A DNA stretch of 43,245 bases from Bacteroidaceae bacterium (GTDB lineage Bacteria; Bacteroidota; Bacteroidia; Bacteroidales; Bacteroidaceae), in the NCBI GenBank assembly GCA_024401225.1, contig JAKSLM010000021.1, positions 1 through 43,245 on the forward strand, in the 5' to 3' direction. The notes under the pieces were generated by a model, which saw nothing but the letters and a program-made list of their open reading frames with translations, was not told where the DNA came from and made no database searches. This document shows positions 1-43,245 of the stretch, one piece after another; the stretch's first letter is position 1, and every line of letters starts with the position of its first letter. Both the position numbers and the translations under genes were made by a program.

Positions 1-2
1 AT

Positions 3-215
3 CAGGCAGAGGAGATCCACGCTTACATCCGTTCATGCGTTGCTGAGGTTTACGGAGCTGAGGCTGCTGCTGAGACTTCAATCCTCTACGGTGGTTCATG
101 CAAGGCTTCTAACGCTCCTGAGCTCTTCGCTAAGCCTGACATCGACGGTGGTCTCATCGGTGGTGCTTCGCTCAAGGCTGCAGACTTCAAGGGTATCATC
201 GACGCTTGGGGTTAA
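3..215 (+). CDS. tpiA: Triosephosphate isomerase, C-terminal part
   Basis: Partial gene whose 5' end lies outside the window; the readable frame gives 70 residues before TAA. TpiA interconverts dihydroxyacetone phosphate and glyceraldehyde 3-phosphate in cytosolic glycolysis. The fragment contains the family's phosphate-binding C-terminal segments: ILYGGSC (the usual YGGSV region) and the GGLIGGASL loop, ending with a last helix terminating in DAWG. Both loops and the end position agree with a complete, intact C-terminus. A strong hairpin follows about 20 bases after the stop, so it probably ends its transcription unit. Identification from conserved motifs is secure. Confidence 0.95.
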
Positions 216-235
216 TAACCGACTTATCATAACTG

Positions 236-270
236 GGGGCTTGGGTTAAGGCCCGAGCCCCTTTCTCTAT
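236..270 (+). terminator. Rho-independent terminator of tpiA
   Basis: A 10-bp stem (GGGGCTTGGG at 236-245 with CCCGAGCCCC at 252-261, one G-T wobble) closes a six-base loop and runs into TTTCTCT. It lies just after the tpiA stop and before the SPOR gene, so it separates the two units. Confidence 0.85.
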
Positions 271-289
271 TATATAAAATAAGAAAAAG

Positions 290-811
290 ATGAAGCAACT
301 CATCACTTTTGTTTTTTTATATGTAATATCAGTCTGTGTGTCAGCACAGTCTACGTTTACTGAGCATCTGACCAAGAAGGTTTCTGGTCAGGGTACGGTG
401 AACGTAATGCAAAGCAAGCGTATATCTGATCTGGTAAATGGTGTTACCCAGCTGACTCCTGTGAAAGCCACAGAACCTGCTGCAAAGGTAACGGCCACTA
501 ACGATGACACCCCAACAACTGAGGTCTCACATGGCACGAAGAGGGTGAAGGCGCGCGGCTATCGTATTCAGGTATATTGGGGTGGAAACCAAAATGTTGA
601 TAGAAGCAAGGCTCAGAATGCTGGATTCAAGGTCACATCGCTCTACCCTGAACTTTCGGCCTATACAAGCTATGAGTCGCCTCATTGGCGCTGTCGTATA
701 GGCGATTTCGCTACTCGTGAGGATGCTGCTGCCTACCTTGGCAAGATTCGTCGTGAAGCAGGCATCAGCAGTGCCATGATTGTAAGGAGTGAAATTTGGA
801 TTTGGCAATAA
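290..811 (+). CDS. SPOR-domain exported protein
   Basis: A 173-residue protein. Residues 1-19 form a signal peptide (hydrophobic run, cleavage after VSA). A low-complexity Thr/Ala-rich linker covers about 60-90. From about residue 95 there is a SPOR-like fold: GYRIQVYWGGN, an intervening helix, then WRCRIGDFATREDAAAYLGKIR and a final strand. SPOR domains bind denuded glycan strands of septal peptidoglycan, so a periplasmic cell-envelope role is inferred. It has no lipobox. It sits 23 bases before dnaG and may be co-transcribed. The domain call rests on the (F/Y)xVQxG-like start and the R-x-x-x-G-x-F-x-x-x-x-x-A pattern; the specific function is unknown. Confidence 0.8.
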   Translation: MKQLITFVFLYVISVCVSAQSTFTEHLTKKVSGQGTVNVMQSKRISDLVNGVTQLTPVKATEPAAKVTATNDDTPTTEVSHGTKRVKARGYRIQVYWGGNQNVDRSKAQNAGFKVTSLYPELSAYTSYESPHWRCRIGDFATREDAAAYLGKIRREAGISSAMIVRSEIWIWQ

Positions 812-834
812 TTATTTAATCTACATATAGTCCC

Positions 835-3126
835 TTGATACCACAAACTACTATAGATAGAATTATAGATTCTGCAAACATTGTAGATGTAGTGTCGCAA
901 TATGTCACTTTGCGCCGTGCTGGTGCAAACTTCAAGGGATTGTGCCCATTCCATGATGACAAGACGCCATCCTTCCACGTCTCGCCATCGAAGGGCATCT
1001 GCAAGTGCTTTGCTTGTGGAGAGGGAGGAAATGTCGTTCAGTTCATCATGAAGAAGGAACAGATGACGTATGTCGAGGCATTGCGTCATCTGGGCAAGCG
1101 ATACGGAATTGAGGTTGAGGAACGTGAATTGAGCGACAATGAGCGAAGGCTGATTAGTGAGCGCGAATCGATGTTTGCCGTTAATGAGTGGGCAAGCAAC
1201 TATTATCATAACGTGCTTCACAATCATCCAGACGGACTTGCTGTTGGACTTGCCTATTTCCGTAGCCGTGGCTTTCGCGACGATATCATAAAGAAGTTCC
1301 GTCTGGGATATGCTGTCGATAGCTGGGATGCAATGTCAAAGGAGGCATTGAAGAGCGGCTATGCAGAGAAATACCTCATCAATGATGCTGTCACAAAACT
1401 GGGTACCGGACTCAGCTTCAAGCGCGACAACGGATCGCTTATTGACAAGTTCCGTGGCCGAGTCATCTTCCCATGGTTCAATGCTGGAGGCAAGGTAGTT
1501 GCCTTCGGCGGACGTGTGCTCGATAGCCGCACCAAGGGCGTGGCACAGAAGTACATCAACTCGTCCGAATCCATCATCTATACCAAGGGCCGCGAGCTTT
1601 ATGGCCTTTATCAAGCCAGAACGCAGATAACCAAAGAGGACTGCGTATACATGGTCGAGGGATATACCGATGTGCTTTCGATGCATCAATGTGGTATAGA
1701 AAATGTTGTGGCCAACTCGGGAACAGCGCTTTCGGAAGCACAGATACACCTTCTGCATCGCTTCACCGCCAACATCACGCTGCTCTACGATGGCGATGAT
1801 GCCGGAGTGCATGCTGCCCTGCGAGGTACGGATATGCTGCTTGCTGATGGCATGAATGTCAAGATACTTCTGCTCCCTGATGGCGATGATCCCGATTCGT
1901 TTGCTCGCAAGCATACAGCAACCGAATTTAAGGACTACGTTGAGAAGCATCAGACCGACTTCATCATCTTCAAGACCAACCTTCTGCTCAAGGATGCAGG
2001 ACACGATCCGCTCAAGAGGGCCAACCTCACTAAGGACATCGTGTACAGCATCTCTGTCATCCCTGAGGAGATAGTGCGTAACGCATATATACATGAGTGT
2101 TCTGAACTGCTCGGAGTCGAGGAGGCAGTATTGCTTCGCGAGACAATGAAGAACCGCAAGCGTGCTCTTGAGGAACTGCAACGTGCAAAGCAGCGCGAGG
2201 AAATGCGTGCCAGGGATGAAGCGATGCGCGAGGCTCAGCAACAGGCTGCAGCGGTTGGAAATCAAGGTCAGGGTAGCCAGCAGGCTTCCTCTGGCTCAGG
2301 TGTACAAACTGCACCTGCTACAGGAACGCAAGGCTCGCCTGCCATAGTAACGCAAACCTCAACAACTACTGGTACTCAAGCCTCATCAGCTACAGGAACT
2401 CAAACCTCATCAGTCGCAGGAGCGCCTACCGCTACTCCTGCTGACAATCCAACCTATGCAGGCATGTCGCCCGAAGAGATTGAAGCCTTCGAGGCGATGT
2501 ATGGCGATATGCCTTCACAGGCTCCAGTGCAACAGGCACCTGCTGCAGCACCGCTGATTGAGACAGCCCTGTCGCGTGATGCAAAGCGCTTCGTGGGCAT
2601 CGAGCGTATGATCATGACTCTCGTGGTACGCTATGGCAATTCAATGATAGAATTGGTCGATCAGGAGAACAACATCTTCAAGGTGCGTTTGACAGAGTAT
2701 GTCAATAGCGAACTTGAGTCCGATGGCTTGCAGTTCCGTTCGCCTCTCTATGCATCGATGATGCAGTCGTGCATGGAGCACATTAAGGAGGAGTCGTTCG
2801 ATGTCACCCGCTTCCTTGTCAACAATCAGGATCAGGAAATAAGTGCCGAGGCAGTCAATCTGCTAAGCGAGAAGTACCAGCTCAGCAAGCGATTTGAGGG
2901 TATGAGCGAGGAGGAGATGGCTCCGGGTTACGTGCAGCGTCTCATGCTCGACTACAAGAACCTCATCATTGAGGAGGAACTGAAGAAGTGCAAGCAGGCG
3001 CTTGCTGACCCTCAGGTATCGGCCGATCCGGCACGCTGCAACGAGATCATGCAGCGCTACATGCAGTACAATAACATTAAACGAACATTGGCAAAGGCTC
3101 TGGGCGACCGAGTCTTACAGAAATAA
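835..3126 (+). CDS. dnaG: DNA primase
   Basis: Synthesises RNA primers at the replication fork. The start is TTG at 835, which gives the family's canonical beginning (M)IPQTTIDRI; no ATG fits. The CHC2 zinc-binding domain has C37, H40, C58 and C61. The catalytic core includes the Toprim motif MVEGYTDVLS (about residue 272) and DGDDAG (about 316). The protein is 763 residues, well above the roughly 580-600 typical of proteobacterial DnaG. The extra length is mostly a charged helix followed by a Gln/Ala/Thr/Ser-rich linker at about 445-575 with imperfect TGTQxSS repeats. After it comes a divergent helical C-terminal region, probably the DnaB helicase-binding domain. recG begins directly after the stop, so the two genes are probably co-transcribed. 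No unusual RBS is seen. Confidence 0.97.
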   Translation: MIPQTTIDRIIDSANIVDVVSQYVTLRRAGANFKGLCPFHDDKTPSFHVSPSKGICKCFACGEGGNVVQFIMKKEQMTYVEALRHLGKRYGIEVEERELSDNERRLISERESMFAVNEWASNYYHNVLHNHPDGLAVGLAYFRSRGFRDDIIKKFRLGYAVDSWDAMSKEALKSGYAEKYLINDAVTKLGTGLSFKRDNGSLIDKFRGRVIFPWFNAGGKVVAFGGRVLDSRTKGVAQKYINSSESIIYTKGRELYGLYQARTQITKEDCVYMVEGYTDVLSMHQCGIENVVANSGTALSEAQIHLLHRFTANITLLYDGDDAGVHAALRGTDMLLADGMNVKILLLPDGDDPDSFARKHTATEFKDYVEKHQTDFIIFKTNLLLKDAGHDPLKRANLTKDIVYSISVIPEEIVRNAYIHECSELLGVEEAVLLRETMKNRKRALEELQRAKQREEMRARDEAMREAQQQAAAVGNQGQGSQQASSGSGVQTAPATGTQGSPAIVTQTSTTTGTQASSATGTQTSSVAGAPTATPADNPTYAGMSPEEIEAFEAMYGDMPSQAPVQQAPAAAPLIETALSRDAKRFVGIERMIMTLVVRYGNSMIELVDQENNIFKVRLTEYVNSELESDGLQFRSPLYASMMQSCMEHIKEESFDVTRFLVNNQDQEISAEAVNLLSEKYQLSKRFEGMSEEEMAPGYVQRLMLDYKNLIIEEELKKCKQALADPQVSADPARCNEIMQRYMQYNNIKRTLAKALGDRVLQK

Positions 3127-5322
3127 ATGTCTCCACTTGATCAGGACATAAAATACTTGCAGGGTGTAGGACCTCATCGTGCAGAACTGCTTGAGAAGGA
3201 ACTTGGCATCAAGACGCTGGGTGACCTTCTGTCCTATTATCCCTACAAATACGTGGATCGTAGCCGCATATACCGCATTAGCGACATTGATGGCAACATG
3301 CCTTACGTTCAGTTGTGCGGCCAGATTCTCAGCATGGAGTCAATAGGTGAGGGTAGGGGACGCCGCCTGGTGGCACACTTCTCCGATGGAAGTGGCATCA
3401 TCGACCTCGTGTGGTTCCAGGGACTGAAGTACGTTGAGAAGTCAGTCACCTGCCGCAAGTCCTACCTGCTCTTCGGCAAGCCACAGGTCTTCAATGGCCG
3501 CCTGCAGATTGCCCATCCCGAGATTGAGGATGCACCGCAGGATGTGCGCCCTATGGCCCGCACCACGGGCTACCTGTTCGATGATGAAGGTGAGATGAAC
3601 CGAACCACCGATCAGCCTTCCGCACCCTCAGCCACTCGTGCCGAGGGAGGCGACGGACTGAGCTTCCGTCCGTTCTACAACACCAGCGAAAGGATGAAGA
3701 AGGGCACTATCAACTCTGCCATGATGGCTAAGCTTACAGCCAACATGTTCAAGTTGCTGAAAGAACCTCTTCGCGAGACACTCCCCCCATACATAGTTCA
3801 GAAGCACCACCTTATCTCGTACGATGAGGCTGTGCGCAATATACATTTCCCTACCTCGGCCGACCTCTTGCGCAAGGCGCAGGCACGACTGAAGTTTGAG
3901 GAACTCTTCTACATCCAGCTCAACATCCTGCGCTATGCACGCAGCCGCCAGCTGAAGTACCGCGGACTGGTGTTTGGCACCATTGGCGACATGTTCAATG
4001 GCTTCTATCACGACCATCTGCCATTCGAACTCACAGGTGCACAGAAACGTGTCATCCGTGAGATTCGTGCCGATATGAAGTCCGGTCGCCAGATGAACCG
4101 CTTGCTTCAGGGCGATGTGGGTTCGGGCAAGACGCTCGTAGCCTTGATGTGTGCGCTCATAGCCATCGATAATGGTTGCCAGGCATGCATCATGGCGCCT
4201 ACCGAGATCCTTGCTGAGCAGCATGTGGAGACCATACGCAACTTCCTGGGCGACATGCCGCTGCGCGTCGAATTGCTTACTGGCACCGTGAAGGGCAAGA
4301 AACGTACCGAGATACTGGATTCGCTCGTTTCGGGCAAGGTGAACATACTGGTTGGCACCCATGCTGTCATAGAGGATAGCGTGGTGTTCAGCCGCCTCGG
4401 ACTCGTCATCATCGATGAGCAGCATCGCTTTGGTGTGGCCCAGCGAGCCAAGCTATGGATGAAAAATGAAGTGGCGCCCCATGTGCTTGTGATGACTGCT
4501 ACACCGATACCGCGCACCTTGGCCATGACTCTATATGGCGATCTTGATGTGAGCGTGATCGACGAACTGCCACCGGGCCGTAAGCCTATCAAGACCGTTC
4601 ATATGTTCGATGCCCATAGGCAGAACATCTACAAGCTCATGAACCACGAGCTCAGCCTTGGCAGGCAGATATACATCGTCTATCCACTCATCAAGGAGAC
4701 GGAGAAGATGGATATGAAGGATCTTGAAGCAGGATATGAGGAGATCAACGCCGCCTTCCCAACCTACAAGGTGAGCAAGGTGCATGGCAAGATGAAACCT
4801 GCCGAAAAGGATAGCGAGATGCAACGCTTTGCAAGCCACGAAACGCACATCCTCGTGTCCACAACCGTGATCGAGGTGGGCGTTAATGTGCCTAATGCCT
4901 CAGTCATGATCATCGAGAATGCCGAGCGCTTCGGTCTCTCGCAGCTTCATCAGTTGCGTGGGCGTGTGGGCCGTGGAGCCGACCAGTCGTATTGCGTGCT
5001 CGTTACGAAATATCAGATTAGCGAGGAGACTCGCAAGCGTGTTCAGATCATGGTCGACTCTACCGATGGATTCGAGATCGCGGAGGCCGACCTCAAACTG
5101 CGAGGTCCGGGCGACCTTGAGGGCACGCAGCAGTCGGGTATGGCGTTCGACCTCAGGATTGCCAACCTTGCTCGCGATGGACAGATACTCACCTATGCCC
5201 GTGCAGCGGCTCAGGAGGTGATCGATGGCGACCCTGACGAGTCCAATCCTCAGAACGATGTGCTCTGGCAGCGTTTGCGCCAGCTCCGTAAGGATAATAT
5301 CAATTGGGGAGCAATAAGCTAA
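3127..5322 (+). CDS. recG: ATP-dependent DNA helicase RecG
   Basis: A superfamily 2 helicase that remodels stalled forks and branch-migrates Holliday junctions. The ATG directly abuts the dnaG stop codon, suggesting translational coupling. The N-terminal wedge/OB region contains LQGVGPHRAELLEKELGI. Helicase motifs follow in order: GDVGSGKT (Walker A, about residue 328), DEQHRFG (DExH, about 429), TATPIPRTLAM, and QLRGRVGRG in motif VI. The C-terminal LRGPGDLEGTQQSG is characteristic of RecG. At 731 residues it is slightly longer than usual; the excess is an acidic, low-conservation insertion at about 138-178, between the OB-fold part and the helicase core. No frameshift or missing motif is seen. 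Confidence 0.97.
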   Translation: MSPLDQDIKYLQGVGPHRAELLEKELGIKTLGDLLSYYPYKYVDRSRIYRISDIDGNMPYVQLCGQILSMESIGEGRGRRLVAHFSDGSGIIDLVWFQGLKYVEKSVTCRKSYLLFGKPQVFNGRLQIAHPEIEDAPQDVRPMARTTGYLFDDEGEMNRTTDQPSAPSATRAEGGDGLSFRPFYNTSERMKKGTINSAMMAKLTANMFKLLKEPLRETLPPYIVQKHHLISYDEAVRNIHFPTSADLLRKAQARLKFEELFYIQLNILRYARSRQLKYRGLVFGTIGDMFNGFYHDHLPFELTGAQKRVIREIRADMKSGRQMNRLLQGDVGSGKTLVALMCALIAIDNGCQACIMAPTEILAEQHVETIRNFLGDMPLRVELLTGTVKGKKRTEILDSLVSGKVNILVGTHAVIEDSVVFSRLGLVIIDEQHRFGVAQRAKLWMKNEVAPHVLVMTATPIPRTLAMTLYGDLDVSVIDELPPGRKPIKTVHMFDAHRQNIYKLMNHELSLGRQIYIVYPLIKETEKMDMKDLEAGYEEINAAFPTYKVSKVHGKMKPAEKDSEMQRFASHETHILVSTTVIEVGVNVPNASVMIIENAERFGLSQLHQLRGRVGRGADQSYCVLVTKYQISEETRKRVQIMVDSTDGFEIAEADLKLRGPGDLEGTQQSGMAFDLRIANLARDGQILTYARAAAQEVIDGDPDESNPQNDVLWQRLRQLRKDNINWGAIS

Positions 5323-5365
5323 GAGCTTACCCTCTACACTCTAAGATATATATAGAAAACAAATA

Positions 5366-7072
5366 ATGAAACATTTACATAGTACACTCTTGCTGTGTGC
5401 GGCCATCTGCCTCCATTCGTGCATCACCGACGAGTACGATTTGCGCAAGGACATAGAGGTCGCGCTCAGCTTCACGCCCGATGGCTTCGAACTGGGAGGC
5501 ACCAATAGTGCCGACATCCCCTTGAACCAGGTGATCAAGCTGGATGAAGATGGCCAACTCACCACCGACTCCCTTGGCAACTACTTGTTCTATAAGAAGA
5601 GCCACGGTATGGACACCACTACCGTCTGTATCGGACAGGGTAGCTTGTGCAATGGTACGGACGACACATTCAGCTTCACCATTCACGACAACCCTACGCT
5701 CACCCTCAGCCCAAACCGATTCGATGACGATCTGGTATCGGTCGACTTCGACTTGGCAGCCAGCCCTTCCTTCAGTCCCGATCCGCAGAGCGAGAGCATA
5801 CGTGACCTCCTCTACATCAAGACGAGCATGGCCATCGATGTCGACTTCTACTTCGAGCATCTGCTTGGCTCCACCTATTCCAACGGCACCTACATCGACC
5901 GCATCATCTACGAGGTGCCTTACTTCTACGATCTTGTCGATCCATCCGAGTTGCATGAAGAGTATGTTAATGTCACCGAGGGCCATTCTCACCGCATACA
6001 CATCAAGGGCGTGGACTTCACCAAACAGCCCGATAAGGCATCCGACTACGTGCATTTCGATGGTGCTACAGGAACATTTACGATGAGTGGAGAGGTGCGC
6101 GTGAAGTTTCACATTCAGAACGTTAAGGCGCGCGAATTCATTCAAGGCAAGGATGCTGTAGCCCATGTGCGTGTCATGGCAGGAACGCTTGGCACTACGG
6201 AGGTTACGGGCCGATTCAATAAGTCGGAGGATGTGGATGTTGATGACATCACATTCGACAACTTGCCTGACTTCATACGCGACGAGGAAGTCGTAATCGA
6301 TATCGAAAACCCAATCATCCGACTCACACTCGACAATGAAGTGCCGGCTACGGTGTCGCTCAATGCCATCATCAACAACTACCGCAACGGCGAGGTGGCT
6401 CATCAGCTTCGCGTAGGCGACAACTACGGCACCGATCGCATTAGTTTTGCAGGTGGACGCCGCAGCAGCGTGTGGATCTCGCGCCAGCCAGTTGAGATAC
6501 CCGATAGCGTGTCGAGCAATGTGGTCATTCCTAACATGATGGACCTCATACGCCAGATGCCCGAAAGCATCGGTCTGCAGGCCAAGGCAAGCACCGACTC
6601 ATCCGAGGTAGTGGTTCTCTCGCTTGCCCAGGAGTACAAGGCAAAGCCCGACTACGAACTCGTTGCTCCGCTCATCATGGGACCTGACATGCGCATCGTG
6701 TACAAGAAGGATGTGACTAATCTTCACGACAAACTGAAGCACGTTGATGTTGATGCCATTGAGTTCTGCGCTCAGGTGGCCAACAATCTGCCGCTCGACC
6801 TCCGCCTCCAGATCACCCCTTACGAAGCCTCAGGCCATGTGCTCAGCGACATCGAAATCATAGTGCCCGAACACCTTCCTGCCCAGTCCGTTACGCCTAT
6901 GCGATGCGTGCTCCGCAACTCGTCGTCCGAGCGCCACATCAGCCGTTTGGACCGCTTCTCCATCAAGGCCTATGCCGAGTCGGGCGAAGCACTCAAGGGA
7001 CAGCCGCTCAATAAGAATCAGAATCTGCGCATGACAGATGTTAACATCACCCTCAAGACTCTCAACCAATGA
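5366..7072 (+). CDS. Predicted lipoprotein of unknown function, paired with a DUF5723-like protein
   Basis: A 568-residue protein with a lipoprotein signal peptide: MKHLHSTLLLCAAICLHSC, where the last Cys (residue 19) is the predicted lipidation site. The mature part is rich in Asp and beta-type patterns, with repeated segments of alternating polar and hydrophobic residues, and no catalytic motif was recognised. Its stop overlaps the start of the next gene (ATGA, 7069-7072), so translation is coupled and the two products probably work together at the cell surface or in the outer-membrane inner leaflet. I do not recognise a named family; a surface or assembly lipoprotein partnered with the downstream barrel is an inference from context. 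Confidence 0.75.
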   Translation: MKHLHSTLLLCAAICLHSCITDEYDLRKDIEVALSFTPDGFELGGTNSADIPLNQVIKLDEDGQLTTDSLGNYLFYKKSHGMDTTTVCIGQGSLCNGTDDTFSFTIHDNPTLTLSPNRFDDDLVSVDFDLAASPSFSPDPQSESIRDLLYIKTSMAIDVDFYFEHLLGSTYSNGTYIDRIIYEVPYFYDLVDPSELHEEYVNVTEGHSHRIHIKGVDFTKQPDKASDYVHFDGATGTFTMSGEVRVKFHIQNVKAREFIQGKDAVAHVRVMAGTLGTTEVTGRFNKSEDVDVDDITFDNLPDFIRDEEVVIDIENPIIRLTLDNEVPATVSLNAIINNYRNGEVAHQLRVGDNYGTDRISFAGGRRSSVWISRQPVEIPDSVSSNVVIPNMMDLIRQMPESIGLQAKASTDSSEVVVLSLAQEYKAKPDYELVAPLIMGPDMRIVYKKDVTNLHDKLKHVDVDAIEFCAQVANNLPLDLRLQITPYEASGHVLSDIEIIVPEHLPAQSVTPMRCVLRNSSSERHISRLDRFSIKAYAESGEALKGQPLNKNQNLRMTDVNITLKTLNQ

Positions 7073-8466
7073 TGAAACGCTACATACTCATCCTCATCTC
7101 GTTGTTTGCCGTCCTGTCTGCCGTTGATGCGCAGGCACCGCTTACGGCCTATCATTCCGATTCGTTCATTCTGCGCCATAGGCTCAATCCAGCCTTCACT
7201 CCTGAGTACGATCACATCTCGCTCCCTCTGCTTGGATGCACATCGCTTAGCCTCGAGTCGTCCATGGGCATGGGTAGCCTCATCTTCGATCGCCCCGATG
7301 GCACGCTCTCGCTCTTCACCTCGTCAGGTACCATCAGCAAGGACGAACTGATGAAGAAGGTAGGAGGCGGACTCAACTTCGGTGCCGAAGCTGCAGCTAC
7401 GCTCATCAGCTATGGTCGCCACGCCAGCGAGGACTGCTACCGCACGCTCGATGTCACCTTGCATGCCGTAGCTGATGCCCATGTGGACCGCAGCGTGTTC
7501 GATATGGTTAAGGATGTGCAAAATCGTTCCTACACCCTTGGCAATACAGGCCTCTCGGCCTCATCGTGGCTCGACATCTCAGTAGGCGAGACTGACCGCA
7601 TCGATGAGCACTGGACCATAGGTGGACGGTTGAAAATCCTCATCGGCCTCATGAATGCCGACCTCCGCCTTAACCGCATGAACCTCAATCTTCTTAACGC
7701 TCAGGGAACTGCTCCTGCATGGACTGCCGATGGCGACGTCTCGATGGCTGTAGCTGGCTTTGATTACACCAAGGAGTACAAAACATACCAAAGCCGCCCC
7801 GGTGGCTATACCCAGGTTAAGGGCATAAGCCGAGGCGGCCTTGGCATACGTGGATTCGGTATAGGCACCGATCTTGGAGTTGCTTATAGGATGGACGACC
7901 GATGGACCTTCTCGGCCTCGCTCCTTGACCTTGGATTCATCACCTGGTACGGAAGCCGCAAGGCTGTCAGCAGCGGTTCTCACTTCGTGTTCGATGGGTT
8001 CCAGAACCTCTCAGCCGACGATGCCGATCCTAATGGGTTCAAAAACCAGTGGAACCGCCTGAAGGACGACATTGCCGACCTCATGCGCCTCGAGGAAGTG
8101 GAGAAGGCAGCCCGGACCAACATGCTCAACATGACCTTCGCTCTTGGTGCTACGTGCCAGTTGCAGCCAGTCACCCTTGGTGGACTCTTCACTACGCGTA
8201 CCCACTACGGATTCAGCGACATAGAGTGGCGCCTCAGTGCCGAAGTGGCTCCATTCTCCGATTGGAACTTCGCCCTCAGTCCTGCATTCGTCATCTACGA
8301 CAATCCGCGTACCCAGCGCTTCGCCCTCGGAGCAATGGTCAGCTACCATCCGGGACGTTACAATTTCTACATCGCCAGCGACAACCTCTTCTTCCGTGTC
8401 AATCGCCAGCTCATTCCTACCTCCCTCAACGGAGGCATCATGTTCGGCGCCGCGATGTATTTATAA
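7069..8466 (+). CDS. DUF5723-like predicted outer-membrane beta-barrel protein
   Basis: A 465-residue protein with a signal peptide (residues 1 to about 21, cleaved after VDA). The mature part shows many amphipathic strands and glycine-rich turns, and ends in a strand with hydrophobic alternation (GGIMFGAAMYL), as outer-membrane barrels do. The pattern 'SDSFILRHRLNPAFTPEYDHISLPLLG' near the N-terminus, split here as NPAFTP plus ISLPLLG, matches what I recall of the Bacteroidetes DUF5723 family, distantly like PorP/SprF-type proteins. It overlaps the upstream lipoprotein gene by four bases. A second ATG at 7072 is an equally plausible start. The family name is recalled, not searched; the barrel prediction is firmer than the name. 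Confidence 0.7.
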   Translation: MMKRYILILISLFAVLSAVDAQAPLTAYHSDSFILRHRLNPAFTPEYDHISLPLLGCTSLSLESSMGMGSLIFDRPDGTLSLFTSSGTISKDELMKKVGGGLNFGAEAAATLISYGRHASEDCYRTLDVTLHAVADAHVDRSVFDMVKDVQNRSYTLGNTGLSASSWLDISVGETDRIDEHWTIGGRLKILIGLMNADLRLNRMNLNLLNAQGTAPAWTADGDVSMAVAGFDYTKEYKTYQSRPGGYTQVKGISRGGLGIRGFGIGTDLGVAYRMDDRWTFSASLLDLGFITWYGSRKAVSSGSHFVFDGFQNLSADDADPNGFKNQWNRLKDDIADLMRLEEVEKAARTNMLNMTFALGATCQLQPVTLGGLFTTRTHYGFSDIEWRLSAEVAPFSDWNFALSPAFVIYDNPRTQRFALGAMVSYHPGRYNFYIASDNLFFRVNRQLIPTSLNGGIMFGAAMYL

Positions 8467-8476
8467 GTCCTACTTT

Positions 8477-9019
8477 TCACTTATACATCATTCCCTTCAT
8501 CAGTCCTTCAGCTACCTCGCTGCCGCAGAAATGGTCCACAATCATGTAGCCCAGAGCCAGCGCAGCGCCAGGCCCCTTGCCAGTCATGAAGAGGCCATCC
8601 TTCTCTACGAGGGCGCCAGTGTGGTTGGCACCTTCCAGCTGACCTTCAAAACCAGGGTAGCAAGTGCACTTTATTCCCTTCAGCAATCCTCGCTTGCCCA
8701 GAACGAAAGGAGCTGCGCAGATGGCAGCGATAGGCTTGCCGGCAGCATTCTGAGCCATGAGAGCCTTGCTCACGCCCTCGTGCTCATCGAGGTTTGATGC
8801 GCCAGGCATACCGCCCGGCAGGAAGAGCAGGTCAGCATTGCTATAGTCATTATCTGCAAACATGGAGTCGGCCATCACCTTGATGCCGTGAGCACCTACC
8901 ACCATGTCCGAAGGCATGATGCTTACCATGTTAACCTCGAGTCCGGCACGGCGACATACGTCGACCACCGCAAGGGCTTCAACTTCTTCGAAACCATCAG
9001 CTAAAAAAGCGTAAATCAT
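8477..9019 (-). CDS. DJ-1/PfpI family protein (YajL-like)
   Basis: A 180-residue single-domain protein of the DJ-1/ThiJ/PfpI superfamily. The strand-turn DGFEEVEA near residue 9 supplies the conserved glutamate. AAICAAP places the nucleophilic-elbow cysteine at Cys101, and LFLPGGMPG and GPGAALALGY are other family signatures. Family members are reported as glyoxalase III, protein or nucleotide deglycase, or redox chaperone enzymes; which applies here cannot be read from sequence. Cytosolic, with no signal peptide. It is convergent with the DUF5723-like gene (10-base gap) and divergent from nadK across a 116-base gap. Confidence 0.9.
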   Translation of the reverse strand: MIYAFLADGFEEVEALAVVDVCRRAGLEVNMVSIMPSDMVVGAHGIKVMADSMFADNDYSNADLLFLPGGMPGASNLDEHEGVSKALMAQNAAGKPIAAICAAPFVLGKRGLLKGIKCTCYPGFEGQLEGANHTGALVEKDGLFMTGKGPGAALALGYMIVDHFCGSEVAEGLMKGMMYK

Positions 9020-9095
9020 AGTTCTTTATCTTCAATAAAATATGTTCGACAATAGTTTTTTGAGAAAATCATGTACGTTTTTCGCAAAAAACACT

Positions 9096-9103
9096 TAACT
9101 TTG
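9096..9103 (+). promoter_or_regulatory. Bacteroidetes -7 promoter element for nadK
   Basis: TAACTTTG matches the TAnnTTTG -7 consensus of Bacteroidetes promoters and is followed by GC, as in three other elements in this window. It lies 33 bases before the nadK ATG. No TTTG is seen at the expected -33 position, so the assignment rests on the -7 box alone. Confidence 0.6.
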
Positions 9104-9135
9104 CCGCAAAGATATGCAAAAAATCTTACACTGCA

Positions 9136-10020
9136 ATGAATAAGAAACTTAAATTTGCCATTTTCGGCAATATATATCAGGAAAGAAAATGCGCTGCCAT
9201 CCAGAAGTTCTTCGCTATGGCGCAGGAACGCAAGGCAGAGCTCGCCATTCCCGAGACCTTCTACACCTTCCTGCGCGACAGTTTGAAAATCAATGTACCT
9301 CACTGCGAGATCATAAAGGGCGACGACTTCACCGCCGACTTCGTAGTGTGCATGGGAGGCGACGGAACGTTTCTTGACGTTGCAAGCCGTGTGGGCAACA
9401 AGGAGATTCCCATCATCGGTATCAACACCGGTCGCCTGGGCTTCCTTGCCTCCTTCTCGCCCGATCACATCGAGGAGGCCATATCCGACATCTACGACGA
9501 CAACTACTGTGTAGAGTCGCGCTCCGTACTGCAGATCTCGTGTGACGAACTCGAACTCGAGGACTATCCCTTTGCCCTCAACGAGGTTGCCATCCTGAAG
9601 CACGACATCTCCTCCATGATCGGCATCCACACCAGCATCAACGACGAGTACCTCACCACCTATCAGGCCGATGGACTCATCGTTGCCACCCCAACAGGTT
9701 CCACAGCCTATTCGCTCAGCGTGGGTGGTCCTATCGTAGTGCCTCAGTCGGGCACCATAGCCCTCACACCAGTAGCCCCTCACAGTCTCAACATGCGCCC
9801 TATGGTGCTATGCGACGACTGCGAGATCACCCTCCGCGTTGAGAGCCGCAGTAGCAACTTCCTTATCTCGCTCGATGGTCGAAGCCATAGCTACCCTGAC
9901 AATCTTCATCTGCGCATCCGCAAGGCGCCTTATATGGTCAAGGTGGTCACACGCCCTGGTCAGAATTTCTTCTCCACCCTGCGCCGCAAGATGATGTGGG
10001 GGGCTGATCGTAGGATGTAA
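9136..10020 (+). CDS. nadK: NAD kinase
   Basis: Phosphorylates NAD to NADP in the cytosol, using ATP or polyphosphate. The 294-residue protein has the diagnostic GGDGT motif (VVCMGGDGTFLD, about residues 72-83), then GINTGRLGFLA, the LNEVAI motif with its catalytic/binding Asn-Glu, the TPTGSTAYSLSVGGPI stretch that lines the nucleotide site, and TPVAPHSLNMRP. Length and motif order are normal for NadK. It has its own promoter-like element 33 bases upstream. A repeat-rich 163-base gap separates it from the ABC exporter gene. Confidence 0.97.
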   Translation: MNKKLKFAIFGNIYQERKCAAIQKFFAMAQERKAELAIPETFYTFLRDSLKINVPHCEIIKGDDFTADFVVCMGGDGTFLDVASRVGNKEIPIIGINTGRLGFLASFSPDHIEEAISDIYDDNYCVESRSVLQISCDELELEDYPFALNEVAILKHDISSMIGIHTSINDEYLTTYQADGLIVATPTGSTAYSLSVGGPIVVPQSGTIALTPVAPHSLNMRPMVLCDDCEITLRVESRSSNFLISLDGRSHSYPDNLHLRIRKAPYMVKVVTRPGQNFFSTLRRKMMWGADRRM

Positions 10021-10088
10021 GAGCCCCCTCCCTCCTTTAGGTTATAGGTTAAAGGTTAGAGTTGAGAGGTTAGAGGTTAGAGTTGAGG

Positions 10089-10166
10089 GCCTTCGGCACT
10101 CCTTTGGGTTGCTAAAGCACCGCTTCGCTACCGTCGTCGCAAGCCGAGCTCCTATTCCGCTCGGCG
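10089..10166 (+). repeat. Dispersed intergenic repeat, copy 1 (78 bp)
   Basis: This stretch recurs in inverted orientation at 18230-18308, with about nine positions in ten matching by eye. It ends in a small perfect hairpin (GCCGAGC at 10143-10149 with GCTCGGC at 10159-10165). It is preceded at about 10038-10088 by tandem imperfect copies of GGTTAGAGTTGAGA, a motif also seen at 28836-28870. It lies between nadK and the ABC exporter gene. No coding potential is credited to it. Confidence 0.8.
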
Positions 10167-10183
10167 GTTAGAGTGATAGCAAT

Positions 10184-11842
10184 ATGAAACTTAATAAGAC
10201 AAAATACACCACGAAGCAACTCCTTGCATGGCTGTGGAAGCATCATCGCGGATGCCGTCTGCAGGCCCTGCTCAATGCCGTGTTTGGACTTGCGCTCGTA
10301 GGTCTCTCCCTCCTTGCCGTCGATGCATCCCGCAAGGCGATGGACATCGCTGCCCACAACCTCGAGGGCAGCATCCTCACCATGGCATTCATACTGGCAG
10401 CCATCTACATAGCCGAACTGCTGGTCCACATCGCCTCCACATGGGTTGGTGCTGTGCTTGGCGTCCGTACTCAGAACAGCATGCAGCAATCCTTCTTCAG
10501 CCGCCTCCTCAAGGGCCGTTGGAGTGGGGTGGAGCGCTTCCATAGCGGCGATGTGCTCAACCGCCTCTTTGGCGATGTGGACGATATTGTTAAACTGATG
10601 ACAGAAGTGCTGCCATCCACCCTCACCGTCGTGGCGCAGTTCATCGCATCGTTCGTCTACCTCTATGCCATCGACTCCGAACTTGCCATCATCATCATCG
10701 CCACCTCGCCCGTATTCATCCTCTTCTCTCGCATCTATTTCCGTAAGATGCGCCGCATAGTGCGTAAAATCAAGGATAGCAACTCCGCCATCCAGTCCGT
10801 CATTCAGGAGAGTGTACAGCACAAGATGGTCGTAAAGGTCATGGGCCGCAGCGAGCACATGGTCTCAAGCCTCGAACAGCGCCAGGGACGCCTGCGCCGC
10901 CAGATCAAGGCACGCGCCCGCTTCTCCATCTTCTCACGCTCCATGATCAACATAGGCTTCGCAGGTGCCTACCTCGTGGCATTCGTATGGGGACTCCTTC
11001 AGCTCGACCGAGGCATCATCACCGTAGGTGTACTCACCGCCTTCCTCCAGCTCGTATACCGCATCCAGCGCCCATTGCTCGACATCTCGCGCCTCCTGCC
11101 AGTATTCGTCAACTCCATGACCTCGTGCGAGCGTCTCATGGAACTTGAAGAACTGCCTCTTGAGGACGAAGTCCACCCTACCATGCTTTCAGGCAGCGTA
11201 GGTGTCCGCTTCTCCGATGTCAGTTTCCAGTATGCCAAGGAAGGGCGCATGGTCATCGACCACTTCACCCACGACTTCCGCCCGGGCACCTTCACCGCCA
11301 TCCTTGGAGCCACCGGAGCCGGCAAGACCACCCTCATCCGCCTCATGCTCGCCCTCATGGAGCCAACCGCAGGTTCCGTCAGCCTCTACACCGGGGATGA
11401 CAGCACGCTTCGCCCAGCATCTCCATCCATGCGCACCAATTTCTCCTACATACCACAAGGCAACACCCTCTTCTCCGGCACCATCCGCGAGAACCTTCTC
11501 TTCGGCAACCCATCGGCCACCACAGCCCAGATGAAGGAAGCCCTTCATCTTGCCATGGCCGACTTCGTCCTTGAGCGTCCCGAGGGTCTCGAAACGCGAT
11601 GTGGCGAGGGAGGCGGCGGACTCTCCGAAGGTCAGGCGCAGCGCATAGCCATAGCCCGTGCCCTCCTTCATCCATGCAAGGTGCTCCTGCTCGATGAGGC
11701 CACCTCCGCTCTCGATACCGACACCGAGCGTCAGCTCCTCATCAATCTCAAGTCCCACTTCTCCGACTCCACCATCATCTTCGTCACTCACCGCCTCGCT
11801 GTGGTCGACTTCACCTCCGATGTGTTGAACATGGCAAAGTAA
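10184..11842 (+). CDS. ABC exporter, fused transmembrane and ATPase domains
   Basis: A half-transporter of 552 residues. The N-terminal half (about 20-310) holds the six-helix type-1 exporter membrane domain. The ATPase domain (about 330-552) has Walker A GATGAGKTT (about residue 374), the signature LSEGQ (about 479), Walker B VLLLDEATSALD (about 502) and the switch histidine in THR. It should work as a homodimer, or as a heterodimer with a partner that is not adjacent. The substrate is unknown; the family includes lipid, drug and peptide exporters, and no peptidase domain is present. It stands alone between repeat DNA and the riboswitch unit, with no obvious strong promoter or terminator. 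Confidence 0.92.
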   Translation: MKLNKTKYTTKQLLAWLWKHHRGCRLQALLNAVFGLALVGLSLLAVDASRKAMDIAAHNLEGSILTMAFILAAIYIAELLVHIASTWVGAVLGVRTQNSMQQSFFSRLLKGRWSGVERFHSGDVLNRLFGDVDDIVKLMTEVLPSTLTVVAQFIASFVYLYAIDSELAIIIIATSPVFILFSRIYFRKMRRIVRKIKDSNSAIQSVIQESVQHKMVVKVMGRSEHMVSSLEQRQGRLRRQIKARARFSIFSRSMINIGFAGAYLVAFVWGLLQLDRGIITVGVLTAFLQLVYRIQRPLLDISRLLPVFVNSMTSCERLMELEELPLEDEVHPTMLSGSVGVRFSDVSFQYAKEGRMVIDHFTHDFRPGTFTAILGATGAGKTTLIRLMLALMEPTAGSVSLYTGDDSTLRPASPSMRTNFSYIPQGNTLFSGTIRENLLFGNPSATTAQMKEALHLAMADFVLERPEGLETRCGEGGGGLSEGQAQRIAIARALLHPCKVLLLDEATSALDTDTERQLLINLKSHFSDSTIIFVTHRLAVVDFTSDVLNMAK

Positions 11843-11984
11843 TCATCGTAAGGGGTGCTTTTGCGTGTCTGCGTAAAAGAACGAGGTGTGGATGATTGTA
11901 TAGAAAATATGAAATAAATGTAGAATTTGGGTGAAATTCATAGAAAAATATGTTTGAAATGATAGCGAGTTATGGCAAAAGTCG
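11843..11984. other. AT-rich intergenic stretch upstream of the riboswitch unit
   Basis: Non-coding sequence between the ABC exporter gene and the cobalamin-riboswitch promoter. I see no gene here and no clear rho-independent terminator, only a weak CTTTT/AAAAG pairing near 11870. Confidence 0.5.
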
Positions 11985-11992
11985 TAACTTTG
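11985..11992 (+). promoter_or_regulatory. -7 promoter element of the riboswitch unit
   Basis: TAACTTTG matches the TAnnTTTG consensus and is followed by GC. It lies about 10 bases before the first structured part of the riboswitch, which fits a transcription start close to 12000. A TTTG at 11953-11956 is too far upstream (28-base spacer) to be an ideal -33 box. Confidence 0.65.
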
Positions 11993-12000
11993 CAGTGCAT

Positions 12001-12215
12001 TTGGTTTTCCTCACATCCTATGGGATGAGACGGAACTAAGATGGGAACACGGTGAGAATCCGTGACATTACCCGATGCTGTAAGTCCTTTTTCAACGGCT
12101 GAGCAGTAACAAAACCACTGGATTGCCCATAATGAGTTGCTAATGATTCATGAGGCAAAATGGGAAGGTTGCTTAGCCAAGGACAAGTCAGAAGACCTGC
12201 CATCTGCATGTGAAT
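12001..12215 (+). promoter_or_regulatory. Cobalamin riboswitch
   Basis: The aptamer core is recognisable. GGGAAC then GGTGAGAATCC is at 12043-12061, CCCGATGCTGTAAG at 12071-12084, and the B12 box AGTCAGAAGACCTGCC at 12186-12201. The order and spacing are those of adenosylcobalamin/cobalamin riboswitches. A small hairpin, CATCC-TATG-GGATG, precedes the core. After the aptamer, GTCCA...TGGAC (about 12228-12243) can pair in the expression platform. Binding of B12 is expected to lower expression of the downstream genes (known for the class). No run of Us follows a hairpin, so control of translation initiation is more likely than termination (inference). Confidence 0.93.
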
Positions 12216-12267
12216 GAGTCCACGGGATTATGGACGAATGAATTCTATACATATTATATAATAATTT

Positions 12268-13806
12268 ATGTTCTACAAAATTATTTCTACACTACATAAA
12301 GTGGTGGGATGCATTCTGTGCATACTATTCTTTATGTGGTTTGCTTCGGGTATTGTGATGATCTATCACTCTTTCCCCCGTGCTTCACAGGAGAAGTACA
12401 TGGAAAACCAATTAATTTTGAGTGCTGACCTTCCAGCGGTCGATTCGCTTCGTGCGTCATTTCCTGACACGGTAGCAATCAGTGGCTTACAAGTGGAAAT
12501 GTACCTTGATAAGCCTGTGTTCGTCATGGATGGCATGGAAGGCAAGGAAAGGTACGATGCTTCGGACTGTAAGCTGATAACGGAAACCATCGATATGACT
12601 GTACGTAGCTGGTGCAGTGCTCCAGTGGAGAGTATCGATACGCTTACGGATATAGACCAGTGGATACCTTTCGGTCGCAACAGGGACGATCTGCCTGTGT
12701 ACCGTTACAACTTTGCTGATTCGGACAAGCATCAGCTATACGTGTCGTCGCAGACCGGCAAGGTGCTTCAGTTCACAACTAGTGATGAACGCTTCTGGGC
12801 ATGGGTAGGCGCCATTCCGCATTGGGTTTACTTCACCATGCTTCGTGCTGAGCAGGATGTGTGGATCAACTTTGTGAAATGGGCAGCAGGCATCGGATGC
12901 ATCATGTGCTTGTTGGGCTTTGTGCTTGCCATCCGTATAGCCATAAAGAGAAAGGGCATCAAGAATAAGGTATTGCCTTACAAGAAGAAGTGGTTCAACT
13001 GGCACTATGTCACGGGCATGGTGTTCGGCCTCTGTGCCATCACGTTTGCCTTTAGTGGTATGATGTCCCTCATGGATATACCTGATTTTCTGAAGAAGGC
13101 ACCTGTGGAGAAAACCGTTGACGATCACCATTCGAAGGAGAAGGGCAAGGATAAGGATAAGGGCAGAGGCGGACGCCGTGGCGGACCAGGACGTTTCGGT
13201 TTCGGTGGTGGCCCAGTGGATTTTGAAGCTTATGCCCTCGACTATCGCAAGGCAGTAGCTGCTTATCCTAAGGCAAAGACCATAGCATGGTGCAACCGTA
13301 AAGGCCATCCATACTACCAGCTCAATGTGGAAGGCAAGATATTCAACATCGATGCTACCGACTCGCTCGTGGCTAAGCCATTCACCATCACACAGCAGAT
13401 GGTGGAGGATGAGATGGCAAAAACGTATGGCGACAGCTTGAAGTACACCATAGCCCGAATAGATGAGTTCGATGACGATTACTTCAGTTTGAAGGTTGAG
13501 GAAAACAGCCTGCCAGTATATCGTGTCATCGTGGAGGACTACATGAACACGCGCCACTACATCAACCCCGTTACCCTGCAGGAGCGACGTGTTGATGACG
13601 ATAGCCGTACGCGCCATCTGCTGTATCGTGCATTGCACACGCTTGAGTTCAAGTTCCTCACCGATCGCCCATGGCTTTGGAACATAGTCATGTACACGCT
13701 TCTGATAGGAGGTACTATGTTCTCGATCACAGGTGTTGTCCTGTCGTTCAAGTGGTTATGGCGCATAGTATCACGTCCCTTCAGACGTCGCAAAAACAAG
13801 AAATAA
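12268..13806 (+). CDS. PepSY-TM domain inner-membrane protein (FoxB/PiuB-like)
   Basis: A 512-residue membrane protein of the PepSY-associated TM family. There are four clear transmembrane segments: near residues 10-32 (following LHKVVG), about 205-227, about 248-270 and about 470-495. Histidines sit close to the membrane spans in LHK, PHWVYF, WHYVTG and LHTLEF, as expected of PepSY-TM proteins proposed to hold haem and reduce ferric siderophores in the periplasm. Large periplasmic regions lie at about 35-200 and 275-465. A Lys/Arg/Gly-rich stretch (about 290-318) is unusual. It is the first gene behind the cobalamin riboswitch, 38 bases before the TonB-dependent receptor. A reductase or metal-release role is inferred; the exact reaction is unknown. 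Confidence 0.85.
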   Translation: MFYKIISTLHKVVGCILCILFFMWFASGIVMIYHSFPRASQEKYMENQLILSADLPAVDSLRASFPDTVAISGLQVEMYLDKPVFVMDGMEGKERYDASDCKLITETIDMTVRSWCSAPVESIDTLTDIDQWIPFGRNRDDLPVYRYNFADSDKHQLYVSSQTGKVLQFTTSDERFWAWVGAIPHWVYFTMLRAEQDVWINFVKWAAGIGCIMCLLGFVLAIRIAIKRKGIKNKVLPYKKKWFNWHYVTGMVFGLCAITFAFSGMMSLMDIPDFLKKAPVEKTVDDHHSKEKGKDKDKGRGGRRGGPGRFGFGGGPVDFEAYALDYRKAVAAYPKAKTIAWCNRKGHPYYQLNVEGKIFNIDATDSLVAKPFTITQQMVEDEMAKTYGDSLKYTIARIDEFDDDYFSLKVEENSLPVYRVIVEDYMNTRHYINPVTLQERRVDDDSRTRHLLYRALHTLEFKFLTDRPWLWNIVMYTLLIGGTMFSITGVVLSFKWLWRIVSRPFRRRKNKK

Positions 13807-13843
13807 TACTTTTTTTTTCAACATAAAAACAAACATTTTTATT

Positions 13844-16216
13844 ATGAAGAAACTATTCGTATTCAGTGCTGCATGCCTCTGCATGCTTAGTGCAAGTGCT
13901 CAGCACAAGAAGAGCCATAAGAGTATGGCCGACTCCATCTACAGCATACAGAATGTAGATGTAGTAGATTACAAAAAGGAGGCATCGCAGCAGAAGCCTG
14001 TCAGCCTCATGGGAATGGATGTAAAGCTCAAGGACCTGCCACTCTCGGTGTCACGTCTGGACAGCAAGACTCTGGAGCGCAAGCATATCCTTCAGCTTGA
14101 GGATGCTGTGAAGTTCCTTCCTGGCGTAGTGCAGAGCAGCGACCAGCTTGGAGCCTTCAAGCGCTACAGTGTACGTGGTACGACCGATGCCGTTATCTCA
14201 TTCGACGGTGTACGTGATGAGCGCAGCCTTATCAACAACGTGCCATTCAGCGACCTCTCGAATGTAGAGTCGATCGAAGTGATCAAGGGTCCTTCATCAG
14301 TACTCAGTGGCCACTCCGTAATGGGTGGTGTGATCAACATCATACGCAAGAAGGCTACAGCCGAGCAGAATGCGCATGCCAGCATCAGCCTCGGTAGCTG
14401 GAACCAGAAGGAAGCAACCGTAGGATTCGGTGGCAGACTGGCTGGTCCGGTCAACTATCGTGCCAACGTGCACTATGCTAATGGTGATGGCTTCCGTGAG
14501 GTGAATGTCAACAACTTCACAGGTATGTTTGCCATCGGTTCGGAGATAACAAAGAACGGCTATCTCGATGCCAATTTCACATACAATGACGACCGCTACA
14601 CTACCGACATCGGCGGTGCTCCAACCATGCCAGGCGATGTGTACTCTGTACAGTCGGGAGCTCTGTTTGCTGCCAGCGGCACACGCAATCCTCTCTTTGA
14701 CTACAAGAAGTCGCTCAACGATAATGCCAACAACAAGATGAAGCGTCTGAACATGGACTTCACCCTCAACTATCGCCATAAGCTCACCGACTTCATGAAC
14801 CTGCGCGAGAGCTTTGCATGGGGACATAGCAATCTCGACTACGTGGCAGTCGAAAATACCAAGTATCGTACTAGCACCAATCCTATCTACAACTATTTCT
14901 ACACCAATGCAAAAGGTGTGAAGACATACGTCGATCTCGATAGCGTGCAGTCGGGTGCACCTCTCTGTTTCAACCCTGACAGCTGGAACCTGACCAACAC
15001 CCTCGAACTCAATGGTAAGTTCAACACCGGACTCGTCCGTCACAACTACAATCTTGGCTGGAACTACTCGTACTTCGACTACACACAGTACAATGGCTAC
15101 GGTGCTGACGACGTATGGGGACCAGGTATGGGCGAGATGGTTTCGGTAGCCGATCCTCACACCGTACGCGACTGGTGGGACAGCAAGGTGTCGGCAGCAT
15201 CGATCCGCAACTACATCACAAACGGCATCTATCTCCACGACATGCTTGAGATCAACAAGCACTGGAAGGCACTCATCGGACTCCGCTACGACAACTACCG
15301 CTACCAGACAGCCACAGCTACCATAAGCGATGGCCGCCAGCATTACGACGTAGCCAACCGTACTGACTGGAAGGAGAACCGCACAGGTGCTCTTACATAC
15401 AAGTTTGGTGTAGTATATCAGCCACTTACCGACCTCTCGATCTATGGATCGGCATCGTCTTACTTCAAGCCAAACACTACTACCTACAACAAGAACTACC
15501 TCTACTTCGACAGCAACTGGAAGGAGTTCAACCCAGATGCCGATGGAGGCCAGGTGTTCAAGCCAGAGCGTGGTAACCAGTTCGAACTCGGTGCACGCTA
15601 TGAAGTGGCAAAGTGGTTTGACATCAATGCCAGCGTATTCTACATCCGTAAGTTCAACGTGGTTCGCACCATCGGAAACCTCGGAGTGGAGGAGGATGGA
15701 GCAGTAGTTAACAAGAGCGTTCGCGCACAGATAGGCCGTCAGGAGACAAAGGGCTTCGATTTCGACCTCACCGTACGCCCACTCCCTACCATGCAGATCG
15801 TAGGCGGTTTTGCTTACTCCGACATGCGTACCATTGCCAGCAACTTCAGCGGCATGCCTGACAACATTGCTGAGATCATGACCTACAATGAGGATGGCAC
15901 CATCAACCTCCGTGCCACCAACTTCCCACGCACCACATTCTTCACATACGTTGACTACACCATCCCACGTGGTGCCCTCAAGGACCTTTCATTCCACCTC
16001 AGTGGCCAGTATACCGACAAGATGTACACAAGCATTGCCAACAACACTTACTACCCATCACGCTACCTCGTGGACCTTGGTGTGTTCTACACCATCAAGA
16101 AGCATATCACATTGGCTGTAAATGTCAACAACCTCTTCAACCACGAGTACTTTATCTCTACTACACGTATGGGTAAGCCACGCAACTTCATGTGTACTAT
16201 CGCATATAAAATGTAA
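13844..16216 (+). CDS. TonB-dependent receptor, FhuA-like siderophore-receptor type
   Basis: A 790-residue outer-membrane receptor. Signal peptide 1-19 is cleaved after ASA. The plug domain (about 60-180) has LPLSVSRLDSKTLE, FLPGV, YSVRGT and VESIEVIKGPSSVLSG-type motifs, followed by GGVINIIRKK. A 22-strand barrel then ends in NVNNLFNHEYF and a final aromatic/hydrophobic strand. There is no carboxypeptidase-regulatory N-terminal domain, so it is not a SusC-type glycan receptor. It is most like siderophore receptors of the FhuA class. Because it lies behind a cobalamin riboswitch with a PepSY-TM protein and a CbiK-type chelatase, its ligand may be a corrinoid, another tetrapyrrole, or a cobalt chelate. 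The ligand cannot be read from sequence. Confidence 0.92.
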   Translation: MKKLFVFSAACLCMLSASAQHKKSHKSMADSIYSIQNVDVVDYKKEASQQKPVSLMGMDVKLKDLPLSVSRLDSKTLERKHILQLEDAVKFLPGVVQSSDQLGAFKRYSVRGTTDAVISFDGVRDERSLINNVPFSDLSNVESIEVIKGPSSVLSGHSVMGGVINIIRKKATAEQNAHASISLGSWNQKEATVGFGGRLAGPVNYRANVHYANGDGFREVNVNNFTGMFAIGSEITKNGYLDANFTYNDDRYTTDIGGAPTMPGDVYSVQSGALFAASGTRNPLFDYKKSLNDNANNKMKRLNMDFTLNYRHKLTDFMNLRESFAWGHSNLDYVAVENTKYRTSTNPIYNYFYTNAKGVKTYVDLDSVQSGAPLCFNPDSWNLTNTLELNGKFNTGLVRHNYNLGWNYSYFDYTQYNGYGADDVWGPGMGEMVSVADPHTVRDWWDSKVSAASIRNYITNGIYLHDMLEINKHWKALIGLRYDNYRYQTATATISDGRQHYDVANRTDWKENRTGALTYKFGVVYQPLTDLSIYGSASSYFKPNTTTYNKNYLYFDSNWKEFNPDADGGQVFKPERGNQFELGARYEVAKWFDINASVFYIRKFNVVRTIGNLGVEEDGAVVNKSVRAQIGRQETKGFDFDLTVRPLPTMQIVGGFAYSDMRTIASNFSGMPDNIAEIMTYNEDGTINLRATNFPRTTFFTYVDYTIPRGALKDLSFHLSGQYTDKMYTSIANNTYYPSRYLVDLGVFYTIKKHITLAVNVNNLFNHEYFISTTRMGKPRNFMCTIAYKM

Positions 16217-16250
16217 GTTAAAAATTAAAAGTAAACAGGTAAAAAAAAGG

Positions 16251-17066
16251 ATGAAGCGAGTGATTACACTCATTGCCGTATTGGCAATCGCTATAAGTGT
16301 GCCGGCACGTTCCGGCATACTTGTAGCACAATTTGGCACAAGCAACGACGAAGGGCGCAAAGCATCGCTCGATGTGCTGTACACCGACCTCCAGTCGGCA
16401 TTCCCCGAGTATGACATCCGTGAGGCATACACATCGCCGACCATACGTCGCATACTGGCAAAGCGTGGCGTGAACAAGGACTCCGTAACCGATGCCCTGC
16501 TCCGTATGCATCTTGATGGGATAGACACAGTTATGGTGCAACCCACCTTCCTGCTCGATGGAGTGGAGATGCAGATGCTGCGCGACGAAGTGGCAGCCGT
16601 GACATCCTTGTTCAGCAACGTGCGTATAGGAGTGCCGCTGCTCTACACCATCGATGACTTCAAGGCGCTGGCAGCCATCCTGTCAGCCGAAAGCCCTGCT
16701 CGCCGTGAGGCCATAATGTATGTAGGGCATGGCAACGAATATGCCAGCACCTCGGCCTATGCCATGCTGGGCAGCATGTTGCAGCATGCAGGCTCAAGCC
16801 ATTCGTACATAGGCACCATCGAAGGGTGGCCCGATCTGCAGGCATCCGTGGCACAGCTCACGGGCAAAGGCTACCGCAAGGTAACCCTTGTTCCGCTCTT
16901 GCTTGCAGCCGGAGTGCATGCCCGCGAGGACATAGATGGAGAGTGGCGTCCAGCAGTCGAAAGCATAGGCTGTAAGGTGGAAGTGCGTCTTCAGGGACTA
17001 GGCGAACGGCAAGCCATCAGACAGATGGTGATCGACCATTTGCGACAGCTGCAGAAATCCATCTGA
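16251..17066 (+). CDS. cbiK: CbiK-type sirohydrochlorin/metal chelatase with a signal peptide
   Basis: A 271-residue protein of the class II anaerobic cobalt chelatase family. The start is ATG at 16251 (35 bases after the receptor stop), giving a signal peptide MKRVITLIAVLAIAISVPA; an upstream in-frame extension overlapping the receptor gene was rejected. Family marks are VAQFGTSN near the mature N-terminus, the QPTFLLDGVE segment, and two metal-site histidines: His160 in GHGNE and His223 in LLLAAGVHAREDIDG. CbiK inserts Co2+ into sirohydrochlorin in anaerobic B12 synthesis, but that enzyme is cytosolic. An exported form resembles the periplasmic CbiK-P described in Desulfovibrio. The riboswitch and neighbours point to cobalt or tetrapyrrole handling; the native substrate is uncertain. 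Confidence 0.87.
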   Translation: MKRVITLIAVLAIAISVPARSGILVAQFGTSNDEGRKASLDVLYTDLQSAFPEYDIREAYTSPTIRRILAKRGVNKDSVTDALLRMHLDGIDTVMVQPTFLLDGVEMQMLRDEVAAVTSLFSNVRIGVPLLYTIDDFKALAAILSAESPARREAIMYVGHGNEYASTSAYAMLGSMLQHAGSSHSYIGTIEGWPDLQASVAQLTGKGYRKVTLVPLLLAAGVHAREDIDGEWRPAVESIGCKVEVRLQGLGERQAIRQMVIDHLRQLQKSI

Positions 17067-17103
17067 TCCACAGTACCATTACCTATGATTCTATCAATAA
17101 AAG

Positions 17104-17141
17104 AAACAACAGGGCTCACTCCATTGAGTCCTGTTGTTTTT
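17104..17141 (+). terminator. Rho-independent terminator of the riboswitch unit
   Basis: AAACAACAGG (17104-17113) pairs with CCTGTTGTTT (17130-17139). Inside it CTCA pairs with TGAG, leaving a short loop, and the hairpin is followed by Ts. It ends the PepSY-receptor-chelatase unit 37 bases after the cbiK stop and may also act for the convergent gene. Confidence 0.9.
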
Positions 17142-17187
17142 GTTAATAATTCAACTTTAGCAAGTTCGCTAATGCACTATGTTATAG

Positions 17188-17219
17188 ATTTTGAGACAGA
17201 AAGTGTTACAAACTTGACT
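17188..17219 (+). repeat. Short dispersed motif shared with 21490-21520
   Basis: Both sites share ATTTTGAGA, then AGAA, GTGT and AACTTGAC in the same order with few differences. Here it lies between the convergent cbiK and VanX-like genes. It may be the end of a lost insertion element, but no transposase accompanies it. Confidence 0.45.
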
Positions 17220-17252
17220 GCATAGGTCAGCCCCCTTGATTATCCAAGAGTC

Positions 17253-18002
17253 TTATCGCTTCACGCTTTCAGTGGCGACATGGAACTGGAAGTAGGTGTC
17301 AGGGAAAGGCTCGTTATTGAGTGTGAAATGCCACCATTCCGTGTCGAGAGGCTTGAAGCCGTGACGCATCATAGCCTCGCGCAGTATCATACGGTTATGG
17401 TACTGCTCCTCGTTGATTGGCTGGTAGGCACCAATCTCCTGACCCGGTTGCTTGTCAGGGTGCGAAGCCACGCCGAAGTAGTCGAAGGTGCATCCCATGT
17501 CAACCTCCTTCTCCAGCTTCATGTCGAAGAGAGTGAGGTCGACCGTCGAACCACGAGTATGACCACTGCGCTCGTCCACATATCCACCAGGGATGATCTC
17601 CGGTTTCTCCAGTTCAGGATAGAAGTACTCCTTCATGCGAGTGTCCGAGAGGTCTTTTGCCCATTTCATGAAGTAATCCACGGCACATTGAGGACGGTAA
17701 GCATCAAATATCTTCAGGCGGTAGCCCTGCTTCCTCACGTCATCACTCACGGCACGCAACGAGTCAGCCGCCTCACGAGTCAGCAAAGCTACAGGTTCAT
17801 CATATCCCGGGATGCGATCGCCGATGAAGTTGTATGTACTGAAGTAACGGATCTCCAGTATTGCATCAGGCACCACATCGGTGACCAGTGCAAACTGCGA
17901 GCTGTCATACTCAGGTTCAATGCCATGTTCTTCCTTCCTACATGCTGTCATAGCTACCACTGCCAGCAGTAGCACAACCCAATTAACGTAAGTTTTCTGC
18001 AT
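17253..18002 (-). CDS. VanX-like D-Ala-D-Ala dipeptidase family lipoprotein (M15D)
   Basis: A 249-residue zinc metallopeptidase of the M15D family, which cleaves D-alanyl-D-alanine. The zinc and catalytic motifs are present: SGHTRGSTVDLTL (the SxHxxGxAxD signature, with Thr where Ala is usual before V-D) and the C-terminal EWWHF, which supplies the catalytic Glu and a zinc His. FDAYRPQ provides the conserved Arg. The N-terminus is a lipoprotein signal with a Cys at residue 21 (AMTAC), so it is probably anchored in the periplasm. There it would act on peptidoglycan-derived dipeptide rather than give vancomycin resistance; no van regulatory genes are nearby. It is on the - strand, convergent with cbiK. 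Confidence 0.92.
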   Translation of the reverse strand: MQKTYVNWVVLLLAVVAMTACRKEEHGIEPEYDSSQFALVTDVVPDAILEIRYFSTYNFIGDRIPGYDEPVALLTREAADSLRAVSDDVRKQGYRLKIFDAYRPQCAVDYFMKWAKDLSDTRMKEYFYPELEKPEIIPGGYVDERSGHTRGSTVDLTLFDMKLEKEVDMGCTFDYFGVASHPDKQPGQEIGAYQPINEEQYHNRMILREAMMRHGFKPLDTEWWHFTLNNEPFPDTYFQFHVATESVKR

Positions 18003-18042
18003 ATTGTATTATAAGTTTAAATTATTATTTCGCATCAGCAAT

Positions 18043-18096
18043 GGACAGGTGCATGACTCAAATGTATTTTTTATTGAGTGTATCATTGTCCTGTCC
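18043..18096 (-). promoter_or_regulatory. Long hairpin in the leader of the VanX-like gene
   Basis: GGACAGG (18043-18049) pairs with CCTGTCC (18090-18096), and CTCAA (18057-18061) with TTGAG (18074-18078), closing an AT-rich loop. It lies between the predicted - strand promoter and the start codon, so it would be present in the mRNA leader. It has no poly-U tail on the - strand. Confidence 0.5.
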
Positions 18097-18123
18097 CGTA
18101 TGGGCCATTCTTAAAGGTTGGTA

Positions 18124-18154
18124 CAAAGGTAATACATCTATATGAGAAAAACAA
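18124..18154 (-). promoter_or_regulatory. Predicted promoter of the VanX-like gene
   Basis: Read on the - strand, TTG (18152-18154) is followed after 20 bases by TACCTTTG (18131-18124), matching the Bacteroidetes -33 and -7 boxes. The start would fall about 115 bases before the gene and include the hairpin at 18043-18096. Confidence 0.5.
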
Positions 18155-18229
18155 TTCTTACATGAAGAAAGTTGCATATAGTCTCTTAATTCATCAGAAT
18201 CCCCCAATTTTTTCTTCATACTTATTACT

Positions 18230-18308
18230 GTCGAGCAGAATGGGAGCTCGGCTTGCGACGACGGTAGTGCAGCGGTGCTTTAGCAACCCAAAAGGAGTGC
18301 CGAAAGCC
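18230..18308 (-). repeat. Dispersed intergenic repeat, copy 2 (79 bp, inverted)
   Basis: This is the inverted counterpart of 10089-10166. The end hairpin is kept, although one pair becomes a G-T wobble. It lies in the 509-base gap between the VanX-like gene and the TPR-HTH regulator gene. Apart from this repeat and the two promoters, I see no gene in that gap. Confidence 0.8.
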
Positions 18309-18381
18309 TCTCTTTCTCCCCGCATGGCGCTCCCCTCGTTCCGGCAGTTTATGTGGAAAGAATAAAAAAATAGAGGAAGTG

Positions 18382-18413
18382 TTTGGTGGTATGGTGGGAA
18401 TGTCGTATTTTTG
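18382..18413 (+). promoter_or_regulatory. Promoter of the TPR-HTH regulator gene
   Basis: TTTG (18382-18385), a 20-base spacer, then TATTTTTG (18406-18413) exactly fit the TTTG-N20-TAnnTTTG pattern. Transcription would start near 18420, leaving a leader of about 90 bases. The leader holds a 20-codon open frame (18436-18498) of doubtful meaning. Confidence 0.75.
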
Positions 18414-18511
18414 CATCCAAATACAAGAAACAAAAATGGACCAGACAAAGGTGGTTACAGAATTATCAACTGGCCAAAGCTTGAATAGATCACATTAAAT
18501 TACCCAACTTA

Positions 18512-20311
18512 GTGAAACTCCACCATTACATATCATCCATCATCATTCATGCATCAGTTATGCTGCTGGTGCTTCTGCTTGCGTCGTCGTGCGGGCGTAA
18601 GGAGGCTGACGAACTGTTCGTGCGTGTAGAGGCAGTGATGGACGAGCATCCTGACTCCGCACTCGCCATGCTCGATAGCGTGGCATACATGACCGATGGC
18701 TACTCACGTTCGCAGCGCATGCGCTACCATCTGCTTCATGCCAAGGCGCAGAACAAGGCATACGTCGACTTCACCTCCGACAGCATCATGAAGGAGGTCG
18801 TGGCGTACTACGATGCCCACGGCACAGCCAACGAACAGGTGGAGGCGCACTACCTGCTGGGATGCGTGTACCGCGATCTCAAGGAGTCGCCTATGGCACT
18901 CCAATGCTATCTCGATGCCACCGAGAAGGCTGACACCCTGAGCGCTGATTGCGACTACGGCATGCTGATGAGGGTATGGGGGCAGATAGCAAATGAGTTT
19001 GACCGACAGGCCATGCCATATAAAGAACTGGAGGCTTTGGAAGAATTTAGAAAATATGCGAAGTTATGCGATGATACCCTGAACTATATTGTAGGCATAG
19101 AGAGAAAGATGCGTGCTTTTGTTCTAATTGAAGATACTTTGAATGCCTTGAAATGCATAAATACTGCTTATAAATTGTATATGGAAATCGGTAACAAAAG
19201 ATATGCAGCATTTTCAACAGCTCCAATGAGTAAACTGTATTTATCAAGGGGCGAAATCGATAAGGCAAATAGGCTTCTCAGTATTTATGAATGTGAATCT
19301 GGCAGGTTTGATAGCGAGAACAACATCGCAAAAGGTTTTGAGAACTACTATGGTACAAAAGCTTTATACTATGAAAAAATAAATATGGTTGATTCTGCAG
19401 CTTTTTATTATCGGAAACTAAGGTCTTCCGGGTATGAATATGAGGCCTGCTTAGGTTTGTTTGGTTTATTTTCAAAAACATGTCAAATAGACTCAATAAT
19501 CGCATATGCACAATTATATCGTGATGCACTAGGCTTAACATTCACCTCCCTCCACACCCAAGCCATGTTCAATGCAGAGGGAATGTTCAACTATTCCCGC
19601 AACCAGCGCATAGCAGCGGAGAAGGAAAAGGAAGCATACCGCAACCGCACCATGCTGATTCTGTTTATTCTTTTCTTCATGCTTTGTGGCCTCTTTTTAT
19701 TCCGATGGCACCATCGATACAGAAAGCAGAAGAAGGAAGAGCTTGCCAAGCTCATGAATGACATGTGTGCCGCAGAGCAGCAATATGAGAAGTTGGAGTC
19801 AGAACAGCAATATATACTTACCAATCTTACCCATTTGCTTGACATCAAGAATAAGGAAATGGAGGAACTGAAGGCACACCGTCAAACCCTTGCGAACGAA
19901 TACTCCGAGATCCCGTTAGCAGAAAAGGTGGAATTACTGCAGGATAGTGATGCCGTAGCCCTCATGCACAAATACACCAAGCCGCATAACAATAAATTCC
20001 TTCAACCAAAGGACTCCGATTGGCACCAACTGACGAAAGCTACCAAGCAATGCCTGCCTATGCTTTTCGACTTGCTGATGAAGGATAGCAAGCTCTCCGA
20101 ATTGGAGATGCGTACAGCCCTTCTTACATATTTAGGCTTTACTCCAGCAGACATGAAATTGCTCCTGAATATCAGTCCGCAGCATTTGACGAACACAAAA
20201 CGCATTGTCAACAACAAACTGTTTTGTGTCCCAGATGCAAAATCGCTGTACGAAAATATGAAGGAAAGGCTTGAACGGGTCAGCAATAATACACACGACG
20301 TAAATCGTTGA
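18512..20311 (+). CDS. TPR-containing lipoprotein with a C-terminal helix-turn-helix-like domain
   Basis: A 599-residue protein. GTG start at 18512 gives MKLHHY followed by a hydrophobic run and the lipobox LASSC (Cys at residue 27); the only nearby ATG would remove the positive n-region. Residues about 30-360 show helical tetratricopeptide-like repeats. A transmembrane helix (about 385-403) is followed by a coiled coil (about 410-475). The C-terminal 110 residues contain ELEMRTALLTYLGFTPADMKLLL and a following helix, resembling a LuxR-type DNA-binding domain. This layout is common in Bacteroidetes membrane-tethered regulators. Codon use changes sharply: about residues 173-345 (19030-19545) are AT-rich while both flanks are GC-rich, suggesting recombination. 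The target genes are unknown; the nearby C10 fragment and lipoprotein are candidates. Confidence 0.75.
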   Translation: MKLHHYISSIIIHASVMLLVLLLASSCGRKEADELFVRVEAVMDEHPDSALAMLDSVAYMTDGYSRSQRMRYHLLHAKAQNKAYVDFTSDSIMKEVVAYYDAHGTANEQVEAHYLLGCVYRDLKESPMALQCYLDATEKADTLSADCDYGMLMRVWGQIANEFDRQAMPYKELEALEEFRKYAKLCDDTLNYIVGIERKMRAFVLIEDTLNALKCINTAYKLYMEIGNKRYAAFSTAPMSKLYLSRGEIDKANRLLSIYECESGRFDSENNIAKGFENYYGTKALYYEKINMVDSAAFYYRKLRSSGYEYEACLGLFGLFSKTCQIDSIIAYAQLYRDALGLTFTSLHTQAMFNAEGMFNYSRNQRIAAEKEKEAYRNRTMLILFILFFMLCGLFLFRWHHRYRKQKKEELAKLMNDMCAAEQQYEKLESEQQYILTNLTHLLDIKNKEMEELKAHRQTLANEYSEIPLAEKVELLQDSDAVALMHKYTKPHNNKFLQPKDSDWHQLTKATKQCLPMLFDLLMKDSKLSELEMRTALLTYLGFTPADMKLLLNISPQHLTNTKRIVNNKLFCVPDAKSLYENMKERLERVSNNTHDVNR

Positions 20312-20380
20312 AATCACGTACGTTGTCGTTCGAAATGTTTATTTTTTGTTTAAAGTTTGTTTAAAAATAAAGAGCGTGTT

Positions 20381-20413
20381 TTTGCTTGTTTTTTGTAAAA
20401 GTTTTTAACTTTG
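20381..20413 (+). promoter_or_regulatory. Promoter before the C10 fragment and small lipoprotein
   Basis: TTTG (20381-20384), a 21-base spacer and TAACTTTG (20406-20413) followed by GC. It fits the Bacteroidetes consensus and has the same -7 box as the nadK and riboswitch units. Confidence 0.75.
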
Positions 20414-20650
20414 CGCCACATTTCAACTAAAAAAAACGCAAGGCCACTTGTAGAAGACAAGATTGAATACACTTACTCCACACCGCCTATCAGAGAGATT
20501 GGTATGAATTGGGGATGGGGATCTGATCATTATAATCCCAATGAATGGTTTGCTTTGACCGGAAATTGGATAACACGTGTAAACAATATATATCGCAATT
20601 GGAATATTAGCCGACGCATGATTCACAATTTTCAAGTTATAAACAATTAA
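20399..20650 (+). pseudogene. C-terminal fragment of a C10 (streptopain-like) peptidase
   Basis: The open frame reads GMNWGWGSDHYNPNEWFAL followed by an NIYRNWNISRRMIHNF-type tail. NWGW(G/S) is the strand that follows the catalytic His in C10 peptidases; the intact enzyme at 40379 has HINWGWSGG at the same point. Neither a catalytic Cys nor a His is present. The frame is open back only to 20399, after TAA at 20396-20398, and its upstream part overlaps the promoter. The first ATG is 20504, giving at most 48 residues. It is most simply a remnant left after deletion of a C10 gene, now transcribed as the leader of the lipoprotein gene. Alternatively it is a short functional peptide; family assignment rests on one motif. 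Confidence 0.5.
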
Positions 20651-20660
20651 TTAAATATTT

Positions 20661-21224
20661 ATGAAAAAACCATTATTTTCTATCATCGCTATGGCAATGC
20701 TATGCATTATGTCATGCAGCAAGGATGAGGTGGAGTCGGAAATCGTTGCCACCTACCGTTTTAATATTGAGAATAACGTTGTGGATACGAGGGCACTCGT
20801 CAATCCTGACCAGACAGTTGAATGGGAGGAAGGTGACGAGATACAGTTAGTCATAAGGTTGTTCGACAACGAGTCGGACAAACGAATAACGCTGGAAGGT
20901 GGCAATGTCAAGGCATGGGAACAGGAGAAGAGATGCAAGTTGGTTTACTCGGGCTCTGAATGGAAGATATTCGAAAAAATGATGGAGATTGACTATACGG
21001 CTCCTATAGAGGTGCTACATGAGCAGATTTTGAGCGAATACAAGGAAGTTGATGCCATCGAGTTGCGTTCAAACCCTCTAAATGGCTATGTGGATTTCTG
21101 GTATGTCTATTATTATTCTGATAGAGTAGAACCAGAGGCTATGGGGCCAGGTGGATTCATGAAAATAGATTTCAAGGAAGGACTACAGACCATTTCAATA
21201 CCAGTTCCTGAAAATCTAAAATAG
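20661..21224 (+). CDS. Small lipoprotein of unknown function
   Basis: A 187-residue protein with a lipoprotein signal: MKKPLFSIIAMAMLCIMSC, with lipidation predicted at Cys19. The mature part begins with an acidic stretch. It then has VDTRALVNPDQTVEWEEGDE, a TR...W.EGDE pattern reminiscent of the N-terminus of Bacteroidetes fimbrillin-like lipoproteins, and continues with beta-type alternation. It is too short for a complete fimbrillin. It lies 10 bases after the C10 fragment and shares its promoter. In Bacteroides fragilis, C10 peptidases are found with small inhibitor proteins, so an inhibitor left behind after loss of the protease is possible, but no sequence motif proves it. Confidence 0.6.
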   Translation: MKKPLFSIIAMAMLCIMSCSKDEVESEIVATYRFNIENNVVDTRALVNPDQTVEWEEGDEIQLVIRLFDNESDKRITLEGGNVKAWEQEKRCKLVYSGSEWKIFEKMMEIDYTAPIEVLHEQILSEYKEVDAIELRSNPLNGYVDFWYVYYYSDRVEPEAMGPGGFMKIDFKEGLQTISIPVPENLK

Positions 21225-21530
21225 CCCGAATAAAATGTATCTTTGTCATATCTATTGCCAACATAGGCATTAGTGTGACGCTTAAGTAAGTCATCTTTCT
21301 CTCCCAACTAAATTTTGCCAAAGATTTTAACATGGAGATTGATGCGATGAACGTCCATGCTGTGTATTTCAATCACTTGAAATATAAATTGGCGTGGATG
21401 TTCTTTGCTTTTCCTTGCCAGGCGCTTCCGACCGCATTTTTTTGTAAGGAGGTTGGTTTAAGATTTTTTCTTCATTATAATCTATAACTATTTTGAGATA
21501 GAAGGTGTGCTAACTTGACAGCCTACAACA
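21225..21530. other. AT-rich intergenic stretch without a confident gene
   Basis: A 51-codon open frame (21332-21487, + strand) and short - strand frames are present, but none has a recognisable domain or a good promoter. Near the end, 21490-21520 carries the short motif shared with 17188-17219. It may be decayed mobile DNA. Confidence 0.5.
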
Positions 21531-21600
21531 GTTCCCGTTAGTTCCCGCCAGTTCCCGCAAAAGTTCTTTTTAGTTCTTTTTAGTTCCCGTTAGTTCCCGG
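21531..21600 (+). repeat. Tandem array with a 10-bp period (GTTCCCG / GTTCTTTT units)
   Basis: Units GTTCCCGTTA, GTTCCCGCCA and GTTCCCGCAA start at 21531, 21541 and 21551. After a 2-base shift there are two GTTCTTTTTA units (21563, 21573), and then GTTCCCG again at 21583 and 21593. Seven units lie on the same face of the helix, about 25 bases before the -33 box at 21625. This suits a protein-binding array such as an operator or iteron set. Confidence 0.75.
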
Positions 21601-21624
21601 CATGCTCCTCGACATGATTTTTTC

Positions 21625-21655
21625 TTGTCGGAGAGCATTATTATTCTTATCTTTG
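21625..21655 (+). promoter_or_regulatory. Promoter of the winged-helix-like gene
   Basis: TTG (21625-21627), a 20-base spacer, then TATCTTTG (21648-21655) followed by CGC. The start would be near 21662, leaving a leader of about 100 bases that holds the hairpin TCGGGG-GACG-CCCCGA and a short upstream open frame. Confidence 0.7.
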
Positions 21656-21668
21656 CGCACCTTTCGCG

Positions 21669-21794
21669 ATGGGAACAAAAATTAACAACCACCGGGATGA
21701 CGCATCGGGGGACGCCCCGACCGTACGCCTGGAAAAAGCAAAACAAAAAAACAATAAGAGACATGAAACAGAATATCACGTGTTCGGAACTTGA
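21669..21794 (+). CDS. Possible upstream ORF overlapping the winged-helix-like gene
   Basis: An ATG just inside the predicted transcript opens a 41-codon frame beginning MGTKINNHRDD and ending VFGT. Its last 32 bases overlap the start of the next gene in another frame. The peptide is basic, without a recognised domain. Its position and overlap suggest a leader peptide coupling or limiting translation of the next gene. It could equally be a chance frame. Confidence 0.35.
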   Translation: MGTKINNHRDDASGDAPTVRLEKAKQKNNKRHETEYHVFGT

Positions 21795-22086
21795 GAACCA
21801 CCTTTACCATCTACGTGCCATAGTGCGGGCAGATGCTGATGTCGCTGAGGATACTGACCGACCTTTGGGAGTGACAAGGGATGTGGCACGAGGCATACTT
21901 GAACGCCTTGAAAAAGAGGGAGTTATAACTATTTGTCGTAGCAATTGCGGCTTGACACACTATTTGACACAGTGTTCGATACTGACAATCAACGCCTTAC
22001 ATGATGGCTTGACACAGCAATTGACACAAGACATAGAAGGTATACAGAAGAAGGTTAATTTAAAGAAAAAATATAATAAAAAATAA
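21763..22086 (+). CDS. Small winged-helix-like protein of unknown function
   Basis: A 107-residue protein, starting at the ATG at 21763, the first in frame after the predicted transcription start. Residues about 35-75 resemble a winged helix: RPLGVTRDVARGILERLEKEGVITI, then a turn and a short strand. Two similar segments, LTHYLTQ and LTQQLTQ, follow, and the end is Lys-rich. The frame continues after its TAA for 70 codons (22087-22296) with a replication-protein-like segment. The gene may therefore be the surviving N-terminal half of a longer one. Repeat arrays flank it on both sides (10-bp period upstream, 22-bp palindromes downstream), as around replication initiators or autoregulated genes of mobile elements. 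Confidence 0.55.
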   Translation: MKQNITCSELENHLYHLRAIVRADADVAEDTDRPLGVTRDVARGILERLEKEGVITICRSNCGLTHYLTQCSILTINALHDGLTQQLTQDIEGIQKKVNLKKKYNKK

Positions 22087-22296
22087 AGTTCTGAAAAAGT
22101 TCTCTCTATTCCTTCCTCAGGTAAACAGGTCATAGCACCCGCGAAGCGCTTCACGCCGCCCACAGCCGAGGATGTGCAGCAGTATCTCGACAGCAACGGC
22201 ATTGTGGCGCGATGCTGGGCATTGATTATTGTCCATGCTATAAAAAAGCAAACTCCTTGCAAGGAGTTGACTGTTTCCTTGCAAGGAGTTGCTTGA
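22087..22296 (+). pseudogene. In-frame degenerate tail, replication-protein-like segment
   Basis: Directly after the stop at 22084-22086 the same frame stays open and encodes KRFTPPTAEDVQQYLDSNGI. This resembles the 'RFxPPTxEEVxxY' start of a C-terminal segment found in Bacteroidetes mobile-element and phage replication proteins, recalled from memory. After SNGI the similarity is lost and the frame runs into the 22-bp repeats, ending with TGA at 22294. There is no independent start codon, so it reads as a broken 3' part of the upstream gene. Confidence 0.4.
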
Positions 22297-22335
22297 TTCC
22301 TTGCAAGGAGTTGCTTGATTCCTTGCAAGGGAATT
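22252..22335. repeat. Four palindromes CCTTGCAAGG at exact 22-bp spacing
   Basis: The perfect 10-bp palindrome starts at 22255, 22277, 22299 and 22321. The two middle units are identical over 22 bases, the first differs at four positions, and the last keeps only the palindrome. With flanking bases the first unit is a 16-bp palindrome (ACTCCTTGCAAGGAGT). Two helical turns separate the units, so dimeric proteins would bind on one face. Too short and spacerless for CRISPR. Confidence 0.9.
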
Positions 22336-22396
22336 TTTAGGTAAGAAGTAAGGCTGCTCCCCCTCTATGTGGAGCGCCATGCGGGGTGAGGGGGGG

Positions 22397-23686
22397 CTAT
22401 TTTAACTTGGTGATCCAGGTGGTGATGAGGTCGAGCACTTCGGGCGAGATGGTCTCTTCGATCTGTCGGTACTCGGTGAGTTGGCCTGTGGTGCAGTGCT
22501 GGAAGAGATGGTTGAGGTTGGAGAGGGCTCTGACTTCGTGCTTGGCATTGGTGATGCCTTTGTCGATGGCGTCGAGGTTGGCCTGATGGTCTACCTGAGT
22601 GTCGAGTGTGCCGTTGAGGGCGAGGACTGGGCACTTGATGCTGGAGAGCGATGGGCGTACGTCGACGGTGATTAAGTGACGGATGTAGGGGGTGGATAGC
22701 TGTTTGGCTGCCTGGGAGATGATCATACGTTCCTGAGGGTCAAGGACTGTGTTGCCTACGAACTGTTCGATGGACTGGCCTGCTGCCAGCTGGTCGAAGA
22801 TGGTGCTGAGGATGTTGGTGAACTGTTCTGTCTGGGCGTCGGTCAATCCGTTGGCTTTCAGAGACTGTGCGTTCTGCATGATGAGGGTTTCCTTGCCGGA
22901 GATGGCCATGCCTGCCAGCGAGACGATGAAGTCGGTCTTACCTTCGCTTGCGAGCATGAGGGCTATGGTGCCGCCCTCGCTATGGCCTACGACGCCTACG
23001 GTCTTGAAGCGACTGCGAAGGTAGTCGATGCCTGCTGCTGCGTCGTGCTTGAAGTCGGCTGTGGTGAGGTCGGAGAATATGACTGACGGATCGTTGTAGC
23101 CGCGGTCGTCGTAGCGCAATGATGCTATGCCTTGTCGGGCCAGGGCATCGGCTATGACGGCAAAGGGTTTGTGCTCAAAGAGCTCCTCGTCGCGGTTTTG
23201 CTGACCTGATCCGGTGACTAGGAGGACGACGGGCGTGGCTTTGCTGTAGGATGGGGGTAGGGTAAGTGTGCCGTTCATGGTGGTGGCGCCGCTGGTGAAG
23301 GTCACTTCCTCGGTGGTGTAAGGGTAGGGCGGAACGGGTGTCTGAGGACGGTTGAGCTTTGGTACGCCTGGCTTGAGTGTGAGGGGGAAGGACATGCCGC
23401 CCTGGGTGAAGGTACCGGTGATGGATCGCATGACCATGATGCCTTCGAAGGTGGCTGCGATGACCGGTATGCTGACTTTGATTTTGCCTTCAGGGGTGTA
23501 GCTTTTCTCGGCTTTGATGCCTGTGGCTCCCTGGGATGGGGAGTCCATGGTGCAGCCTTCGGGATCGAAGTGGAACACGAGTGGGAGCTTGGTGCCCTGA
23601 ATGTCGAGTTCGCCCGACCAGGCACCTTCCTGGGCATGAATGCTGATGGTGATCAGCAGGGCGAGGAGGAGGAATGGGAAACGCAT
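22397..23686 (-). CDS. Exported alpha/beta hydrolase
   Basis: A 429-residue secreted or periplasmic protein. Signal peptide 1-18 is cleaved after IHA. Residues about 20-110 form a beta-rich N-terminal domain; the alpha/beta hydrolase domain follows. The nucleophile elbow is GHSEGG with Ser236. The acid is probably the Asp in ALNGTLD and the His that in NLNHLFQ, in normal order. LVTGSGQQNRDE supplies an oxyanion-type loop. The family includes esterases and peptidases acting on acylated sugars or short peptides; the substrate is not known. It is on the - strand, downstream of the FNT-family gene and separated from it by repeat DNA. Confidence 0.87.
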   Translation of the reverse strand: MRFPFLLLALLITISIHAQEGAWSGELDIQGTKLPLVFHFDPEGCTMDSPSQGATGIKAEKSYTPEGKIKVSIPVIAATFEGIMVMRSITGTFTQGGMSFPLTLKPGVPKLNRPQTPVPPYPYTTEEVTFTSGATTMNGTLTLPPSYSKATPVVLLVTGSGQQNRDEELFEHKPFAVIADALARQGIASLRYDDRGYNDPSVIFSDLTTADFKHDAAAGIDYLRSRFKTVGVVGHSEGGTIALMLASEGKTDFIVSLAGMAISGKETLIMQNAQSLKANGLTDAQTEQFTNILSTIFDQLAAGQSIEQFVGNTVLDPQERMIISQAAKQLSTPYIRHLITVDVRPSLSSIKCPVLALNGTLDTQVDHQANLDAIDKGITNAKHEVRALSNLNHLFQHCTTGQLTEYRQIEETISPEVLDLITTWITKLK

Positions 23687-23943
23687 TTTAGAGTTAAGAA
23701 TTATGAATTAAGAATTAAGTTATCGCGAAGCGCTTGGAGCGTAGCGGAAAGAATTTTAATTTATACGCCTTCGGCGGACGAAGAAAAAACAAATAAAAAT
23801 ATGAAAAAACATTGAAAATATGTTCTTCTTGTTCTATGACTATTACGAAAGAATTGTTTTTATTATTTTCCTGTGTTTTTATTTGTTTTTCTTTCGTCCG
23901 CTTTGGCAAAGCCAATCTAGCGTAAAAACTATTGATTTATGAT
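23687..23943. repeat. AT-rich gap with a 26-bp inverted repeat
   Basis: Arms at 23774-23799 and 23876-23901, each starting or ending with GCGGACGAA, match at all but two positions. They enclose 76 bases containing AACAT/ATGTT and further A/T tracts. Near 23698-23718, AATTATGAATTAAGAATTA-type sequence recurs at 24543-24572. No open frame of interest is present. Confidence 0.7.
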
Positions 23944-24534
23944 TTATGAGGTTTTCACTATGCCTCGGTAGAGGTTGCAGCCGATGAAGTTGCCGATGAC
24001 TATGGCGATGTAGAAGATGAGGATGTCGCCAAGGTTCTGGAGGAGGTAGTCGACAGGTACTGTGAGGTAGTAGAAGACGTCGGCTACGCAGTGGGGGAAG
24101 CCGCAGGTGATGAATAGTGGCACTCCGAAGAGGAGGGGCCAGTTGTTGCCCTGGCGGGCGAAGGTGACGGCTGTGGTCATGATCATGCCGCATCCGATGG
24201 CAAGCAGTCCGCCGCAGATGGGACCAAGACGCAGACGCCCCTCAAGGATGCCCTGGGCGGTGTCCTGCAGCGGCATGGATGAGCAACGTGCCAGAAGGGC
24301 TACGGCAAGGCAACCTACGATGTTGGAGATGAGGATGAGGGCGAGGGTGCCCAGTTCGCCTCTCTTGATGAATCCTGCTGTGCCGGTGTAGAGCTTGAGT
24401 TTGTAGCCTACTACGGTGAGGAGTCCGAATGCGAAGAGGACGGCGCCAGCAAGGCTTTTCTCTGCAAGGTAGCCGAAGCCTGCGATGCCGATGCAGATGC
24501 CTGCATATATGCCTGAACGAATAGTGGAGAGCAT
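23944..24534 (-). CDS. Short formate/nitrite transporter (FNT) family channel
   Basis: A 196-residue protein with about six hydrophobic segments. FNT marks: LYTGTAGF (the loop with the gating Thr), SNIVGC, GFPHCVADVFYY with the central pore histidine, and GNFIGCNLYRG near the end. Such pentameric channels carry formate, nitrite or other small monovalent anions across the inner membrane, often with a proton. FocA-type proteins are about 270-285 residues; this one lacks most N-terminal cytoplasmic sequence and has shortened loops, yet the pore residues remain, so it looks like a compact subtype rather than a broken gene. The substrate is unknown; formate export in mixed-acid fermentation is plausible. 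Confidence 0.82.
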   Translation of the reverse strand: MLSTIRSGIYAGICIGIAGFGYLAEKSLAGAVLFAFGLLTVVGYKLKLYTGTAGFIKRGELGTLALILISNIVGCLAVALLARCSSMPLQDTAQGILEGRLRLGPICGGLLAIGCGMIMTTAVTFARQGNNWPLLFGVPLFITCGFPHCVADVFYYLTVPVDYLLQNLGDILIFYIAIVIGNFIGCNLYRGIVKTS

Positions 24535-24589
24535 TGTGGTTAATTAAGAATTATGAATTATGAATTAAGAATTGCATCCGAAGAGGAAG

Positions 24590-27118
<2,529 letters not shown>

Positions 27119-27119
27119 A

Positions 27120-27155
27120 AGCAGCCCCCTCTGAGTCCCCCATAAGGGGAGGACT
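27120..27155 (+). promoter_or_regulatory. Intercistronic hairpin between atpD and atpC
   Basis: AGTCCCCC and GGGGAGGACT (27130-27151) pair around ATAA with one bulged A. It is not followed by Ts, so it is more likely an RNA-processing or stability hairpin, or a relic of a dispersed GC-rich repeat, than a terminator. Confidence 0.5.
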
Positions 27156-27187
27156 TGTAGATACTTAGATAAAGAGAGATTGGAAAA

Positions 27188-27409
27188 ATGAAACTAAAAA
27201 TAGTAACTCCAACAGGCGTAAAGTACGAAGGCGAGGTGAGTAGGGTACAGTTTCCTGCTGCTACCGGTCTTGCCGAGATTCTATCGGGCCACGATAAGAT
27301 GATAGCTGCTGTACGTACCGGCAGAATCATTACCGATGTGCAGGAATTTGACTGCAACGGTGGTGTGCTGAAGGTGGAGAATGACAATATAACGGTGGTG
27401 TGCGAATGA
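27188..27409 (+). CDS. atpC: F1Fo ATP synthase subunit epsilon (short form)
   Basis: A 73-residue protein corresponding to the N-terminal beta-sandwich of epsilon (MKLKIVTPTGVKYEGEVSRVQFPAATG...ILSGHDKMIAAVRTG...GGVLKVENDNITVVCE, given in pieces). The usual C-terminal pair of helices that inhibits ATP hydrolysis is missing, which is common in Bacteroidetes and in some anaerobes. It links gamma to the c-ring. The stop overlaps the next start by four bases (ATGA, 27406-27409), so translation is coupled. Confidence 0.93.
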   Translation: MKLKIVTPTGVKYEGEVSRVQFPAATGLAEILSGHDKMIAAVRTGRIITDVQEFDCNGGVLKVENDNITVVCE

Positions 27410-27819
27410 AGATAAAGTTCAATCTCATGATGGCAGCCAGCCTCATCTGCCTGCTGGGCATAGCGCTGGGATTCGCCTGCAAGATATGGTATCCAGAGTT
27501 GTGGACTGATGGATACATCGTAGTCATCGTATTCTTCTACATCGTGGAGATGATGGTGGCAATGCTTATGTCGAAGTATGAGGGCAAGATGTCGCAGAAC
27601 ACCCTTGAGGGCAAGACATTCATGAAGAAGTTCATGATGATGAAGATGGGCAAGATGATCTCCACGCTGGTGATGGTGGGAGTGTATATCGTCATGATGA
27701 AGAACAGCCCAAGCGGCCATCCAAAGGAATTTGCCGTGTGTGCGGTGTTCTTCTATCTGCTCAACCTTGCCGTAGAGACGTATATCGTAAACAAACAGAT
27801 AAAGAGCGAACAGGCATGA
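27406..27819 (+). CDS. ATP synthase operon membrane protein (AtpI-like position)
   Basis: A 137-residue integral membrane protein with four hydrophobic segments (about 7-25, 36-55, 84-102, 108-126) and methionine-rich loops. ATG at 27406 overlaps the atpC stop, and its own stop overlaps the atpB start, so it is tightly coupled on both sides. Its place directly before the a-subunit gene matches small AtpI/AtpZ/AtpR-type accessory proteins thought to help c-ring or Fo assembly. I see no sequence motif that fixes it to one of those families, so the role is inferred from position. Confidence 0.65.
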   Translation: MKIKFNLMMAASLICLLGIALGFACKIWYPELWTDGYIVVIVFFYIVEMMVAMLMSKYEGKMSQNTLEGKTFMKKFMMMKMGKMISTLVMVGVYIVMMKNSPSGHPKEFAVCAVFFYLLNLAVETYIVNKQIKSEQA

Positions 27820-28802
27820 AACGATACCTATACATCATAGTGGCATTGTTGACGCTGTCGGTGCCGGCATGTGCAAAGGTGGATGTGAAGGAGATAATCT
27901 TCGATCATCTGCAGGACTCGTACGAGTGGCACATAGCGGGCGACGTAGCCCTGCCTCTGCCTTGCATCGTGTATGATGGGGAGAAGGGGCTCGACGTGTT
28001 TCTCTCGGACAAGCTCGAGGGAGGCGAGGTGTATAACGGCTACCACATAGACGAAGAGAGCGGAAAGATAGTGAACGAGGCGGGTGTGCGCCCTGTGGAC
28101 CTGTCGATCACGAAGAATGTGATGGAGATATTCATCGTGTGCTTCATCGTCTGCTTTGTCATCCTGTATGTGGCCAACTGGTACAAGAAGAACGGGTACA
28201 AGAAGGCACCGGGCGGATTCGTGGCTATGATGGAGGTGCTCATCAACTTCCTCGACAAGGATGTGGTGGAGGCCAGCGTGGGACATGAGTACAAGCGCTT
28301 CTCGCCTTACCTCATCACGGTGTTCCTCTTCATCCTGACTTGTAACCTCGTGGGCCTGGTACCGATATTCCCGGGTGGTGCAAACCTGACAGGCAACATA
28401 GCGGTGGCTCTGACTCTTGCAGTTACGGCATGGGTGGCGACCAACTTCTTCGCTCCGCGATCGTATTTCAAGGAGATATTCTGGCCAGAGGTTCCGATGT
28501 TTCTGAAGGCACCGGTTCCGCTCATGCCTACCATCGAGTTTATCGGTGTGTTTACGAAGCCATTCTCGCTCACGGTGCGTCTGTTTGCCAACATCATGGC
28601 GGGACACATCATCATACTCTCGCTCACATCCATCATCTTCATCACATGGGAGGTGGGACCAGCCATCGGGGCTCCGATGACGCTGGTGAGCGTAGCGTTC
28701 TGCATCTTCATGAACTGCCTCGAACTGCTCGTGGCGTTCCTGCAGGCATATGTGTTCACTATCCTTACAGCCAACTATATCGGATTGGCTCATGCGCATT
28801 GA
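27816..28802 (+). CDS. atpB: F1Fo ATP synthase subunit a
   Basis: The stator proton-channel subunit, 328 residues. The start is ATG at 27816 (overlapping the upstream stop); an upstream in-frame stretch within the previous gene is discarded. The N-terminus has a cleavable-looking signal (MKRYLYIIVALLTLSVPACA) and an extra periplasmic region (about 22-105) before the first classical helix. Bacteroidetes a subunits carry such an extension, whereas E. coli AtpB does not. The essential Arg lies in FSLTVRLFANIMAGH (about residue 256). LELLVAFLQAYVFTILTANYI is the final helix pattern. A GC-rich hairpin gap follows. Confidence 0.96.
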   Translation: MKRYLYIIVALLTLSVPACAKVDVKEIIFDHLQDSYEWHIAGDVALPLPCIVYDGEKGLDVFLSDKLEGGEVYNGYHIDEESGKIVNEAGVRPVDLSITKNVMEIFIVCFIVCFVILYVANWYKKNGYKKAPGGFVAMMEVLINFLDKDVVEASVGHEYKRFSPYLITVFLFILTCNLVGLVPIFPGGANLTGNIAVALTLAVTAWVATNFFAPRSYFKEIFWPEVPMFLKAPVPLMPTIEFIGVFTKPFSLTVRLFANIMAGHIIILSLTSIIFITWEVGPAIGAPMTLVSVAFCIFMNCLELLVAFLQAYVFTILTANYIGLAHAH

Positions 28803-28914
28803 AAGACCCCTCCCGGCCTCCCCTGTGAGGGGAGGTTAGAGTTGAGAGGTTAGAGTTGAGAGGTTAGAGTATAAAGAAAATAAGATAATAATAACCATTA
28901 AAATAACGAAAAAT
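28803..28914 (+). repeat. Gap with GC hairpin and GTTAGAGTTGAGAG tandem copies
   Basis: CCTCCCC-TGTGA-GGGGAGG (28817-28835) forms a perfect 7-bp stem. It is followed by GGTTAGAGTTGAGA copies to about 28870, the same motif as in the nadK-ABC gap at about 10060-10088. The gap ends with AAAATAACGAAAAATAT (28900-28916), identical to 25581-25597 upstream of atpD. Confidence 0.7.
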
Positions 28915-29160
28915 ATGATTCTTCTTGAAGCAGCAGCAGGCGCAGGCCTTGCAAAGTTTGGTGCAGCTATAGGTGCTGCCCTCGCAGTAATTGGTGGTGC
29001 ATACGGCATCGGTACAATCGGTAAGGCTACCGTGGAGAGCATTGCTCGCCAGCCATCGGCAGCAGGCGACATCCGTAGTTCACTCATCCTTGCAGCAGCG
29101 CTCGTAGAGAGTATCTCGCTCTTTGCCATCATCGTATGTCTGCTTTCACTCTTCTTCTAA
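28915..29160 (+). CDS. atpE: F1Fo ATP synthase subunit c
   Basis: An 81-residue hairpin proteolipid, forming the rotating c-ring. Helix 1 has the glycine-rich GAAIGAALAVIGGAYGIG pattern. The polar loop is ARQPSAAGDI, and helix 2 carries the ion-binding glutamate in AALVESISLFAII. Compared with Na+-coupled rings (Gln in helix 1; Val two residues before the Glu; Tyr further on), the corresponding helix-1 position is Ile and the others also differ. Proton coupling is therefore more likely, though the Glu-Ser pair is kept. atpF follows after 10 bases. Confidence 0.96.
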   Translation: MILLEAAAGAGLAKFGAAIGAALAVIGGAYGIGTIGKATVESIARQPSAAGDIRSSLILAAALVESISLFAIIVCLLSLFF

Positions 29161-29170
29161 GGGATAGACT

Positions 29171-29656
29171 ATGAATCTTCTAACACCAGACATAGGACTC
29201 GTCTTCTGGATGCTTCTGTGCTTTGTCATCGTGTTCACGATACTGGCAAAGTTCGGACTGCCGGTGATACTCTCATCCATCAGCAAGCGCAAGCAGTTTA
29301 TCGAGCAATCGCTCGTGGCAGCCGAGCAGGCTAATGAGAAGCTGGCAGGCATAGAGGAGGAGGGAAAACGTATCCTTGCCGATGCACACTCGCAGCAGCA
29401 GGATATCATAGCTGGTGCCATGGCTGAACGACAGCAGATCGTGAACACCGCAGAGGCGCAGGCCGCTGAAAGTGCACACCGGATTGCTGAGGAATCGGCT
29501 CGTAACATTCAGGTCGCAAAGGAGAATGCCCTTCGTGAGGTAAAGAACGAGGTGGCAAGCCTCGCACTCGACATTGCAGAGAAGGTGCTCCGTGAGAAGA
29601 TGACGGACGACAAGGCTCAGCAGGAGGCGATCGCAAAAATGCTGGATAATATTTAA
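29171..29656 (+). CDS. atpF: F1Fo ATP synthase subunit b
   Basis: The peripheral-stalk subunit, 161 residues. One N-terminal membrane helix (IGLVFWMLLCFVIVFTILAKF, in pieces about 8-27) is followed by a long charged, Ala/Glu-rich coiled coil with the ISKRKQFIEQSL start. The C-terminal region VASLALDIAEKVLREKM binds delta. Length is normal for a homodimeric b. It is separated from atpH by 113 bases that can fold into an AT-rich hairpin. Confidence 0.95.
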   Translation: MNLLTPDIGLVFWMLLCFVIVFTILAKFGLPVILSSISKRKQFIEQSLVAAEQANEKLAGIEEEGKRILADAHSQQQDIIAGAMAERQQIVNTAEAQAAESAHRIAEESARNIQVAKENALREVKNEVASLALDIAEKVLREKMTDDKAQQEAIAKMLDNI

Positions 29657-29769
29657 TTAGGTTTGTAAGTTTTTTAAGGTTTATAGTTTTTTATGTTCTA
29701 AAGGGTCTTTGATTGTTTACTGCATAAAACTAAAAAACTTAAAAACTCAAGAACTCAAAAACTTAAACT
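29657..29769 (+). other. AT-rich inverted repeat between atpF and atpH
   Basis: AAGTTTTTTAAGGTTTATAG-type sequence (29667-29686) can pair with CATAAAACTAAAAAACTT (29723-29740). Downstream there are short AACTTAAAAACTCAAGAACTC-like direct repeats up to the atpH start. No gene or promoter box is seen. Confidence 0.5.
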
Positions 29770-30357
29770 ATGAACGGAAGTATAGCTACAAGATATGCTC
29801 GTGCCCTCTTCATGGAGGCTCAGGCTCAGTTTGTGGATAATATAGTCTACGACCATCTTGGCATGCTTTATTCCAGCATGAAGGCGGCACCTGACTTGCA
29901 GTATGCGCTTGCCAATCCGCGAGTGAGCATGGATGTCAAGTACAGGCTGCTTGTCACAGCATCGGGCATCAATGCCGGGGCTTGGGCCAAGGAAGGCGTG
30001 GCACCGGTGGCACAGAGCTACGACCATACGCTCTACACGAGGTTTCTCCAGCTCGTACTCGAGCATCATAGGGAGCAACATCTCCGCATGATGATACTTG
30101 TGTATAGCGACCTCTATCGCGAGCACCACAAGATAGACCGCGTGATATTCGAGACAGCCGTGCCGGCATCGGCCGAGAACATCGAGAAGGTGAAGGCGCG
30201 TGTGTCGGCAAAGACCGGTCGAGAGGTGGAATGTGTCACTCATGTGCGTCCCGAACTCATCGGAGGGTTCCGTCTCCGCATTGGTGATGTACGATACGAT
30301 TACAGTTATGCTACCAGGCTGGAAAAGATAAAACAGAGATTAAAGACCCACCCCTGA
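29770..30357 (+). CDS. atpH: F1Fo ATP synthase subunit delta
   Basis: Caps the F1 head and binds subunit b, 195 residues. The N-terminus ATRYARALFMEAQ is the family signature, followed by a helical domain. The C-terminal part includes RVSAKTGREVECVTHVRPELIGGFRLRIGDVRYD, whose LIGGF-R-R-G element is typical of delta (shown here as one motif within residues about 153-185). Overall conservation is low, as usual for delta. The stop codon lies inside the left arm of a large inverted repeat. Confidence 0.93.
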   Translation: MNGSIATRYARALFMEAQAQFVDNIVYDHLGMLYSSMKAAPDLQYALANPRVSMDVKYRLLVTASGINAGAWAKEGVAPVAQSYDHTLYTRFLQLVLEHHREQHLRMMILVYSDLYREHHKIDRVIFETAVPASAENIEKVKARVSAKTGREVECVTHVRPELIGGFRLRIGDVRYDYSYATRLEKIKQRLKTHP

Positions 30358-30524
30358 CCCCTCCCTAAATGGAGGGTAATGGTTACTGGGACAAGCTTGG
30401 GTATCTAAGTTCAAAAATTAAACTCTATACATAAACAATTAAAGCCCTTTCATCCCAAGGGACATACTGCCTTTATGTCAGTATCTACTCCCCTCCATTT
30501 AGGGAGGGGTAGGGGGTGGGTCTT
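30340..30524. repeat. 36-bp inverted repeat between atpH and atpA
   Basis: The left arm (about 30340-30376) and right arm (about 30489-30524) are inverted copies reading AAAGACCCACCCC...ACCCCTCCCTAAATGGAGGG, with two or three differences. Each arm is itself a small hairpin (CCCTCC-CTAAAT-GGAGGG). The left arm includes the atpH stop codon and the right arm ends five bases before the atpA ATG, so the arms frame a gap of about 112 bases. Confidence 0.8.
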
Positions 30525-30528
30525 TATT

Positions 30529-32109
30529 ATGGAACAAATAAAAGTAAGTGAAGTAACAGCCATGCTCCGCCAGCAGCTTGCCGACATCGAGAACGATGAA
30601 CGCATCGGTGCTGAGGCTGAGGTAGGAACCGTGCTTACCGTGTCGGATGGTGTGGTTCGTATCTACGGTCTGCGCAATGCTGAAGCGGGCGAACTCCTCG
30701 AGTTTGACAATGGCATGCAAGCCATCGTGATGAACCTTGAGGAGGATAATGTTGGTGCTGTGCTTCTCGGTCCTACAGATAATATCGAAGAGGGTGATGC
30801 GGTGAAGCGTACAGAACGTATCGCATCAATCCCTGTCTGCGAACAGATGATAGGTCGTGTGGTCAACACACTCGGACAGCCAATAGATGGTGAAGGCGAA
30901 ATATGTGGTGAGGCATGTCAGATGCCACTGGAACGCAAGGCTCCGGGAGTGATCTACCGTCAGCCTGTGAATGAACCTCTGCAGACTGGTCTCAAGGCGG
31001 TGGATGCCATGATACCTATTGGACGAGGCCAGCGTGAGCTCATCATCGGCGACCGCCAGACGGGCAAGACTGCCATAGCCATCGATACCATCATCAATCA
31101 GCGTGCCAACTATGAGGCAGGCAACCCTGTATATTGCATTTATGTGGCAGTTGGTCAGAAGGGTTCGACCGTGGCAACCATTGTGAACACCCTGAAGCAG
31201 AAGGGAGCCATGGACTACACCATCGTGGTGAGCGCTACGGCATCCGATCCTGCTGCCATGCAGTACTTCGCACCGTTTGCCGGTGCTGCGATAGGTGAGT
31301 ACTTCCGCGACACAGGCCGCCATGCATTGGTGGTGTACGATGACCTTTCGAAGCAGGCAGTAGCCTACCGTGAGGTGTCGCTCATCCTCAAGCGCCCATC
31401 AGGACGCGAGGCATATCCGGGCGATGTGTTCTACCTCCATTCACGTTTGCTGGAGCGTGCAGCCAAGATCATCAGTCAGCAGGAAGTGGCTGAGAGAATG
31501 AACGACCTTCCTGACTCGCTCAAGGGCAAGGTGAAGGGAGGCGGTTCGCTTACTGCGCTGCCTATCATCGAGACTCAGGCAGGCGACGTGTCGGCTTACA
31601 TCCCTACGAACGTGATTTCCATCACGGACGGACAGATATTCCTTGAGACCAACCTCTTCAACCAGGGCGTTCGACCTGCCATCAACGTAGGTATCTCCGT
31701 GAGCCGTGTGGGCGGTAATGCTCAGCTCAAGTCGATGAAGAAGGTGGCAGGTACGCTGAAGATCGACCAGGCGCAGTATCGCGAGCTGGAGTCGTTCTCC
31801 AAGTTCGGTGGCGATATGGACCCTGTGACCGCATTCACTATCGACAAGGGACGCAAGAACTCGCAGCTCCTCATACAGAAACAGTACTCTCCAATGCCTG
31901 TAGGCGAACAGATTGCGATACTGTACTGCGGTACGCACGGTTTGCTTCGTGACATTCCGGTAGAGAAGGCACGCGACTTCGAGGATGCATTCCTTGCCCT
32001 GATCCGCACCACCCATCAGGACGATGTGCTCACTCCGCTGTCGCAAGGAAAGATAGATGACACCATCACAAGGATAATAGAAGAAACTGCAGCTAACATC
32101 AAGTTGTAA
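30529..32109 (+). CDS. atpA: F1Fo ATP synthase subunit alpha
   Basis: Non-catalytic nucleotide-binding subunit of F1, 526 residues. ATG at 30529 gives [17 protein letters not shown], the usual alpha beginning; an earlier in-frame start lies inside the inverted repeat and was rejected. Walker [14 protein letters not shown] is at about residue 174. [16 protein letters not shown] (Walker B region), [29 protein letters not shown] (the signature region, in pieces) and [14 protein letters not shown] are present. The stop overlaps the atpG start by one base. Confidence 0.98.
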
Positions 32110-32966
32110 TGAGTTCACTGAAAGAAATAAAAGGCCGCATAGCCTCCGTACAGAGTACGCAGAAGATCACCAGCGCCATGCGAATGGTGGCGAGTGCCAA
32201 GTTGCACCGCACCCAGCAGATGACGCAGACCTTCGTAGAGTACATCAACGAGATGCAGGACATCATCAGTTCGCTGGGAGGCATAGGCAAGGCTGAAGCA
32301 AGGAAGGATGCGGCTCGTGTGGTCCTCGTTCCGGTGTCGTCCGGTTCCGGTCTTTGCGGTGCATTCAATTCCAACATAGCCAAGGCTGCGAAGGCCGCGA
32401 TAGAGGACTACAAGGCTCAGGGTGCAGAGGTGCAGGTGATACCTATCGGCAAGAAGGTGGCACACGAACTGCGCGACATGGAGTGCAACATGGACTTCAA
32501 CCTCATCGGCGAGCACATAGGCAAGGATGATGCCTTTGCGGAGTGCTGCCGCCTGATGGCCTATCTGCAGAAACTGGTGAAGGAAGGCGAGGCTGACGAG
32601 GTGGTGTTCATCTACCATCACTTCAAGAGTATGGGATCGCAGGTGATATGCCACGAATCGCTCGATATGCTCCCTCCACAGCTCAACGACAGCGAGGATA
32701 CGCAGACGGGAGGGGACTACATCACAGAGCCATCGCCTGAGCAGCTCATTGCCGAACTGCATCCGAAGATGCTCAACGGCAAGGTGTATGGCATTCTGCT
32801 TGACTCCGTGACTTCGGAGCATGCAGCACGAATGCTTGCCATGCAGACTGCCGATGATAATGCCAAAGAACTGTTGCAGGAACTCACATTGCAGTACAAC
32901 AAGTCGCGTCAGCAAGCCATTACCAACGAACTCATTGACATCATGGGCGGAAAGGTGGCACAGTAG
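32109..32966 (+). CDS. atpG: F1Fo ATP synthase subunit gamma
   Basis: The central rotor shaft, 285 residues. The N-terminal coiled coil starts [20 protein letters not shown] followed by TSAMRMVASAKL, and the C-terminal helix has LTLQYNKSRQQAITNELIDIMGG, both diagnostic. SSGSGLCGAFNSNI is the conserved central strand-loop. Last gene of the ATP synthase operon; translation is coupled to atpA. No clear terminator follows before the GH3 gene 63 bases later. Confidence 0.97.
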   Translation: MSSLKEIKGRIASVQSTQKITSAMRMVASAKLHRTQQMTQTFVEYINEMQDIISSLGGIGKAEARKDAARVVLVPVSSGSGLCGAFNSNIAKAAKAAIEDYKAQGAEVQVIPIGKKVAHELRDMECNMDFNLIGEHIGKDDAFAECCRLMAYLQKLVKEGEADEVVFIYHHFKSMGSQVICHESLDMLPPQLNDSEDTQTGGDYITEPSPEQLIAELHPKMLNGKVYGILLDSVTSEHAARMLAMQTADDNAKELLQELTLQYNKSRQQAITNELIDIMGGKVAQ

Positions 32967-33029
32967 CCGCAGCATCTGCACATTTTGCCGTATCATAACA
33001 TATTAATAAGGATAATAAAAAACATTCGA

Positions 33030-35483
33030 ATGAAAAAGATATTACTGTCTGCCATACTTGTATTGGCAGCTCTCACATCAAACGCTCAGGGCACAGTGCC
33101 ACTCTATCAGGACGAGACACAGCCTATTGAGGCACGCGTGAAGGATGCGCTCAGCCGCATGACTCTCGAGGAGAAGTGCCGCATCGTGTATGCCCAGAGC
33201 AAGTTTTCAAGTCCGGGCGTAGCACGACTCGGCATCCCTGAACTCTATATGAGCGACGGTCCTCATGGAGTGCGCATGGAGATCAACTGGAACGACTGGG
33301 CACACTCCAACTGGACCAACGATGCATGTACTGCATTCCCAGCCCTCACTTGTCTTGCAGCAACATGGAACCCGGATATGGCCGCACTCTATGGCAAGTC
33401 GGTAGGCGAGGAGGCTCGCTACCGTGAGAAGGATGTGCTGCTCGGTCCTGGTGTCAACATATACCGCACACCGCTCAACGGACGCAACTTCGAATACATG
33501 GGTGAGGATCCATACCTCTCGAGCCGCATGGCTGTGCCTTACATCCAGGGACTGCAGAAGAACGGTGTGGCCTGCTGCGTAAAGCACTATGTGCTCAACG
33601 ACCAGGAGGAGTATCGCGGACACGTAGATGTGAAGGTGTCGGACCGTGCACTTCACGAGATTTATCTTCCACCATTCATCGCAGCTGTACAGGAAGGCGA
33701 TGCATGGAGCCTCATGAGTTCGTACAACTGCTATCGTGGTGTGCACGTGTCGCACAACCCTTACCTGCTCACTGATCTGCTCAAGAAGGAGACAGGATTC
33801 AAGGGCGCGGTAATCTCCGACTGGGGTGCTGTTCACGACACTCCACAGGCCGTATCGTACGGTATGGACCTCGAGATGGGATCGTACACCAACGGTCTTA
33901 CTTCCGAAGCTAACGGATTCGGCTACGATGACTACTATCTTGGTACAGCGTATCTCAATATGGCCAAGGAAGGAAAGATAGGTATGAATGTGGTAGATGA
34001 TAAGGCAGGCCGTATGCTTGCACTCATCTTCAAGACTGCCATGAATCGCCAGAAGCCTTATGGATCAATCCGCTCGAAGGAACACCTCGATGCAGGCGAG
34101 ACAATAGCAGCTGAGGGCATCGTGCTCCTCAAGAACGACGCTGTGAAGAAGCAGCCAAAGCTTCTCCCTCTCGACCTCAGCAAGAAGATGACTGTGCTCG
34201 TGGTAGGCGATAACGCGACGAAGGACCTCTGCGCGGGTGGTGGTTCGTCGGAACTTAAGGCTTACGACTATCAGAGTCCATTGGCGGCTATCCAGCAGAT
34301 GGCAAAGAGCAACGGCGGCAACTGGACCATACTTCATGCCCAGGGCTACGAAAGCGGAAGCAGCCGCTACGATGGTGCTGATGAGATCCCAGAGGCATTG
34401 CAGCAGCAGCTTCACGATGAGGCTGTCGAGAAGGCAAAGCAGGCCGATGTTATTATTTATATAGGTGGATTGAACAAGAATCACTTTGAGGACTGCGAGG
34501 GTGGCGATCGCCGCAGCTACAACATGTCGTACAATCAGGATCAGCTCATCTCTGACCTTGCAGCTGTGCAGCAGAACATGGTAGTCGTGATCACCAGCGG
34601 TAATGCAGTTGCCATGCCTTGGATCAACAAGGTGCCAGCCCTCATCCAGAACTGGTACACAGGAAGCCACGGCGCATTGGCATTGGCCAACGTGTTGAGC
34701 GGTAAGGTCAATCCAAGCGGTAAGACCATCTTCACCTATGCTCGCCAGCTCACAGATTATCCTGCTCATCAGTATGGATTGATTGGCTATCCAGGCGTAG
34801 AGCCAATGGCTGTTCCTGAGGCATACACAAGTCTGGTGGACGGACTGGATCGCATCGCTACAGGACTGGTGAACGATGCTGCCGTGAAGAATGGCAATCC
34901 TAAGTCGGCCGATCTCATTGCCAAGTCGGCAATGCTCAAGAAGGCTGTTCCTGCAAACATGACTTCAGCCAACATCAACACCGACTTCAATGCCAACAAC
35001 CACAACGGTAAGGGCAACGAGGTGCAGTTCTATGCTGACGACATCTTCGTAGGCTACCGCTACTTCGACCAGAATAAGAATGCTGTGGTGTTCCCATTCG
35101 GCTACGGACTCAGCTACACAACCTTCGCTTACGGCAAGGCTACTGCAAGTGCTAAGACCATCAGCGGCGAGAATGGCACAATCACTATCACAGTCCCTGT
35201 GACTAATACTGGCAAGGTGGCAGGCAAGGAAGTAGTGCAGCTGTATGTAGGTGATGATAAGGCTTCGGTGGTTCGTCCTGTAAAGGAACTCAAGGGATTC
35301 ACCAAGCTCTCTCTCAACCCAGGCGAGACAAAGAACGCTGTGTTTACCGTTAAGGTTGCTGACCTCAAGTTCTACGATGAGAACGCAGGCGAATGGGTAG
35401 CTGAGAACGGTACATTCAAGGCTTATGTAGGTGCAAGCAGCGCAGACATCAAGGCAGTAGTAGCATTTAATTATAACAAATAA
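33030..35483 (+). CDS. bglX: Glycoside hydrolase family 3 (beta-glucosidase-like)
   Basis: An 817-residue exported enzyme. The start at 33030 gives signal peptide MKKILLSAILVLAALTSNA; an upstream in-frame ATG was rejected. The N-terminal TIM-barrel domain holds KHYVLNDQE and the nucleophile Asp264 in VISDWGAVHD. The alpha/beta sandwich domain has GLNKNHFEDCEGGDR, and the C-terminal fibronectin-III-like domain starts near VVQLYVGDDKASV. Such enzymes release glucose or xylose from beta-linked oligosaccharides in the periplasm; the precise linkage is not evident. It lies between atpG and the YfhO gene on the same strand with only a nine-base gap after it. Symbol by resemblance to BglX; specificity is not proven. 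Confidence 0.9.
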   Translation: MKKILLSAILVLAALTSNAQGTVPLYQDETQPIEARVKDALSRMTLEEKCRIVYAQSKFSSPGVARLGIPELYMSDGPHGVRMEINWNDWAHSNWTNDACTAFPALTCLAATWNPDMAALYGKSVGEEARYREKDVLLGPGVNIYRTPLNGRNFEYMGEDPYLSSRMAVPYIQGLQKNGVACCVKHYVLNDQEEYRGHVDVKVSDRALHEIYLPPFIAAVQEGDAWSLMSSYNCYRGVHVSHNPYLLTDLLKKETGFKGAVISDWGAVHDTPQAVSYGMDLEMGSYTNGLTSEANGFGYDDYYLGTAYLNMAKEGKIGMNVVDDKAGRMLALIFKTAMNRQKPYGSIRSKEHLDAGETIAAEGIVLLKNDAVKKQPKLLPLDLSKKMTVLVVGDNATKDLCAGGGSSELKAYDYQSPLAAIQQMAKSNGGNWTILHAQGYESGSSRYDGADEIPEALQQQLHDEAVEKAKQADVIIYIGGLNKNHFEDCEGGDRRSYNMSYNQDQLISDLAAVQQNMVVVITSGNAVAMPWINKVPALIQNWYTGSHGALALANVLSGKVNPSGKTIFTYARQLTDYPAHQYGLIGYPGVEPMAVPEAYTSLVDGLDRIATGLVNDAAVKNGNPKSADLIAKSAMLKKAVPANMTSANINTDFNANNHNGKGNEVQFYADDIFVGYRYFDQNKNAVVFPFGYGLSYTTFAYGKATASAKTISGENGTITITVPVTNTGKVAGKEVVQLYVGDDKASVVRPVKELKGFTKLSLNPGETKNAVFTVKVADLKFYDENAGEWVAENGTFKAYVGASSADIKAVVAFNYNK

Positions 35484-35491
35484 CGACAAAT

Positions 35492-38062
35492 ATGAAATTC
35501 GACTTTAAGCGCTTGCTTCCCGACTGCCTTTGCGTGGTAGTCTTTGCAGTCATAGCGTTTGCATATTTCTATCCTGCAACCTTCGATGGACGTCGCTTGC
35601 AGGGGCACGATAATAGTGCCAACGATGGTATCAACGTAGAGATCAACAATTACCGTGCTGCTCACGATGGCGAGACTCCTCGATGGGTGACAAGCGTGTT
35701 TGGCGGTATGCCAACATATCAGATAGCACCATCGTACGACTCTACAAAGCCTATGTCATGGGTGGAATCGCTGTACCATCTCTGGTTCCCTGACTATGTG
35801 TGGTACATCTTTGCGAGCATGCTCGGATTCTACATCCTGCTTCGTGCATTCGATTTCCGCCATTGGATGGCTGCTCTTGGAGCAATCGTGTGGGCATTCT
35901 CAAGCTACTTCTTCATCATCATAGCAGCCGGACACATCTGGAAGGTGATCACTCTCACTTACATCCCTCCTACGATAGCAGGTCTGGTGGTGGCATATCG
36001 AAACAGGAAGTACTTTGCCGGATTCTGCATGGCAGCCGTGTTCGGTGCGTTGCAGATCCTCTCCAACCATGTGCAGATGACCTATTACTTCCTCTTCCCA
36101 ATGGCATTCATGGTCATTGCTTACCTCGTGCAGGCTGTGAAGGAGAAGGACATGCCACACTGGTGCAAGGCGACTGGCGCAATGATTGCTGCTGCGGTAT
36201 TTGCCGCTCTGCTCAATGGTAGCAATCTGTACAATACATACGAGTATCAGAAGGATACTATGCGTGGCAAGTCGGAACTGGTGAAGAAGGAGAAGATTGC
36301 AGACCAGACAGATTCGGGTCTCGAACGCTCATACATCACAGCGTGGAGCTATGGCATCGATGAGACATTCACATTCCTCATTCCTGACTATCGCGGTGGT
36401 GCTTCGGTGCCTCTCTCTGCAAACGAGACTGCAATGAAGAAGGCCGATGGCCGATTTGCAGGTGCAGGCATCTACGGTGCGTTCACTCAGTATTGGGGCG
36501 AGCAGCCAGGTACGAGCGGTCCTGTATATCTTGGTGCCATCGTTTGCCTGCTCTTCATCCTGAGTCTTATCATTATACCAAACGCTCATCCGATGAAGTG
36601 GGCGCTCCTTGCTGCTACCCTTCTTACGCTGATGCTCAGCTGGGGTAAGAACTTCATGCCATTCACGGACTTCTTCATCGACTACTTCCCTATGTATGCC
36701 AAGTTCCGTACGGTATCGAGCATACTTGTCGTTGTGGAGTTTACGGTTCCGCTCATGGCTCTCTGGGGTCTCAAGCTCTTCGTTGAGAAACCAAACCAGA
36801 AAGCACTCTACATCGCTACTGGTATTACGGTGGCTCTTACGCTCATACTCATGTTCTGTGGTGGCGACTGCATCTCTACATCCGACCGCAATGCCATCTC
36901 GCAGTATGTAGGTGCCGGCTACTTTGATCAGGGTACGGGCAATCAGATCCTATCTTCCATCTCGACCATGCGTGCAGCTATGCTTACTGCCGATGGTTGG
37001 CGCACGTTGCTGTTTGTGGCAATAGGTGCCATCGCCCTCTATTGGTACTCTACTGCAGCGAAGAAGTTCGAAGGCACGCTGGCTCCAACTCAGGCTACCA
37101 TTCTTTCAGTCGTGCTCCTCGTGTTCTGTCTCATCGATATGTGGCAGGTCAACAAGCGCTACCTCTATGATGATATGTTCGTTTATCCTACTGAGTCGTC
37201 AACAATCAAGAAGACTGAGGCCGATGAGTATATACTTGCAAAGAGTGGCGATAAGCGCGACTACCGCGTACTCAACTATACGGTATCAACATTCAACGAT
37301 AACACTACTTCTGCCTTCTACAGCAGCATCGGTGGCTATCATCCAGCCAAGTTGCGCCGTTATCAGGAGTTGGTAGAGGCTCACGTATCGGGCGAAATGG
37401 GCAAGGTGTATGAGGCTATCAAGCTTGCTCCAATGGATACCGTTGCCATGAAGGAGGCACAGATTCCTTATCCTATCTACGACCTCTCGGTAGTTAATAC
37501 TGATAGCTTGTTCCCTGTGCTCAATATGCTCAACACACGTTGGTTCATCCTCGGTGCAGGCGAAGATGGCAAGATCAAGATGCCGATTGAGAACACAACT
37601 GCTATGGGCAATGCTTGGTTCGTAACTGATGCCAAGTATGTAGACAATGCTAACGCAGAACTCGATGCACTCTCACAGGTCAATCTCCGTAACACAGCTG
37701 TAATAGCAAAGGCTGACTTCGCGTTCCTTAAGCCACAGGGTGAGGGAACTGTGAAGCTTACTGCTTACGGTGCCGATGAGGCAAAGTACGAGGTGGACAG
37801 CAAGCAGGGCGGTCTTGTGGTATTCTCCGAAGTCTACTATCCAGGTTGGAAGGCTATGGTGGATGGACAGGAAACGGAAGTGGGCCGTGCAAACTACGTG
37901 CTCCGTGCTATCAATGTACCTGCGGGCAAGCATGAGGTGGTATTCACCTTCCGCCCTGACAATGTTAAGATTACTGAGGCTGCAGCACTTGGTGCCAACG
38001 CCGCTCTCTTCCTTCTCATTGCAGCACTCATCTTCATGGCTGTAAAGAAAAACAAGAAATAA
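35492..38062 (+). CDS. YfhO-family multi-pass membrane protein
   Basis: An 856-residue integral membrane protein with about 12-14 hydrophobic helices, a periplasmic domain near 560-830 and a last helix (about 832-850). The GHDNSANDG region after the first helix and the C-terminal VFSEVYYPGWKAMVDG stretch are typical of the YfhO family, GT-C-like membrane proteins. In Gram-positives some members glycosylate lipoteichoic acid or transfer sugars from undecaprenyl phosphate; in Bacteroidetes the function is unknown. The gene is closely spaced between GH3 and DPP-IV. A role in envelope glycan transfer is inferred only. Confidence 0.85.
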   Translation: MKFDFKRLLPDCLCVVVFAVIAFAYFYPATFDGRRLQGHDNSANDGINVEINNYRAAHDGETPRWVTSVFGGMPTYQIAPSYDSTKPMSWVESLYHLWFPDYVWYIFASMLGFYILLRAFDFRHWMAALGAIVWAFSSYFFIIIAAGHIWKVITLTYIPPTIAGLVVAYRNRKYFAGFCMAAVFGALQILSNHVQMTYYFLFPMAFMVIAYLVQAVKEKDMPHWCKATGAMIAAAVFAALLNGSNLYNTYEYQKDTMRGKSELVKKEKIADQTDSGLERSYITAWSYGIDETFTFLIPDYRGGASVPLSANETAMKKADGRFAGAGIYGAFTQYWGEQPGTSGPVYLGAIVCLLFILSLIIIPNAHPMKWALLAATLLTLMLSWGKNFMPFTDFFIDYFPMYAKFRTVSSILVVVEFTVPLMALWGLKLFVEKPNQKALYIATGITVALTLILMFCGGDCISTSDRNAISQYVGAGYFDQGTGNQILSSISTMRAAMLTADGWRTLLFVAIGAIALYWYSTAAKKFEGTLAPTQATILSVVLLVFCLIDMWQVNKRYLYDDMFVYPTESSTIKKTEADEYILAKSGDKRDYRVLNYTVSTFNDNTTSAFYSSIGGYHPAKLRRYQELVEAHVSGEMGKVYEAIKLAPMDTVAMKEAQIPYPIYDLSVVNTDSLFPVLNMLNTRWFILGAGEDGKIKMPIENTTAMGNAWFVTDAKYVDNANAELDALSQVNLRNTAVIAKADFAFLKPQGEGTVKLTAYGADEAKYEVDSKQGGLVVFSEVYYPGWKAMVDGQETEVGRANYVLRAINVPAGKHEVVFTFRPDNVKITEAAALGANAALFLLIAALIFMAVKKNKK

Positions 38063-38076
38063 CAAACGTCATAAAT

Positions 38077-40248
38077 ATGAAAAGACAGATAATCGTTGCA
38101 GTGCTTGCCTTGTGCAGTACTGCAACTTTTGCCCAGAGCAAGCTCACATCGCTCGAGCAGGCAATGAACCCTTATGCTCTCATCCATCTCAAGTCGTCTT
38201 CAAACTCGTGGGGCGATGATGGTATGCCTTACGAGGATCGCCAGCAAACACGTGCCGTTGGACACGATCAGACAAACAGCACTTCAACCTTCGCGCTCGA
38301 CTTTGTCAACCGCAAGAAGGTGTGGCGCTATGCTACCCGAGGCGACTACGAACTTGTGAACCTCTCTACCGGCGAGAAGCGTCAGCTCGGCAAGGGACTT
38401 CCAGAGGCAAGCCTCATGTTTGCCAAGTTCTCTCCTGATGGCACAAAGGTGGCGTATGTAAGCAAGAACAACATCTACCTGGAGCATTGCTCGGGTGGAG
38501 CCATTGAGCAGCTTACCTTCGATGGCAACGATACCATTGTCAACGGTACTTTCGACTGGGTGTATGAGGAGGAATTCGATTGCCGTGATGGATTCCGTTG
38601 GAGCGGCGACTCTAAGTACATCGCTTACTGGCAATCGAACACAGCTGGTACGGGTTGGTTTGATATTATAGATAATGTGAGCGACATTTATCCAAAGGTA
38701 AATCATTTCCCTTATCCAAAGGCGGGAACTACCAATTCGGCTGTAAAGGTTGGCTTTATCGACCTCTTTGGAGCTAATCGTGCTCAGGGACCGGTCGCTA
38801 CACTCGAACTGAGTGAACCTTCCACCACATGGCTTGACATCCCAGGCGATCAGCGTGAGAACTATCTGCCTCGCATGGAGTTCGTGCCTGGCACCAATCG
38901 ACTTATGATCCAGCAGATGAACCGTGCCCAAAATCACAACACGGTGTGGACTTGCAACATCGCTAACGGACGTGCCGAGGGACTGAAGGTCATGCTTGAG
39001 GATACCGACAAGGCATGGGTGGAGACCAACGACAACATCCATTGGCTCAAAGGCAATAAGTTCTTCACATTCACCTCGGAGCGTGACGGATGGCGTCACA
39101 TCTACCGAGTAAGTGCTGATGGACAGAAGTGGACTTGCATCACGAAGGGCAACATGGATGTGGTGGAGGAAGTGGCACTCGACGAGAAGCGCGGTTACAT
39201 CTACTTCATAGGTTGTGATCCTGATGCGGCAACCCAGCGTTATCTCTATCGTTCCAAGATTTACGGCAATGGTGCAATCGAGAAGATCTCTACCCAGACC
39301 CTCTGCGGACAGTATTCGTACGACATGTCGCCAACCTGCGATTATGCCGTCGAACGCTATTCAAGTGCCAATCAGGTGCCTCAATATCGCCTCATCAAGT
39401 GTGATGCCAAAGGCCGCTGGACTGTCGATAAGGAACTGGAGATGAACACTCAGGCACAGCAGGAGTGGCAGTCGCTCGGACTCAATGGCAAGGAATTCGT
39501 TAAGGTGAAGAGTGGCGACCTCATGCTCGATGCATGGATCATCAAGCCTGTAGGTTTCGATCCGAACAAGAAGTATCCAGTCATCGACTATGTATATGGT
39601 GAACCTGCATCCGCTACGGTGCAGGATCGTTGGGAGACCACGCTCTTCTGGCAGTATCTCGCATCGCAGGGCTTTGTCGTTGTGAGCATTGAGAACCGTG
39701 GTGCGAATAGTCCACGTGGCCGTGAATGGCGCAAATGCATCTACGGAGAGGTTGGTGTGGCAGCCAGCGAGGATCAGGCACGAGGCATTCAGTCTCTCTG
39801 CGACATGTTCCCTTGGATGGACCGCACTCGTCTTGGTATCACGGGATGGAGTGGAGGAGGAGCACAGACTCTCAACAGCATGTTCCGCTATCCTGATGTC
39901 TTCAAGACCGGTGTAGCCATCGCCTTCGTTTCCGACCAGCGCCTCTACGACACCATCTATCAGGAGCGTTACATGAACACGCCTCAGCAGAATCCTGATG
40001 GCTACTTCCGCGGCAGTCCAATCAATTTCACCGAAGGTCTGCGTGGCAACCTCCTTCTTATCCACGGCACAGGCGATGATAACGTCCACTATCAGAACTG
40101 CGAGATGCTTGTCAACCGCCTCATTGCCCAGAACAAGACCTTCTACCAACTCTCATACCCTATGCGTACGCACTCCATCTCAGAGGGTCGAGGCACCTCA
40201 CTCCACCTTCGCAAGATGATAGTCGATTTCTTCAAGAAGAACCTATAA
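38077..40248 (+). CDS. Dipeptidyl peptidase IV (S9B family)
   Basis: A 723-residue exported serine peptidase that removes X-Pro dipeptides. Signal peptide 1-19 is cleaved after TFA. The N-terminal beta-propeller (about 70-460) contains the Glu pair that binds the substrate amino terminus (Glu164-Glu165 in DWVYEEEF). The catalytic domain has Ser592 in GWSGGGAQ (many relatives have Tyr after Ser), Asp667 in GTGDDNVH and His699 in RTHSISEG, in the correct order. Length and layout match DPP-IV of Porphyromonas and Prevotella. It ends in a strong terminator. Confidence 0.95.
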   Translation: MKRQIIVAVLALCSTATFAQSKLTSLEQAMNPYALIHLKSSSNSWGDDGMPYEDRQQTRAVGHDQTNSTSTFALDFVNRKKVWRYATRGDYELVNLSTGEKRQLGKGLPEASLMFAKFSPDGTKVAYVSKNNIYLEHCSGGAIEQLTFDGNDTIVNGTFDWVYEEEFDCRDGFRWSGDSKYIAYWQSNTAGTGWFDIIDNVSDIYPKVNHFPYPKAGTTNSAVKVGFIDLFGANRAQGPVATLELSEPSTTWLDIPGDQRENYLPRMEFVPGTNRLMIQQMNRAQNHNTVWTCNIANGRAEGLKVMLEDTDKAWVETNDNIHWLKGNKFFTFTSERDGWRHIYRVSADGQKWTCITKGNMDVVEEVALDEKRGYIYFIGCDPDAATQRYLYRSKIYGNGAIEKISTQTLCGQYSYDMSPTCDYAVERYSSANQVPQYRLIKCDAKGRWTVDKELEMNTQAQQEWQSLGLNGKEFVKVKSGDLMLDAWIIKPVGFDPNKKYPVIDYVYGEPASATVQDRWETTLFWQYLASQGFVVVSIENRGANSPRGREWRKCIYGEVGVAASEDQARGIQSLCDMFPWMDRTRLGITGWSGGGAQTLNSMFRYPDVFKTGVAIAFVSDQRLYDTIYQERYMNTPQQNPDGYFRGSPINFTEGLRGNLLLIHGTGDDNVHYQNCEMLVNRLIAQNKTFYQLSYPMRTHSISEGRGTSLHLRKMIVDFFKKNL

Positions 40249-40265
40249 ACATATTATATAAGGTG

Positions 40266-40304
40266 AAAGTGTCACAAATCTCTTGGTTTGTGACACTTTT
40301 TTTT
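40266..40304 (+). terminator. Rho-independent terminator after dipeptidyl peptidase IV
   Basis: AAAGTGTCACAAA (40266-40278) pairs perfectly with TTTGTGACACTTT (40287-40299) around an eight-base loop, followed by eight Ts. The upstream A run means it could also work on the - strand. Confidence 0.93.
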
Positions 40305-40311
40305 GCATTTA

Positions 40312-40343
40312 TTTGTAGAAAAGGAAAAGTAATTGTACATTTG
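40312..40343 (+). promoter_or_regulatory. Promoter of the C10 peptidase gene
   Basis: TTTG (40312-40315), a 20-base spacer and TACATTTG (40336-40343) match the consensus closely. Transcription would start near 40350, about 30 bases before the ATG. Confidence 0.85.
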
Positions 40344-40378
40344 CCCCAAGAATATAGTTAAACAAAATAAATTTACGT

Positions 40379-42886
40379 ATGAAACATGCAAAAGCATTAG
40401 TTCTGTTAGCAGCATCGCTGCTGATGGGTACAGCGGCAGTCGAGGCTCAAACAGTCAGTCTTGATGATGCCCAGTCGAAGGCTTTGTCCTTTATGAAAAA
40501 GCAGAATCAGGCAAAGGCCATCCAGGGTGGTGTTCCTGAGAAGTTATCATTGGCCTATACTTCGCAGGCAGGTGATGAAACTTATTACTATGTGTTCAAC
40601 AGCAACAAGGGTGGTTATGTCATCATCGGTGGTGATGAAGTAGCACACGAAGTGCTTGCTTATTCCGAAAATGGCAGTTTCGACTATAGTCGTATTCCAG
40701 ACAACATGAAGTGGTTCCTTTCTTGCTATGATAAGCAGATTTCGTCTGCTATCACACTGGTAAAAGAACACAAATTATCTTCTGAGGAAATAGCGCAGTC
40801 AAAATGCAGGGCTTCCCGCAAGGCTCCAAAGGCTAATATCAGCTACTTGTTGCAAACAAAGTGGGATCAGGTGACACCTTTCAACTGTATGCATCCTTTT
40901 AATATAGAATATAATCTTCTCAACGTTTATTATGATACGGCAATGGCAACCGGCTGTGTAGCAACTGCCGGCGCTCAGATTATGAAGTACTATGAATGGC
41001 CAATCACTGGTGTAGGAAGTCATACTGACCCCAATAAAATCAATGGTCAATCTTTCTCTGCCAACTTCGGAGAAACGACATATCAGTGGAGTAAGATGAA
41101 GAATGAGTACGATTATTGTACATATACTGGTGACGAAGCAGACATCGCTGTCGGTACATTGATGTATCATATTGGTGTGGCTGTCGATATGAGGTTCGGA
41201 CCATTCGCCTCAAAAGGTTCAGAAGCAAACGCAAAAAAATTCATTGAGGCGTTGGTCAGCTACTTCAAGTATAGCAAAGGAATTACATATCGGGAGCGTG
41301 CTTTCTACACTGATGAACAGTGGGAAGACATGGTGTATGACGAGCTTGCAGCAGGTCGTCCTGTGTTCTATGGTGGTGTGCAGGAAAACGGCAGCGGACA
41401 TGCCTTCGTATGCGATGGCTTTGAGAATGGGCTCTACCATATTAATTGGGGATGGAGCGGTGGAAGTAATGACTACTTTCTTCTCACTCCTACAGAAACC
41501 TCAGGCTCAGCCCTCTGTCCTGAAGGGTCGGGATCAGGTGGTGGTAAGGCAGGTGAAGGCTATTATATGAACCAGCATATCGGCATCGGCATAACTCCTG
41601 ATTATGACGGAACTAGCATACCTGTTAAGAGTGCCCATACAAGTGGATATACATTGTCGACAACTATTGTTGAACCAGGTGAGGATTATGAGGTGGTATC
41701 TGGATATGTGCTTGTCAACGAATCTGTAGAGACACTTACATATTCAGTGAAGGTCAAGTATGTTAATGCGACAGATCCTTCAGATGTTGTTATTAGTACA
41801 TCTACCACAATGTTTAAGGATGTACCTGGAGGATACGGAGCTTATGGCAATTTCAAAGTGCCGAATTCTCTGACTATAGGAGAAACTTACAAGGTCATTT
41901 TCATGTATGAAGATAATAATGGTGATTATCAAGATGTGAAAATGCCAACTTCGTTAATAGTACCTACCATAACGATTGCAGAGCCTACAGGCTTTAAGCT
42001 GTCAAAGGATGTTACTATCACGGATAATGGATATATTACAGAAGATCATGGAAGTATTAGTTTCTCCCTCAAAAATTATAGTTCTGCCCCTTGTACAAAG
42101 AATATTGTAGTCTATTTGTTCCCTTACGGTAATGGCGATAGCCTAGGTGGTTGGGACAAAGCTGCTGGTCAGGACTATGCTGCTGGTGAAGAAAAGGACT
42201 TTGTGTTGACCTATGCTGACGTGTTTATGTTCGATGGTGAAAAGATGACACCTGGAGTTGATTATGGTATTGCATTGTACGATGCCGATGCAGGAGTATA
42301 TCTCACCTCCTTGACCCCTCTCTACTTCCGCGCAGACAACAAAATCGACTACACGCTCACATCTGCTGAGTGGGGAACTCTTTGTCTCCCATATTCAGCT
42401 GATGTCCCAGACGGATTGAAAGCATACAAGGTTACTGGAACTTCGGGAACTGCGCTTGTGAAGGAAGAGGTAACAAAACTTGAAATGAACAAGCCTTACC
42501 TCGTGAGTGGTACTCCTGCTACTTATACCTTCCACGGTCCAGCTACTCCTGAGGCATCAAACCTCAAGAATGGAATCCTTGTTGGTAGCACTGTGCCTGA
42601 GATATTGTACGCACCAGCCAACTCGTATGTACTCCAGAATAAGGCAGAAGGACTTGCATTCTACAAGGTGAATAGTTCACAGGCTGTACACCAGTATGGA
42701 GCATACCTCCAGGATTCTGGTTTGTCAACATCTACATTCTTCAGGTTTGATGATGAAGCAACTGATATTGACTTCGTACAGCAGAAAGAGACTACTTCAC
42801 CTGCTTACAACCTCAACGGTATGCGTGTCGACAGCAATACTCGTGGATTTGTAATCGTGAATGGAAAACTTAAGTATAACAAATAA
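40379..42886 (+). CDS. C10 family cysteine peptidase (streptopain-like), secreted
   Basis: An 835-residue exported protease. Signal peptide 1-23 is cleaved after VEA. A propeptide of the C10 type (about 24-145) contains YYVFNSNKGGYVIIGGDE. The catalytic domain has Cys193 in MATGCVATAGAQIMKYY and His341 in SGHAFVCDG, followed by YHINWGWSGG. These positions are nearly the same as in streptococcal SpeB (Cys192, His340). The rest (about 415-835) consists of beta-sandwich domains; the end reads YNLNGMRV and then FVIVNGKLKYNK, a C-terminal pattern common in secreted Prevotella/Bacteroides proteins. It is followed directly by a small acidic protein gene. Probably extracellular or surface proteolysis; zymogen activation is expected. 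Confidence 0.93.
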   Translation: MKHAKALVLLAASLLMGTAAVEAQTVSLDDAQSKALSFMKKQNQAKAIQGGVPEKLSLAYTSQAGDETYYYVFNSNKGGYVIIGGDEVAHEVLAYSENGSFDYSRIPDNMKWFLSCYDKQISSAITLVKEHKLSSEEIAQSKCRASRKAPKANISYLLQTKWDQVTPFNCMHPFNIEYNLLNVYYDTAMATGCVATAGAQIMKYYEWPITGVGSHTDPNKINGQSFSANFGETTYQWSKMKNEYDYCTYTGDEADIAVGTLMYHIGVAVDMRFGPFASKGSEANAKKFIEALVSYFKYSKGITYRERAFYTDEQWEDMVYDELAAGRPVFYGGVQENGSGHAFVCDGFENGLYHINWGWSGGSNDYFLLTPTETSGSALCPEGSGSGGGKAGEGYYMNQHIGIGITPDYDGTSIPVKSAHTSGYTLSTTIVEPGEDYEVVSGYVLVNESVETLTYSVKVKYVNATDPSDVVISTSTTMFKDVPGGYGAYGNFKVPNSLTIGETYKVIFMYEDNNGDYQDVKMPTSLIVPTITIAEPTGFKLSKDVTITDNGYITEDHGSISFSLKNYSSAPCTKNIVVYLFPYGNGDSLGGWDKAAGQDYAAGEEKDFVLTYADVFMFDGEKMTPGVDYGIALYDADAGVYLTSLTPLYFRADNKIDYTLTSAEWGTLCLPYSADVPDGLKAYKVTGTSGTALVKEEVTKLEMNKPYLVSGTPATYTFHGPATPEASNLKNGILVGSTVPEILYAPANSYVLQNKAEGLAFYKVNSSQAVHQYGAYLQDSGLSTSTFFRFDDEATDIDFVQQKETTSPAYNLNGMRVDSNTRGFVIVNGKLKYNK

Positions 42887-42900
42887 TGACTCATAACATT

Positions 42901-43080
42901 ATGAAAAAACAATATATTTCTCCGCTGTGCGTATCAATTGAGATTGATCCACAGGACATCATTGCCGAATCGCCGGGCATGGGTAGCGGTTACTCCGATC
43001 CTGATATCTTGGGTCTCGGAAAAGATCGTTTCGATGACTTCGATTTGTTTGAGGACGATGAAATTATTTTCGAAGATTAA
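42901..43080 (+). CDS. Small acidic protein of the MKKxYISP type
   Basis: A 59-residue protein starting at ATG 42901 (MKKQYISPLCVSIEI). An earlier in-frame ATG at 42886 overlaps the C10 stop and would add five residues. The N-terminal MKK.YI.P...V.EI pattern resembles many small Bacteroidales proteins of unknown function. The middle (ESPGMGSGYSDPD) is Gly/Ser-rich and the end is very acidic (FDDFDLFEDDEIIFED). No signal peptide or membrane helix is present. It shares the transcript of the C10 peptidase and is closed by a terminator. Possible roles are an inhibitor or substrate of the protease, or a precursor peptide; none is shown by motif. Confidence 0.7.
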   Translation: MKKQYISPLCVSIEIDPQDIIAESPGMGSGYSDPDILGLGKDRFDDFDLFEDDEIIFED

Positions 43081-43097
43081 TCAATATATCAAAAAAA

Positions 43098-43130
43098 GAG
43101 TGGAGTGCAGATGCGCTCCACTCCTTTTTT
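43098..43130 (+). terminator. Rho-independent terminator of the C10 unit
   Basis: GAGTGGAGTGC (43098-43108) pairs with GCGCTCCACTC (43113-43123), with one wobble and a four-base loop, followed by CTTTTTT. It lies 18 bases after the small-protein stop. Confidence 0.93.
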
Positions 43131-43215
43131 GATAAAGCAAACAAGCGTACGCACAAACAAAATAAATGAGAGGAATACATGTCGCTCAGGGCGTATAACC
43201 GTCCGCGTTAGCATA

Positions 43216-43245
43216 TTGTAACCTGCCTGTAAAAGTTGTAACTTT
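43216..43245 (+). promoter_or_regulatory. Promoter cut by the right edge of the window
   Basis: TTG (43216-43218), a 20-base spacer, then TAACTTT (43239-43245) where the window ends; the next base is expected to be G. It would drive a gene just outside the window. Confidence 0.6.

Follow-up and report, generated by a model that had tools for sequence, protein, structure and literature searches.

A candidate tetrapyrrole salvage unit with an exported CbiK-type chelatase behind a cobalamin riboswitch in Bacteroidaceae

Introduction

Why would a bacterium place a CbiK-type chelatase outside the cytoplasm, beside a siderophore-type receptor and behind a cobalamin riboswitch? The question is raised by a unit in a 43,245-nt contig of a Bacteroidaceae bacterium (JAKSLM010000021.1; the whole stretch is hereafter "the window"). 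Siderophore uptake can pair a TonB receptor with a PepSY_TM reductase, as in FoxA/FoxB. The unit shares the receptor family and the PepSY_TM domain with such pairs, but differs from them in having a cobalamin riboswitch and a chelatase. An earlier reading, made from the sequence alone, had proposed that a metal chelate, a corrinoid precursor or another tetrapyrrole is imported under B12 repression and has its metal added or removed in the periplasm.

A second question concerns the origin of the corrin ring. Bacteroidales that need B12 despite full sets of corrin genes have been suggested to be precorrin-2 auxotrophs (PMC6593275, accessible portion). Shelton et al. describe tetrapyrrole-precursor salvagers, mostly Firmicutes, that have corrin genes but are missing early precursor genes, and list Porphyromonas gingivalis as lacking the steps to precorrin-2; the portions of that paper available give no uptake or periplasmic chelation route (PMC6461909).

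Results

A riboswitch-led unit of three genes

Table 1. Features of the riboswitch-led unit, in window positions
Feature	Position	Strand	Evidence
Cobalamin riboswitch aptamer, RF00174	11985..12218	+	cmscan 76.2 bits, E 3.6e-17
PepSY_TM inner-membrane protein, 512 aa	12268..13806	+	PF03929 E 6e-16
Siderophore-type TonB-dependent outer-membrane receptor, 790 aa	13844..16216	+	PF00593, PF07715
Exported CbiK-type class II chelatase, 271 aa	16251..17066	+	PF06180 E 6e-59
Intrinsic terminator hairpin	17102..17141	+	17 pairs, -24.6 kcal/mol, T-rich 3' side

The open reading frames for the PepSY_TM protein, the receptor and CbiK all lie in the same direction behind the riboswitch (Table 1). Within the window, the aptamer alone passes an Rfam gathering threshold; it far exceeds the RF00174 score of 31.5 bits, spans the full model (1-189) and has the complete consensus structure (cmscan). 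This arrangement suggests that B12 represses the three genes. The aptamer starts, at its base 1, with TAACTTTG (11985-11992), which fits TAnnTTTG, a motif that we take to be the -7 promoter element of Bacteroidales. The motif lies close to the start of 42 of the 46 riboswitches checked in fetched loci; no good candidate for a -33 element was seen at the usual spacing from 11985-11992. The terminator hairpin was found by folding and is absent from the list of a generic terminator scan. Together, the aptamer score, the domain matches and a hairpin reaching to 17141 bear out the makeup that the sequence-only reading had given for the unit: aptamer, PepSY_TM protein, TonB receptor, CbiK with a signal peptide, and terminator.

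The ABC protein encoded upstream of the unit (10184-11842) is of the exporter type, and no binding-protein, permease and ATPase genes for an importer like IhtC-E lie beside the unit. The same reading had reported the usual btu genes as absent. That holds within the unit but not for the genome, where a corrin cluster on another contig (C9) includes BtuB-like, BtuC-like and BtuF-like genes. Base composition was uninformative about horizontal origin, as neither GC nor GC3 of any of the three genes falls outside the values spanned by the other genes measured in the window.

The receptor and the PepSY_TM protein

The receptor has plug (E 8e-17) and TonB barrel (E 1e-40) domains. It scores 202.2 bits against the TonB siderophore receptor model TIGR01783, under the cut-off of 223.5, and 61.8 bits against the BtuB vitamin B12 receptor model TIGR01779, far under the cut-off of 599.7. 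Its closest PDB match is 5fp1, with FhuA much weaker; hence it is of siderophore type, but the label "FhuA-like" first attached to it is loose. In 11 loci a receptor is accompanied by both a PepSY_TM protein and CbiK; these receptors are of three types.

The PepSY_TM domain scores 59.5 bits, over the PF03929 cut-off of 28.8. Four histidines (His10, 185, 246 and 457) are present in 11/11 aligned PepSY proteins of loci with CbiK and a receptor, and His34 is present in 10/11. The protein is probably a haem-b reductase. A PepSY profile found no convincing sequence relatives in the PDB.

The window CbiK carries an export signal

We took the ATG at 16251 as the start of CbiK; a mechanical list of open reading frames opens the same frame earlier, at 16122. 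The N-terminus, MKRVITLIAVLAIAISVPARS, is a signal peptide covering approximately residues 1-19, as judged by inspection and a simple scoring script, and it is of type I rather than a lipoprotein signal. The PF06180 domain score is over its cut-off and the predicted fold is bilobal, as in class II chelatases. His160 and His223 align with the catalytic His145 and His207 of Salmonella CbiK (1qgo), a sirohydrochlorin cobaltochelatase that is also the best PDB match, at 115 bits, followed by 2xvx at 97 and FetB at 89. Salmonella CbiK has no signal peptide, unlike the window protein; it acts in the cytoplasm, and the organism owns the precursor pathway. The 2xvx protein, from Desulfovibrio vulgaris, is periplasmic, as the exported window CbiK would be. 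Lobo, in 2008, is said to have reported a second, cytosolic CbiK in D. vulgaris, and we know of no receptor/PepSY unit in that organism.

Against the sirohydrochlorin cobaltochelatase equivalog NF047852, the window CbiK scores 154.5 bits and does not reach the curated cut-off of 400. Its active-site stretch reads GVHxxE as opposed to GDHxxN, a difference that we count against our preferred explanation. Our sample has six other genomes of the same genus, and none of them yielded a member of the clade to which the window CbiK belongs. A second CbiK of the window's genome (L008, 2464-3582) is a lipoprotein and comes closest to FetB.

Exported CbiK accompanies corrin genes in the family

The window's family was sampled with 121 genomes; 46 of these have CbiK, 46 have CbiC, and 43 have both (Fisher p 2e-25, not corrected for kinship). 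Three genomes have CbiC without CbiK (G058, G076 and G094) and three have CbiK without CbiC (G003, G030 and G083). The 46 genomes contain 65 CbiK genes in total; every one encodes a signal peptide or lipobox (recognised by script in 62 and by eye in 3), and 58 retain both catalytic histidines in the alignment. In 20 of 43 loci (L045, L047, L049-L051, L056-L059, L065-L070, L073, L076 and L078-L080), CbiK and corrin genes share a single run; such runs often include BtuB-like receptors and BtuF/BtuC genes as well.

The riboswitch is shared by relatives; its absence from them was part of what the sequence-only reading had said would speak against it. A cobalamin riboswitch lies upstream on the same strand in 50 of the 55 exported CbiK genes with intact histidines that were scanned with cmscan; the 55 are the 58 intact genes less the second copies of G001, G037 and G073. 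Exported copies without both histidines have it in 0/7 cases. None was found in the scanned stretch for intact copies in G003, G029, G052 and G071. Upstream of two of the second copies of G001, G037 and G073 we saw the conserved 3' motif of the aptamer, which is no proof of a riboswitch, since, with one mismatch allowed, chance alone should produce it roughly once per window.

We also considered metal removal by a CobN/HmuS-like partner encoded in the CbiK loci, and set it aside on the open reading frames scanned there. Three of the six open reading frames longer than 1050 aa were scanned, and they encode a hybrid histidine kinase, a beta-galactosidase and an AsmA/DUF748 protein; that of L061 is the same gene as that of L012, and those of L060 and L072 fell outside the scan.

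Corrin genes without a known route to the ring

In profile searches, HemB was found in 4/121 family genomes and in 0/46 genomes with CbiC. HemC, CobA (over cut-off) and SirC were each found in 1/46 CbiC genomes, always the same one (G037), which has HemC-CobA-HemD and SirC. Since 45/46 CbiC genomes are without HemC, CobA and SirC, and 46/46 are without HemB, these genomes encode corrin synthesis but, as far as known genes go, no way of making the tetrapyrrole from which it starts. The window's genome, which is 84% complete, has CbiH-C, E-T, G-F, J-D, P and B; HemB, HemC and SirC gave no match in it, and CobA was not over cut-off. It thus has the combination of corrin genes present and early precursor genes (HemB, HemC, SirC and CobA searched) absent that is shared by the salvagers of Shelton et al. 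CbiL was not identified among the PF00590 matches listed for this incomplete genome (four matches, one of them unlisted).

Outside the family, 16 corrin makers from a sample of the phylum have CbiK (12) or a CbiX-like protein (4), all without a signal peptide. HemB is present in 15 of the 16, and the exception (G230) has a cytosolic CbiK and no HemB match; this contrast in export and HemB represents few independent lineages. In a quick CbiK tree of 63 rows, which has long branches and omits five partial CbiX-like rows, the exported CbiK proteins fall on opposite sides of the cytosolic rows, lipoproteins on one and non-lipoproteins on the other, with modest support (83); this suggests that export of CbiK arose twice.

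Discussion

What might the unit do? We consider it probable, if narrowly so, that it serves salvage under B12 repression: a preformed tetrapyrrole would be imported and given cobalt in the periplasm, and the product would feed the corrin pathway. At low cobalamin, the riboswitch would permit expression of the three genes. The TonB-dependent receptor would carry the macrocycle, most likely sirohydrochlorin (factor II) or its metal complex, over the outer membrane, and the exported CbiK would load it with cobalt. Cobalt-sirohydrochlorin, the substrate of CbiL, would then cross the inner membrane, perhaps via the BtuFCD-type transporter of the corrin clusters. The PepSY_TM protein would probably move electrons across the membrane, either keeping cobalt as Co(II) or reducing the imported compound. 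The import and periplasmic metal handling that had been proposed from the sequence alone fit the comparative data (65/65 CbiK exported; 45/46 corrin makers without ring-precursor genes). That reading had allowed for either addition or removal of the metal, and we favour cobalt insertion over metal removal.

An alternative, which we regard as unlikely, is use of haem or another metalloporphyrin: the receptor would import haem-like compounds, the exported CbiK would remove or exchange the metal as IhtB/FetB does, and regulation by B12 would be secondary. P. gingivalis FetB, a relative of the window CbiK, is described as a porphyrin metal-exchange enzyme in the accessible part of PMC13402209. P. 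gingivalis IhtA/IhtB, a TonB receptor with a CbiK-like lipoprotein (PMC10913741, available text), is close kin of the unit, as is the periplasmic CbiK of D. vulgaris; the earlier remark that the arrangement could not be named was therefore only half right. IhtB (FetB) has been studied for haem and iron, together with IhtC-E (binding protein, permease and ATPase). The window unit differs from IhtA/IhtB in its PepSY_TM protein, its cobalamin riboswitch and a CbiK that is without a lipobox and nearer to Salmonella CbiK than to FetB; the closer counterpart of IhtB/FetB is the second CbiK of the genome. Against haem use also stand the riboswitch before 50/55 intact CbiK genes scanned and the linkage to corrin genes. 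In addition, the literature, as far as accessible, reports that IhtB is not under PgFur regulation and that disruption of cbiK in Bacteroides fragilis left haem-iron use unaffected (unpublished data stated in PMC6460266). Because of the riboswitch, the corrin-gene linkage and these two reports, we dropped a haem-iron system as the leading reading.

It is less likely still that the unit serves cobalt uptake, with the receptor taking up a cobalt chelate, the PepSY_TM protein reducing Co(III) to release Co(II), and CbiK acting as a periplasmic cobalt trap or chaperone. Corrin makers require cobalt, and a siderophore-type receptor with a PepSY_TM protein resembles reductive siderophore uptake. However, both catalytic histidines of CbiK are kept, the receptor type varies among loci, and the absent ring precursor would stay unexplained. 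A helper role in taking up corrinoids, whether complete or incomplete, with CbiK binding or remodelling cobinamide-like compounds in the periplasm, is very improbable: BtuB-like receptors and BtuF/BtuC genes are frequent in the same runs, but CbiK tracks CbiC rather than B12 regulation generally (a cobalamin riboswitch is present somewhere in 120/121 family genomes, CbiK in only 46).

Salvage of a preformed tetrapyrrole with periplasmic cobalt insertion remains our preferred explanation. Precorrin-2 auxotrophy of Bacteroidales has already been put forward in the literature, but as far as the accessible sources go, the import and periplasmic-cobalt route appears to be new; we found no description of periplasmic cobalt insertion in Bacteroidales corrin synthesis in the open-access literature.

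We put slightly below an even chance the broader proposal that a family of gut Bacteroidales has moved the first metal step of B12 synthesis outside the cytoplasm, such that exported CbiK loads an imported sirohydrochlorin-type ring in the periplasm and this metallated ring, and not free cobalt, enters the cell. If true, it would explain how the corrin pathway is used without precorrin-2 synthesis, a puzzle raised in 2000 as the P. gingivalis "enigma". The function of IhtB/FetB-type proteins in Porphyromonas might then call for reinterpretation. Gut Bacteroidales are scored as B12 producers by their corrin genes, yet some need B12, for which lack of precursor has been offered as the reason (PMC6593275, in the part available). 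Under this proposal, the bacteria would have to obtain a sirohydrochlorin-type ring from their neighbours; B12 synthesis would then be a community trait, and B12 predictions for gut communities would want correction.

Results

The unit lies on contig C20, the window, from a 3.0-Mb genome that is 84% complete. The sequence-only reading had described an aptamer, a PepSY_TM protein, a TonB receptor, a CbiK with a signal peptide and a terminator, and the Rfam, ORF, domain and hairpin evidence bears this out. The aptamer is the sole Rfam gathering match across the 43-kb window. Its start is overlapped by the Bacteroidales -7 promoter motif; the motif lies near the riboswitch start in 42 of 46 cases compared.

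Features of the unit and other genes in the window
Feature	Position	Remarks
Cobalamin aptamer, full	11985-12218	Rfam gathering match
PepSY_TM protein	12268-13806	3' of aptamer; charged, glycine-rich low-complexity loop (about residues 286-318), mostly missing from 4 aligned relatives
TonB-dependent receptor	13844-16216	
CbiK with signal peptide	16251-17066	
Terminator	unit end at 17141	strong hairpin, T-rich arm, by folding; not listed by a generic terminator scan
M15 D-Ala-D-Ala dipeptidase	17253-18002	convergent to unit; NCBIfam VanX 180.8 of 320 bits, below cut-off
C10-family peptidase	40379-42886	Spi inhibitor domain

Profile searches of 121 genomes of the window's family found CbiK (PF06180) in 46, the corrin-ring enzyme CbiC in 46 and both in 43. 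CbiC occurs without CbiK in G058, G076 and G094, and CbiK without CbiC in G003, G030 and G083; in G083 the contig breaks off inside cbiH. In searches for HemB, HemC, CobA and SirC, none of the four was found in 45 of the 46 genomes with CbiC (hereafter corrin makers). HemB is present in four family genomes (G023, G028, G047, G049), all without CbiC and CbiK; HemC is present in five, CobA over the cut-off in four and SirC in four. G037 is the only CbiC genome among those with HemC, CobA or SirC; it alone among the family's corrin makers breaks the pattern of missing precursor genes. Its 8-kb contig (L105:4649-7160, G037:C49) carries a HemC-CobA-HemD fusion of 680 aa and a SirC-like protein of 160 aa, with no HemB match. 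The same searches of a named control genome, Bacteroides ihuae, matched CbiK and CbiC and left HemB and HemC unmatched. In G032, a CobA-like methyltransferase scoring 160 of 185 bits, below the cut-off, forms one run, judged by eye, with a TonB receptor and the periplasmic binding protein, BtuC-like permease and ATPase of an ABC importer (L111:5855-11833, G032:C2); this run possibly imports a ring ahead of the precorrin-2 step.

All 65 CbiK genes from the 46 family genomes encode a hydrophobic N-terminal signal sequence (62 called by a home-made rule and three by eye, with doubtful starts re-examined), many with a lipobox. A phylum sample of 277 genomes yielded 16 further corrin makers outside the family: 12 with CbiK, all from a single family (f17), and four with CbiX-like proteins. 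Signal peptides are absent from the CbiK or CbiX-like proteins of all 16 (start codons checked), and 15 have HemB, which is not among the matches of the exception, G230. The counts (exported without HemB, 43; exported with HemB, 0; cytosolic without HemB, 1; cytosolic with HemB, 15) give a Fisher p of 4e-13, for related genomes that represent few independent events. Separately, locus L100 of G249, which has HemB but lacks CbiC, encodes an exported CbiX-like lipoprotein with a partial PF06180 match below the cut-off.

By alignment, 58 of the 65 family CbiK proteins keep both catalytic histidines. A riboswitch lies upstream on the same strand for 50 of the 55 intact genes scanned (55 of the 58 were covered). 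None was found in the stretch scanned in G003, G029, G052, G071 or G083; the G083 contig starts within the gene upstream of CbiK. The seven exported CbiK-like proteins that have lost both histidines have no riboswitch (0/7; Fisher p 2e-6), although they form one clade, so this is about one event. These copies (L063:9173-10111, L064:1271-2239, L062, L081, L082, L083 and L084) are possibly binding proteins descended from a chelatase; that of L063 has an ABC ATPase on one side and an ABC-F-like ATPase on the other. The window CbiK clade (with L009-L014, L026 and L028) reads GVHxxE at its second catalytic histidine, and most other aligned CbiK proteins read GDHxxN there.

In 20 of the 43 loci examined, CbiK belongs to the same gene run as corrin genes. 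Eleven loci combine a receptor, PepSY_TM and CbiK, three of them with a lipoprotein in between; the gene order takes several forms, and best matches sort the receptors into three types. The run extends into cbiH-C in five of the 11 (L045, L049, L051, L057, L059). L046 has one riboswitch for receptor and PepSY and a second for CbiK. In the corrin operons of L057 (12035-16100) and L059, PepSY_TM-CbiK is separated from a CarboxypepD_reg-type TonB receptor by a 547-aa lipoprotein with a BACON domain, which may bind the imported compound at the cell surface. Four histidines are common to all 11 PepSY proteins in the alignment, which suggests that they may be haem ligands. The closest relative of the window CbiK, in L009, shares 69% identity with it, against 27% for the receptors of the two loci; parts have therefore been exchanged. 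The window CbiK clade was not found in the six other sampled genomes of its genus; five have a lipoprotein CbiK plus a histidine-less copy, and G042 has no CbiK.

Discussion

What is the function of an exported CbiK? The main rival to a role in corrin synthesis is haem or porphyrin metal exchange, as proposed for IhtB/FetB of P. gingivalis; passages of PMC10913741 present the CbiK-like IhtB and its receptor as a haem system. In the early-cobalt corrin route, according to passages of PMC8123684 and PMC7689651, CbiK or CbiX puts cobalt into sirohydrochlorin and CbiL follows. In these bacteria the later corrin steps are present, no known way of making the ring was found, and every CbiK found lies outside the cytoplasm; most of the exported CbiK genes follow a B12 riboswitch and neighbour a gene for an outer-membrane importer. 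Ring import with periplasmic cobalt insertion is the simplest account of our data. A tetrapyrrole ring, most likely sirohydrochlorin or one of its metal complexes, would cross the outer membrane, and exported CbiK would insert cobalt into it in the periplasm; PepSY may take part, and an inner-membrane step would follow.

Roper (2000) is said to have dealt with missing precorrin-2 synthesis. The absence of this synthesis from P. gingivalis is stated in PMC6461909, and its absence from corrin-gene-bearing Bacteroidales is offered as a suggestion in PMC6593275; precursor salvage itself is already known. Exported CbiK, riboswitch, receptor/PepSY and missing precursor genes were not found described as one salvage route in the open-access literature, the scope of our search.
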